Source of the DNA: Micractinium sp. NFX-FRZ
Lineage: Eukaryota > Chlorophyta > Trebouxiophyceae > Chlorellales > Chlorellaceae
NCBI GenBank assembly: GCA_029339195.1
Contig: JAPTJF010000029.1
Location: 1-64,000 of the forward strand
Length of the DNA: 64,000 nt
Direction: 5' to 3'
A program made the translations under genes and the position numbers. The notes beneath the pieces were generated by a model. It worked only from the letters and a program-made list of their open reading frames with translations. It was not told the DNA's origin and made no database searches. Of the stretch, positions 1-64,000 are shown piece by piece (the first letter of the stretch is position 1; the number at the start of each line of letters is the position of its first letter).

Positions 1-3
1 CCC

Positions 4-4
<1 letters not shown>

Positions 5-51
<47 letters not shown>
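5..51. repeat. 47-nt cytosine homopolymer
   Basis: An uninterrupted run of C, followed by more C-rich sequence to position 60. It lies just upstream of a likely 3' splice site at 82/83, so it may be an expanded intronic polypyrimidine tract. Its position at the window edge also fits a sequencing or assembly problem. Confidence 0.9.
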
Positions 52-82
52 ATCCCCCCCCATCTCTACTGCGTGACTGCAG

Positions 83-384
83 GCGATGCCCACCTGTCTC
101 TTGGCTCCCCATCTGCCCACCTGCCCGCCAGCGTGACGAGCCTGCTGGCCTCCCCACACTTCAACTGCACCTTTGCCCCGCCCACCATCACCGCCTACCC
201 TGGCGCAGCTGCCGCCACCCCTGGTGGATCCCCCGTGCAGCTTCCCGGCCTGGTGCTGCCCTGCTTTGCCTCCCCGCCGCCCACGGCAGCAGGCGCAGCA
301 GCAGCCTTAGCCTTCCGGGCGGCGCCGCCCTCAGCGGCAGAAGCACAGCAAGGCCAAGAGTCACCACAGCAGGAGCAAGAGGCT

Positions 385-425
<41 letters not shown>

Positions 426-3400
426 CTCCACTGCCGGCCCACCACCAGGCATGCTTGGCGTGCCACTGGTGCTGCCGCGCTTTGGCTGGGTGTCCTTCCA
501 GCCCAACGGCCAGGGCCCGCCAGGTAACTGCCCGCTGTACCTGCTGCCTTTTCTCTGCTGTTCCCGCAACTCTTGTTGTTGCGTCTGCACTCACGTGCCC
601 CCACCCACTGGTCTTGCCTGCCGACTTGCACAGTCGACCCGCGCCAGGCTGGCAGGCTGGCACGGCGCACCTTGTGACCATTGTTGGTCAGCGTCAACCT
701 TAGGAAGGCACCACCACCCCTCCAAGGACTCACCAACCACCTGTCACATTTCTTTCTTGCCTCCTGCAGGAGCCATCAACCTCATCCCCATCTCCATCCC
801 ATCGGCGGCTCCCACCCCAGCCGCCGCCCCCACTGCCAGTGGCGCCGACGCTGCTGCCCCTACCGGGGGAAGCGGCGGCGGCGGCGGCGGCAGCGGCACG
901 AACCAGAACGGCGGCCAGCGGCAGCGCGGCGGCCCCAGCCGTGCGCGTGGCCGCAAGAAGGCCGCAGCCGCCCCTGCCGCTTCTCCCACCCCCAGCAGCG
1001 AGTCTGCCGGTGGCCAGAAGTGAGTGCCTTCTGCTACGGTGCTGTCATTCCTTGCAGTTGTGGCAGAGGACGTGCCTGCCTGCAAGCCGCGCTTGGCGGC
1101 TGGCTGTGCCTGCGCATCGGCCGCCGCGCCCGCTCCCCTGCCTGGCCATGCTTGCTCGCAAACCTACACCCAGGCCTCCGCTACATGCTGCACCCCTCCC
1201 CAGACTTCCTCCCTTCCCTGCCCCCCTGTTCCCCTTCCTCTCAGGGCCGGTGAAGAGGATGAGGCGGAGATGCTCCCCCACTTGATGGCCCCTCACCACC
1301 ACTTCTCCCCCATGGCACCCGCCAGCCTGGCAGGCCCGGCAGCGCCCTCGGGTGGGTGCCCTGCGTGCTCCGCTTGGCTGCCGGCTTTTGATGGCTGGAT
1401 TGCCATGCCTTCCGCGGCTGTGCCATGCCTGCTGCTTGGACAGCTGATGCTGCCAGTCTGTGCACACACTGGGTTTGCTATTCTTGTGATGCCTGGGCCA
1501 ACCGCCACGTGGGTGCACCTTCATTTTGCTGCTCTGCTGGCTGCTGTGATCCCCAATCTTGCCCTGATGCTGGTGCTGCCACGCCCTGCTGCTTGCTGCT
1601 GCGCGCTCACTGCTCCCCTGCCCTGGCACCGTTGACATCAGCACAGCAGTTGGCCAGCACCCGGCACTTGAATCCTGGCTGACGGCCCCTCCCTGCACAT
1701 ATGCCCACTCATCAAGGGCGCTGCCCTAATTCCTGCTTCTGACCCTCTGCCCTACCCCCGCTCACACCGCAGGCCTGGCGGGCGCCGGCTTTGGTCTGCC
1801 ACTGCGCCACGACCTGATGCTTGCGCCGATGTTGGCAGTCAGCCCCAGGCAGGCGCTGCCGGCAGCCCCACCGCCGCAGCAGCAGCAGCAGCAGACTTTT
1901 TCAGCACTGCAACAGCAGCAGCACCAGCAGCAGCAGGCGGCCCAGCAGCAGGAGCAGGCGGCTGCAGCGGCTGCAGCGGCGGCAAGCGCAGGCGTGAGCG
2001 CGCGCCCTTTGGCTGTGTCTCGAGGCACGCCTGCTGTTGGCTCCAAGCGGGTGGCAGCTGGCGAGCCTGCATACGGCACCAAGGCAGCCGCACGCACGGC
2101 CCGGGAGGCGGGGCAACCGGCCCAGGCCGCCAGCAGCGCACCCCCCAGCAATCGCAGCAAGCCAGCACCCGCAACCACTGACAGTGGCGCCGAGCCTGCT
2201 CTCAAGAAGCAGCGGCAGCCTGCTGTTGCTGGCGACAGCGGCGGCGGCAGTGGCAGCACGCCGGCGCCAGCGCCCACTGCGAAGCAGACGGGCAGCGGCA
2301 CCACCAGTGACCAGAAGCGTCGCCGTGTGGCCCGCAAGTCGGCTGCTCCGCGCAAGTCAGAAGCGGAGGGGCATGCTGCCCGCAGCAAGGCTGCAACGCC
2401 GCCAGCCGCCGGGGCGGCTGGCGAGGCCGCGCCGGCTGCGGGGGGGGCAGCGGGCGCAGTGGGCGTCAGCCGCATGGCAGCCAGGCAGAAGCTGGCGACA
2501 GCTGGCAGGGTGCCAGCTGTGGCAGCAGGCGCAGCGGCCAGGCCCAAGCTTGCCACTGCCAGGCCTGCTGCAGCCAGGCCCAAGCCTGGTGCGACCAAGC
2601 CAGCAGCTGCCAAGCGTGCAGCTGCCAAGCCTGCCGCTGCCAAGCCTGCAGCAGCTGCCAGGCCGGCTGCTAAGAAGCAGCAGCAGCAGCAGACGCAACA
2701 GCAGGCGCAGCTGCAGCCGGAAGCAGCCGGCAAGCCTGCCAGCAAGGCCGGCAAGAAGGTGAGAAGCTCGAGTGCAGGCTGGCTGCCTGCAGGTGCCTGG
2801 TCAGCTGCTGTTGGTACTTCATTCTGCCTTGCTCTGGTGCTTGCACTTTGCCCTGCCTGTCCCAGCAGAGGGACTAACCCCTGATTGCCACCTGCGCCAC
2901 CTGCACTCTCCCTGCAGCGCCCAGCGCCTGATGCAGCCGCGCCAGCAGCGGCGGCAGCGGCCGCACCGCCGGCCGCCAAGAAACAGAAGACTGCGGGCAG
3001 CGCTGCCGCTGCCGCCGCTGCCGGCCCCAGCCGGCAGCAGCAGCAGACGCAGCAGAAGCGGCAGCCTGCCCAGATGAAGGAGCCCCCGCCGTCAGCGGCA
3101 GGTGCAGCAGCAGCAGCAGCAGCAGCAGGCCAGAACCCAACCCCTGCCTTTGGCAGCTTGGCAATGGCCAGCGGGCGGCAGCGGGCCGCAGCCGTGGCGG
3201 CAGCAGCCGGCATCAAGGCCTGCGCTGCTGCCGAGGGTGCGGCGCAGCCGCAGGCCACGCAGCTGCCCCTGCCTCTTCATAGGCTGGCGGAGGCAGCTGG
3301 GGCGCAGGAGTCAGATTTGGAGGACGAGGCAGATGTGGAGCAGGCGGGTGCGGCGGCCGGCCGCCAGCGCGGCGCCGGCGGCAGCGGCGCCGGCGGCGGT

Positions 3401-4834
3401 GGGCGCTCGCAGCGGCGCAGCCGCACCCGGGATGGGCGGCGCAAGGATCCTGTGAAGGTGGCAGCGGCACTGCTGAGCCGGCAGCGCATTGTGAGTGGGC
3501 CGGGTTGGAGTCGAGGGTTTGCGGTTTGAGGCCAGCAGCCAAAGGGATGCCTGGTGGTATGAGCCCCTGGGTTTGATGTGCGGTGCAAGGGTCCAATGGC
3601 ACTGGCGGCGCACCCCTGCTGATCCGGCAGCGGTTGGGGAGTCTGGCTGGGGGAGGGGGCGAGCAAGGGGGGAAGTCAAACGTGGGGGGCCGGGGTGTGT
3701 GTGGTATAAGGGACTGGTTGTGCGAGGCCAGCCAGTGCTCCGGCCTGCCTGCCCGCTTGGGCTCCTGCTGCGTGGCCACACTCCCGCACCAGTAGCAACA
3801 AGGGCAGTCTTACATACATGCCTTCCATCTTTCGCTCACTCCCCAATCCTGGCCATGCAGCGGCACGTGTGCACCCGCCCCTGGCCTTGCCCCCATCCCC
3901 TGCCCCTGGCCCCACCCCACCCACGCCCCGCCCTAACATATGTCCCTGCCTCCGCCCCACCACCTTTGTCATTGCCCCCACCCGTCTGCAGCCCGGCCAG
4001 CTGACGCGCATCCAGCGCTTTGCCTACAAGGCACTTGTCCACGTGGCCGCTTCTGAAGAGAGTAAGTGGCCAAGTGTCAGTGGATGTTGGCAGACGTTGG
4101 TAGTCAGGCCAATGGCGTGGGCTTGGCTTGCTGCCCTGCCTATCCTCCGCATCCTGGCGCCCCATCACCGCTCTGCTCACCGCCCTTGTCAGGCGTGCTG
4201 TGCAAGCAAAGAGGTGCAGCGCACCTTCCCTTGACAACCCACATACTCTGCGCTCGCCCCCCCGTTGGTCCACTGACCTGCCACATGCCCCACTCCCGCC
4301 CCACCTCACGGTTGCCTGCCTGATCAGGTGTGCTGGAGAGCGAGGTGCGGCGCACGTTTGGCAACAACCCGGACGTGTCCAAGGCGCTGCGCCAGCTGGC
4401 GGAGCAGGGTGCGACCCTTCCTTGGATGCTGCTGCTGCTGCTGCCGTCACGGGGCACACTTCTGCACTGGCTGCCTGCGTGATTCCAGATTGCACTGCCC
4501 TGCCTGCATCGGTCTCTCTCTGCAGGCAGGCAGGGTGGTGCGCTCAAATGGCGGCGGGCGCCTCATTCTGTTCTACTTCTGTCTCCCAACCTGAGCACCG
4601 CACTCTCTCCCCTCCCCTCACACTCTCCCTGCAGGCAAGGTGGTGCGGTCGGGCGGCGGTGGCCGCGGCACCCCCTTCTCCTGGGCTATCACCCGCAAGG
4701 GGCAGGCAGCGGTGGAGGAGGCTCGGCGGAAACTGGAAGCTGACGAGCAGCTGCTGGCCAGCAGGGCACCTGCAGGCGGTGCCGGCACACCAGGCGCGGC
4801 AGCGGAGGGAAGCCAGGCAGAAACTGCACCCTGA
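83..4834 (+). CDS. Ala/Gln/Lys-rich nuclear protein with C-terminal winged-helix-like domain (5'-partial)
   Basis: Exons 83-523, 770-1019, 1245-1351, 1773-2758, 2918-3490, 3992-4061, 4328-4408 and 4635-4834. All junctions keep frame and give about 901 residues, with the true start left of the window. Most of the protein is low complexity: a 13-Gln tract, Ala-Lys-Pro repeats and several KKxK or RGRKK basic patches, suggesting nuclear location and DNA or chromatin contact. The last three exons encode the only compact domain, from about GQLTRIQRFAYKALVHVAA through EVRRTFGNNPDVSKALRQL to VVRSGGGGRGTPFSWAI. This looks like a helix-turn-helix/winged-helix fold, and I recall similar segments in uncharacterised land-plant proteins, but I cannot name the family. 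No enzymatic motif is visible. The gene is convergent with the minus-strand PCD gene. Function is not assigned. Confidence 0.72.
385..423 (+). repeat. CAG(13) trinucleotide repeat (polyGln)
   Basis: Thirteen uninterrupted CAG codons inside the first visible exon encode a polyglutamine tract. Shorter CAG runs recur near 1880, 2680 and 3040 in the same gene. Confidence 0.95.
4190..4228 (+). repeat. Degenerate intronic copy of the start of the exon at 4328
   Basis: This intronic stretch, including an AG acceptor-like end, resembles 4325-4363, where the exon starts (GTGCTGGAGAGCGAGGTGCG). A second such copy, 4527-4560, resembles the start of the last exon at 4632-4667. Both copies sit upstream of the exon they resemble. 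Confidence 0.7.
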
Positions 4835-5281
4835 TGGCGAGGGTGCACAGCAGCAGCGCAGCCGGGCGCTGGCAGCGGGGCCGCCCTCTGACGTGGCGCA
4901 GTGGTCGGTGGCCGGGGCGCACAATCCGAGCTCTTAGAAGCGTGCCTCAAGAAGCGTGCCATGCATAGAGTAGCGCGCATGCGAGTGAAACGGCAGCCTG
5001 TTTTTATTTTGTGAACTCCTTTCAGACGAGCTTGCAGCAAGGGCGAGTGGTTACAATGAAATTCTGGACAGCGCAGTTGCGTGGCGGCAGACGTCGACAT
5101 GAAAGTGTGTTTACAAGGGGCAGGCGGGGCGGGGTGTGGCGGTGGTGTTGGCCCCGATGCCGGGAACACACGGCGGGGCCACCTGGCAGCAAGCACCAGT
5201 GCAGGTAGGTTGGATCCTAGAGGCTAGCCGGGCAGGCAGGTGCGTGCCACCTGGCTCCACAGCACGCCTCCCTCATCGACC
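4835..5281. other. Convergent 3' intergenic region
   Basis: About 450 bp between two convergent stop codons. It presumably holds both 3' UTRs. It is slightly richer in A/T around 4970-5060. I see no gene. Confidence 0.6.
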
Positions 5282-8200
5282 TCATGCCCAGAACTTGGGC
5301 TTGCGCTTGGGCAGCAGGTCGCTGATTTCCAGCTCGTTGATCTGTGGAGGAGGAGGGGAACGGAAGAGGGCTCAGAGGGGGAGTACAAGGCGGGGGTGGG
5401 TTGGCGGTGGGAGTGCGAGGCGAGGGTGGGTTGGAGGTACGAGTGCAAGGCGGGGGTGGGTTGAGGAGAAAGGGCACGATGCAGGGGCTCAGGTCCCTCC
5501 CTGCTGTGCATCCTCCTCCCAGCACCCACCTGGGCGCGCATCATGTTGCCTGTCCCCTGTGAGCCTCTGGGTCACAACCTTACGCACATGCCATGACGCA
5601 CACGCCACAACACCTCACCCACGCCTCACAGCTGTCTCCCACCTTGGCCGCCGTCATCAAACCGCTCTCTGCCAGCCCCTTGGTCGTACCCCTGACAAAC
5701 GCAACAGCCAGCACTCCACCCTTCCTTCTGTCCCTGCACAGCCTGTGGGCTGCCCACCATGGCGGCCATGAACCCTGCACACACGTTGTTATCCTTTCCC
5801 ACACAACCTGTAGCCTCCCCACCTTGGCCGCCATGATGAAGTCGTTCTCTGTGAGGCCCTTGGCTGCGTGGGTAGTCATCTCCGCCACCACGGTGTTGTA
5901 GCCAGTCAGGTGCAGGTCGGGGTGGTGCCCCTCCTCCTCGGCAAGCACGCCGATGCTGCAGGCGGGGACACACGGGCGGGGGGGACAGAGAGGCTTTCAA
6001 AAAGCAGATAAGGGCGAGGTGCAGGCCGGGGTGGTGGCCCTCCTCCTTGGCAAGCACGCCGGTGCTGCAGGCGGGAGGCGCGCGGGCGGGGGGCTGGAAA
6101 GGCTGTCGGGCAGCAGATGGGGGCGGAAAGCGAGGTGCAAGTCGGGGCGGCGGCCCTCCTCCAGCCTAAGAGAAGTTCTCCACTTCCTGCCCATGCCGAG
6201 GCTGCATGCTTCCCACCCTCGCTGCCCGCCCGCCCAAAGCCCGCACAGCTGCACCTTTGCCAGCCCTCCCTTCCCCTGCACCCCTCCTCCATTCCTCCAT
6301 TCATTGATTTTACAGCGCTGCAGCAGCACAAACGTGTGCCGCAGATGCTCCCCCTTCCTCTGCCGCCTCACTCACCGCTGGAAGAGGTCCAGCCCCGCCC
6401 GGAAGTTGCGGACCTTCCACTCGTGCTGGATGCAGTCTGCTCCCTCAGCATTCTTCACCACCCGCCAGCCAGCACACTGCAGGGCGGCAGGAGGGCAGCA
6501 ATGACCAGTACTGTTGGGTGTGCTGGCTGGGTGTTGGTTTAGGGGTGGGCGCAGGGGCAGCGGCGCGGCACAGGCTGCCACATGCGGGTGGCAAGCGGAG
6601 AATGGCGCACGACGAGAGTCAAAGCCCGCCCACCTGCTGCCCCAGGCAGCTCATGCCCGCCTCGTCCAGCTGTCTAGCAGCCTGCCAGCCCAGAAGGCGG
6701 ACGTAACAACATTTGTTGTGTCCTATCTCTCTGCCTCTCTCCCACCGGCCCCAACCCAGCAGGCACAAGCACACAAGCGAGAAGCCCGCCCACCTGCTGC
6801 GCCAGGCGGTTCTTGTCTGCCTCGCTCAGCGGCTGCACGCCCCCCTCGCACGGCACGCACTTCTTGTTCTTCAGACCCACGATCTCTGCCATGCCGTCCG
6901 GGGGCCTGCCATAAAAGAGTAGTGGCAAATGAGGGATGAGTTAGCACACACTTCTTCTTCTTCGCCAGACCCAACAGCTCAGGCATCGCCGCTGGCGGCC
7001 TGGAGAGGAGACCAACACAAACAGCTTATCAACGGGACGGCACAAAAAGATATAAGGTGCTGCAGGTTGCTCCACACGCACTCATCCCAGCTGAAGCAGA
7101 AGCGGCATTGGGGACAGGTACGGGATGTGGTTGCGGGAGAGGGCATGTGGCGAGGTAGTTTAACCTCAGCCGGCTCTGGTGTCGGAGCACGGCGGGCTGA
7201 TATCCGCGCGCTGGGGTCTGCTGTGCGGAGGGCTTCAGCCGCACGCGCGGCCAGGGGTAGCGCATGCGGATAGTTGCCTCCGGGTGTGCTGTTCCCATGC
7301 ATTTGAGCCAACCCCTGGAGGGGTCGGCTGCTGAAGCGAAATCATGCACGTGTGTGTGAACCCATGTGTGCATGGTCATCCAGGGTGCATGCATGCGAAA
7401 CAGCATCAGCGGCATGGGCAGCGGCGGCGAGACAGCGACAGGCGGCGGTGTGAGCATGGCGACACATCCGCTGTTGGCTGGCACGCTGGGCAGACGCCAC
7501 GGCAGCATGCAGCAGAGCGCTACCTTCTGGGTGCCAGCGCTCCCAGCTGACAATCCCGCCCGCCTCCTCCTGCCCCTTCTGCCCACCCCCAGCCCTGTGC
7601 ACCTGCGCCACGCCGCAAGCAAAATTTGGCTAGCTTCCATGGGGTCTTCACAGCACCTCTCCCTTCCACAACGAGCAGCCACACATGCACAAGGACGACT
7701 GTCGATTTCTGTCCCAACAAACAGGTGTGGAAAGTCTCACTCTGCACACCCGACGTAAAGAACTTGCTGCGAATTTGAAAGAAAAGAAAAGGAAAGAAGT
7801 CTTGATGATGAAGCTCACTTGATGACGTGCTCAGTGTTGTAGTTGCCCAGCACCTTGTCCCCAAAGTTGCTGCCCAGCTCGCCGGCCGTGGGATCACGTG
7901 CGCCAAAGTTCTGCGGCGAGCAATGGGGAGCGGGCAGGGAGGCGGCCTTTGCTGGTGGGGGGTGGGGTGATGTGAGGAGGGCGCCGCCGGTGGCCCTCGG
8001 CCATCGCCCCCTTGACCAAAGTCGCTCCAGGTGTGTGCCCCCCCAGCACATCGTGCCCTTCCCTGCCCCTGCACCCCATCCAGCAGCGAGCGCTCCACCT
8101 TGGGGGTTAGCGCCACCTAGAGCGCCCTCCCTCCCACCCCTCCCCCATCCATCTGCCCTCCTCCCGTCCCCCATCCATCAGCCGGAGCTTCAACCTAGGG

Positions 8201-8897
8201 CGCTCGCCCCGCCATGCCCTCCCCCCCTGCACCTGCGCTGCACCACGATCGCACGACAACCCGACTCTTCCAGAGCCTTTCAGCACTCCTCTCCCACCAA
8301 CGAGCGCTGCACCCCCCGCCCTCCCTGCACCTGGCGTTGGGCTGCACCGCGCCCCTCCTCTGACCTCACCTCTCCCACCAACGAGCGCTGCACCCCCCTC
8401 CCTGCACCTGCACCTGCACTTGCACCGCGACCCTCCAGACCCCTCACCTCTCCCATCAACGAGCGCTCCACACTGGGATCGACGCCCGCGCAGACCTGCA
8501 GGGCTCCACGGCGCGCGCTGCTCACGCCGCGACGCTGCGCCGCCTCGGTGACCTTGCGCTGCAAGCCGGGGGGTGGGGCAGAAGAGTGCAATGCACTGTT
8601 GGTGGGCAAGTTGTGAGCGCGGCTGGCCGGGCAGGGCGGGGCATGCGAGCACAGTGCGCTGGCGGGGAAGGGTCTGGAGAAGGCGCTCCGCTCAGCGTGG
8701 ACGTGCCGCCGACGAGGCGGCGGCGGCCATGCTCTGGCTCCCACCGCTGTCGAGGAGAGCTTGCAGGCGCGGCGGCGCACCTGGAATGCGCCCAGCTGTT
8801 GGCTCAGCCGTGCCGGAGCTGCAGGGGCGGTGGCAGGGGAGGGGCGGGGTGTTTCGGCTTGCAAAGCTGCGTTGCGGGACTCGGAAGCATGAGGCAT
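5282..8897 (-). CDS. Pterin-4a-carbinolamine dehydratase / RAF2-like protein, probably plastid-targeted
   Basis: Exons read on the minus strand: 8897-8781, 8558-8448, 7910-7819, 6905-6794, 6476-6376, 5955-5823 and 5341-5282, giving 241 residues. The central block (NFGARDPTAGELGSNFGDKV) and the order of segments match the plant plastid protein known as RAF2 or SDIRIP1, a Rubisco-biogenesis-linked member of the PCD family. PCD enzymes dehydrate 4a-hydroxytetrahydropterin to recycle tetrahydrobiopterin. The C-terminal PCD domain spans about residues 135-241. It keeps the catalytic signature GHHPDLHLTGYNTV with His188 and His189, plus His207 in MTTHAAKGLT, which I recall as altered in the Arabidopsis protein. 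The Ser/Ala/Arg-rich N-terminus resembles a transit peptide. The first exon is the least certain because it rests only on frame and splice sites. Several exons have degenerate copies in neighbouring introns. The gene is divergent from bL34. Confidence 0.88.
5635..5688 (-). repeat. Intronic copy of the 3' edge of PCD exon 6 (exon 5955-5823)
   Basis: This resembles 5816-5870, which covers the end of the exon encoding GLTENDFIMAAK plus its splice donor. It lies downstream, in transcription sense, of the exon it copies. A shorter third copy is at about 5744-5775. Confidence 0.75.
6017..6071 (-). repeat. Intronic copy of the 5' edge of the PCD exon 5955-5823
   Basis: This is nearly identical to 5908-5962, which holds the acceptor and the codons for the IGVLAEEEGHHPDL region. 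A further truncated copy lies at 6132-6163. The copies are upstream of the exon in transcription sense and retain an acceptor-like CTGCAG. Confidence 0.8.
6622..6671 (-). repeat. Intronic copy of the 3' half of the PCD exon 6905-6794
   Basis: This resembles 6785-6834, covering the codons for PLSEADKNRLAQQ and the GTGGGC donor. The copy would read LDEAGMSCLGQQ followed by the same donor. Skipping it gives the alignment expected for the PCD family, so it is probably not used constitutively. Confidence 0.8.
6948..7001 (-). repeat. Intronic copy of the 5' half of the PCD exon 6905-6794
   Basis: On the minus strand it reads MPELLGLAKKKKC after a CTCTCCAG acceptor, against MAEIVGLKNKKC in the real exon. 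The exon is therefore flanked on both sides by partial copies of itself. Confidence 0.8.
8079..8398 (-). repeat. Three degenerate copies of the 3' edge of PCD exon 8558-8448
   Basis: Copies at about 8079-8114, 8289-8315 and 8364-8398 resemble the exon end at 8442-8486, which encodes VDPSVERSLMGE. They lie in the intron just downstream of the exon. The copy at 8364-8398 retains a GTGAGG donor. Confidence 0.7.
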
Positions 8898-9283
8898 GGC
8901 ATCAGCACCAACCTGCCGCAAATTGCATGCTAAGACACCGGGCAATGTGCCACTGAAGTGTTGCGCAGGGCCTCTGCTGACACGGTGCGCTGCTTTCAGG
9001 GCCTTGGACCGCTGCTGACAAGCTGCTGAAATTTGCACAGTCGATCCTCGCGACTTGTGGAGCGCCAGGAATGCTGTGCGCCGAGAGCAGAGCTTGTACT
9101 GCTGCCGGCAGTACGCAAGCCAGATGGGCCTGGCGTCGAAATTGATGGCCGGCGCACCGCCCACGTCGAGCCTGGAGCAACATTACGCGCTAGCATCCGT
9201 TTCCGAGGAGCGCCAGTGGCGAGTGGCGACTGCGTGCACACAGGGGCGCTCCCCACAGCAGCTTGGTGCAGCTGAAGGTCACT
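8898..9283. promoter_or_regulatory. Divergent intergenic region, PCD (-) / bL34 (+)
   Basis: About 385 bp separate the two putative start codons of divergently transcribed plastid-protein genes, so it should hold both 5' UTRs and a shared or back-to-back promoter. I see no recognisable motif. Confidence 0.5.
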
Positions 9284-10502
9284 ATGCAGACTGTGCGCGC
9301 CTTCCGGGCGGCCCCTGTGGCGGCCCCCGCCCGGTGAGTGGGCTGGGGAGAGTGCTCTTGCATGGCCGCCTGTCTGCCCGCGCATTCCGCCGGGGCGCCA
9401 ACCAGCTGCACGACGTGTCTCACAACAAACGCCTTCCATGGCGCTTCCCCGCCGCAGGGTCACCATGCCCCGCAGCAACACCGTGCAGCGGCTGGCAGTG
9501 CGCAGCAGCCGGCCCCAGCAGCTCCAAAGCGAGTTCCTGGCGCCGGTGGCGGGCCTCAAGGGCCTGTGCGCCTCTTTCGCACGTGAGCGGGGAGGGCTGG
9601 GCTGCGTGCGTGCCAGACTGGGCCGGCGGCGACTGTGGCCAGCCGCCGTGTGCAGGTGCTGAGCTGCTTGTCCGGCCTCCTCCTGAGCCTCCCCCCTGCA
9701 TGCCTCCTTGCAGAGATGGTGCTGGGCGCCGCGCAGAAGCTGATGCAGGGCGGCCGCAGCGGGCTGCTGGTGGAGTGCAACAACAAGAAGGGCCTGGGCG
9801 TCACCCTGGGCGGCACCCGCCGGTGCGTGGCGCAAGGGGACATGAGAGCGGCCAGAAGCAGCACGCCAGCAGGCCGGGGGGACAGCCCTGTTTGCGATGG
9901 CAGATGCTGCAGTGTAGAAGCCCATTGCGCCAAGCAGCAGCTGTGGCAGCAGCCAGGAAGACACCAAGGTTCGGCGCGGCAGCAGGGCCTGGCGGCAAGG
10001 GGGCGAAGCAGCGGCGGCAACCCTGCAGGGCAGCACGGCCGTGGCAGCAGAGCTGTTGCAAGTGGAGGTTGCCACCTGCGGCATTTCTGCTGACGTGTTT
10101 TCTGCCCTTTCCTCCCTCCCATCTGCCTTGCAGGAAGCGGGCTCGCGTGAGCGGCTTCCGCGCGCGCATGGCCACCCCCGGCGGCAAGAAGGTGCTGCAG
10201 GCGCGGCGCAAGGTGCGCACCGCAGCGTTGCAATGGTGGTGGCTTCATACACAGCGTGTGGTTGCCTTGGGCTTGTGTACGTTGACGGGGGCCTAAGCAG
10301 CGTGTTTTGCAGCCCAACTGCGGTTGTAGCTTGCCTAACGGCAGCCGCACTTGTAGGCTTGGACTTGCTTTCATGCCCGCCCTCGTGCCTCACGCTCTGC
10401 CTGGCCTCGCTCCTGCTCTTTCCCGCTCCCTGCCGCTGCAATGCACTGCAGAAGGGCCGGAAGATCCTGGTGCCCGCGTCTGTGCCCAAGCGGAAGATGT
10501 AA
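9284..10502 (+). CDS. RPL34: Plastid large-subunit ribosomal protein bL34c
   Basis: Exons 9284-9333, 9458-9582, 9714-9822, 10134-10212 and 10452-10502 give 137 residues. The last 43 residues carry the bL34 signature: KRARVSGFRARMATPGGKKV, then LQARRKKGRKILVPA. This is the small basic protein that sits in the large subunit near the 23S rRNA 5' region. Bacterial L34 is about 45 residues. Here an N-terminal extension starting MQTVRAFRAAPVAAPAR, rich in Ala, Arg and Ser with few acidic residues, looks like a chloroplast transit peptide followed by a linker. The ATG was chosen because it opens the frame upstream of a GTGAGT donor. The stop codon overlaps a TGTAA, the usual polyadenylation motif of green algae, though it is probably too close to act. 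A mitochondrial location cannot be excluded from sequence alone. Confidence 0.92.
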
Positions 10503-11647
10503 AGTGCCAGCCTGGCAGCTTGCCAGCATGGCAGATGCCCGGCATGCAAGCTGCAGCCGACCCCAGCTCGAGGCACGGCCGCAGCTGAGCAGCAGCAGGC
10601 GCAGCCTCACATTTGCGGCTGCGCCCTGCTGGGTGCCGGGCCCTGCTCGCCCAATTTTCCCCGTTCTCGCTCCACCCTTCTCTGCAACTTCACCACTGCT
10701 GGTGTGTCAACACATGATTACAAGCCGCTCAAGTTGGCACGTGCTGGCACAGAGCTGAAAGCTAAGCTATGGGCGATCAGGGCAGCTGACTGGTTGGCAC
10801 ATGGGCCCGGTACTGTACAGATACGGCTGCATGACTGGCACTGCTTGGTTCAAGCTTGGTCAGGGTGCGGATGGCCCCTCCTGGCAGACACACCTGAGGC
10901 AGCAACTGCACGTTGCAGTGTTGAGAGCAGTTTGGGTGCAGCAAGGAAGGTGCCCCCAGGTTGCCTTGCGCCCAGATGGGAAGCATGGTGCGGGCAGGGG
11001 GGCTACCCCCATACTCTCCATGACAACCAAACACAGGTTTCCCTTTCGTTCCTCAGCTCATTTCGAGCCCAGAGGAGCCAAGATGTGGGCTCGCATAGCC
11101 TCCAGAGTGAGCCGGACAGCAGCACCCGGCAGTGGTACTCCAACGCTCCACTCTCCACACCGAGCAGCGGGGGCTGCCCAAGCGCTGCAGCCCTGCCAAC
11201 CCATGCAGTCTACATTTACGTCAGACTTTCTGGAACATCAACCTTCAGTTGCATGCCACCTTATGATATGACTGTTGGGGAAGGGTGGGTGCACGCCTGA
11301 GCGTGCGGGCGCTGTGCGGCGTGGACCCGCCGCGTCGCCAGGTCAGATAGAGGATTGCGAGCTTCACGGGCGCTCAATTCACGCACTGCGTGCTGCTCGG
11401 TTATTTGTGGGCCGCGCAAGGTGCCTGTCAGTGACTCTCAGCTGAGGGCCAGTGACTCCCAGCTGAGCCCTCCCGCTCCCGCGGTCTTCTTCCCCTCTCG
11501 CACGCTCAGCATGCTTGTGACAGCCATCCAGAGACATTGAGGGCCAGAACCCGTGCTTCCGGGACCGCATCGGGCAGCCCGCGCAGTGCCCCATCGTCCA
11601 GCCCGTGTAGAACCCCCTTCCAGGGCACGGCACAGGGCAAGGGAGCC
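10503..11647. other. Intergenic region, bL34 to LON2
   Basis: About 1.1 kb holding the 3' UTR of bL34 and the promoter/5' UTR of the Lon gene. There is no convincing coding pattern on either strand. Confidence 0.55.
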
Positions 11648-14600
11648 ATGCCCGTCTACCGCGGCCACAGGGGCCACCACCAGGCGGCGCAGCAGGCAGA
11701 GAGCGGCGCCAACAGCACCAGCGTCGGCGCCAGCAGTCACCCCACCCTCCCGCTCCTGCCGCTCTTTGATCACGTGCTGCTGCCAGGCGGCTTTCTGCGC
11801 GTGACGGTTCCCGCGGGATGGAGCAAGAGCGTGGCGTTGGTGCAGCAGCTGCTGCAGCAGCAGGGAGGCGAGGTGCTGGTGGCAGCTGTTCCCTACCTCA
11901 CCTCCGCCGGCACGGGCGCCGGCGCCTCGGGCAGGGCGGCGCTGCCGCTGGCAGCACCCACCAGCGGCGACGATGAGGGCCCAGGCAGCGAGGCAGGAGA
12001 CCCCCAGCTGGACCTAGACCGCCTGCACCACATTGGCACCGCGGCGCGGGTGCTGCAGCTGGCACGGCGCACAGCGTCCGGCGGGTGGACGGTCACCCTG
12101 GAGGGGCGCTGCCGCCTGCGTGTGCGCGGCGTGCACCTGGCAGCCAGCCGGCCGCCTCTGCAGGGCGAGCTGTACGAGGCAGCTGTGGAGCAGCTGGACT
12201 ACTTCACCGCTGCCGCTGGGCGTGTGGGCGGCGCCGTCAAGCACGTGGGCTCCCACCTGGGTGCCGCCAAAGCCGGCCTTGCTGGCGGCATCGCCGCGGC
12301 AGGCAGCGGCGGCGGCGGCAGTGCCACCAAGGAGCAGGAGGCGCTGTCTCAGGAGCTGCTCAAGGTACTGCTGTAGTGCTGAATTGTACTGCCGGGATGT
12401 ATTGCTGCCGTGGTACTGCTGCCTGCCGTGTTGGCCTGCGGCTGATTCGGCTGATGGGCGCTGGTGCTGGGCAGTGGGCTGGCCCCGCTGCCGAGGGCGC
12501 TGTACGCCTGCACTGCAGCCGCCCCGCCGTGCCTGCCCTGCGAGCACCCACCTCCGTACCACTGCCTCCAACCCGCCTACCCTCTGCCCTCTGCCCCCTC
12601 CGCTGTGCAGGGCACACGCCGCCTCTTCCTGCTCCTGCAAGGCGAGGGAGAAGGGCGCGAATCGGCGGCACGTGTGGCGCGTGCCCTCGCCCAGCAGGGC
12701 CCCGCCCGCATGTCTGACGTCCTCGGCTCCCTGGTCGCCCGCTCCCTGCGCGACCGCCTCGCCCTGCTGGCATCCTTGGACGTCACCGCCCGCCTGCAGG
12801 TCTGCCGGGGATGGGGTGCATGTGTGTGTGTGTGTGCATCTGCGGTGGTGGGCAGACGGGAGGGGCGCGTGTTGATGCGTTGCCGCAAGCGGCAATTGTT
12901 GCTTTCAACACGTTAAAACTGGCGCCGGCTGCCTGCTTGAACTGACACCAGCCTCCCCTTCGTCTGCCTCGGCATGTTCTGCTGGTGGCTGCCACCCCGC
13001 GGCTGCACCCCGCCTTGAGTCGCACAGTACCTCCTCTACCCTTGCTGTACCTCCCACACCTGCCCCACCTTGCCTGCCTTCCCTGGTGCTTTGGTTGCTG
13101 ATTCTGGTTGGCTCAAATGCTTGTGACATCTCCCTCCCACTTTTGCCAACTTCCTCCCCGTCCCTGCTGCTGCGCCCCTTGCCCCCCGTTCTCAACATCC
13201 TGCCTGGGTGCTTGTAACCTCCCTCCGTCTCTCGCTCACACCTCTTGTTTATTTGCCCCACACCGCCTTCCGCCTGCAGATGGTGGTGGATTTGCTGGGC
13301 CAGATGCTGGAAGTTGCCGAGAAGGCAGCAGCCAGCGGCGGCTCTGCACGCGGCGGCGGTGCCCGGCGGGTCGGCCGTGGCAGCAGCGTAGGCCGAGGGC
13401 TGCGCCTGCCTGGCCTGGGCGCGGAGGACGCTGAGGAGGAGGAGGAGGAGGAGGAGGATGGGAAGCGGGAGCTGGCTGCCGTGATGCAAAAGCTCAAAGT
13501 GGGTGGGGCAGGGTCTTGATCTGATGACTTGCATGAAGTGTTTGTGTCGGTCGGGGGAAGCTGTCGTGGTGGCGAGCACTTGGTGCCAGAGTGGTGGGCA
13601 GGTGGGGTGATGGGGTTTGCCTTTTAGGACGGGGGCTGCTGGGTGGTGCCTACTCTGCAACCTCAATTGAGCCGCCGATGTGGCCGTGGTGGGAGCTGAA
13701 GGAGCTGGGGAGGAGGAGCTGGTGCAGCAGCAGCAGCAGCCTAAACCACCGGTGCACAGCAGGCAGGTGGTGACCCCCCCCCGCCTGCCTCCCCACCTGC
13801 TTGGCCCTCCACCCTGCAGGATGCCAACCCGCCGCCTGAGGTGCTTCGAGCGGCGCAGCGCGAGTTCAAGCGCCTGCAGCGCGGCAGCGAGCAGCACCCA
13901 GGTGTGTTTCATGTTTATCATCATGTTACTCCCCGTTGCTGCCTGGGTTTGGTCCGCCCCACCCAGCATGTGCCTGCCAGTGTGGCTGCTTGCTCAGTGA
14001 TGCCCTGTTTAGTACGTGCAGCTCCTGTTCTGCCCTCCCGCCCGCCACTGCAGTTTCCAGCCGTGGCCGCCGCCTCCCCTGCCCTCGTCCGCCCTAGTGG
14101 CCTGTTTACAATCCCTCTTCATGTCCCCCGCCCCATGCCTTTCCCGCAGGCTACAGCATGTCGCTGTCCTACCTAGAGACCTTAGCAGACCTGCCCTGGA
14201 GCCGCCTCTCCGTGCCAAAAGCGGCCCCAGGGCAGCGCGTCTCTGGCGGCGATGACGAGGCGGCCCCCGAGGCAGCCGCGGCGCCGCCCCCGAGGTTGCC
14301 GCTTGGGGTGGTGAGGCAGCGCCTGGATGAGGCTCACTATGGGCTGGACAAAATCAAGGAGCGGATTGTGCAGTATGTGGCGGTGCAACGGCTCAGGTGG
14401 GCGGGCGGATGGATGGTGGAGTGTGGTGCTGCGACACTGTTTTGTAGGGTGTACCAAAGTTGTCGCGGTTCACTCTCTATCAAACGTTCTGTAGGTCCAC
14501 CCTATGTTGTGGGAAGGAGGGTCGCTGTAAAACTTGCCCCCTGAAGGGCTCGAAGCGCCGACCTGTCGTACGGCCTCCAACTGCCTTGGGCACTCGCTGT

Positions 14601-17600
14601 CCCCAATTTTTCGTTCTTGCCCGTCTAGCTCAGTCGGTAGAGCGCAAGGCTCTTAACCTTGTGGTCGTCGGTTCGAGCCCGACGGTGGGCGCACGTTTTG
14701 TCCCCCGTCTGGAGGAAGGGGCGCTCAAGGCAGGATGCGTGTACCTGTCCTCACTGCCGCCCTCTTTGCCATCTCCTTTGCAGGGGCTGGGATGCGCGCG
14801 CCCCCATTCTGTGCTTCATTGGCCCGCCGGGGGTGGGCAAGACGTCGCTGGCGCGCTCCATCGCAGGTCAGGAGGCTGGGGGTGCTGAGGATCTCTTAGA
14901 GTCATATTGGCCGCTCAACTCGCGTGGCCGCACATCTGCCCATGCATAGTAAGTATCATGGTCCAACTCACATGCTGCCCGCTTCCCCGCTGTGCAGAGG
15001 TGCTGGGTCGCCCCTTCCAGCGCATCAGCCTAGGCGGCGTGCGCGACGAGGCCGAGATTCGGGGGCACCGTCGCACATACATCGGCGCCATGCCAGGTCA
15101 GCGTCGTGCGGTGTGCGATAACGGGTGTGCCGCCGCCGCCTTTGCCCCGTCAGTCATCCAACGCTGTGTGCCTGTTCCCACTGGCGCCACGCCCCCTCCC
15201 CCACAACCTCCTCCGGACCTCCCTGCCTGTATTGATGAGCACAAGGCCACCTATTCGGGCCGTGCGCAAGGCCCCTCTTCTTGCCTGCCCCCGTATCCTC
15301 CAACCTCCCCTTCCGTCATTGTTCCCTTCCCGCCCACAGGCCGCCTCATCCAGGCGGTGCGCAAGGCGGGGGTGCGTGACCCGCTGCTGCTTTTAGATGA
15401 GGTGGACAAGATGGGGAGGGATGCCCGGGGGGATCCGGCGGCTGCACTGCTCGAGGTGAGCGGGGGACACGGGAGGGAAGAGGGGACCTGACCCCTGGCT
15501 GCTGCCGGCTCGAAAGATGACCGTTGTGGGCATGAGGGCGGGCGCATGGGTGGAGGCAGGCGAAGTTTCGAGGGCGCATAAAGGGCGACGTATGAGAGCA
15601 GTCTTTACACGGGTGCCGTGGCAGGCCTGTCGCACAGCTCTGCTCTGTCCGTGGCGCTGTTGTGCGTGGGTGATTGCAGCCATGCCCACCCCTCCACCCA
15701 ACAGCAGTGCAGTGCCTTCCCTGCCTGCCCCGCCAGCCGCCGGTCCCGCCCCCGCCGCGCCCCTACAGTTCTGTGCCCAAAGCACACCAAGCCCTTGCTG
15801 CATCCCTGCCTCCTTTCTTGCCTGACCACTGCGTTTCTGGGCCTGCTCTGATCTGACCCCTGCACAGGTTCTGGACCCTGAGCAGAACGGGTCCTTTGTG
15901 GACACCTACCTGGGCCTGGTGGGTGGTCTGGGGTGTTGTCTTTGGGCGGGAGGACGGATGTGGGGGGAGGGGTTGTTGTTCAAAGAGCGTGGCGCTTGGC
16001 TGGGGTGGGGTGGGAGGCTGGGTGGGTGGACAGGTTCTGGCGGGGTGGGGCCTGGCTCCACTTTGCTGGCAGCACCAGCAAGCAGATGGTGGGAACACCG
16101 GGCGCACAAATGCAGCGCCCCCCTCCCCTCAGTCTTTCCAGCCGTGCAGCCTCAGCGCCTTGCCGCCCTGCCCTCTTGCTGCCCCCCTCCACTCTCTGCC
16201 CTTGTTTCTTCCACCATCCTGTGCTGCCCTCCTCCCCCTGCAGCATGCACGAGCGCCGTCACCCCTCCCCCTCCTGTCTCATTCATTCTCCCCCTCCTGT
16301 CTCATCTCTCCGGCGCCCTCTCGCCTCTGGTCCTGCTTCCTGTGCAACCTCCCACCATCTCCACCCTGCCCTCCTCCTCCCCCGCAGCCCTTTGACCTCT
16401 CCTCCGCCCTGTTTGTGGCCACCGCCAACCGGGCCGGCGACATCCCGGCGCCGCTGCTGGATCGGCTGGAGGTGGTGCAGCTGGGGGGCTACACGCTGGA
16501 TGAGAAGGTGGGGTGGGGGATAGACTCGAAATGGTTAACAATTGGAGGATGTGTGTGGGGGGGGCAGTTGGGGCGCCTACTGTGCCGGTTGGTGCAGGTC
16601 TTGCCGACAGCTGGGAGGGGGCAAGGGGGCAGGCGGAAAGGGCACGGGTAGCAGGCTGGAAGGGCTGCCGTCCTGCAGAAGTAGAAGCGAGCCTGTGAAC
16701 GTTGTGTTTGCTGCTCAGTGCTCAATGCATTGCACTGCTCTTCCGCTGCCGACCACGTCTTGCACCTAGTAACAATAGTCTACATTGCGACCCACCTGTG
16801 TGCTGCAGGTGCACATTGCGGAGCGCCACCTCATCCCGCGCCTGCTGGCCGACCACGGCCTCCACCAAGGGCAGCTCATCTTCCCGCCAGGTGGCTCGGG
16901 GGGTCCTGTATGCCTATGTGTGGTTGAGTAAATACCTGGGATAGTGGTTCGGGGAGCTGCATGGGACTGCACCAAGGGCAGCTCGTCTTCCCGTCCAGCT
17001 ATTGGGGGCCTGGTGCAGCTGCGGATCGACAACCTCGGGTGCCGCGGCAACTGCCTGGGACGCGCCTGGGCTCTGCTGGTGCGCTGCACAGGTGGCTGCT
17101 GGCTGCTGGCTGTCGCGGCGCTGCCCGACTGCCTGCGCCCGGCCTGCTCGCTTGGCCCCCTGCCCAATCTCTGTGTCAGCAGCTGGGAGATGGCCTCGCT
17201 GCCGCTCTGCTGCCCCGGTGGCCAGCCTGCCCCTCGGGCCTGCCTTGCTCCTTCCCTCCTTCACCTCTGCCTATCCCCTCTTACCCTGCCTGCCTCACTC
17301 CCTGCCCTTGGCACCATCCGAACCGCATGAACTGTCCCTCCATGCCGGCCTCCTTGCTGTGCAACAGCGCAATGCAAGCCTTCCCCCGTCAGGGAGGAGC
17401 ACGCCTAGCGTGCGCACGCTCCACACCACCGCAACCTTCCCCCCACCCCTTCCCCCTCTGTTGATCCGGCTGCCATGCCTGCAGGCGCCGTGCGCACCAT
17501 CATTGAAGGCTACACCGGCGAGGCGGGCGTGCGCAGCCTGTCGCGCTGCCTGGCCGCCGTGTGCCGCCACGTGGCGGTGCAGGTTGTGCAGTACCAAGAG

Positions 17601-20600
17601 CAGTACCCAGACCAGGGAGGCAGTGGGGACAGCGGGGCAGCTGATGCTGATGCCCCTCCATTGCTGGGCGGCGGCGAGGGCAGGCGTCCTGGCAGCAGCA
17701 AAGACCCACTTGGGCCTCCGCCGCTGCCACCTCTGCAAGAGGCGTCAGCAGCAGCAGCAGGGGCTGGCATGCCAGGCCCGATGCTGGCGGCCCTGCGCAG
17801 CGCAGCCAGCAGCAACCGCAGGCAGCCTGGTGGCAGCAGCAGCGCTGGCAGCGGCAGCAACGCCGGCGCCGACGGCCTGCAGCTACCGGGGGAGGGCCCC
17901 CTCACGGGTGCAGGCAGCGTGCGCCTGTGGGCAAACCTGCTGCCGCTGGCAGGGCTTGAGCGGGACGGCAGTGCATCGATGGCCGGCATTGCTGCCGTGT
18001 CCCATGCCACCGGCGGCTACCCGTGGCAGCAGCTCTCAGAGCCGGTGCACAGCAGCAGCAGCAGCAGCAGAAGCGGCGACGCAGCAGGCGCTGTTGCCGC
18101 CAAGTGCTCATGCCCCGCTCGCAAGCAGCAGGCGGGGTGGTTCAGCTGGCTGCGCTGGGCGCGCCACGACAGCTCAGCAGAGCATGCCAGCGAGCCCGCT
18201 GCTCTGGCAGCGGCCAGCGTCAGCGGCCTCAGTGCTGGCGCCACGGAGGCGGCGGCAGCGTGCACCTGTGGGGGTGGGTGCGGCGACGCCGACTGCTGCT
18301 GCCATGCCAGCACCAGCCGGGGGCTGTACACAAGCGGCCTGCCGTCTGAATGGTGGGAGCACGGGCATGCAGGCACGGCGGCAGACAGCGGGGGGTGGGA
18401 GGCGAGCTGGCGGGGCACGGCGGCAGCCTCGCACGCTTTAACGGCTGAGCCGCTGCTGTGCGGCCCTGGCAGCATGCAAATCCTGTGCCCGCCAGCGCCG
18501 ACTGCAACAGCACTGGGTGTCCCACCGCTGCCACGGCCGCTGCAGCATGGGGCGCATGCAGCGCTGCCACTAGCGGGAGCATTGGGGCAGCAGGAGGCGG
18601 AGGCGGAGGCTGGCGCTGAGCTGGCGCTGCCACCTCAGCAGCCTCAGCCGGCGGCACAGCAGCAGGTTGTTGTGGATGCCGAGCTCATTGAGGCGGTGCT
18701 GGGGCCTCGGCGCTACGAGGGGCACAACAGCGCAGGTGGGGCCTGGTGTGGGGTGGGCCTGGTGTGGGGTGGGCCTGTGTGGTGGGTGACGTCCGGTAGC
18801 GTGGGTGACTCTTTCAGCTAAGATGTGCCTGTTTGTGTGTCTGTCCTCCGTGTCCCCTGCTTGGCTGCCCTCCTCCCCGCCACCCTGCCCCCCGGCCGCG
18901 CAGCTCGCACCCTCTGTGCTCGCACACTCGCAACAGCAACCCACATCCCTCTGCCCTTCCTGACATCCCTGACCCCACCCGCCCTCCCTGCCTGCCCTTC
19001 CCCTGCAGAGCTGGTGGCGTCTCCTGGCACCGCCGCCGGCCTGGTGTGGACCTCTGTTGGCGGGAAGGTGCAATACATCGAGTGCATCTGCGTGGGTGTG
19101 GGGCGCGTCGGAAGGAACGGCCAGCTCACGCTCACAGGTGGGCCAAAAACGAGGTCAAACTTACTTGGAGTGTAAAAGCCAGCAGGACTGACGGGAGTGT
19201 GGGCGCCTCGATTGCGTTAGCGGGGAGCATGTGAGGGAGGCAGGGAGGGAGGGGTGCGCAGAGCGATGCAAGCCCAGCCAGCAGCTGACTGGCTGCCTGG
19301 GCAGAAGGGCAGGCAGCCATGCCTGCCAGCGCAGCTTTGTCCTGCCGCGTCCACTGCTTGCTCGTTCCCTCCTCACCTCCCCAGCCCCGCTTACACGGCT
19401 GCGCTGGCCAGCTGCCGCGCGCTCTAAACTGCCCTGCCCTGCCTGCTTGCCTCCCGCAGGCCAGCTGGGAGATGTGCTGGAGGAGAGCGCCCGCATTGCG
19501 CTGTCATGGGTGCGCGCGCACGCCACCGCGCTGGGCCTACCAGGCGACGCCGCCTGCCCCTCCCGCAAGTGGGACGTGCACATCCACCTACCCGCGGGTG
19601 AGTGGCTGGGGGCGCTGAGGGGTGCGCCCGCCTGCCCGCCTGCCTGCCCTCCCCGCTGGTTGTTGCGCATGCATGTGTCCATGGACAGGCAAGCGTTGTT
19701 GCGCCAATGCTGTTTGTGCAGCAGCTTGCTTGCCTGCCCTGTGGGGACACCAGCCAGCACTGCTCATGCTTCTGCTGCCAGCACTCTCCTCTGCAGCACC
19801 TGCCCTGTGCGCTGTGCATCACCTCTTATTCGCATGGTGTCTGCCCATGTGTGCGCAGGCGCCGTTCCCAAGGACGGACCCTCCGCAGGCGTCACGCTGG
19901 CGGCGGCCCTGGTGTCACTCTTCACCGGCAAGAGCGTGCGCCCGGATGTGGCCATGACAGGTGCGTTGGGGGCTTGGGCAAACTGGGCCGGATGGCCTGC
20001 TCTCAATGGCTGCCGGCAGGATGGCTGGCCCGGGTGGCGGTGCTTGTGCTCAGCACCTTGTGAAGCTCCAGCCTACTGTCCTGTTGGCCGCCGCTGCCGC
20101 CGCCACCCTGCCCTGCTGGCGTCCAGCTTGGTGGTTTGGTTGTTGCATCACATGGTGTAGGTGTACATTGGGCGGTGCAGGCAACGTGCTCGACAGTAGC
20201 TGTGCCCAAACATGCTCCATCTGCTGAGCCTGCCCGGCTACCAGTTGCTGCACTGCTGCTGGGCTCCTTATCATGCCGCGTGCACCCTGCCGCAGCCTCG
20301 CAGCCTGCAGCCACACGCTCCCGCTTCCTTGTGCTTCTCTCACGCCACGATGCCGCCGCTGGCCCTCTTCCCCTCGCAGGCGAGCTGACTCTGCGTGGCC
20401 TGGTGCTGCCAGTGGGCGGCATCAAGGAAAAGTTGCTGGCAGCGCAGGCGGCTGGCATGGCTCGCGTGCTGGTGCCCGCACGCAACATGCCGGACGTGCA
20501 GGTGAGGATCTGCCTTCTGCCCTGGCCGGTTTGCCTGCCGGCCGGCAGGCCGGCGGCCGGCTGGCCTGTTGTCGTGTTGTGCCTGCACACAAGATGCCCG

Positions 20601-21020
20601 ACGTGCAGCTGTGGGCATGCGGCGGAGGTCTGTGGTAATAATGTGCAGTATGTCTCAGCTTGCCACAGCTTGCCAGCATGCGTGTCGCATGCCCAGCCAG
20701 CTTGCTGTGACTGACGTTGGTGCGGTTCCTTTCCTGCCTGCCTGCCTGCATACTGTGGTTTCCCCCTGTCCAGCTGTCCGCACCTGTGCAGCCAGTTGCT
20801 ACCAGCTCCCGCTGCTGCACATTCTGCCGTGCATCTCATGCCATGCCGCTCAACTGCACCCTGCCTGCTTGCCTGCCTGCCTTGCCGATTGCAGGCCGAG
20901 GTGCCATCTGCGGTGCGGCAGTCTCTCGAGGTGCTGCCCTGCCAGCGATTGGAGGATGTGCTACAGGGGGCCTTTGACCCGCCGCTTCTGTTGGAGGAGC
21001 ACCCGCTAGCACGCCTGTGA
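11648..21020 (+). CDS. LON2: Peroxisomal Lon protease (LON2/LONP2 type)
   Basis: Seventeen exons: 11648-12364, 12611-12799, 13280-13498, 13820-13901, 14150-14396, 14784-14866, 14998-15096, 15340-15455, 15868-15918, 16388-16507, 16809-16890, 17485-18735, 19009-19137, 19460-19597, 19859-19960, 20380-20501 and 20895-21020, giving 1290 residues. Domains in order: Lon N-terminal substrate-binding domain (about 20-330, with an acidic run); AAA+ module with Walker A GPPGVGKT (Lys504) and Walker [10 protein letters not shown] (Asp565-Glu566); and the S16 protease domain with catalytic Ser1183 (PKDGPSAGV) and Lys1224 ([10 protein letters not shown]). The C-terminus is ARL, a canonical PTS1, which points to peroxisomal matrix quality control rather than the mitochondrion. 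About 355 residues (about 707-1062) of Ala/Gly/Ser/Gln-rich sequence with a Cys-rich patch are inserted between the AAA small domain and the protease domain, making it much longer than typical LON2. A tRNA-Lys gene lies in intron 5. Confidence 0.93.
14619..14691 (+). tRNA. tRNA-Lys(CUU), nested in a LON2 intron
   Basis: A 73-nt cloverleaf without an intron. The acceptor strand GCCCGTC pairs with GGTGGGC, including G:U pairs. The D arm is GCTC/GAGC. The anticodon stem CAAGG/CCTTG encloses the loop CTCTTAA, giving anticodon CTT. The T arm is GTCGG/CCGAC with loop TTCGAGC. The discriminator is G. A-box and B-box sequences are intact. It lies in the same orientation as the host gene, in the intron 14397-14783. 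Confidence 0.96.
14696..14699 (+). terminator. RNA polymerase III T-run for tRNA-Lys
   Basis: A TTTT run starts 4 nt after the tRNA 3' end, the usual Pol III termination signal. Confidence 0.7.
16965..17000 (+). repeat. Intronic copy of the 3' edge of LON2 exon 11
   Basis: It repeats the end of exon 16809-16890 (CACCAAGGGCAGCTC region, LHQGQLIFP) about 100 bp downstream, reading [11 protein letters not shown]. The donor next to it is lost in the copy. Confidence 0.8.
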
Positions 21021-21678
21021 GCCACAAATCAACAGCTACACGGCAGTGTCGTGGGAGGTTCTGCCGTGCCAGCGATTGGAGACATGCTGCAACCGGCCCC
21101 GTAACGATCGCTCCTGCATGAGGGCCGGCTGCTGGCACATATCTCAGCTTTCTGTATATGCATACGCTGGCTTTCTCCCATTGCTTTGATCTTCCCGTGG
21201 GCATGGCTCCCGAGTCTATGGCTCGAACTCTAGATCCATTTTGAAGGTGCAATGCTGCCATTGGCAGCACTCCCTCCCCCGGCCGTGCAGCTCAGCCCAG
21301 TACCCCCTGTCTTTGTACATTCTTTACCGCCTGCGTGCTCAGCGAGTACGCGTTTGCAACCCTCTTGCTTGAGTTGTCGGTCTGTTTTGTTTCCGTTCTC
21401 CGCCAGTTTTGCCGTTGCCTCAGCCCTCTCCGCTATTGATATGGTGCTACCGTCATGTTGCCAATGCACAGCATACCTGCATGGTATAGAGAGTACATGC
21501 TGTGCTTGAAGACTCCTTATGTAAAACGTGTAGAGCGTACAGTAGGTGGGAAGAAGGTGCCCTGCTCTGGCCTGGAAAAGAGACTTCCGAGCGCGCACCA
21601 GTCGCTCAGCTTTGCCAGGTGTGCAGACGCCGCGCACGTTCATGGAGCCAGTGCACAGGGAGGGCCGTCGCTGGCGCC
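21021..21678. other. Intergenic region downstream of LON2
   Basis: About 660 bp, noticeably less GC-rich than the rest of the window around 21140-21560. Apart from the exon copy near its start I see no gene. Confidence 0.5.
21047..21097 (+). repeat. Copy of part of the last LON2 exon beyond the stop codon
   Basis: It resembles 20928-20975, including the shared string TGCCAGCGATTGGAG, and lies about 30-75 bp after the LON2 stop, in the 3' UTR. Confidence 0.75.
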
Positions 21679-22098
21679 TCAGCTGGCGTCATCAATGCTG
21701 CGGCCGTCGTTGACGCGACGGCGGTGCGTCGGAGACGGGCTGCTGGGGCGGCTGTTTGCTGGCGGCGGCATGCCGTGGCGCTTGTGCCCACCCTCTCGCT
21801 CCTGCATGCGAGCGTCATGGCTGGATGGGGCACGGACGGCAGCGCCCTTCTGCGCCGGGTCGGCAGGGGCACTGTGCGCAGCCGCGGGCACAGCTGCCTT
21901 GCTCAGCCGCTGCAGCAGGTGCAGCAGCGGAGCCCTCGCGGTGGCAGCCCTGCTGCTCGCCCGGCGTGTCACAGCTGCCTCGGCGTGCTGCTGGCTGCGC
22001 CGCTGTTGCTCGCTTGGTGTGGCAGCGGCACCAGCCTGCTGCTGGTCCTGCTGCTTGACCTCGAGCTTCTGCTTCAGATTGGACAGCTTGGCAGCCAT
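21679..22098 (-). CDS. Hypothetical Gln/Ala-rich coiled-coil protein (weak)
   Basis: A minus-strand open frame of 139 codons from an ATG at 22098 (MAAKLSNLKQKLEVKQQDQQ) to a TGA at 21679, ending RRVNDGRSIDDAS. The first 40 residues have heptad-like Leu/Lys/Gln spacing that could form a coiled coil. The rest is Ala/Arg/Ser/Pro-rich and ends in a hydrophilic tail. The frame is also open upstream towards the inverted repeat, so the start is uncertain and it may be the 3' exon of a longer gene. Its charged composition looks more protein-like than the plus-strand frames, which read as Ala/Cys/Leu-rich shadows. No family recognised. Confidence 0.35.
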   Translation of the reverse strand: MAAKLSNLKQKLEVKQQDQQQAGAAATPSEQQRRSQQHAEAAVTRRASSRAATARAPLLHLLQRLSKAAVPAAAHSAPADPAQKGAAVRAPSSHDARMQEREGGHKRHGMPPPANSRPSSPSPTHRRRVNDGRSIDDAS

Positions 22099-22222
22099 TG
22101 CTGCGGCTGCGTCATCTGAGGCAGGCTGTGGAGCAGACGGCGGGCTGCCAGCTGGGGGGCAGAGGCGGGCTGCCCAGTGCCAGGAGCGGGCGCAGGCGCA
22201 CGCTGCGCAGTCGACTGTTTCG

Positions 22223-22464
22223 CACTTGCCATGTCGAGAGGCACTTTCTGGAAACCCCGGGAAGGCAGGAAAATGCGCGGGGGGCGGTATCAAAATTTCA
22301 CTTTTGCTGGACATAGGTAGTGAAATTGTTCGACGATTCTGACACCCGTCGGTCGCATTACCCGACGATGCGTGATTGCGAGATGTCCCGAGTTCGATCC
22401 TTGGTAACTCCATCGCTAGCTTCAAGGGGTTATAGCTCAGTGGTAGAGCGCTCGCTTCGCATGA
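22223..22464. repeat. Left arm of a ~245-bp inverted repeat
   Basis: The reverse complement of this segment matches 22724-22976 with a few small differences. Both arms contain a conserved upstream block (around CGAGAGGCACTTTCTGGAAA), a GTCGG/CCGAC hairpin and a permuted tRNA-Ala gene. The spacer between arms is about 260 bp. Confidence 0.92.
22378..22462 (+). tRNA. Circularly permuted tRNA-Ala(CGC) gene, copy 1
   Basis: The 3' half lies first: anticodon-stem strand GCGAG 22378-22382, variable ATGTC, T arm CCGAG/CTTGG with loop TTCGATC, acceptor strand TAACTCC 22405-22411 and discriminator A 22412. A 13-nt intervening sequence (22413-22425) follows. Then comes the 5' half: acceptor strand GGGGTTA 22426-22432, D arm GCTC/GAGC, anticodon-stem strand CTCGC 22451-22455 and loop TTCGCA(T) with anticodon CGC at 22458-22460. 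Joined across the anticodon loop (about position 37/38), the halves give a 72-nt cloverleaf with every stem paired. It has the G3:U70 wobble that specifies alanine. The flanks CGCAT (after) and ATGCG (before) can pair, as expected for a relaxed bulge-helix-bulge splice substrate. The B box precedes the A box. Confidence 0.9.
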
Positions 22465-22490
22465 GTTTAATGTACCTTCCATGTGTATGC

Positions 22491-22494
22491 TTTT
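22491..22494 (+). terminator. Pol III T-run after permuted tRNA-Ala copy 1
   Basis: TTTT about 28 nt after the end of the 5' half on the plus strand. Confidence 0.5.
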
Positions 22495-22716
22495 GGATCC
22501 CGAACAGTGTGTGGACTTCAACGGTTTAGAACGGTTAGTAAATTGAACCACCCACATTAAAAAGATAGACATGGCACAAAGTGGGGCTTTTTGAGGCCGC
22601 CACGCACCCTATCTTGTGCAACTAACTGATCAGCGCAATTGCAGCCACTGCAGGGTCACACAGCATGACAACAGATCACGCTGTCCTGATACCGACGTGC
22701 TTGAAGGAAACACTAT

Positions 22717-22720
22717 AAAA
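22717..22720 (-). terminator. Pol III T-run after permuted tRNA-Ala copy 2
   Basis: AAAA on the plus strand is TTTT in the transcript of copy 2, about 5 nt after the end of its 5' half. Confidence 0.55.
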
Positions 22721-22723
22721 GCT

Positions 22724-22976
22724 TCATGCGAAGCGAGCGCTCTACCACTGAGCTATAACCCCTTGAAAGTAGCGATGGAGTTACCAAGGATCGAACTCGG
22801 GACATCTCGCAACCACGCATCGTCGGGTAATGCGACCGACGGGTGTCATATTCGCAGGTCAATTTCACTACCTATGTTCAGGAAAAGTGAAATTTTGCTT
22901 CCGCCCCCCCGCGAATTTTCCTGGCTTCCCGACTTTCCAGAAAGTGCCTCTCGACATGCCCGGCGATTGGCAAGTG
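22724..22976. repeat. Right arm of the ~245-bp inverted repeat
   Basis: Reverse-complement partner of 22223-22464. The tRNA ends of the arms face the spacer, so the two permuted tRNA genes are transcribed convergently. Confidence 0.92.
22726..22810 (-). tRNA. Circularly permuted tRNA-Ala(CGC) gene, copy 2
   Basis: Same arrangement as copy 1 on the minus strand. The 3' half occupies 22810-22776, with GCGAG 22810-22806, TAACTCC 22783-22777 and discriminator A 22776. The 13-nt intervening sequence is 22775-22763. The 5' half is 22762-22726, with GGGGTTA 22762-22756, CTCGC 22737-22733 and anticodon CGC inside TTCGCAT. All tRNA positions are identical to copy 1. The differences lie in the intervening sequence, the leader next to the 3' half (TGGTT against TGATT) and the trailer, which suggests selection on the tRNA itself. 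Confidence 0.9.
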
Positions 22977-23304
22977 TCCGAACAAAAGATAAAAACGAAA
23001 AGCAGCTGGGTGGCCCGTCTCCCTCCCCGAGCTGCCTTGGGTAAGCTGCTCCATTCTCGTCCTGCGATGCTTTCGCGCTCGCATCTCAATGTGTCATTCT
23101 GTATGCTTGATTCATTGAGCAGCACAGGTTTGTGCTGAAATAACGTGTAACCCACATTCAGTCAGTCGTCTTCCTCCCCAGCTGCCGTGTTCGGCAGGGC
23201 ACTCGGCTGCAGTTGGCTGGCTTGTAGCAGGAGCGGCTGCAGCGGGTTGCTGCCTTTGCGAGGCAGCGGCAGACAGCGGGGGCGCTGCAGGCACTGGCAG
23301 CGAG

Positions 23305-23874
23305 GTGCTGCCGCGCCTGTGGCAGCTGACTTGGGAGAATCAGCACAAGGAGGTATATTGGCGCCTCGTGCTGAATGCCCTTCCGCTCGCCGCCCGCATG
23401 GCCAGCAGCGAGCCCTGCCCATGCGGCTCCTCCGACCCTCACCCTGGCCGCCGCCACCACTACTGGGACTGCCCTGTGGCCGCCGCTGTGCGCGCGACCC
23501 TGGCGGCTCAGCTTGGTGGGCAGCTCTGGGTGATGTGCACCCCTGCTGGCACCCATGCCGGTGTGTGGGATGCGGTCTGCCTGGCAGCGCTGAGCGCCAT
23601 GGATGCTGGCCGCCGCCAGCTGATAGCCTGTGCGCTGCATGCGCGCCACGCTGAGGAGCGCCCATCCAGCAGTCGCCACCCACCTTCCCCCACAACCGCT
23701 CACGTCGTTGCCGGAGCTCAGCGACACTCTGTCGCTCGCTTCTGGGACCTGCTGCAAGATCTGTGTACAGTTGGCACTGTGCCGGCTGCATGGCGCAGCG
23801 AGGTGCCACCTGCCCACCCATTTTTGTGCTGGGATGCCGACGCCAAGCGCTGGGCCCCGCACCATCTGCCTTGA
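23305..23874 (+). mobile_element. LINE-type reverse transcriptase C-terminal relic (zinc-binding region)
   Basis: A 189-codon open frame containing WRLVLNALPLAARM followed by CPCGS, then HHYWDCPVAAAV. This order (Trp-rich lead-in, CxC, then H-x3-C) is that of the zinc-binding domain found after the reverse transcriptase of non-LTR retrotransposons. No reverse-transcriptase core (YxDD) or endonuclease is visible, and I see no target-site duplication or poly(A) end. It is therefore a 3' fragment or a domesticated remnant. The upstream sequence from about 23170 stays open in this frame. A cellular gene that captured this domain is the alternative. Confidence 0.55.
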
Positions 23875-24472
23875 CTTGCACTGGAGTTGAAGTGCCACCT
23901 GAGAACGTTGCCTCTATGTTTTGTGGGCTCTACCTCCCCCCTGGGTGGCCCCGGGTGTCGGGGCCCCTAGTTCTCCTAATTAGCGTCCTGCTGCATTCCC
24001 GACTCACCCTACGGCTTCAGCTCACAGAGCGGGGGGGACGGCGGGCCCGCCCACAGTGTTGGGTCCCCCAGCTGCAGTGCCTGCCCAACTTCTTGATAGG
24101 ATTGCCTTGGGTGACCTGCAATAAGTTGCCGAGGGCTGCCGGTGGGGCGGCTGGCCCACCGCTGCCCTCGCCAGGCCCGGCCCCGCCTCATGAAACGCGC
24201 CCATCAAGAAGGTGCCGCTGCCCTTTGAGCTGACAAGCCGCAGCACAGAGCCGCCTTGGCCAGCGGGCATTTAGCACCAGGCCCGGCTGTGGATGATGGC
24301 ATCAACTCGGCAAGTGGGAGACGAGACGAAGGGGAGACGGGCAGGCATCCCATGCAGCATCATGCTGACTGGGCGCCTTGGACAGCCAAGACGACCCGCC
24401 TCGCACCTCGTCTCCACAGTTCACTCCTCCAAGGCCCCCACCAACAGCCATACAAGCTTACAGGCACACAAC
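23875..24472. other. Intergenic region upstream of the SDR gene
   Basis: About 600 bp, presumably the SDR promoter and 5' UTR together with the end of the LINE relic. Nothing else is recognised. Confidence 0.5.
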
Positions 24473-27400
24473 ATGTCGCTGCTCCAGGGCAAGAACGCGC
24501 TGCTGACAGGTGCGGGGCAGCGCCGCAGGCAGCTGCAGCGGCTGCAGCAACAACAGTCGGTGGTGTAGTGCTCGTGCCTGCCTCACCGAGCATTCCCCGC
24601 AGTTGCCGCCTCCCCGCAGGTGCCTCTCGGGGCATCGGAGCCGCCATCGCCTGCGCTCTGGCCAGGGAGGGGGCAAGCCTGACGCTGATTGCGCACCCCC
24701 ACCACGAGGATGACTTGAAGCAGGCGAGCCAAGGGAGCCGGGGAGGCGAGGGGGCAGGGCAGAGGTGGGGAGAAGCAGCGCAGGTGCCGCCGCAGCTCTG
24801 CCCTCCCAAACCCAATGCTTTGCTGCCCTTGGACGGCTTGCCAGTGAAAACTGAGTCCGGGAGAGTGGGTGGGGTGACGGTGTGGAACGGTGCGCGTTGG
24901 TGACGGCGACAACAAGGCACCCAGACACCTGCTCAGCCGCCTCCCCGCCGGCTGCGCCTGCATGCCCCCGCAGCCCACCCGCCGCGCTCCCTCAGTCACC
25001 CGCCCGCCCCGCCCCCGCCAACCTCCCGCTGCAGTGCGCCGAGAAGGCAAAGGGCTGCGGCGCCAAGGAGTGCACCACGCAGTGCGTGGACTTTGCAGAC
25101 ACGCAGGTGGGGGGCAGGTGGCGAGTGCGTGGGGCGGGGAGCAATGGAGGCGGAGTATCTTGGGGGCGGGTGGCCATGTTTGGCAGTCACCTGCAGAGGG
25201 ACAAAAGGCTCTCGTGTCTGGTGTGCAGAACTGCCAGGAAGGCGAGGCTGCCAAGACACGAGACGGATGCGCCCATACGCTGCCACTGGTGCCCGCCCGC
25301 CTCCCTGCTCGGGCCGCACCACTTGCTGCGCAATGCCCCCGATGCTCCGGTCGCGCCAGCGCCCTTCACTTTCCCCCGTTGCGCTCATCATCTTCCGAGT
25401 ATCAACCTTACCATTTCACTCACTGTACTAACCAACCGTCAGCAACTTGCATGTTCCCCTGCGTCTGCAGGCGGTACAGAAGCTGGCGGACGAGTGCGCC
25501 AAGAAGAACATCGATGTCCTCATCAACAGTGAGTGAACAACTGACTGCGTGGCCGCAGTGTGACCGATCAGGCACCCTGAGAGTGGGTGAGCGCTGGCTC
25601 CTGTCCTGGCCTCCATTCCCTCCTCTGCCCACCTGTGACTTCTACACTCTCTGCGCATTGCCCGCACTGCCTGCCTGCCTCCACTCCCATCGCAGGGCCC
25701 GCCATGCTCTGCACCTGTCCTGCCCAACCCTTGTAACAGCGCCCCCCTGCCCGCTGTCCCCTGCACCCTCCCACAGATGCTGGCATCTTTGGTTCTCACC
25801 AGGCCGAGGAGCTGGGGCCCCTGAAGGGTGAGCCCCAATGGCCTCAGCTCTTGTGTAGCATTCAGCGTTCTATCGTGCAGCGTTCTTTTGTGCTGGTCTC
25901 TGCATCTGTTGCGGCACGTGTGAGAGTGCGTGGGCTGGAGCTTCAACCTGCGTGCCTGCCTGCCCGGCCGTCCGTCCGCCTGCCTGCCCGGCCGCCTGCC
26001 TGTCTGCTTGCGTGCCTGCCTGCCTGCCTGAACTCCCCATCCTCGCATCCAAATCCCCTCCCTTGCCCCTGCAGGCAACCCTGATGACTGGGACCGCGTG
26101 ATGAAGGTGAGCAGGGCTGGCCGCGGAGTTTTGCAATGTGTGTTTGGGGAAGTGGCAGGACCGGGTGTCGGGGGCTGCAGCACGAGGTGGCGGCCTCATG
26201 GCGCAAGCACGCCGCTGCACCTCGTACCTGGCCCGGCGCAGTCGACTCAACTAGTGGCCTCACACCTGGTGCACCCGCCAATCTCATCCCGCTTGCGCCC
26301 TCACGTATCCTCAAGGATGATCCTCTGTCCTGCCACCTGTCCCGACCATGCCTCCTGCTTCTAATCGCCCTCCTACCAACTCACCCGTCTGCCTCTGCGT
26401 CCGGCGCCTGCCCTGCCTGCCCCCTGCCAGGTCGCTGCCCCCTGCCCCCTGGGGCATGCTAGCCCCCTGCCCCATGCCCATGCCTTCCCGTCTCCCTGTG
26501 TTTGCCCCCTTCCCAATCCGTCCCCTGCCCCCTGTCTGTCCACCCCGCCGCCAGGTCAACGCGCTGGCCCCCATGCGCCTCATCCGCGCCATTGCGCCGA
26601 GCATGTGCGACAAGGGAGAGGTGAGTGGGGCTAGGGGGCATGTTCAGCCCAGATCATACACATAGTCATCAGTGATTGCAGGAAGGGTGAGTGGTGGTCC
26701 GCTGGGGCCACAAAGGAGAGGTGCACAAAGTGGCGCCCTGCGTGTTGGCTGGGCCTGTCCCGCCAAGGCTTGCTTACCTGCCCGAGTTGATAAGGCAGCC
26801 GGTCCCAGCGTGTCACCCCTACCCACAGCCTCCTGCCTCTCCTTTCCTCCTTCTCCTGGCCTCCCTCACCCTTTCGTGTCCCAGGGCTGGATCATCAACA
26901 TCAGCGACGTGGAGGCCGTGCACGAGGGGCCGCACCACCCCGCATACGCCGCCTCCAAGGCAAGAATGGGCACCTGGGGGGCCTGACATTCGAGTGCTGG
27001 GAAGCTTACACAGTTGTTCAGGGGAGGCAAAAGAGATTTGAAGGGCAGCCAGCCTCTCGGCTGCAGCAGCCCGGCCCGGCTCCTCCTCAAGGGCTGCTGC
27101 AGCCGCAGGGGCAGCGTCAGGCTGTGGTGTATGTCAGCTTCGTGGGAGCAAAAAGCAGTGCAGGACAGCACCGCGCACGGCACCTGGGCTGCTACGCAGC
27201 ATGTCGCTAGCACCTGACCCGACCCAGGCAGCCCGTCAGGCGTATCCAGCGCTCGTCTCGTCCGGCTTAGCCCCCGCGCCCCCACCCGCTGCCCGCCCTG
27301 CAGCACGCCCTGCGTGGCTTTGGCATGTCTGCTTACGAGGCTCTGAGGAAGCACAATGTCAGGGTGAGGCTTCACCAACTGTTTCTTCAGTTGTTCTCAC

Positions 27401-28400
27401 GAGTAGTCTTTCCTTTCTGGTTGTTGAGTTCATTTGAGGATGCTGTTGGGGTAGTTTTGAAAGAAGGCGCATCATTACAGACAACCTGCTTGCTGGCAGC
27501 TGAGAAGTGTGACCTTACGATGAGTGGGAAAGCGGGGCGGGCCAGGCTGAGGGAACCCATCGTGTCCTGGATCAGTCCAGGCGGTCGCGCTCACTTTGCA
27601 TGCCTGGTCGCCTGCCCGAGTAGTGCAAGAGCCTGGCCGCCCGCCAGCTACTGAACTTTTCCTGGCTGCCCGCCTTGGCTGCTCGCCCTGCTGCTGACCT
27701 CCCTTGGCGGAACAGCGTGGCCGGCCTGGCTCCGCCTGCCTCGTCTGCTCTGCCTGCTCTCCCGCTGCTGCCCCCCGCTGCCTGCCCGCCCGCAGCTCGC
27801 GGCGGTGGATGGCGCCTGGCTTCCGCTCACCCACCTGCCCACCTCCAAAGTCATTTATGAACTTGATTGCATCCCCTCCTGAACAGATATCTGACGTACC
27901 CCCACACCTGGCAACGCGCCCATCTGCCCGCCCTGCCCACTCGAGAGAGTGCTCAGACCTCGACCTCACAACGTCACAAATGGCTGCCCTGATTCGCAGG
28001 TGATTGACGTGGCCCCCGGCAATGTGGCCAAGACGGGCATGGCCGAGAAGAGCGACATGCACGGTGAGCCAGGGGGTGCAGTGTGTAACAAAACAGGGCT
28101 GGCACCCGCCTGTGTTGGGGAGACGGCGTCGTCGGAAGAGGGGCGGGCCCTGCAGTGTTGAACGCTGCAAGCTGCCTACACCGTGCTCCACACCACGCCG
28201 AGCACTGGCCTCTCCCAGCACCCCACCTGTCTTTGCTGCCCCCTCCCCTCCCTGCCCCGCTGTCTGCTGCAGGCGGGCAGGGCGCCATCAGCCCCGACGA
28301 CGTGGCGGAGGCCGTGCTCTTCTGCTTCAGGCTGTCCAAGAACGCCGTGCCCGAGGAGATTGTCCTCAAGGCGCTCAAGCCCGGCACCTCGTCCACCTAG
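24473..28400 (+). CDS. Classical short-chain dehydrogenase/reductase
   Basis: Eleven exons: 24473-24509, 24620-24723, 25035-25106, 25471-25528, 25777-25827, 26075-26106, 26555-26620, 26885-26959, 27304-27363, 28000-28063 and 28273-28400, giving 248 residues, the usual size for classical SDRs. The Rossmann cofactor motif TGASRGIG is at residues 12-19 and NNAG at 90-93. The catalytic set is Ser147, Tyr161 and Lys165 (YAASK), with normal spacing. His30, His32 and His33 in IAHPHHEDD stand where an NADP-binding basic residue often lies, so cofactor preference is unclear. There is no signal or transit peptide and no PTS1 (C-terminus GTSST), so a cytosolic location is likely. Substrate cannot be assigned; the closest general fit is the 3-ketoacyl reductase/sepiapterin-reductase-like SDR group. 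Two introns use GC donors, after 24723 and after 26959. Confidence 0.93.
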
Positions 28401-28757
28401 AGAGGCGCAGGAGCTCTGCCGCCTGGCGGGGCACAGCTGGGACCAGAGCACGAAGGGCCTTCCTGCCGGGCGGGTGGTCTTAACGGGCGCCTGCCTGCGC
28501 AACCAGTTGATAGTACACCTTGCATGCCTGTGTTGATGGCACGTGTCTGTCCTGCACGTTCCACTTTGTGTGTTGAACCCGGATAATGTATAGAGCCCTA
28601 ACACTGCCCTCAGCTCAAGAGTCGCCACAGGCGGAGGCCAGGTGGCGCCACCCGACAGCGGGCCAGGGCCACAGCAGTGCCGCCAATTGCCCGGCGCGCA
28701 TAGGTCGTTCAACCGCCTGGTGTCTTGTGATCAAACTCTCCGGGCGGGGGCGCGGCA
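28401..28757. other. Intergenic region, SDR to DDB2
   Basis: About 360 bp between genes on the same strand: SDR 3' UTR plus DDB2 promoter/5' UTR. No distinct element seen. Confidence 0.5.
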
Positions 28758-31700
28758 ATGGTGGCGCGCTTTGCAATCGCTCGCGAGGAGGAGGAGGAGG
28801 AAGAGAGCAGCTCTGAAGAGGAGGAGATGACCGAAGAAGAAGAGGAGGAACACGACAGCGAGGCGGTGGATGAGGAGGCCGCTGAGGCTGAGGACGAGGG
28901 CAGCGGCGGCGGTGGCGGCTCGGCTGCTGCCACGCCTAGCACCCTGAAGCAGCGGAAGCTGAACATCAAGCTGAACGGGCCCAACATGTGCCACGTACGG
29001 CTTGTATTATTTACAAGGGCTACTTGTGGGGCTGAGTTGGGTTGACAGGAGGAAACTGCAGCGCCGCGCCACAGCCGACGCTTGCAGTCACCCATCGCTT
29101 TGGAGCGCCCCTGCCCCTGCCAGCCTGCGAGAGTCACTGTGCTCTTCCAGCCAGCTCCTCTCATCATTGCAGTCAACGCCTGTCTCCGCTTCTGCTGCAG
29201 GTCTGTGGGCAGCGGGGCCACATTGCCGGCTTTGTGGGTGCAAAATACATCGACTGGTGAGCGAGAGGGTGTGCGTTTCCTTCTTTTTCAAGCAATGCTT
29301 CACGTGCACGGTGCGTGCTGCGCTGTGCTGTGCTGTGCTGTGGACAACGCCCAACAACTGGTGAGGGCTGCCCCCCCGCTGTGCGGTGCGGCAAGCCACA
29401 GCACGGGGTGCCCTGCATGTGTGCCTGCATGTCGTCTGTGCCACCCTTGTGCTCACCGCCGCTGCCTGCCCCCCGCCCTTTGTCCCCCTGGGGGTGCAGC
29501 CCCAACAAGCCGTGTTACCTCTGCGGGCAGCGAGGGCACTCCACCATGACCTGCCCCTTCAGGCAAGGCCCTCCGGCGCACCTGCCCTCCCGCCTGCAAG
29601 CCTGCCCTCAAACCCGCCTGCCTCCCTGCCTGCAAGCCTGCTCGCCTGCTTGGCTACCGGCTGCCTGCCTGCCTGCCCGCCCGTCACTGCAAGCCTGCGT
29701 ACTTCCGCTCACATATCTCGCTGGTACTGCCTGGCTGTCATGCTCTTCTTTCCCCCCGCTGCCAACCCTACCACGTATCAGCTCTGCTCTGCCCGTTGCT
29801 TTTACACCGGTTGCCACCGCCGCCGTTGAGCTCTTTGTGTGTGGCGAGCTCTGCTTCTGCCTGCGCCGATGTTGGCAGGCACCGCTTGGCAGGCACGCCC
29901 TGGAACGGCACGCTATGCTTCTTCCAAGGCTTGTCCCAATTGGTGCGCTGCTCTACTGCCGCAGGGTGGCCCCCGGCCACGGCTGCTCTGCCGATGCCGG
30001 CCTCAGCAGCGACAGCCTGCTGTCGGCGCTGCGCCAGCGGGAGCACGGCGGCAGGTGCGCTGTGCTGTGCTGTGCTGTGCTGTGCTGTGCTTGCCCACAT
30101 GACTGCCTTGCTGCCTGCCAGCTTGTGCGGCGCTTGCCCTGTCTGCGGGCAGCCGGCCCGCCATTCCCGCCAGTTCCAGGGTGCCGTTGCTCAAGCCGCC
30201 CGCCTCCCCGCCCTGCCCACCCTCCCTCTCGAGCATGCCTTGCAGGCCGCCGCCCCCGCAGGCGCCCGCCACATCAAGCGTGCTATGCCTACAGTCACAC
30301 TCAGATGCAGTTGGGCTTGCTCTGGTTTTCGACTTTTTTTTGACTTTTCTTTTGGGACATGCTGAACCCGCCCCGTGCCCTGTAGGCCGCCGCCCCCGCA
30401 GGCACCCACTGCCTCCCGTTGGCAGGTGGACGCTGCGGTCCTCAAGCTGCACTCCCGCCGCACCACCTGCCTCGAGTTTCACCCCACCCTGGTGAGAGCA
30501 CAGCTGCGAGCCTGCGCAGCTGCATCATGTGCACTGTGCTGCTACCAAGCCTGCTAATCAAGGCCGGGCTTGGCCGCGTGGAGCACTGACCAACGCACTT
30601 TCCTGCCCCCCATGCCTCGTGGCCCTGCCCACGATGCCTCCCCGCCCCTTCCTTCCTTCCTCTCCGCCTCACCGTCCACACCGTGAGCTTCCCCCCTGCC
30701 CACTTGGCCTTCTTTCTTCCCCCACCCGCAGGACCACCTGGTGCTGTCGGGCGACAAGCACGGCCAGGTGGCGGTGTGGGACTGGCAGAAGGTGGGCGGG
30801 TGGGGAGCTGGCACCTGGGCAGCCCAGCCTGCCGTCTGGGAGCAGCCCCTCCGCTTGGGAGGAGCAGGGTCGGCGATGGCCCACCTCTGCTTGGTGTGTG
30901 CCACCGCCTGCTCACGTGTCACACGTATCCTCGCCTCCCTCCCCGCCCCCTCCAGGTGTATGAGCGCACCGTGTTTGCCACCGCCAACCGCTGGCTCACC
31001 AGCCAGCTGCGCTTCATGCCGGGCGGGGATGGCTCCACCTGCGCCTCCGCCTCATACGACGGCACCGTCAAGGTGAGCTCCTGCTCCCTGCAGGTTTTTC
31101 GGGTTGCCTTGAGGAGCTTGCCAGCACCGTGTCTGGCGCCCACCCGCCTGCCGGCTGCCTGCCGCCGACCATCTCTGCTTTCGTCCCCCCTCTGCCACAG
31201 TTGTTTGACGTAGAAACGGGGTGCCCCAACACGGTGTCCGACGCCACCCCAGCTGCCGGCTGCTGACCCCCCCCTCTGCCTGCCTTCCCCTCCCCTATGC
31301 CATGCCACAGTTGTTTGATGTCGAGACCGGGTGCTCTAACACCGTGTACGACGCCAACCCGGGGGGCTGGGAGCCGACGGCGGATGAGGACCACACACCC
31401 ACAAACTGGGTCTTCTTTCTGGGGATGGATGTGATACCCTCAGGTGGGCAGGGTCAGGAGTGTGGGGTGCGGGGTGGTGTGTGCAGGGAGGTGAGGGATG
31501 CGGGGTGGAGCGAGGGGGTGAGCTGGGGTGGGGCAGCCGGCGCCACACCAACCCCCACCCTAACCCTGGGCACCCTTTGTTTGCCTCGCTCGAACCCCCG
31601 CCTTGTGCAGCGGGCGCCATTGTGGCCGGGGACAACACTGGGCGGCTGCACTTTTTGGACCCGCGCATGCCGGCGCCCATCGCGGTCCTGCAGACGCACA

Positions 31701-34700
31701 AGAAGAACAACAAGGTGGGCACCCTTTGGAGGTCATCTTAATGTTGCCTACTATGACACGCGCCCAACATGTGGGCACGCCGTTGTTGCTCTGCATGCCC
31801 CGCCTTGTTGTTTTGCTTGCTCAGTCAGTGAAGGATGGCAAGGTGGCATGTCTCATGGCTGTTGGGGCGGTGGCAGAGGAGCACAAGCGGACACTTGGTC
31901 TCCCTGTTCTCAGACTTGGTCTCCCTGCTGAGCACCCCTTGCATCTCAACACGGCAAGCACCCACCTGTTGCTGACTTCTGCAGCCGTCACATCACCACC
32001 CCGCCCCCTTGTGTGCCACCGATTGTACAGGTTCAAAGCGTGCACGTGAACCCTGCGGACAACCACCTATTGCTGGCTTCTGCAGCCTATTTCCACATTA
32101 CCACCCCGCCCCCTTGTGTGCCACCAATTGTACAGGTCCAAAGCGTGCACGTGAACCCTGCGGACAACCACCTGGTGATCAGCGCGGGCAATGACTACAG
32201 CGCACGCATCATGGACATACGCAACTTGGTGACAGGTGGGGCGCCAGGGCCGACGGTGGGACGAATATGCGGGCCCAGGGAAGAGATGGGAAGGGCACTC
32301 TGGTGGCCTGGATGCGGGCACGGCTGGACAGGCACGGGAGAGTCGGGCGGGGGAGGCAAGGCAGCGGCTGTCAGTGGGTGGACAGGGGGAGGGGAGGGAG
32401 AGCAGGGAGAGGGGGCAGGAAAGGAGAGGGCGGGAGTGTGCTGAGCTTTATTTCTATTCTGTCTGAACCGCCCCTCCTCCCCGCAGGCGCCAGCGCCGAC
32501 AGCAAGGGCAAGGCGGCGGTGGGCAGCGGCACGGCGGCGCCTGCTGAGCTGGCGGTGCTGCAGCACAGCAAGGTCATCAACAGCGCCTGCTTCAGCCCCA
32601 TCAGCGGTGGGTGGGCGGGAGGGTGGGTGGGCCCAGTGGCAGGCCTGTTTTGCCTGATCACCAGCAGCTGTTCACCAGCGGTGGGGGATGTGCAGAGTGC
32701 ATGCCTGCCCTGCCCTGCTCATCCGGGTGGGTGGGCGTGTGGGCCCAGTGGCAGGCCTGTTGCATTTCAGCCCCATCTTTGGTGGGAGGCTTGGTGGAAG
32801 GGTGACTGGCAGGCCTGCCTGCCTGCCTGCTGGCCTGCCTGCAAACAGGGTCATCTTCCCCCCTGCAGGCAGCAGGTCTCGACCCTAACCCAGCACGCCT
32901 CCTAAGTGTTCTCCTTCTCGCAACCAGTCCATTCAGTTGTGCGCATTGCATGCCGGCCGCATGGCCGTGCCCGCGCGCCTGCATCACATTCAGCCGCGCT
33001 CAGCTGCCAAACCCCTGCCACGGCTGTGCAGGCCGCAAGATCATGACGACCTGCCAGGACAATCGCATCCGTGTGTGGGACTACGCATACGCCGCATCGC
33101 AGGTGGGGGTTTTGGTTCTGGACAGCACAGACGTGCACCTACTGCAAGTAGAGCATAAGGTGGTGGGGCCCTGAGGCCTTGGTCACGTGTTGCAGGGACG
33201 AGACACCAGGCAGCCAGGCAGGCTTGTCCTCCCCCCCATCACGCCATGTGTGTGCCCGCTGCACTCCCCCGGCCCACCCGGCCTACCTCCCTCCTCATCT
33301 ACCCTCCCCTCCGCACCCCACCCCACCGACTCACCCTCCCATGTGACTGCCCTCCTTCCCTGCCCAAACCCCGCAGCCTGCTGACCGGGAGATCGTGCAC
33401 AGCCAGAACTTCAACCGCTACCTGAGCCCCTTCCGGGCGGAGTGGGACCCCAAGGACCCAGCGGAGCGCCTCATCGTGTGCGGCAGGTGTGCGGGAGTGT
33501 GCGTATGAGCTTGGTGTGGGTGTAGGAGGAAGGGAGGTGCGTCAGGGGCGGCCACTGCCTGTCCACCGCCCTCCTCATGCCTGCCGCTGGCCTGTGCTGC
33601 ATTGTCATGCTGCCCTGCATAGCCCTGCCTCGAGGGCATCTGTCCGGTCCGCGTTCGCTCTGCATGTTGCAGAGATATGCCGTGCCGTGCGCTGTGCTGA
33701 GGCGTGCTGTGCTGTGCCGTGCTGTGCCATGCTGCCGCAGGTACATTTCTGAGGACTTTGGCGGCGTGGCGCTGCACCCAGTGGACCTGCTGGACGCAGC
33801 CACAGGTGAGGCTTGTTCTGGAGAGGGGGAGGGGACAACGGCAGGGGAGGGGCTGGGGGAGGCGGCCGGCGCCGGGGAGGCAACGGGGCCTGCAGGCACC
33901 GCCGCTGAGTTGGGGCATGGTGAGGTGGGCTGTGGTGCGGTGGGGCGGGGCACCATGGTGAGGGTGTTTGGCGGTGTGGCACTGCACCACATGTTCCTGC
34001 TGGACGCAGCCACAGGCGAGTGCACCTGTTCAGGTGATGGCATGGTGGTGTGGTGTGGTGTGGTGTGGTGCGTCCGCTGGTACTCAGGGGTGTGTGCGGG
34101 CGTGGCAGTGCACCTGCCCACATTCGCCCTCCGCGCCTGCCCGCCTCCCCCCCATGCCTGCCTGCCTGCTTCCCGCCAGGGGCGCTGGTGGGCGAGCTGG
34201 TGGACCCCAACCTCACAACCATCTGCCCCGTGAACAAACCCCACCCGCGGCTCGACCTGATTGGTGGGTGGGCTGAGCGTGTGAGGGCCGGGTGCTGGGC
34301 TGAGTGGCAACCGTCCCTCTCTACCAGTGTGCAGGGATGGGCTGTGTGCTGGGGCTAGTGGGGTGCCTGTGCCTTGCCCTGGGGACGAGGGCTTTTTGAG
34401 GGGCCCCAGTGGAGTGCATCCAGCATGCTTTTGGGGAGCACCAGAGCGCCTGTACAGTGCTACCAGCAACAGGGACACCGGGAGCACCACCAGCGCCGGG
34501 GAGCAAGGGTTGGAGAGCCTCTGCAGCGCCCTGCCTGCCACTCATGCCGTGCGCTGGCCTGCGCTGCGCCCCTCCGCCTCTGTGTATCGCAGTGACCGGC
34601 AGCAGCAGGTCGCTGTATGCTTGGCGGCCAGCACCAGCGGAGGAGGAGGATGAGGAGGAGGGAGAAGCAGAAGCGGCGGGGCGCGGGCGCAAGGGCGGCG

Positions 34701-35360
34701 GCGGCGGTGGCGGCGGGGGTACCTTCACTCTTAGAGTGAGCTGCCAGTCGGCATAAGCTGCTATGCATTGCTGCATGGGCCTGCTCTTGGGCTGGCAGCT
34801 GTTTTGCCGCGGCATCACTCACGCCGCCTGTGGCCCCTCCTGCCTTGTGCACCTTCCCACTAACGCCATGCGCCACACCCTGCCCCCCTCCCCCCCCTGG
34901 CGGCACGCTGCGTGTGCAGAGCTCCGCCCACTTCATTTCCTTCGATGCCGATCCCGATAAGAAGGGCAAGGGCAAGGGCAAGGGCAAGGCGGCGGCAGCA
35001 ACCACAGCGGGGGCAGCAGCCAGCGCGTCCCCTGCCTCTGCTGCAGCGGCAGCAGCAGCAGGCGACACTCCGCCCTCTGGCAGCGGCAAGGGCAAGGCCC
35101 AGGGCAAGGCCATGGGCAGTGGCAAGGGCAAGGGCAAGGGCAAAGCGGCAGCAGAGGTGGAAGAAGAGGAGGAGGAGGAGGAGGAGGAGGAGGAGGCGCC
35201 GGGGCCCAGCAAGGGTCGCAAACGCAGCAGCGGCACTGGCGGCAGAGGCAGCGGCAGGGGTGGCAGAGGTGGCAGAGGCGGCGGCAGGGGGGGCGGCAAG
35301 CGAGCCCGCAAGCAGCAGCAGGAGGATGAAGAGCAGGAGGAGGAGGGTGGCGATGAGTAG
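28758..35360 (+). CDS. DDB2: DNA damage-binding protein 2 (plant-type, zinc-knuckle WD40)
   Basis: Seventeen exons: 28758-28994, 29201-29256, 29500-29562, 29965-30054, 30386-30491, 30732-30791, 30956-31072, 31311-31443, 31611-31714, 32136-32235, 32487-32606, 33032-33102, 33377-33486, 33741-33805, 34180-34263, 34593-34735 and 34920-35360, giving 699 residues. An acidic N-terminus leads to two Cys/His clusters (CGQRGHIAGFVGAKYIDC; CYLCGQRGHSTMTC, a canonical CCHC knuckle), the layout of land-plant DDB2. A WD40 propeller follows (for example TCLEFHPTLDHLVLSGDKHG and CQDNRIRVWDYAY). DDB2 recognises UV photoproducts and links to DDB1-CUL4 in global-genome repair. The DDB1-contacting WDxR motif reads MDIR here (Trp to Met). 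The last exon adds about 145 residues of Gly-Lys repeats, a polyGlu run and an RGG-like tail not seen in typical DDB2. Intron 3 has a GC donor. Confidence 0.93.
30239..30270 (+). repeat. Intronic copy of the start of DDB2 exon 5
   Basis: An acceptor plus CCGCCGCCCCCGCAGGC is repeated upstream of the true exon start at 30386, including a usable-looking TTGCAG acceptor that is closer to consensus than the TGTAG used downstream. Confidence 0.75.
31194..31249 (+). repeat. Intronic copy of the start of DDB2 exon 8
   Basis: This includes a CCACAG acceptor and codes LFDVETGCPNTVSDA, against LFDVETGCSNTVYDA at the real exon (31311). Splicing to this copy would run into a TGA at about 31264. Confidence 0.88.
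31955..32135 (+). repeat. Tandem ~105-bp repeat spanning the DDB2 intron 9/exon 10 boundary
   Basis: A unit of 105 bp (32031-32135) contains the first codons of exon 10 (VQSVHVNPADNHL) and the rest of the intron up to its TACAG acceptor. A partial unit precedes it (31955-32030) and the real exon start follows at 32136. There are thus two near-identical acceptors, at 32030 and 32135. Confidence 0.9.
33960..34021 (+). repeat. Intronic copy of the 3' edge of DDB2 exon 14
   Basis: It repeats the end of the exon at 33750-33808 (LLDAATG) about 210 bp downstream. The donor there is GGCGAG instead of GGTGAG. Confidence 0.85.
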
Positions 35361-36258
35361 CTGGCACCTTCGGGTACCTGGCGCCAGGTCAGCACCACGA
35401 CCAGTGATGTGGCGCCCTGGTAACCTCACTCACCGGCCAGCGCCCTGACGCCATGCTGACGTGTCGCCCCGTTGCCGCTCGGATGGGGCCGAACATTGCC
35501 CACGGCTCCCTACACCCGCCAGCGCACACCACTGCTTTGAGCACCCACCTACCCATGTCCATGACACCGCAGTACAACATGGCTGCTGCATGTCGTAACC
35601 ACCCACCTGCTGCTGCTGCTGCTGCTTACCTCTTCTGACTCTCTTCGGCACCTTCCCGCATTTCTCAGGACAATCACTCGATGCATCAGCTTGCACGTGC
35701 CTTCTGCTCCCTCCGCACCGCCAAGTGGTGCCCCTGTCCTGCTCCCCGCCCACCTAAATGCCTTGTAAATTGGCGTATCAAACATAAGAAGTAGCGGGGA
35801 TGCCTGCCTGTTGCTTCGCAGGGCGCTGCCCTGGGCCAAAGCCATCAACGTCACACAAGGCCATGCAAGCAGTGCTGCGCCGGCGCCAGGCGGGCGTGCA
35901 GGGTGTCCCTCCCGGCAGTGGTCACTTGCGCCTCCCTCGGGACTCTGTTTTCAACACCCTTCGTAACTTGAGGGCAGCTTATCTCCCCATAGGGGGCGAC
36001 TCCGCAAAACCGCACTCTTCAAGTGCTCGCCCTCGACTCTCGTCTGCATCCCGCCCTGGAGGCGCCCCCAGTACCAACTAGAAGCATGCTCAGTGCCGCA
36101 GCTGGCTCGGACTTCAGCGGCCAGGCGGCTTCCCGTTGATACCCGACAGTGGCGGCGGCGGGCCTGCAAAGGTCACAGGCCTGTATTCCTGAGGCTTTCA
36201 AGGCAACTCTAACCCATATGCACCTGCGTAATCACATTTATCTGCTCGGCAGAACCTC
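35361..36258. other. Intergenic region, DDB2 to glycoside hydrolase
   Basis: About 900 bp. No coding pattern is convincing. It presumably holds the DDB2 3' UTR and the promoter of the hydrolase gene. Confidence 0.5.
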
Positions 36259-39200
36259 ATGATGCCAGTTTGGATGGCAGCAGTCCTGCTATGCCACATG
36301 CTGCTGGCCCCAGGTGCGTCAGGTCGGGTGGCAACCCGCTGGCCCCGCCTCAAGTGCAACCCATCCTGTGGTGAAGAGCTGCAATATCTAGACCAGCCAC
36401 CCAAGTGACGCCCTCTTCTTCCTCTCCCTCCATCCGTCCCAACAACTGCCCCTGCTTGCACCGCTATGTGCCTGCTCCGCCGCACTCGCCGCACCCTGAA
36501 TGCACCCGTTTGCCCTCGCTTGTCCTGCAGCTGCGTCGGCAGGCAACCTGCTCACCAACCCAGGTTTCTCCCCAGCCTTGGGGCAGTACCCCGTCAGCTT
36601 AAGTAACGGCAACATATCAGGCACTCTGCTCACAGGGTGGGGGGACAACACCGACTGGGCGGGGCCGAGCATCCGCATTCGGTACACACCCCAGAGCGGC
36701 GCCGCCTGCGGCGGTGGCCACCCGCACTGTCTGCGAGCCAGCATCAGCGGGCCGTTCATGCAGTTTGGCCAGACCTTGCAGCTGGATGGCGGCAGGGCGT
36801 ACCGCCTCGCCTTGTGGATGCGCGCTGTGCCACTTGCGGGCAGCAGGCTGTCGGGGGCGGTGGTCTCCCTGCACCTGCGCCAGGCTGGCGAGCCTTACGT
36901 TGATTATGGGCAAGTGAGTAGCTAGCTGGCACGGGAAGACTGCAGCTGCTCCTTGGCACCCGCATGCATCATCATCAGTCGAGCTGCACCGATAGCAGGG
37001 CCGCCCGCTTTGTGCCTACCCGCGTGCAGCACCGTGTGTCTCATGCTGCACCTGCTTGCTGTGTGACACGGACCACCCCCTGCTCCGTGCACGCAGGCCA
37101 GCATGGTGGCTGATGCCAGCTGGCGCCAGCTGGCGCTCACCTCTGCGGCGGTACCGGCCACTGCCTCGCATCAGCCAGCTGATTGCTTCTTTCAAATCGT
37201 CGCTGGAGGCCCGGCTACTGTGTGGCTGGCAGGGGCTAGTTTAGTGCTTTCCCGCCCGGGGGAAACCCAAGGCGCGGTGGTGCTGGCGCCGCCAGCGGCG
37301 CTCCCCGTGCCACGCGTCTACTTTGGCCTGCATGCTGCGGGGATGTTTGGCGACACGTGGTGGTGGGCGGAGCCTGAGCCGTTTAGGCATGTCTACGACT
37401 GGCCAAAGCTTGATTTTGGCACGTTTCGCACCTGGGACAGCGGCGTGATGTGGAGTCAAATCCAGGTAAGACCAGGTGCACACGGCTTCTGGCTGGCTGG
37501 GTGATTGATGAGGGAGGTTGGGATGCATGGCGGAGATCAGGGGCATGCTGTGGCGCGGCCAAGGAGGCCTCTGGGTGCTGGTTTCTTGGTACATGGGCAT
37601 AGCCGAGCCGGCACAGCTTCCTGGTATAGCTGGCATTGGTGGAGTGATTCACAGCGGCCCGGCCGCTGGCGCACAAAGGGCAGTGCCTGACAGTGCTGCC
37701 CCTCCCCTGCCCCCTTTGTGGTGCAGCCCAACAAGCGTGGGCAGTTCAACTTCACCCTGTGCGACCACATCATCGAGCAGGCCTGGAAGCGCCAGCAGAA
37801 GGTCCGGCCAGCAGCCGGGGCAGGGCGGGCTGCTGCTAGAGAGGATGCACCTGAAGCCCTGCCAAGCCCTGTTTCAGCCTGGCGCTCCAATCCTCCCCGG
37901 CTGACAGCTGACACGGTGATTGTGCTTTGTGTGCCGTCCCCCCTGCAGGTTGTGTTCACTCTGGGCCAGACCCCGCCCTGGGCCTCCTCCCGCCCAGCAG
38001 AGCCGGCCACGTATGGCCCGGGGCTAGGCTCGCCGCCCAAGCGCCTGGCAGACTGGCAAGCGTTTGTCACAGCCCTGGCTCGCAGGTACAGGGGCAAGAT
38101 TCACGCTTACGAGGTGAGGAGCACCGCCCTTGAAGGATGCCTGCCTGCCTGCCTGCCTGCCTGCAAGGTCACTTGCTGGTGCTGCGGCCCCACACAGCCT
38201 GTCTGCGGGGCTGGCCGCTCTCTCCTTGACCCTGCCTGCCTGGCCGGCCAGCTGCTGGCCGGTGCGCACCTTTTGCGGTGGGGGGTGGCCTGGAGGCCTT
38301 CCGGCCAGCCTGCTGCCGGAGCACGCGGTGCCACTAAGGCCCCTGCTGTGCATGCTGCGCCACCAGGGCCCCTGCTGCGCATGCTGCGCAACCAGGGCCC
38401 CTGCTGTGCGTGCTGCGCCACCTGGCCCCGCAGGTCTGGAACGAGCCCGACATCCAAGGGGAGTGGGGCTTCTTCAACGGCTCTCCACAAGACTTGGTTC
38501 AATTGGAGCGGGCCACAGCCGATGTGCTGGCAAAAGAAGATCCAGCAGCACTGCTGCTCACGCCCCCCATGTCTGGGGGCGACAGCGGCGGGGCGCACCA
38601 GTGGACGAGGGCCTACCTGGCCGCGGGGGGCGGGCGGCGGGCGGCGGGCGTGGCCTGGCACGCCTACGTGGCGGCGCCAGAGGCGGCGGTCGGCGTCGTG
38701 GCCACTCTGCGCCAGGTGCGTGCTGACCTGGCGTGGAGGCTGAGCTGTACAGTGGGAGCTGGTGGAGCTCTGTGCCCTTCCATAGGGCCTTTCTATAGGG
38801 ACCTACAGGGCCTTTCCATAGGCCCTTGCTATAGGGACCTACGTAGCTGCTGACCTGATGGCATCAGGTGCCCCCCGAAGCTGCTGGCCTGCTGCCCGGT
38901 GGAGCTCTGTGCCCCTGCTTCTCAATGAAGTAGAGGACCACCAGCCCCGCACACCTTCCCTGCTGCGCAGCTGCTGGCCGTGCACGGCCTGCGACACCTG
39001 CCTGTGTGGAACACCGAGGGCGGGCTGGACGTGCAGCACACGGGGACCAACGGCACAAGTGCTGCAGGCTTTGTGGCCCGCTCGCTGCTGATCCACTGGG
39101 CCCTGCAGCTCCAGGCCTCCTGCTGGTACACATACAACGCACAGCCGCAGGTGGGTGGGCGGCAGCACAGCACAGCACACCAGACCACAGCACAGCACAG

Positions 39201-39926
39201 CACAGCACGTTTGCTGCACCAGCTGGACTTGCGCATGCTGCACTTGAGCATGAGTGCAACCGGTGCTGGCATGCTGGGTGTGCAGCCAAATCGAATTGCC
39301 CCCTGCTGCCTGGAAGCTTCCGAGTTCACTCACACGTGCACGTCATGCACGCATGCATGCTCGTCCTGCCCCTGCATTGCAGTATGAGGGCCTGACTGCC
39401 GTGCTGCCCAGCGGCCAGAGAGACCCCGCCCGGCTGGGCCCAGGTGGCAAGGCATACCAGCAGGTCAGGTGGCACCGGTGCCAGCAACCTCGACATTTTT
39501 GCTTTGTTCTGCCAATTCGTTTTGCCTCGCTCTGGTTGACAGCGCCTTGCCCTGCGAGGCGCGAGGAGGCCAGGGCAGCGCTGTGAGCATGCTTGCATCC
39601 TGGTTGCCACCAGCACACCGTCCCCACTCCCAAACCCTGCACCGCCCCCCACTCAGGTGATGGCCTGGATGCTGGGCGCCCGCATGGTGTCACTCTCCTC
39701 ACGCCCAGACGGCATATGGATAGCTGCGCTGCGGCGGGAGGGCGGCAGCACCGGGCCGCTGCGCTCCTGGGCTGCCTGGCGGCCCGCTGGCCCCGCTCAG
39801 CTGCTGCTGCCTGCTGCGTGGCGGGCCAGCACCTGGCAGGACGCACTCACTGGGCGGGTCACCCGCATTGGGGGCAGCAAGTCGGTGGCAGTGGGGGAAG
39901 TGCCGCGTCTGATTGCTGGCGCCTGA
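36259..39926 (+). CDS. Secreted clan GH-A glycoside hydrolase (GH39/PslG-like) with N-terminal carbohydrate-binding-like domain
   Basis: Exons 36259-36313, 36531-36913, 37097-37465, 37727-37801, 37949-38113, 38434-38715, 38971-39150, 39383-39463 and 39657-39926 give 619 residues. Residues 1-22 (MMPVWMAAVLLCHMLLAPAA) are a clear signal peptide. Residues 24 to about 195 start NLLTNPGF and look like a beta-sandwich carbohydrate-binding module of the CBM4/9 type. The catalytic (beta/alpha)8 domain follows: RTWDSGVMWSQIQP, then TLGQTPPWASSRP, the acid/base Glu353 in EVWNEPD, and the probable nucleophile Glu459 in PVWNTEGG. These features match bacterial-like GH39/PslG-type endo-glycosidases of clan A. 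A role in remodelling cell-wall or extracellular polysaccharide is inferred; the substrate is unknown. The second ATG (36262) could also serve as start. Confidence 0.88.
38339..38430 (+). repeat. ~29-bp tandem repeat next to a splice acceptor
   Basis: About three imperfect copies of a unit around GCCCCTGCTGTGCATGCTGC lead directly into the CCCCGCAG acceptor of exon 6 of the hydrolase gene. Confidence 0.75.
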
Positions 39927-41535
39927 CCTCTCTGGCAAATGTCAATGCTGTAGAGCTACTGTCTAGCATCTGTAGGTCTTAAGTGCGTGTTTTTATCGCG
40001 ACAGAGAAGATGAGCACAGCAGCAGCCGCCTGCCGGCTCCGCCGCCATCCACGGACAGGTTAAGCTGCCCAGCAAAGCTGCACACCCCTTGCGGTGCCGG
40101 CACACGCTCCGATGCCCCTCCACTTCCTGCCAGTCTGAGCATGCAAGCTTCCCAGCAGCCTCTCTATGCCAAAGCGCCGCCAGCAGCAGCCCTGTTGCTG
40201 ATCTCGCACAAGAGGAGGAGCCTCACAGTCTCCTGAAGCACCGGCACAGCCCGCCCTTCTGGTGCCATCCCAGCTCACACCCCCACCAGTCAGCACCTGT
40301 CAGCAACCAAAGGTTTGGGTTGTTCGGTTACACCAAGGACAGACGGCAAAGGGAGACGTGGAGCGAGCGGGTGGGTGAGTATGCGATGCATGTCGTGAGA
40401 ACGGGGGAGAGGGCTGGTTGGGAAAAGAAGCAAGCGAGTGGGGGAAGGCCGGCGAGGGCGGCGGGGGGCAGTGCACAAACAAGGCCATCGTGAGGGGAGG
40501 GGGGACATGGCCAGGGCGGAGCAAGCAGGACAGGGGATCGCCGCTCCCCAAGGCGAGGCAGCAGGGGGGATGGGTGGGTTACGAGCTCGGCGAGTGTTGA
40601 GATAGCAGGGGGCCGGGGAGAAGGGGACAGGGCAGGGGCAGGGGTCCCTCAAGTGGCAGGGACGGCACGCCCTGCCCACGGCCCGGTCCCCAGGGGAATG
40701 AAGATCAAGCGAAACGAGAGACGAGCAAGGGAGAAGGGGAAGAGGACAGACAGGTGTGTGGGTGAGGCGGCCCGGTCGCAGGCCCGGCGGCCATCAACAG
40801 CGGGATGCAGTGAGCGCGGGGCGGGGACGGCACGCACGCTAAATCAAGGCAGGGGCGAGGCAGCTCCTTCAAGCGAGCTGGACACTCAATAAGCGGCCTG
40901 ATCGGTTTGGAAAGCGTGCTGCGGGGCCAAACGGGGAAAGGGGGTTAGAAGAAAGACGGGCGGTGGACAGGGAAGGATGGGGCGGGACGGAGAGGAGGGC
41001 TGCACGCTTGCGTGCGGCAGGGGGCTGCGCACCCCCCGGCCGCTCACCTGGCGGGGCGTTGGAGGCCGGCGGCCGGCGGGGTGCAGTACAGGGAGGGCAT
41101 GCATCTCACGTGTGCGAGGCGGCGCCGCACCCGCCAGGCTGCCTGACGGCATGCAGGGCGGGGCGGGCGCTGACAGGGTGGGTGGGTCGCTTACGAAATG
41201 GTTTTTCTTGGGTTGTTCATTCATTCATTGGGAGGCAGCGGGGGCGCCACCCCATCCTGCCGGGGCGAGGTGGGTGGGTGGGTGGGCGGCTGCGCCCGCA
41301 TGTTGCGTGCACAGGCGCAAGCAAGCCTGGCAGCTGGCGGGCCGGCAGGAGGGCCGGCCTGCAGGCTTGCTGCCTGTGGCATGAGCGGCAGCCGGCAGCA
41401 AGACAGCCTGGTGCCATCTGATGACAGGCTGAGGGAGCAGCAGCACGAGCCAGGCAGGACGTCTGCCAGCCCGCTCAGGCGGCCTGCACGCTGCCCACGC
41501 TGGCTGGCTGGATGGCCAGCAAGGCGTGCCAGCTG
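39927..41535. other. Convergent intergenic region, hydrolase to HPt
   Basis: 1.6 kb between convergent stop codons. It is GC-rich with G-rich stretches on the plus strand (40360-41060). I find no exon-like sequence with splice sites and conserved protein, so it is probably long 3' UTRs. Confidence 0.45.
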
Positions 41536-42428
41536 TCACTGCCCGCCGCTCAGCTGCTTCCTCTGGTTCTCCAGCGCCATGAACTGCTCCAGCCTGACCT
41601 TGAGCACGGCGAAGCTGTCCCGAAGCTGCGCCACCAGCGCCTGGCAGGCGCCCTGGTTGTGCGCGTGGCACGCGTCCCTCAGCTGCACGCACAGACCCGC
41701 CATGGTGTGGGCGCCAAAGGACGCGCTGCTGCCCTTGAACTGGTGCACCAGGGCATCAATCTGCAGCAGGCAGGGGCGCAGCGCCGGGCGGTGTGGGTCG
41801 CATGGATGGGTTTGTGCAGGTGACGCTCAGAGGCGCGGGTGCGGCGGCTGCGGCTGAGAGCGCGCGACCTGGCACAAGGGGCGGGGCAGCGCCTGCCAGC
41901 CAAGCCCTCACCCGCCGGCTCAGGCTGCCCACAAATACAGGCTGCAGGCTGGCAGCCTGCTTGCCCAGAACATGCATCAGCGCGCCACGCCGTCTGCAGC
42001 CCAGCCTGCCTGCCGTGCCGCGCCCCACCCTGCACGCTACCGCATGCTGCACAGCGCACGCCGGCGGAGGGGACGTGCCTGGCTGTAGCTGGGTGCTGGC
42101 TCCTGCAGCTTGACATGCAGCGTGTCAATCTTGGAGGCTGAGTCCTCAAAGTACAGCTCCACCACCTCAGACACAAAGTCAGGATTGCTGTCGTCCTGCA
42201 GCAAGACGCAAGTGCGGGCGTTCAGAGGACGCCGGGGGCGGCGGGGCGGCAGCAGTGATGCAGCTGGCTGCTGCTGGCATGCATGCAATGCAGGCTCTAC
42301 AGCAATTTCGGCTTCCTACTTGCCTGTAGCTGTATGAGCTGCAGGAACTGGTCGTCTAGCAGGCCCTCCTGCACTGACTGGTGCAAGAGGGCCTGGATGT
42401 GCTGCTCCACCGCCGCCGCCGCCGCCAT
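41536..42428 (-). CDS. Histidine-containing phosphotransfer protein (AHP-like)
   Basis: Exons on the minus strand: 42428-42324, 42195-42079 and 41760-41536, giving 148 residues, the size of land-plant AHPs. The protein is one HPt four-helix domain. The N-terminal helix ends EGLLDDQFLQLIQLQDDSNP, followed by DFVSEVVELYFEDS. The phospho-accepting His80 lies in VHQFKGSSASFGA. AHPs carry phosphate from hybrid sensor kinases to response regulators, in plants chiefly for cytokinin-type signalling. In an alga the input kinase is unknown. Both introns use GC donors (GCAAGT and GCACGT). This was decided because only these junctions give the gap-free AHP alignment across DDSNPDF and SYSQIDALVHQ. The start ATG is the first in frame and opens a short Ala run. 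Confidence 0.94.
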
Positions 42429-43037
42429 GGCTGGGCGCCTTACAACTCGGGGCTGTCGCTGGCCGTCCCGCGGCGCCTACTGGCTGCCTGACTTGAACGG
42501 GCGAGGGAGAGGGCCTCCACCCTGCAACACGCACACCGACTGCTTGGGCAGAAGGGCTGTTCAGCAAAGGCGCTCTGGGGCTGCAAATCAGGTGCCTGGG
42601 CGGGCTCAGAGGGCAGTGTGAAGCGGCGGGAAGGATGCTGAGCAAAGTCGGGGAGTGACACCAAATCAGGGCAGGGTTCGATGGGTGGTGTTCACGATTC
42701 TGTGTGCCCAGCTCGTGGCGGCGGCAAGCGCTTCCGCGATTGTGCGCGATGCCTGCGCTTGTAAAACTTAAAACACAGCGTCTGCAAAGCCCAGGCGCCG
42801 AATTTGAATAAGGTTGGGGAGTCCTGCAGCACGGTGGGAGGTGCACCCCTGGCCCGCTGCGGCCTCCCGCCATTCAACCTCACCTGCTCCTATTGACAGG
42901 CGCTCAGCAAACCCCTTCTTAAAGCCATCACTCTAGCAGAAGCATGATCACACGCAAGTGGAAGATCTGCTGCTGCACAGGCGGATGCTTGATGGAAGTA
43001 ATGGCGGGAACACGTGTGCCGTGGGGCCCCAACATTG
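42429..43037. other. Intergenic region upstream of HPt (both neighbours on minus strand)
   Basis: About 600 bp: HPt promoter/5' UTR and the 3' UTR of the RS-rich gene. No gene seen. Confidence 0.5.
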
Positions 43038-44709
43038 TTATAGCCCCCCGACTTCGTCCCTCCGCTCCCGCCGCCGCCGCTTCTCCTTCTTCTTCTTCTT
43101 CTTTTCTTTCTTCTTCTTCTCATCCTTCTTCCTCTTCTTGTGCCGCCGCCGCTCCGCACTGCTGCCGCTGTCACTGCTGTGATCGCTGTCGCTGCTTCCA
43201 CCGCTGCCGCTGCTGCCGCCATCGCTGGGGTGCCGCCGTTTCTTCTTCTCCTCCCTCCGCTGCTTCTTCCGTCCCTGCAGAGACTCTGCCAGGGCCACCA
43301 GCTTCCGCTCCTCCTCCTCCTGCGCCTCTAGCCGCCGCTGCTGCTGCTGCCGCAGCCACTCTGCTCGATCAGGCCCCAGCTGCTGGCGCCACACCACCGC
43401 CACATCCTCATTTTCTAGCTCCCACCCGGCTGCCTCCTCGGCGGGCAGGTACGGGCCTGCCACATCCACACGAGAGCCGACGCCGCCCCGCCCCCTGCAG
43501 GCACAACAGGCAGGGGCAGGAACATGCATGCGGAGTTTATCCGATGTTTGGTGGGCAGCACGCAGGGGAATCTGCAGCACTTGGCTGGCTCTGGGGGGTG
43601 CCATAGGCATGCAGGCAGGCAGGGTGAGGGCAGGGCAAGGCAGGGCAGGCAGGCAGGAAGGCAAGTGGGCGCTGCGGTGTGCCAGCATGCACTGAGGGCT
43701 GCACTGGAGGCGCTGCTGCCAAAGCACCTGCACAGCACTTGCATTGATTGCCTGCCACTTGCCTGTGCCCAACCACCCAGCCACCCACCTGCTGCGTTTC
43801 TGAGCAATCATCGCTGCGATAGCGTCGTCACTCAGATCACCATCTGGGCTGCCTTCCTTGTCAGCAGCTGCTGCTGCTGCTGTGCCTGCTGGGGCGCCAG
43901 GGGCGGCTGCCACACCGGCGCGCCCATGCTCCTGATACTCCTGCTCACTGCTCCTGCTTCTGCTGCTTCTGCTTCTGCTTCTGCTTCTGCTGCAGTCGCG
44001 GAGGCGGCTACGCCCCCGCTTGCTGCCAGCCAACTGCCGCCCGCCCTCTCCGCTGCCGGCGCTTGCGCTGCGTCGCCGGCGTTCTCCGCTGCTGCCGTCC
44101 CTGGTGCTGCTTCGCGGGCCCTGGCCATGTGCGCGATCCCTGCTGCGGCTGCGGCTGCGGCTGCGGCTGCGGCTTCGAGAGCTGCTGCGTTGCCTGCTGT
44201 GCTGCTCCCCGCCCCGCCCTCGCCCTTGCCTCGCCGCCTGCCGCTGCTGCTCCTGCTCCTCCTCGCGCTGCCGCCGCTGCTGGTACCGCTCCCACATCTC
44301 CTCTTCCTGCGCCCTCCGGTTGTGTGCCTGAACACCTTGTATTGTGCTGATCAGGAACCGCTCATTGGGCCGCCCCCGCTGCACCGGCCGCCCCAGCCAG
44401 GCTGTCACGCCCTGGCCTGCAGCAGGCAGCACAGCAGGCAGCACAACAGGCAGCGCAGCAGAGCACAGTGAGTTGGGCGGGTGGGGCAATCAGTAATGAA
44501 GCAGAAGGGTGCATGCTGGCAAACAGCCTGGCCGTGCAGCGGAGATGACACTTAGGCTTGCCCCACCAACCTGCCTGCCTGCCTGCCTGCTGCCTGCATG
44601 CACCGGCACCACCGCCCGGCCGACGGCCCCCACCTTCCGCCTTCTCCCTCAGCTGCTCCATATCCCTCTGAATCAGCGCCGCCAGCTTCTGGCGCGTGCT
44701 CATGTCCAT
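43038..44709 (-). CDS. Arg/Ser-rich, probably splicing-associated protein
   Basis: Exons on the minus strand: 44709-44634, 44416-43789 and 43494-43038, giving 386 residues from the first in-frame ATG (MDMSTRQKLAALIQRDMEQL). A conserved-looking N-terminal block (GVTAWLGRPVQ, then RPNERFLISTIQGVQAHNR) resembles uncharacterised plant proteins. An RS-dipeptide region follows, then DGDLSDDAIAAMIAQKRSR, a segment GPYLPAEEAAGWELENEDVA, a Gln/Glu/Arg coiled-coil stretch, and a C-terminal Ser/Asp then Lys-rich tail. RS repeats and the basic tail suggest nuclear speckle or spliceosome association; no RRM is present. The coding sequence probably extends upstream: in-frame codons EVVK precede the ATG after an acceptor, and 44961-44882 reads as an exon (KGEQERRLLASPSLAKQL). 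The join is not resolved. Confidence 0.75.
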
Positions 44710-45626
44710 CTTGACGACCTCCCTGCAAGCGACGGTGAACTCAGCGTGGTGTCCATGGCAATGCAGCAGCAGCGGTGCTGGCAGTGGTGGCGGCGGCGGC
44801 GGCGGCAGCAGTGGCGGTCACGCCGGCCGCTCGCGGCGCTGGCCAGGGTTCCTGGCAGGGCAGCGCACCTAGCGCGTCTACCTCCGCCAGCAAAGAACAA
44901 AGTTGTTTTGCGAGTGACGGGCTGGCCAGCAATCTGCGCTCCTGCTCGCCTTTAGGAGCAGCTAAACAGAACGATAGGAAGGTGCGGAACACCGTGGCGG
45001 TCGAAACACAACTTGAGCCTCTGGCAAAGGCACAAGTCCCGCAGCAGGGCACGCCGCAGCACAGCAACACAGCAGGGGCGAGCGGCTGCTGCATGACATC
45101 TGCTAATCTTCTGTTGGTTGACTGTCCTTCCAGCCCAGACATAAACGTAAGAAAAGCACCACGTTGCACTCCCTGCACAGACCGATGTCTGGCCTCCTGC
45201 CTGCCCTGAGGCGTCTTGTGGTTACAAATGGTACGACAGTGCTGTTTCACCGGAAGGGATGGCAGTGGGCAAGCACAGAGTGACTGGCCTGACTTGAGGC
45301 GGGGCATGGGTTGCAGGAAACAAAGAAAAAGCGGGGAAGAGGAGGCTGTGGAGGCAGCTGTGGGCAGGGCAGCACCGCGCTGCGCTCGCTCCTGCTTCCG
45401 CTGCATGCGAGGTACGGGCGCGAAGGGCCGCTACGGGAGGCGTCGGTCGGCATTACAAGCCGAGCCATCGAATCTACTGAGCTTTTGAAGTAGGTTGCAC
45501 TGCTGCTGCTGCTGCTGCCACTATGCAGCCATAGCGGCACGGTCAACAGCAGCGCTTTCAGCGGGTGGCCAGAGCGGCGTGGGCAGCGCGGCACACGACC
45601 ACGTGCTCACGCAGCTCGGGCAGCGC
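44710..45626. other. Region between RS-rich gene and RanBP2-zinc-finger gene
   Basis: About 900 bp, both neighbours on the minus strand. It holds a probable extra 5' exon of the RS-rich gene (44961-44882, acceptor CTGTTTAG). A possible first exon around 45155-45080 starts MSGLEGQSTNRRLADVMQQ. The rest is presumably promoter and the 3' UTR of the upstream gene. Confidence 0.4.
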
Positions 45627-47680
45627 TCAGTCGCGCGGGGCGCTGCACTTGAAGCACTGCCCGCGGCTGGCAAAGTTGTGGGTGTTGCAGTCCTTGCAGT
45701 ACCAGTCACCCTCCCGGAAGGAGGGGGCGGGCCTGCAGGCAGGGGTTCAAGATGGGGAAGGTTGGGGCAGCAAGAGAGGAGGCAAAGGAGAACTCCGAAG
45801 GGTGGGCAAGCGCACTTAGTGAAGCTACCTGGATGTGCCCTGACGCGGATGTGGAAGGAGAGCAGCACCCACGAGCTGGCAGCAAAGGCTCCTAATAAAG
45901 CGTGCCTCATGCACACACTTCCCTTCCCTCAAAGAACCAGCCATCCAACACACCTGGGGGCGCCGCCGTAGCCGCCGCCGGCACCGCCAGCGCCGCCTCC
46001 ACCGTAGCCACCGCCGCCGTAGCCGCCGCCGCCACCACCGTAGCCACCGCCACCGTAGCCACCGCCGCCGTAGCCGCCATAGCCACCGCTGGCGTCGTAG
46101 CCACCCTGCGCGGCAGCCTAGGACAGTCAAAGAGCGGGTGAGTGGGCAGAGAACAGGCCAGCACAGCTTTATGTGTCACAGGTTCCTTGCAAAGATACTG
46201 ATTGCCAGCACACGCGCAAGCTGCCCACCTGGCCGTAGCCGGCCTGGCCGTAGCTGGCGGCGTCGTAGCCACCGTAGCCACCCTGGGCACCGTAGCTGCT
46301 CTGGCCGTAGCTACCGCGGTCGTAGCCGCCGTAGCCACCGCCACCGCCGCTGTAGCCACCGCCGCCGTAGCCACCGCCGCCGCCACCGCGGGTGCCGTCA
46401 CGGCCGGAGCCTGCAAGGGGGGAGTGAGGGCAGACAGCACGGTTAGGTGGGAGGCGTGTCGGCGAGGGCAGCGAGCCAGAATGCACACAGCCAGAAAGCA
46501 GACAGAGGGCACAGAACAGGGGTAGGGAGGCACAGCCCCGTGTGAGGGCGGCACCGAAGCCAGAGTGAGCAAGGCGGGTGCACACCACCACCACCCGCCC
46601 TTCCTGTTGAAACTCACCGCACTTGAAGCAGCGGTCGCGGGAGGCAAAGTTGTGGAAGCGGCAGCCGGGGCATTCCCAGTCGCCCTGGCGCCAGGCCTGC
46701 TCCTGGCGGGGCGGGCGGGCGTAGTCGCCGCCGGGGGCGCCGTCGTAGCGGCGTGCCTCGTCATCACGGCCCCTGCACGCAGGGAGGAGGTGTGGAGTGG
46801 AAGTTGATGGGTGAGTGGGGGGCAGGGCATGAGAGAGCAGGCAGGCGCGAGGGGAGGGAGAGGACGCAGGCTGGCGGGTGCGAGGGAGAGGCCGGAAGGT
46901 GGGATGCAATGCAAGGGGGCAGGGGAGCAGGAGGGGAGCGGCGGCGCAGGGCAGGGCTGGGGGCCCAGGCAGCGCGCAGGCGGCAGCCAGCGCAGGCGGA
47001 ACTCAAGGCTACAACCCAAGCGGCGCAGTGCAGGCGGCGCGAGGCGGCCCGGCAGCCCAACCCAGCGCACCGGCTGCGGGAGCGGGAGCGGGAGCGCCGG
47101 TCGCGGCTCCTGCTGCGAGAGCGGGAGCGCCTGTCGCGAGACCGGCTCCTGCTGCGCGCGCGGTCACGGTCGTCAGCGCCATCGACGGGCGCCGCCTCGG
47201 CCGCCGCCTCTGGCTCCGCCTCAGCGGGTGCCGCCTCCTCGCTTGCGGGTGCTGCCTCCGCCGCCACGGGGGCCTCCTCCGCCAACCTGTGCCACACCAC
47301 TCCCACACAAAATCACTGCGCCGTGCCGGCCAGGCCAACTGGGCTACGGTGCCGGATCATGCACCCCCCAGGCTGCGTGCGCCCTGCCCCCAAACCCCCC
47401 AGGCCGCCGCGGCGCCGCGGCTGTGGCTGGCGCCGGAGAGGGGGCGGAGAGGTGGGCGGCGCCGCCGCATGCAGGGCGGCGGCGGCCAGGCCTGCCGCAG
47501 GGAGCGCAGAGGCCGGTGATGTGAGCGGCAGCCGGTGTGGGGCCTCCCGCTTCGCGCTCCGGCCCACCTCCAGCCTCCGGCCGCCATCACGCCTCGTCCA
47601 GGGCCGCGCCGCCGCCATCGCCCGCTGCGCCGTACCCCAGCACCCCCTGCTCACCTGGCTTGCTCCTGCTCGTCGGCCAT
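45627..47680 (-). CDS. RNA-binding-type protein with two RanBP2 zinc fingers, RS and GGY repeats
   Basis: Exons on the minus strand: 47680-47655, 47286-47071, 46772-46618, 46410-46229, 46117-45954 and 45732-45627, giving 282 residues. An acidic Ala/Glu N-terminus is followed by an RS region (about 50-80), a RanBP2-type zinc finger at 112-132 (DWECPGCRFHNFASRDRCFK plus C), a Gly/Tyr-rich prion-like segment (GGYGG, SYGQ repeats, about 133-247), and a second zinc finger at 257-277 (DWYCKDCNTHNFASRGQCFK plus C). Both fingers match W-x-C-x2-C-x3-N-x6-C-x2-C, the class that binds single-stranded RNA or ubiquitin. The layout resembles plant TAF15/ZnF-RanBP2 proteins and the FUS/EWS group but has no RRM. 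A role in mRNA processing or condensates is inferred. The gene is divergent from acetyl-CoA synthetase. Confidence 0.88.
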
Positions 47681-48045
47681 CACGCTGTTGCAGCTGTGAT
47701 CAGGCCCGGGTCCTTGGGTGTCTGGTGTTTGCGTGGGCAACAGGGGCTGGGCAGGTGGTCGGGCGTGCGGTGAGGGCAAGCTGAGAGGCTGGCAAGGGGC
47801 GACGAGCGTCTGCCCCAGCAGGCTGCTGTGCTTTGCTGTGCATGCTGTGGCCTGCTGCACTTTTGGTTATGCTCTCCTCACTCGTAAACCCACATCTGGT
47901 GCGCCCACTCGCCCTCTTGTTCTCTTCATTTTTTGCACCTTTCTTGATCTGGTGGTCATTCTGCTCGACAGCAGCGGGTTCTTTTCAGCCCGCGCCTCCC
48001 GCTCTCTCCGACGCTCAGCAGGGCCCGAGACTCGCTTGCAAGACC
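47681..48045. promoter_or_regulatory. Divergent promoter region, zinc-finger gene (-) / acetyl-CoA synthetase (+)
   Basis: 365 bp between opposed start codons, with a less GC-rich T-rich stretch at about 47850-47970. It should contain both promoters. No specific element recognised. Confidence 0.5.
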
Positions 48046-51000
48046 ATGCAGTGCACACGGCAGCCGTCATCCTGCACCGCAAGTGAGGGCAAGGGGCACT
48101 GTGCCCGAAAGGGGACTTGCGGCATTAGGCATCCCACCCACTTGGGGCTGCGAACAGTCTCTCGGCACCTGATTGCCCCTCCCCGCGGTCTCCCGTCACC
48201 TGACCGATCGCCACCCTCCTCACTGGCACTTGCCGCCTGCAGCGGCGTCCGTGGTGCCGGTCAGCCGCCATGTCGCTGCCAACCCCCTGCGCCAGCGGCA
48301 CGCCGCTCAGCGCGGCGCTGCGCCCGCTGGCCGCCGCGGCCTGGTGACCAAGGCGATCAAGGTGAGCAGGGCGGGCCAAGTGTGTTGCACGCCACACGGC
48401 CACGCTGGCAGCTTTGGGTTCCGCTTGGTGTGCTGTTGTATCGACGGCAGTGTCTGGCTAGTGCGGCGTGCAGGCGAGGAGGCCGCCTGTGTGCCCCATC
48501 TCATGGCTCCGCGCTCACCCAATTTGCCCCCTGACCCACACCTCGCCACTCACCCTGCTCCCTCCCCACCCGACTCCCAACCACCCCTCGTGCCCCTTCC
48601 CACCTTCCTTCTCTTCCCCAAACCTTTTGGTTGCCAACCATGCCAAAATGCCCGTCAGTGCATCGCCACCCCGCCTCACCCGCACTGCTCCCTACCAAAT
48701 GTACTTTTCTTGCTTCAACCTCAGCCCAGCCACCCACCCACCCCTCGCTCCCCACCCACCTTCTCCTCAACACGCCGCAGGTCGCCGACCACACGGAGGC
48801 GCGCCAGTACATTGACACCCGCCACCACGCGCACATCCACAACCACCGCGAGTACGACGAGATGTACCAGCGCTCCATCCAGGCAAGGCTCGGCTCACCT
48901 GGCTGCCCTGGCTGCAGCACACATTCATGCCTCCCCTGGCTGCAGCACGCCTGCAGCACAGATCCAGCTGCCATGGACTGCTCTTGGAACTGTGTGCAAC
49001 ACCCCAACACACGCTCAATCACACGACCCCATGGGGAGAAGACATCGATGCTGCTGCTGCACTCTGACCCGTGGCTTCAGCATCAATCATGCATCGTGGT
49101 CTGGCCCCGTAGGGGTGCCACTCCGAGCACTGAGCATCCGCACCCTCAATGCAACTTCTGTGCCCCCCTTCTGTGCAGGACCCCAACGGTTTCTGGCGCG
49201 ACATCGCGATGGACAACTTCCACTGGGAGACCCCCATCCCCGAGGAGCACCACTCCTACAACTTTGACGTCAAGAAGGTGCGCTGCGCATGCCCTGCTGT
49301 GCGCGCCATGCTGCACGCTGTGCTGTGCCGAATGCCGTGCGCACCAGGCATGCCGTGTGCAGTGTACACCGGGCAGCCAACCCCCCGTTCAGTTTCTTTC
49401 CTCACGTCCCCACCCACGCCCCTGTTCATTTGCCCCTTCCCCACCCCCGCAGGGCCCCATCTATTCCAAGTGGTTTGAGGGCGGCCGCACCAACATTGCC
49501 TACAACTGCCTGGACCGGCACGTGAAGGAGGGGCACGGCGCCCAGCCCTGCTTCCTGTTTGAGGGCAACGATGTGGGGCGGGACGGCGTGATGACGTACG
49601 AGGAGGTGCTCAAGGTGAGGTGACTGGCAGAATTGTGGCAACCGGCTTGGGAATTGGTGCGAGGTGATGGTTGGGGGTGAACGAGCCGGGCGGCATGGTG
49701 TTGGCACCTGTGAGGGGGCGCTCGAGGTGAAAACAAGGTGGTCTGTTGAAGGGGCGTGCGCTGAGGCATGAGATGGGACTGGTTGAACGCAATGGCCCGG
49801 GACAGGATGGCGTCACGACCCATAGGAGCGCGGTTCAAGGTCAGCAGTTTGTATGCACGCAAAGGGGCGGGGCGAGGTGAACCCTCAGAGCGGTGCCTGG
49901 TGCGGGGTGGGACTGAGGGATGGGCGAGAGGCGTGGGCGGAGTGGTGGTGGTAGGACTAGGCATGATGTGCAGCGCCCTAGTCACTAACTCACCCTCACT
50001 ACCCACCAGCACTGCTCACCCGCTCCCTGCCGTGCCCTGCTCCCTGCCTCCTCTCCACGCCCCCCGCAGGAGGTGTGCCGTGTGTCCAACTGGCTGCGCT
50101 CTGTGGGCGTCAAGAAGGGCGACTCTGTGGCTATCTACATGCCCATGGTCTGCGAGGTGAGCCTGAATTAAGTGAAGTTCTTCTTCGTAGTGAAGTTCTT
50201 GAATCGTTGATGTTCTAGACCGGTTCAGATGATGAATCAGGCGATAGATGGAAAGTGGCAAGTTGGACGGAGCCACTCTGGCCGCTTCCTGCGCTGCTAA
50301 CGTGCCAGTTCCCCCGGGCATTTTCCAAGCAGCCGCCTTGCCCCCACCAGCACTGCTGCAAGAGTGCTTGCTCCCCTTTGTGCCTCCTCCTGCACACACC
50401 CCACCTCCCAACACCTCCACCCCCGCAGCTGCCCATCGCCATGCTGGCGTGCGCGCGCATCGGCGCCATCCACTCCGTCGTCTTTGGCGGCTTCTCCTCT
50501 GACGCCCTGGCCTCCCGCATCGAGGACTGCAAGGCCCGCGTGCTCATCACCTGCAACGGTAATGAGCTGACCGCGGCTGTGCTGTACTAAGCGGCCTCCG
50601 GCTGGCTGGCTGGCCGGCTATGAGGCGCGGTGACGAGCAGCGGCCCTGCGCACTGTGCAATCTGCACCTTGTGCTGCTGCCAGCGCCGGCTTTGCGCTGC
50701 GCCTGTGCAGTATGTGTCTCATGTTGTGCTCACCCCGTCCTCCGCCGCCCCTCCGCTGCTGCCCTCCAACACCACCGCTGCAGCCGTGAAGCGCGGCACC
50801 AAGTCGATCAACCTGAAGAAGATTGCCGACCAGGGGTGCGACATCGCCAAGGACCAGGGCTTCAACGTGAGGAGGCGGGGGCGGGGGCAAGGGATGCGTG
50901 CGCAGGGGCGGGGCTGCCTGCCGCCGCTGGTCCTGGCCTGCTCATGACCACCACCACTCCGTCAGCACCAGCAGACTGTACTGGTACTAAACTACACGAA

Positions 51001-54000
51001 CTGGTCACATGCTGCGTCCTAACGTCCATGTGGAGCACTGCCTGGTGTACGCCAAGGGCCCCGACCTCCCACACCAGCTTGTTATCAGCAATCAACATAA
51101 CACTCGTTCCATGTGAATCTTTGGAACGTGCAGGTGGAGCACTGCCTGGTGTACGCCAACGACAATGCCACCAGCAAGGAGGAGACCAACATGGTGGCGG
51201 GGCGCGACATCTTCTGGGACGACGCCATCCCCCAGCAGGCCGACACCGCCGGTGAGCGCGCGCACGGGGCAAGGGCAGCCTGGGTGGGCGGTCTGGGACA
51301 AAGTGCGGGGGCAGGAGCAGTGGGTTGGGATGCCACAGCAGGCCGACACTGCCGGTAAGCGCGGGGGGAGGCGCAGCCTGGGCAGCGTCTGGGGCCATGG
51401 GCAGGGGCAGTGGGGCAGGCCGCCGCCCCCCAGCCGCCAATGCGGGTGAGTGTATTACCGGCTGTGTGTTTGGGAGGCAGAGCGTGTGTCCGCCCAACAG
51501 AGCGCAGCCCGGGGGCGCAGCATGCCCTGCGTGCCGCTTGCCTGCCTGCCGCTGACACTCCACGCTCTTGCTTGAACCTTTCCCCCCCGCAGAGGTCGAG
51601 TGGATGGACAGCGAGGATGTGCTGTTCTTCCTGTACACCTCTGGCTCCACCGGCAAGCCCAAGGGCGTGGTGCACACCACCGGTGAGGGCGCTGCGCCGC
51701 GCTGCGCTCCCCGCACAAGTTGCTCATCCCTGCTCAGGCAGCCCGCACGCCACTGCGCGTGCCTAGCTCACATGGTAGCAGGATAGACTGCTGGCCGCCA
51801 CCTGCAAGGAACCCTTGCCATGCACAGCCTGTCACCCTCACCTGGATGTCTTCTCAATTCACATACACCTGCAGGCGGCTTCATGGTGTACGCTGCCACC
51901 ACTTGCAAGTACACCTTTGCCATGCAGCCCGGCGATGTCTACTGGTGCACCGCCGACTGCGGCTGGATCACCGGTGAGTGGGGGGTGGGGGCGAGATGAC
52001 GCAGCCAGGCGGCAGCATGGGGAGTCTGGGCGTGTGGGAGGCGAGTCGGGAAGTATCAGGGGATTCTGGCAAGGCGAGGCTAGCTGGCGGGCGGGCGGCG
52101 GGTGCGCCCACCCTCCTGCCGTCTTGTGAGCGTCCCCCGGCCTCCTCCTCCCGTAACCGCTGTGGCACCTACGATCCTGACCTCTTGCAGGCCACTCCTA
52201 CCTGGCCTACGGCCCGCTGCTGAACCGCGCCACCCAGGTGGTGTTCGAGGGTGTGCCCACCCACCCGGACGCCGGCCGCTGCTGGGAGGTCATAGACAAG
52301 TGAGTGGGTCTGCCTGCCGCCTCAGCTAGTCTGGTCTAGCCTTCACGGCATTCCAGCGCGAGGCATGCACAGCCGGGCGGCTGTTGGGCTTTATTGGGTC
52401 TGCCTGCCGCCTCAGCTGGCCTGCAAGAAACCCCATGCATTTCAGTGTGTTGAATGCCCAAGTCAACCTGCCTGGCGGCCTCTGCCCTTCCTGGCGCCCA
52501 CCGCACCCTGCACCCCTGCTGTCTTTGCACACCCGTGCTCCCCCCTCACCCCTCCCCACTCCTGCTTCGCCCCCGTCCCTTTGATGTTTTCTTTTTACCT
52601 CCCCCTCCCCTGCAGGTACCAGGTGAAGCAGTTCTACACCGCCCCCACCGCCATCCGCTCCCTCATGCGCTCCGGAGAGGAGTGGGTGAAGAAGTACAAG
52701 TGAGTGGCGCGGGGGCGGGAGTTCACGAAACAGCAGTGCGTGCTGCTTGGGGTGACAGAGCGGCACTTCCGCTGAGGGTGCAGGCCCGCAGTTCAGCGCC
52801 CTTGAGACGCCACAGAGCAGCAGTTGTGTTGGGGAGCGTTTGGCTGCGTGCGCTTGCCCTCTCCCAACGCTACGCTGCTCCGCTAGGCCCACCCTGGCGT
52901 GCCGCTCACCCTGCCCCCGCCCATCCCCGCCTCCCACCCACCCACTTGGAGCTGCAGCCGCTCCTCCCTGCGCGTGCTGGGCTCCGTTGGTGAGCCCATC
53001 AACCCCGAGGCCTGGCGCTGGTACCACGAGGTGCGCTGCGCGGAAAGAGAAGAGGGGGGCACATGAGCAAGGACAGTGGCAGCGATGTTGATCGGAGTAG
53101 AGGAGAGGAGCCAGGAGGAGCCGGTGCCTTGGTCCATCGCTCTGCTGCGCTGCGGCCCGAGGCTGCTCCTTGCCTGGCACCTTGCCTGTGCAGCCCGCCA
53201 GACGCGCACGCCACCCACCCCCGGGCTGCCCTGTTTGGCAGCCACCCTTTCTTCCCTCTCACGAGAGCTGAGCTGGCGCTGCGGCAGGCAGGCCGCACCA
53301 AACACCTCCCCATTCTCACCTCTGGAGTCCACACTGCCCATCTCCCATCCGCCTGCAGGTGGTGGGCGATGGCCGCTGCCCCATTGTGGACACGTGGTGG
53401 CAGACCGAGACCGCGGGCCACATGATCACCAACCTGCCCGCCGCATGGCCCGAGAAGCCCGGCAGGTGGGTGTGGTGTGCCCACTCCACTTCTATGCAAT
53501 GTGGTTGCTTGCATTTTCTTTCAAAGGGCCTGTTGGCTGGTGGGTAGAAGCCACCGCAGCTCAACCCTCCCCTTTCTGCTGCTTCCGTGCCACGCCTGCC
53601 AGCGTGGTTGTGCTCCTGCCCCAGCAGCTTCCGGCACACGGGTCTCTTTCTTCCTCCTGTGTGGGCCCTTGTGTGCTCCCATGCCTTCCAGCACAGCCCT
53701 GCGCCACCCTACATTGTGAATGCATGCAGCGCGCAACATGGCGCATGTCGCTGCCTGCCGCCTCTGATGATTCTCAAAGCCCTGCCGCTCCTTGCCTGCC
53801 CCCTCATAACAAACCCCTTCCCTCTTCCTCCCCTGCAGCGCCTCCCTGCCCTGCTTTGGCGTGAAGCCCGTGATTGTGGACGAGAAGGGCAACGAGCTCG
53901 AGGGTGAGGCACTGGTTGGGGAGAGGAAGGGGAGGGAAGAGGATTGGAGGGTAGGGTAGGGGAGGAAGGGGCAGATGTGAGAGGTCGGTTCCCGATCCCG

Positions 54001-55845
54001 CTGCGCCACAACGCGCTCCCTTCTGCTGACCCCACCCGTTCACCCCCTGCGCGCACCTCTACCTACACTCGCTGCACCCACAGTCTGACCACATCAACAA
54101 CCCTCCTCCCACCCTGCAGGCGTGTGCGAGGGCTACCTCTGCATCAAGCAGTCCTGGCCCTCCAGCATCCGCACCGTGTACCGCGACCACGAGCGGTGAG
54201 CCTGACCTGCCTGTTCGCACTTGGCTGGGCCCCCAGCTGCATCGCCTGCCAGCTTTGCCGCCGGCCTGCACACACCGCCCGCACCGCTTGTGCACCCTGC
54301 CCCACCTGCCAGCCTTTGCCACCGACCCTACCTCTGCCTCTTGCTGGCCACCTGCCCTCTGTACCTTCCTACTTCAACCCCCAACCGTCTCTCCTGTGCT
54401 GCGCCTCAAATCCCTCCCCCTGTGCCCTCCTCCCCGCAGCTACGAGACCACCTACTTTGCCCCGTTCCCCGGATACTACTTCTCCGGTGACGGCGCCCGC
54501 CGCGACGCCGACGGCTACTACTGGATCACGGGTGGGCATGGGCAAGGGGGCCTGCATACCTGTGCTGGCGGGCAGGCAGGCAGAAGCTGTGCCTGCTCAG
54601 GGCAGCACTCGAGGCACTCCTCACAGCCTCGCCCACGCGCTGCCTCCTTACCCCCTTGTATGCTCCTCTTTCAGGTTGACTCCCATCCCCTGCTCCCTGA
54701 CCCTCCCCCCTCCCACACCGCTCCCGCTCCCCAGGCCGCGTGGACGACGTTATCAACGTGTCTGGCCACCGCATCGGCACCGCTGAGGTGGAGTCGGCCC
54801 TGGTGGCCCACCCGCAGTGCGCTGAGGCCGCTGTGGTTGGGTACGAGCACCCCGTGAAGGGGCAGGGCATCTGGGCGTACGTCACCCTGCTGGAGGTGAG
54901 GGCAGCCCACATCTGTGGGCACGCGCTGGCGCTTGCACAGGATGTGTGGCTGTTTGTGTGGCCCCGGGATGCTGTGGCTTCGCCAGGCCCTGTGCGCCAG
55001 GAATCGCAGCACGTGCAGCTTGCGGCCTGCCTCGCCTCTGGCGCGTGCTGCTCGCAACCCGCCCCCCTCAGCCGCTGGGCCTCTCCTCTTGCCCCACCAA
55101 CCTTCTTTCCCTCAGCCCTTCTTCCACATCTCCTCTGTTTTGCCTGCAGGGTGTTGACTACGATGACGAGTTGAAGAAGGAGCTGGCGACCCTTGTCCCA
55201 ACTACACCCCGTCTCATCTTAGCATGCCCTGTGCTTCTCACCCTCTGTGCTTGCTCATGTCCTTCCCCCCCACCCTACCCCACAGGGCGTTGACTATGAC
55301 GACAAGCTGAAGAAGGAGCTGGTCATGTCGGTGCGCGAGCAGATCGGCGCCTTTGCCGCCCCCGATGTCATCCACTGGGCGCCCGGCCTGCCCAAGACCC
55401 GCTCCGGCAAGGTAGGCAGCCAGGCAGGCAGGCAGGCAGCAGGGAAGTGCATGCAGCCTGGGTGGCGCCCGCCACACCGGCATACGGCACAGTGCGTGCT
55501 GTGTGCATTGCAGAGCAAGTGTGCGTGCCACGGCTGTGCGGCAGCACGGCTCTTTCGCCTCCCCTTTCCTGGCACATGCTCTGCATCTCCTGCCACAGCA
55601 CGATGCGTGGCCACTGTAGCGTATCACTGCCTTTTGCTGGTTCATGTAGCACTGCTGTATGTACCCATGCACACATAATGGATGTATGATCCCTTGCTGC
55701 TCCCTTCTGCCCTCGTGCTCCCCTGCAGATCATGCGCCGCGTGCTGCGCAAGATTGCTGCCTTTGAGGAGGACCAGCTGGGCGACACCTCCACCCTGGCA
55801 GACCCCGGCGTGGTCACCCAGCTGCTGGAGCTGCGCGGCAAGTGA
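48046..55845 (+). CDS. ACS: Acetyl-CoA synthetase (AMP-forming), probably organellar
   Basis: Twenty-one exons: 48046-48082, 48243-48361, 48781-48882, 49179-49277, 49453-49614, 50070-50156, 50429-50558, 50784-50866, 51134-51251, 51593-51682, 51875-51973, 52191-52299, 52616-52699, 52958-53030, 53359-53465, 53839-53903, 54120-54195, 54440-54531, 54735-54895, 55286-55411 and 55729-55845, giving 711 residues. It activates acetate to acetyl-AMP, then acetyl-CoA. Motifs: [12 protein letters not shown] (327-338), [31 protein letters not shown] and PKTRSGK, with the conserved acetylatable Lys673 right at an exon end. The N-terminus up to VTKAIK is basic, Ala/Arg/Ser-rich and acid-free, so a plastid or mitochondrial transit peptide is likely. 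Upstream in-frame ATGs exist, so the exact start is not certain. Intron 3 has a GC donor. Several exon edges are copied in adjacent introns. Confidence 0.96.
51022..51058 (+). repeat. Intronic copy of the start of ACS exon 9
   Basis: GTGGAGCACTGCCTGGTGTA and flanks are repeated from 51126-51160. In the copy the acceptor CAG is CAT, so it cannot be used as a 3' splice site. Confidence 0.88.
51338..51371 (+). repeat. Intronic copy of the 3' edge of ACS exon 9
   Basis: CAGCAGGCCGACACTGCCGG followed by GTAAGC repeats the exon end and donor at 51234-51257. Exon 9 thus has copies of both its edges, one on each side. Confidence 0.88.
51797..51830 (+). repeat. Intronic copy of part of ACS exon 11
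   Basis: It resembles 51895-51930 (codons for [12 protein letters not shown]) and lies upstream of the exon. Confidence 0.65.
55144..55188 (+). repeat. Intronic copy of the start of ACS exon 20
   Basis: After a CCTGCAG acceptor it codes [14 protein letters not shown], against [14 protein letters not shown] at 55286. The phase is the same. The copy has no good donor, so it may act as an alternative acceptor or decoy. Confidence 0.9.
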
Positions 55846-57199
55846 GCTGGCGGCCACAGCATGCACAGCAGGCTCCCAGGGAGGAGAGGCCCGCCCCGAG
55901 TGGGCGACATTTTGAGTTCCAGAGGCGCAGGCACGCGCTGCGCCCCTGCAGCCGTCCCCGGCGCGCATTCCCCGCAGCAGCTGGCCGCAGCAACACCGAG
56001 AGACGCTCCACTCGTACCCTGTTTTTCACCGCCCCGCACCACTGCAATTCATTCCTAGCAGCGCACTGCTGCTGGAGCCGCGAGCGGCTGTCGGGCGCGT
56101 GCTGCCGTGCCTGCTCCCCTCTGCCACACCCTGCATCCCTTCCCCCTCCATCTTGCGCCCCCATTTTATAGCGCTCCCTCACTCCCCCCGCCCCCCATCT
56201 GTTTGCCCCTGCTTGGAAGACTTGGAGAAGACAGCCCACCGCGCCCACACCGCACCGCTCATTCTATCACCTTATCGCTCTCTTCGCCTCCCCTCAAAAC
56301 CCCCGAGTTCCAAGGATCAAGTCGTTTGATTACACCGCTCTCCCTCACCTTGTTGCCCCTGCGTTTGCCCCGTTTTTGTGCCCATCACTTTTCAATCAAA
56401 TCCATCATATATATGGGCGGCATGCTGCCCAGCCCCCCCGGTCACCTCAAAGGATGGTCGCTGCAAGCCCACCCCATCTTTCCCCCCTTCAAGCACTGCT
56501 CTTTTCCCTCCATCTTCCCTGAAATGAGGTGTCTGTAATGCAAATGATGCTCCAGGCCTGTCCAGCAAAGGTCAATCGTGGGGGTTAGGGAGACACACCT
56601 CAGGGGGCAGAACCGTGGTTGCTGCCAGTGTCAGAGATATGGATAATCAATTGGTCTGAGGCGAGAAATAATACAAAAGTAGTCAACTACTGGGTACTGG
56701 CGACAACAGGTGAGGGGAGGAGTGGGCCAGCTGGTGGACGTGGTCCCACTGGTGACTCAGCTGTCACGAAGGGGCTAAAGGCAGGGGTGGACACTGTGTT
56801 TGCTACTCGACGGCAAGAAAGCCAGTCCAAGCCTGGTCACAATGGGACGGGTTTCATCCCTGCCCCGGCTGCCTCGGCCACTGTCCTAACACCGGGGTGA
56901 CGGCAGCCTGACGGCAGCTTCGCCGTCTGCCAACATGCATGGTTGACCCCACCATATTAACTGGCGCTTCCCCTGGCGGCCTCACATGCACAACGTCACA
57001 TGCACACCAGGCTGCAAGGTGTGCAGGCTCAGTCCGTGTGATCCGTAACCCAAAATGCCCCCAGCAGGAGCAGCAGCCGCCCAGCACGTCAGCCACCCGT
57101 GGTCCCACTTCGCACCTTCTGTCTCTTTCATTCCCAGGCCATTCATGACGACATCATCGTGCTGATGGCGCAGGAAGGACCGTCCGTTTGACAGAGCCC
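55846..57199. other. Intergenic region, ACS to receptor kinase
   Basis: About 1.35 kb with lower GC around 56380-56420 and 56640-56700. It contains a short perfect palindrome AGTAGT-CA-ACTACT at about 56679-56692. No gene recognised. Confidence 0.5.
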
Positions 57200-60100
57200 A
57201 TGTTGCACGCGCACGTGCGCGTCTGCCTCCTGTTGGCCTGCCTCCTGTTGCGGGGGGAATCCCGGGCGGCGGATGACGGTGAGTGGGGCGCTTGACAAGC
57301 GCGAATATCGCCATCACCGCAAGCCGCGCTCGCTGTTTCTTCTTGCTCCGTTCGCCCGAAACCCTCGCGCTTTGGCACTCTGGGGAGGCTCCGGAAGGGA
57401 GCGGAGTGCCGCTGGTGGGGGCCGCTACGGCCTGGCACCGGCGGAGCCTCCCTGCCGCCAGGCCCGCCACTCCGGCCGACGCCGTGCACGCTGCCACCTG
57501 GGGGCCTGCCTGGCTTGCTGGGTGCTGCATCGTGCTGCATGCATGTCTCGAATTGGCTGCCCGAAGTCGTGCTGGGGTGCAGCATGGCTGACCAAGCAGG
57601 CCACAGCCCACAGGCAGCATCATGGCAGTACCGCCGTGGGCGCCCGCACACGACTGTTGGCCGGCAGCCCCTCACCTTGCGAGCTGCTGCTCTCTGGCCT
57701 CCCTGTCCTTGGCTACGTGCAGCCACGGCGCTGCTGACGCTGCCCGAGGCTGTCATCAACTGGGATGCAGCCACCTCTGGGCTGGTGGGGGCAGCGTGGC
57801 AGCCCGGCACCAGCCCGTGCGGCGACGGCAGCACACAGGCAGCATGGCGTGGCTTGACGTGCAGCACCGGCGGCCAGGTCACAACAGTCAAATTGAGTGG
57901 ACTGGGGTTGGAGGGCACGCTGCCTGGCGCACTGGCAGGGCTGACCGCCCTGCAGATGCTCGACCTCAGCCAAAATGCATTCAGGGGCGGCCTGCCGCCA
58001 GCGTGGACCGCCAGCGGCAGCTTCCCAGCGCTCGAGGTGGCCACGCTGGGTGGCAACGCGCTGGCTGGTGAGTGCGGGTTGCTTGTATCCACTCTAATGC
58101 AGATAGCCGCGCAGCATGCCATGCCGCATTCGGCCAGCCTGCCCGGTCAGGCCGGGCGTTTGTACAGGATCCAACTCTGTTCCAGTACCTGCCCCCCGGC
58201 GCCATGCCTCCCCCACCCTACCTCCTGCTGAGCACGCTGCCCTCGCTGCCCTGTTGTCAACCCTGGCGCCCATTGTTGTTTGGCCACCTCCCGCAGGCAC
58301 GCTGCCGGCAGACCTGCTGTCTCTGGCCAGCGAGAGCATCGTGCTGCAGGGCAACAAATTTGAGGGGGCGCTGCCCGGAAATTGGTCGAGTGCTACGCTG
58401 CTGGAGCTGGACCTCAGTGGCAATACTCTGTCGGGGCCGCTGCCGCCCGGATGGGGCGGCCGGGCTCTGCCCACGCTGGAGCTACTGTCGCTGGAGGGGA
58501 ACAACCTGGAAGGTGCTTGGGGCGGGGTGGGCGCGGGCGGCTGCGCTGCCGGCACGAGGCGGGGGCTGCTGCATCCGGGGGCCGCCGCGTGTGGAGGCGC
58601 AGTTGCATGCGTGCGCATGCCGCACAGCATGCTGCAGCTGCGCGTGCTGACATCACCTGCCCTCTGCTGTGTGGGCGGGGCGCACGTGTTGCAGGCATGA
58701 TCCCGATGCCGCAGTGGACCGATGACGCGTTTGCAGTTGGGATCGTTCTGGACCCACGCCCAGGGAACCCGAAGCTCTGCGGTGAGGTTTGCTTTCGCAA
58801 AGCGGTGCTGGCCGTGCTTGCGCCCCATGTGCCAGGCTCCTGTCTCACCGACACACTCACACTTGTAGGCAGGTGTTCAAGACTTGCGTGTAGCTGGCTG
58901 CCAGCCTGCTGACTCTTCCCGCTGCTGGTGCTGCTGCTGCGTCGCTCTGGCTGGCGCCTGCAGGCCCTGTGATGCCGCTGGATCCAGAGCTCTTCCCGGC
59001 GGGCAACCCAGAGCAGAACCAGCCACTGGTGAGCGGCGTTGGGCTTGGTATGACAACCTCTGCATGAGCAGGCCTCCCAAGCCCTTGTGCCTGCCCCCCG
59101 CATGCGTCTTGTTGCTGCTGTGCAGCCAGAGCGGGGGCACCCACAGGGTTCGTGGCTGCCACCGCCCCTTTGCTGCAGATCCCGGCCTGCAACCAGCTGC
59201 GCACGGGCGACAACATGACGCACATCATTGTGAGTTGGGTGCCGGAGCTGTGCTCCCAGCCACCCACCTTGGGCGCGCCGTCGCCGTGCTGGCAGCGCAG
59301 CGCACCGAGGTGGCACTGGATGGGCCGCTGCAATGCCCTCGCATTTCTGAGCGCCACTTTGCTCTCCCTGTTGCAGCTCACCCAGCGCAACCTGTTCACC
59401 CCGGGCACCGAGGTTACAGTCACAAACTGGCTGGGCAGCTGCGCGTCACCCTGCTCGGAAGGTGGGGGCGCCGCTCAGCCTGCTGCGCCGGCCGGCTGGC
59501 CTGCCTTCCCAAGCGGCCAGTTGTTGGTTTGGGCCGGGGCTGGGACAGTTGGTTTGGCACGCAGCCCTGTTTGCCTGCTCAACTCGCCCGCCAACCGCCT
59601 GCGTGCTTGCTCGTGTGGTCACTTGCCCGCAGTGCCCAATGGGCTGTCTGCGCCGCCAGCGGCAGTCACACGCGCAGGCCTGTCGTGGCCGCCCGCGATC
59701 CAGACCAACATTTACGACATCAGCTGGGTGTACAACATGAGGTGCGGTGTGTGGGGGGGGGGGAGGGGAAGAGCCGGGGGCAGGCCCGCAGCTGCAGCCG
59801 CGTTTGTGCCTCTGTGCCAGTGCCGCCTTTCCTTGTTGGTTCAAGCGCATCCTGTTGCCCCCAGCAGAGCAGCAAAATAGTCGCACATGCGCGCACTCAG
59901 ATGTGACTTGCAACCTTTCTCCCCTCCCTGCAGCATCACTGATTTGGTTCAGCTGAACCCCGGCGCCAGCAGGCTGCCCCCAGGCAGCAACCTCAGCGTG
60001 CCCTGCTACCCAGACGACACCCTGAGCCGCTTTGGATACTACGGGGGCAGCCTGTCATTCGGCCAGGCAAGCAGGCCCGTTCGCAGCGTGTGCACTGCTC

Positions 60101-63100
60101 TTGCGCTGTGCCCTGGCCCGGCCCTTCCCTGCCGCGCCCTGCAACAGAGGCGCTGGCCGCGTGTGCTCTGGCTGCTGCCGGGGTTCTGCTACCATTCTCA
60201 CCAGTCGCATGACTGTGGGCTCACACATTCCTTTGTATGCATGCCTGCTGCCTTGCAGTTCTCCGGTGGCAACCAGAAGCTGGGCTCAGTGGGGCTGCCA
60301 GGCGCTATGGCAGCAGCCCGCATCAACGGCGGCTACCCCAACCAGTGAGTCCAGCCCGGGCTGCCAATTCGTGTGTTTGCTGCTAGTTGCCTTGCTTGAA
60401 TGCAGCTAGCTGTGTCAAGCCACTGCTAGCTACATGTGCGTGCAGTTGCTCCCTCTTGCGTCAACTCCTTGCCGTCTACACGAAGCGTGAAGGCAGCAAT
60501 GCCGTGGCCAGCTGTCCTTCCCGTTCCATCAGCGGCTTGCGCCAGCTGTGGCCCGCGCCTCCCCCTTCCTGCGGTGCTCTCACCCCGGCCGTGCACCTGT
60601 CGGGGTGCCAACTTCACGTGCCCCACGTGCCCCACGGGCAACCTGTGGGATGTGTACCTCCTTGTGGCCATGTATCCCTCAAAATCAATCACTCAAACCT
60701 GCCTGCTGTAGGTTCCATGTGCCCAGTGTGTACACTGGCAACCTGTGGGCCGATGGCAACAACTCTGCTGCGCGCACGCTGGAGCCGGTCTACTGGTTTG
60801 TGGACCTGCTCACGCCCTTCCACATCACAAACGTGCTGGTGACAGCTGGCGGCGACATGCGCAACGCCACCGTCTACGTCGGCTCCAACAGCACCTCTGT
60901 GACAGCCAACACCCGCGTGTCGGTGCGTGCTACAGGCCGCTGTTGCTCTGCCCCTGTCTGCCTGCCATTGTGCCCGCCTGTGTGCGTTGCTGCTAGTCCA
61001 GGGCTCCTTATGCTATGGCGCCCTGTGGACAGCTGGCGCTCGCCTGCAGCGGATCTCTCAGCAGCCTGACCTTGATGTGGAAACACACAACACCTCTTGG
61101 CCTGCCTGCCTGCCCTTATGGCTCGCCTGGCCACCCACTCATCTGCCTTGCTGTCTGGTCCCGTCCGCCGTTGCTCGCCGCAGGATGGCTTCAACCTGGC
61201 TGCGGGGCAGCAGGTGGCGGTGCCGGGCAAGGCCACGCTGGGGCGGTACGTGATCATTTACACGGGGACGCAGGCGGAGGGGACGCTGAGCCTGGATGAC
61301 GTGCAGGTGTACAGCTACGGTGAGTGGCTACGAAGCGCCAGGTTGGCAGCTGGGCGGCAGGCTTGTGGGGTGTTCGGAGGCGCAGGCGGGCAGCCTTGTG
61401 GGGTGCCTGCGGAGCCAGGGGGAGGGCAGGCTGAGCCTGGTCCTGTTGTGAGGCCGTGGCTTGGTTCCAGGGCTGGCTGGCTGGTTATGGGGTAGGGTGG
61501 ACAGCAGGCTGGCTGGCAGGCTGGGGCGCACGCCCGGCGCCTGCTCGAGTGAAGTGCGCCCTTTCGGCGTTTGCCTCCTCAGACGCCACCTGGTCACCAT
61601 TTACTAACCTGCTGGATGCCACTGCACCAACGCTGCCTGCAGAGACCAACGCGGCTGCGTTCAAGGCTTTGGCGGCCTCTGCGGTGGGCAACACCACTGC
61701 TCCCAGCCAGGGCGGTGCCGGCTCGGCGCTGGCAGCATTGGTTGATAACAACCCTGACACCTGCGTCACGCTGGCGCCTGACGCCACCGACTCTTCAAAC
61801 ATGGGTGCGCCACCCCCGCTCCACCTTGCGTGTGGCGGTGCATGTGTCTGTTTTGGGCGCTGTGGTGTGGCGCCACTGAAGGGCAGGCCTGCTGGCTGGG
61901 CTGCATGCCTGTCCCCTTGCTGCCCCCTGGCTGGGTCTGCACAATGATGCAGGGAGGGGCTGCAGCTGGGCACTGCGCTGTGCTGCTGACATCCCAGGGC
62001 TTTGAGCTGGCCACTGCGCACACAACACAGATGCACACACGCCCACGGTGCCTGCCCCCCTGCAAGCATTCACCCATCTTGTCTGCCTGGTCTCCTTCCC
62101 CTCTGCCTGCAGCCTGGGTACATGTGGACCTTGGCTACCTCGCAAATGTGGGGTCTGTGGTGGTCAAGGTGGGGCCCAACATCACGGCAGGCACACAGTC
62201 CCGCGTGTACGTCACCCGCACCGCCGAAGAGGCGCTGTCTGACTCGATGGCCTGCAGCAGCGAGGGGAGGGTGCTACAGCCGGGCACGTGGACCTCGGGC
62301 ACGTGCAACAAGCTGGGCAGGTGGGCACGCGGGCGGGGGCTGTACGTGAATGCGTGACCTGGCATCGGCGCACGGTCCTGCTGTGCAAACACGCAGGGCG
62401 TGAGAACGGCCTGCTTGGCACAGCCTCTGCTGCACCGCTGCACCAATGCATGCACACATGCTGGGGCCGTGCCTGCGTGGGTTCTCCCCGCTTGATGCTG
62501 CCAACGCAGGCACTGCTGGCGCTGTTGCCTTGCTGAACTGCTGCAATTGCCCGCTCGCTGCCTGCAGGTATGTCACGATTCGCTTCCCCTCAGTGGACCC
62601 TTCTGTGGGTGTGGTGGAGCTGTGCGAATTCCAGGCCTCTGTGACCGCCCCGCCCACCGCCGTCAACAGCACCGTCCCGCCTGTGATCAACGACGGCGGC
62701 GGCGGCCTGAGCGGCGGCGCGATCGCGGGCATCGTGATTGGCAGCCTGGCGGGCCTCGTGCTGCTGGTGCTGGTGGGTGTGTACCTGCGCTGGCGGCACC
62801 GCTGGATGGGGCAGCAGCAGCGGCAGCTGAATGTGGTGGCAGAGGTGGCGGAGAAGGAACCTCCGGTGGCGCCAATGCCCTTTGGTGTGCAGCACTATGG
62901 CGACGAGGATGGCGAGGGAGACGAGGAGACAGGGGGCGGCCCGAACGGCGGAGCAGCCATGGCGGTGTCGCCGGAGGGCGTGCTGGTGTCGGGTTCAGGC
63001 AAGGCGGTGGTGCCTGCGGTGGCGGAGGAGGGCGGCTGGGATAAGCCGGTGCCTCACCGCCTCAACGAGTTCCAGCTCATCGGGCGCTTCCTCACATCGG

Positions 63101-63788
63101 TGAGTGAGCTGGCACCCGCTGTGCGCCTGCCGTGCGCCCACTGCATTGCAAGCAGCCCCACTCTTCTGCGTCATGTGTGTGTTTGTGTGGCAGGGCAATG
63201 TGCTGTTTGCCTGCACTGAAGTCCGTGTCCCCAGCCGGCCAGATGCTCTGGTGCAGCACCGGCACTCGCCGCGCTGGCCCCCACTGTCGCCTCCTTTGAC
63301 TCCTGCTCCCTGCCTGGCGCCCCCGCCTCCTGCAGCTTCGCCATGGCAGCCACATGGCCTCGCTCAGCCAGCGGTCCAGCCAGGAGAGCGGCAGCCGGCG
63401 GCGCGCAGGCTTCACAATGGTCAAGGGCGGGGCGGCGGCGGACCACGCAGACGCCACCACCGACCTCACGAAGTTGCCGCCCGGCTTTCTAGAGGGTGAG
63501 CAGCGTGGGGTGCATGGCAGCAAGCAGGCAAAGCACGCCGCGCGCGAAGCGGAGGCGAGCACCCTGCAGGGCGCCTGCATTGGGCAAGGGCTGATCAACC
63601 TTGGCAGGTCAAATCAACCACTGCACCTGCCACCCGAGTGCGGCAGGGGAACGGGAATTGCCTGCCACTGCCCATGCACTGCCGGTTTCATGTACCTGGC
63701 TGCTTCCCCATGGCCCTGCTGGCCTGCTGCAGTGTCCCCAGCAGACATCAAGCTTGTTGAGTGCGTCGGCGAGGGGTCGTTTGGCGAG
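57200..63788 (+). CDS. Receptor-like kinase: LRR, LysM-like, two discoidin/fucolectin-like modules, TM, kinase (3'-partial)
   Basis: Exons 57200-57278, 57723-58067, 58297-58512, 58695-58781, 58964-59028, 59179-59229, 59377-59461, 59633-59741, 59934-60066, 60259-60344, 60712-60922, 61184-61319, 61583-61804, 62113-62320, 62568-63099, 63336-63495 and 63733-63788 give 927 residues before the window ends. In order: signal peptide 1-24; leucine-rich repeats to about 215, capped by the plant-like GNPKLCG; a Cys-containing segment; a LysM-like motif at about 335-371 (IYDISWVYNMSITDLVQLNP, then GSNLSVPC); two F5/8C-type modules at about 410-535 and 580-703 (WVHVDLGYLANVG, GRYVTIRF, CEF); transmembrane helix at about 727-751; acidic juxtamembrane region; kinase glycine loop GEGSFGEV at the end. 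A surface receptor for glycan ligands is inferred. One intron has a GC donor (after 60066). Confidence 0.88.
60603..60650 (+). repeat. Intronic copy of the start of receptor-kinase exon 11
   Basis: Resembles 60712-60757 (VYTGNLWADG region, shared GGCAACCTGTGGG) and lies about 100 bp upstream of the exon. Confidence 0.65.
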
Positions 63789-64000
63789 GTGGGTGCCGTG
63801 CCGCCGCCACTTAGGCAGCTTTGTTGTGGTGCACCTGCTCCATGCTGTGCCTTCTGTGCCTGCCACATGCGCAGGGGGGCCGCCTTGCCATCCAGTGCAG
63901 CAGGAGGCCAGCAGCACCGTGTGCGACTGTGTCCCTGCTGTCATTCATTGAAACGCCAGCTTAGAACGTCTGTTCTGGCACCAGCTGATTGTGCATCCGT

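Follow-up and report, generated by a model that had tools for sequence, protein, structure and literature searches.

The window, a 64,000-nt stretch of contig JAPTJF010000029.1 (C29) of Micractinium sp. NFX-FRZ, very probably holds two functional nuclear genes for a circularly permuted tRNA-Ala(CGC). Both are of type II, with the junction at 37/38, and they are among the nine or more permuted loci of this genome. The case for permuted genes rests on identical halves beside diverged leaders, on covariation, on the match between leader and anticodon, and on T runs. Gene order, cloverleaf, conservation, covariation, leader complementarity, T runs and the finding of no contiguous gene were read from the sequence. 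Transcription, splicing, the formation of a circle, trimming and charging of the permuted tRNA are steps that we infer.

Copy 1 is located at 22377-22461 on the forward strand. It consists of a 36-nt tRNA 3' half (TGCGAG...CTCCA), a 13-nt linker and a 36-nt 5' half (GGGGTT...TTCGCA), the order given in the preliminary description of this DNA and confirmed here. The 3' half (22377..22412, +) comprises bases 38-73, with the 3' strand of the anticodon stem, the variable loop, the T arm, the 3' strand of the acceptor and A73. In the circular intermediate, the linker (22413..22425, +) would form the loop at the acceptor end. The 5' half (22426..22461, +) comprises bases 1-37, with the 5' strand of the acceptor, the D arm, the anticodon CGC and A37. 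Joining of the halves at 37/38 gives a 72-nt tRNA-Ala(CGC), in which all four stems are paired (7+4+5+5 bp), the anticodon loop has 7 nt and contains CGC, and A73 is present; the predicted pair G3:U70 is the alanine identity pair. The complete cloverleaf described previously is thus borne out, and ARAGORN agrees on the joined form, which it names tRNA-Ala(CGC). In the native order ARAGORN called zero tRNAs at copy 1, and Rfam at the gathering threshold, run over the window, left it undetected. The only tRNA obtained with ARAGORN and Rfam over the whole 64 kb was a conventional tRNA-Lys(CTT) at 14619-14692, one of three copies found genome-wide in a partial list of conventional tRNAs. The window has a T at both 22377 and 22462, so that two boundaries are possible for copy 1. 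The limits 22377-22461 are preferred because the paralogue on C288 has G after CGCA and T precedes GCGAG at 4/4 Ala loci. The gene was originally placed at 22378..22462; it is indeed found there, but its best limits lie one base to the left. The junction 37/38 agrees with these limits, as T38 starts the 3' half at 4/4 Ala loci and the base following A37 is variable.

A second permuted tRNA-Ala(CGC) gene, absent from the preliminary description, is located at 22811-22727 on the reverse strand. Its 3' half (22776..22811, -) and 5' half (22727..22762, -) are identical to those of copy 1 and enclose a 13-nt linker (22763..22775, -). The leader ends in CGTGGT (22812..22817, -), with the same pairing register as in copy 1, and a TTTT at 22717..22720 (-), offset by 6 nt, is a likely Pol III terminator. 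The two genes are convergent and lie in an inverted repeat. The left arm (22230..22464, +) contains the leader and gene of copy 1 plus 3 nt of trailer, and the right arm (22724..22958, -) holds copy 2; the arms are 88% complementary and spaced 259 nt. Differences between copies 1 and 2 were found at 0/72 positions of the halves, 17/148 leader columns and 2/13 linker bases (Fisher p ~0.001). Judged from the aligned copies, the differences are distributed as selection on the halves would have it, and gene conversion could contribute to this. A convergent layout is also found in a pair of permuted tRNA-Ser(AGA) genes on C25 (L080/L081) and in conventional, convergent tRNA-Ser(GCT) on C714 (L048), where the arms are 370 nt long, 100% complementary and 104 nt apart.

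The genome searched is an assembly of 66.07 Mb in 838 contigs. A DNA search with the permuted gene yielded four Ala loci, namely the two in the window (C29) and one each on C288 and C155; these genomic site counts are lower bounds. The halves are identical at 4/4 loci, and the linkers are 13, 13, 10 and 8 nt long. The joined 72-mer had no contiguous copy in the 66-Mb assembly. Its matches were the halves at the four Ala loci and, with 85% identity, a conventional tRNA-Ala(AGC) on C281. A conventional gene for a tRNA-Ala(CGC) of the same body sequence, which the preliminary description had set against a permuted gene, was not found in the 838-contig assembly, and given that the assembly is in pieces one could lie outside it. 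No other halves of tRNA-Ala(CGC) were found near the four Ala loci, and the window contains two 5' halves (within 3 mismatches over the first 25 bases), both in permuted genes. When the 200-nt flanks were compared, the C29 pair was similar upstream (score 112). Weak upstream similarity was found for C29a with C155 (score 17; 0/200 shuffles as high) and for C288 with C155 (score 16; 3/200), and nothing stood out in the remaining nine comparisons; downstream flanks are unlike in every pair. Four paralogues with identical halves and largely different flanks support the circularly permuted tRNA-Ala(CGC) originally proposed, which is further backed by two other isotypes permuted alike, by stems that covary across the halves and by leaders that complement their own anticodons. 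The Ala leaders on C288 and C155 have the motif CTGTCA(A/T)CAGCTG in common (L003:1455-1467, L004:1453-1465). Viral contigs scanned for the permuted Ala gene gave zero matches.

The genome yielded no fewer than nine permuted loci belonging to three isotypes (Ala CGC, four; Cys GCA, three; Ser AGA, two), which is a lower bound since only certain A-box types were searched. An ungapped search with the A box TAGCTCAGTGGTAGAGCG gave nine exact matches. Two of them are on the plastid contig C838; the other seven, at the four Ala loci and at three new loci, all fall in permuted genes. Around each new match 231-241 bases were examined, and the three loci are permuted tRNA-Cys(GCA) genes with the junction at 37/38 and linkers of 15, 14 and 37 nt. 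Their acceptor stems differ (L077 on C47, L078 on C180, L079 on C376), and each is fully paired. A class II A-box search led to two permuted tRNA-Ser(AGA) genes (L080/L081, C25:204560-205600), which are convergent, have a 6-nt linker and are identical across the first 214 bases compared (leader and gene). For the Ser genes the basis was reading by eye and script, as the covariance model R1 described below is one of class I tRNAs. ARAGORN named 5/5 distinct joined sequences as expected. It misses the permuted genes when they are not joined, as does Rfam (applied to the window).

With a joined Cys query, the sole matches were the query's own halves at C47, and neither of the remaining Cys loci was detected; the DNA search is therefore insensitive, and a conventional tRNA-Cys gene may exist. 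Seven candidate sites with 2-3 mismatches were scanned with R1 and contained no permuted tRNA (0/7; best score 15.7 bits). A concatenated query of nine plant tRNAs matched one site, on C838, and an initiator-Met A-box pattern gave 417 sites vs 145 in the control; neither result is informative. The 3 sites of an Asn/Ile-type A box are all on C837/C838. These two contigs are taken to be mitochondrial/plastid, C838 on account of rps2 and C837 presumably so from its tRNA set. The rps2 product of C838 shares 84% identity with its chloroplast counterpart in Chlorella vulgaris and 79% with the one in C. variabilis, in agreement with a Chlorella-like trebouxiophyte. Identities with further proteins reach 97%; comparison of the plastid gene with plasmids gave one short irrelevant match. 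Scoring with RF00005 covered 63 of 639 candidates, and the list of conventional tRNAs is therefore partial.

R1 was built from 12 rearranged, length-equalised tRNAs of the alga. It detects copy 1 with 69.4 bits and an E value of 1.5e-19 over the 64 kb, which is the outcome of the permutation-aware search suggested in the preliminary description; the score of an Ala locus is not independent, as the Ala(CGC) halves make up one of the 12 model rows. The four Ala loci score 68.4-70.6 bits and the three Cys loci, which are outside the model and thus independent of it, 60.7-62.5 bits. Apart from these loci, no match in the window and the 32 scanned loci exceeded 30.7 bits, the score of half of a conventional tRNA. 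In the Ala gene and the three Cys genes taken together, 84/84 pair cells are standard and 10/21 pairs are changed on both sides. None of 500 shuffles was as good, a control that is coarse since it involves four sequences only. When five 5' halves were crossed with five 3' halves (25 combinations), 12/12 pairs of the acceptor and anticodon stems were obtained only in the five own pairs. ARAGORN accepts 5/5 own and 7/20 crossed pairs, mismatches being tolerated, and its call alone is therefore no proof.

In 13/14 cells over seven loci, leader bases -5 and -6 can form Watson-Crick pairs with bases 34 and 35 of the anticodon. The loci counted were Ala C29a, C288 and C155, Cys C47, C180 and C376, and Ser C25a; the near-duplicates C29b and C25b were excluded. 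Fourteen alternative leader registers gave 1-6 complementary cells of 14. The 14 cells are not independent, because loci of the same isotype are paralogues, and the true contrast is thus between isotypes. The Ala and Cys leaders differ at both -5 and -6, matching the change of anticodon. The pairing of -5/-6 with bases 34/35 is common to all Ala and Cys loci, and Ser retains just base 35. The leader of copy 1 ends in CGTGAT (22371..22376, +), of which CGTGnn is kept at 4/4 Ala loci. Here -6/-5 pair with anticodon bases 35/34, and a splice motif of hBH type would have -2/-1 plus T38 as its 3-nt bulge. In the exact geometry of the bulge-helix motif, -2, -1 and base 38 are the 3-nt bulge; the observed register is the one expected if these bases take that position. 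The hBH-type motif is present at the junction in relaxed form, with no full 4-bp helix. In the Ala genes U33 is opposite U at -4, in the Cys genes base 32/-3 is unpaired, and in the Ser genes pairs are formed at 32 and 35 only. The pairing of ATGCG with CGCAT proposed in the preliminary description is the same register extended; it is full at the two window copies, but the outer pairs are not found in full elsewhere. An hBH bulge-helix motif of permuted tRNA genes has been described (PMC3978253).

TTTT starts 0-15 nt past the 5' half at 8/9 permuted loci (7/8 when the identical Ser copies are merged), and it occurs at 1.4% of window positions. Among conventional nuclear tRNAs, 15/20 have a close TTTT (one tRNA had just 2 nt of sequence downstream). 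Copy 1 is the sole exception of the nine loci. Its first TTTT (22491..22494, +) has an offset of 29 and would be a weak or distant Pol III terminator; a nearer T run at 22466-22468 is only TTT. Unconstrained folds of seven precursors resemble shuffled sequences in energy (z -1.24 to 0.71). Clearly at 2/7 (copy 2 and C155) and nearly at C47, the best fold is the swapped cloverleaf; the other four, copy 1 among them, fold differently, and precursor folding is neither for nor against the gene. Hairpins in the leaders, striking by eye, did not surpass shuffled sequences (8 leaders, z -1.66 to 1.59) and were rejected. An AT-rich box about 90 nt upstream was noticed by eye at three Ala flanks; no common upstream promoter of the permuted genes was established.

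In the proposed mechanism, RNA polymerase III would transcribe the leader, then the 3' half, the linker and the 5' half, with termination at the T run. The transcript would fold with the acceptor hairpin closed across the linker, and the leader would pair with the anticodon loop to give the relaxed bulge-helix (hBH) motif. The tRNA-splicing endonuclease would cut ahead of T38 and behind A37, and tRNA ligase would join the cut ends, closing the RNA into a circle in which the anticodon loop is normal. The linker would then be excised by RNase P and tRNase Z, and CCA would be added. Splicing to a circle and trimming by RNase P and tRNase Z we infer by analogy.

Several other explanations were considered. 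It is very unlikely that the loci are pseudogenes or rearrangement debris, i.e., unexpressed halves swapped by recombination. Such debris would agree with several features of copy 1, which has no close TTTT (offset 29), is missed by ARAGORN and Rfam and does not fold freely into the swapped cloverleaf; the function of the genes is here read from DNA. However, four loci have identical halves beside diverged leaders, stems covary across the halves, leader-anticodon complementarity is kept in Ala and Cys, and T runs are found at 8/9 loci, all of which argue for functional permuted genes. The position of the halves speaks against a split tRNA, in which separate half transcripts would be joined in trans and the proximity would be incidental. 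At 9/9 loci the 3' half stands 6-37 nt ahead of the 5' half on the same strand, TTTT comes after the 5' half, and among five distinct genes only own halves match fully. Although the leader-anticodon helix could form between two molecules as well, and the linker is without conservation, a split tRNA is considered highly improbable. A split tRNA encoded by separate loci fails, the halves being 6-37 nt apart at 9/9 loci.

A conventional intron-containing gene also fails, as no 5' half was found upstream of the 3' half on the same strand. A related explanation takes the loci as the remnant of a tandem pair of conventional tRNA genes with introns, in which the outer halves either remain in use or have decayed. 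Duplication with subsequent loss of the outer halves is one published origin model (PMC3978253). As a description of the present-day state, however, the remnant has no better prospects than the split tRNA: no further half is found near 4/4 Ala loci, and the two 5' halves of the window (3 mismatches or fewer, first 25 bases) are both permuted. The most remote of the explanations is a tRNA-derived, SINE-like repeat that carries both halves by chance. Several dispersed copies, two of them in an inverted repeat, would suit such an element, but four genomic sites were found (a lower bound), and the 200-nt flanks are unlike downstream and little alike upstream save in the C29 pair. The Cys copies, unlike decaying repeats, have compensatory changes.

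Permuted tRNA genes are known but rare, and the lineage of this alga is only just reported to have them. In 2014, 34 permuted tRNA genes were tabulated, type II with junction 37/38 being usual in green algae (PMC3978253). The isotypes in Table 1 of that paper include Cys(GCA) and Ser(AGA), and not Ala(CGC). The genes of prasinophytes (Ostreococcus, Micromonas; Maruyama et al. 2010, via PMC3978253) are like those of the alga in being nuclear, mostly of type II 37/38 and provided with the hBH motif. Prasinophytes share permuted Cys(GCA) and Ser(AGA) with the alga, and their type II linkers are 11-64 bp long (PMC3978253). In the green-alga rows of the tabulation an isotype appears once per species and junction type (PMC3978253), whereas Ala(CGC) is found four times and Cys(GCA) three times here. 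The permuted tRNA genes of red algae (2007, via PMC3978253) likewise have the 3' half first and include an alanine tRNA, and a circular intermediate was detected in red algae. The red-algal alanine tRNA has the anticodon TGC, its junction is of type IV (59/60) and its linker has 8 bp (PMC3978253), whereas the tRNA of the alga is CGC and type II. Permuted Ser(AGA) is also present in the nucleomorphs of Bigelowiella natans and Amorphochlora amoebiformis (PMC4494063), and in B. natans it is of type II, as in the alga. A nucleomorph, in contrast, is the remnant nucleus of a secondary endosymbiont, and only Ser(AGA) and Ser(CGA) were reported there in the account consulted (PMC4494063).

Permuted tRNA genes were reported in 2025 for Auxenochlorella UTEX 250-A (Plant Cell koaf259, PMC12636532; preprint PMC12633428), a Chlorella-type alga of the Chlorellaceae, Trebouxiophyceae. 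The statement in the preliminary description that none had been described in such an alga is therefore outdated. The likeness to Auxenochlorella lies in the presence of permuted genes in a Chlorella-type alga and does not extend to a comparison of isotypes and mechanism (PMC12636532). The initial tRNAscan-SE set of Auxenochlorella was incomplete, and the permuted genes were found afterwards (PMC12636532). Since ARAGORN and Rfam also miss the genes described here, algal tRNA sets are probably undercounted. In the open-licence literature, as covered by titles, abstracts and text passages, no other reports of permuted tRNA genes in Chlorella, trebouxiophytes or Parachlorella were found, nor an earlier permuted Ala(CGC) or four copies of one permuted tRNA.

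A wider interpretation is tentative and stands at less than even chances. The permuted genes might be the sole nuclear source of tRNA-Cys(GCA), Ala(CGC) and Ser(AGA), and cytosolic cysteine decoding would hence need a circular RNA intermediate. The shared Cys and Ser isotypes would then predate the prasinophyte/trebouxiophyte split, and the permuted genes of this alga would have multiplied to give dispersed families, kept uniform by selection or conversion. The presence of permuted Cys and Ser in common with prasinophytes bears on the question of ancient vs repeated origin. With several permuted isotypes and paralogues in one genome, the splice rule becomes readable from the covariation of leader and anticodon, and the alga allows a direct test of the dependence of the cell on circular tRNA precursors.

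Other features were observed in the genome and the window. The nuclear tRNA-Phe, Ile(AAT) and Arg(TCG) (L037, L043, L038) have an unusual, longer 3' side of the D arm, GTAGCG or GAGAGCG vs GAGCG. A Pfam scan that covered 20 of the 40 long ORFs of the window identified Lon-type protease exons (Lon_lid, Lon_C) at 17475-20160, which is upstream of the permuted genes. A Lon exon matched nine relatives at 43-49%.
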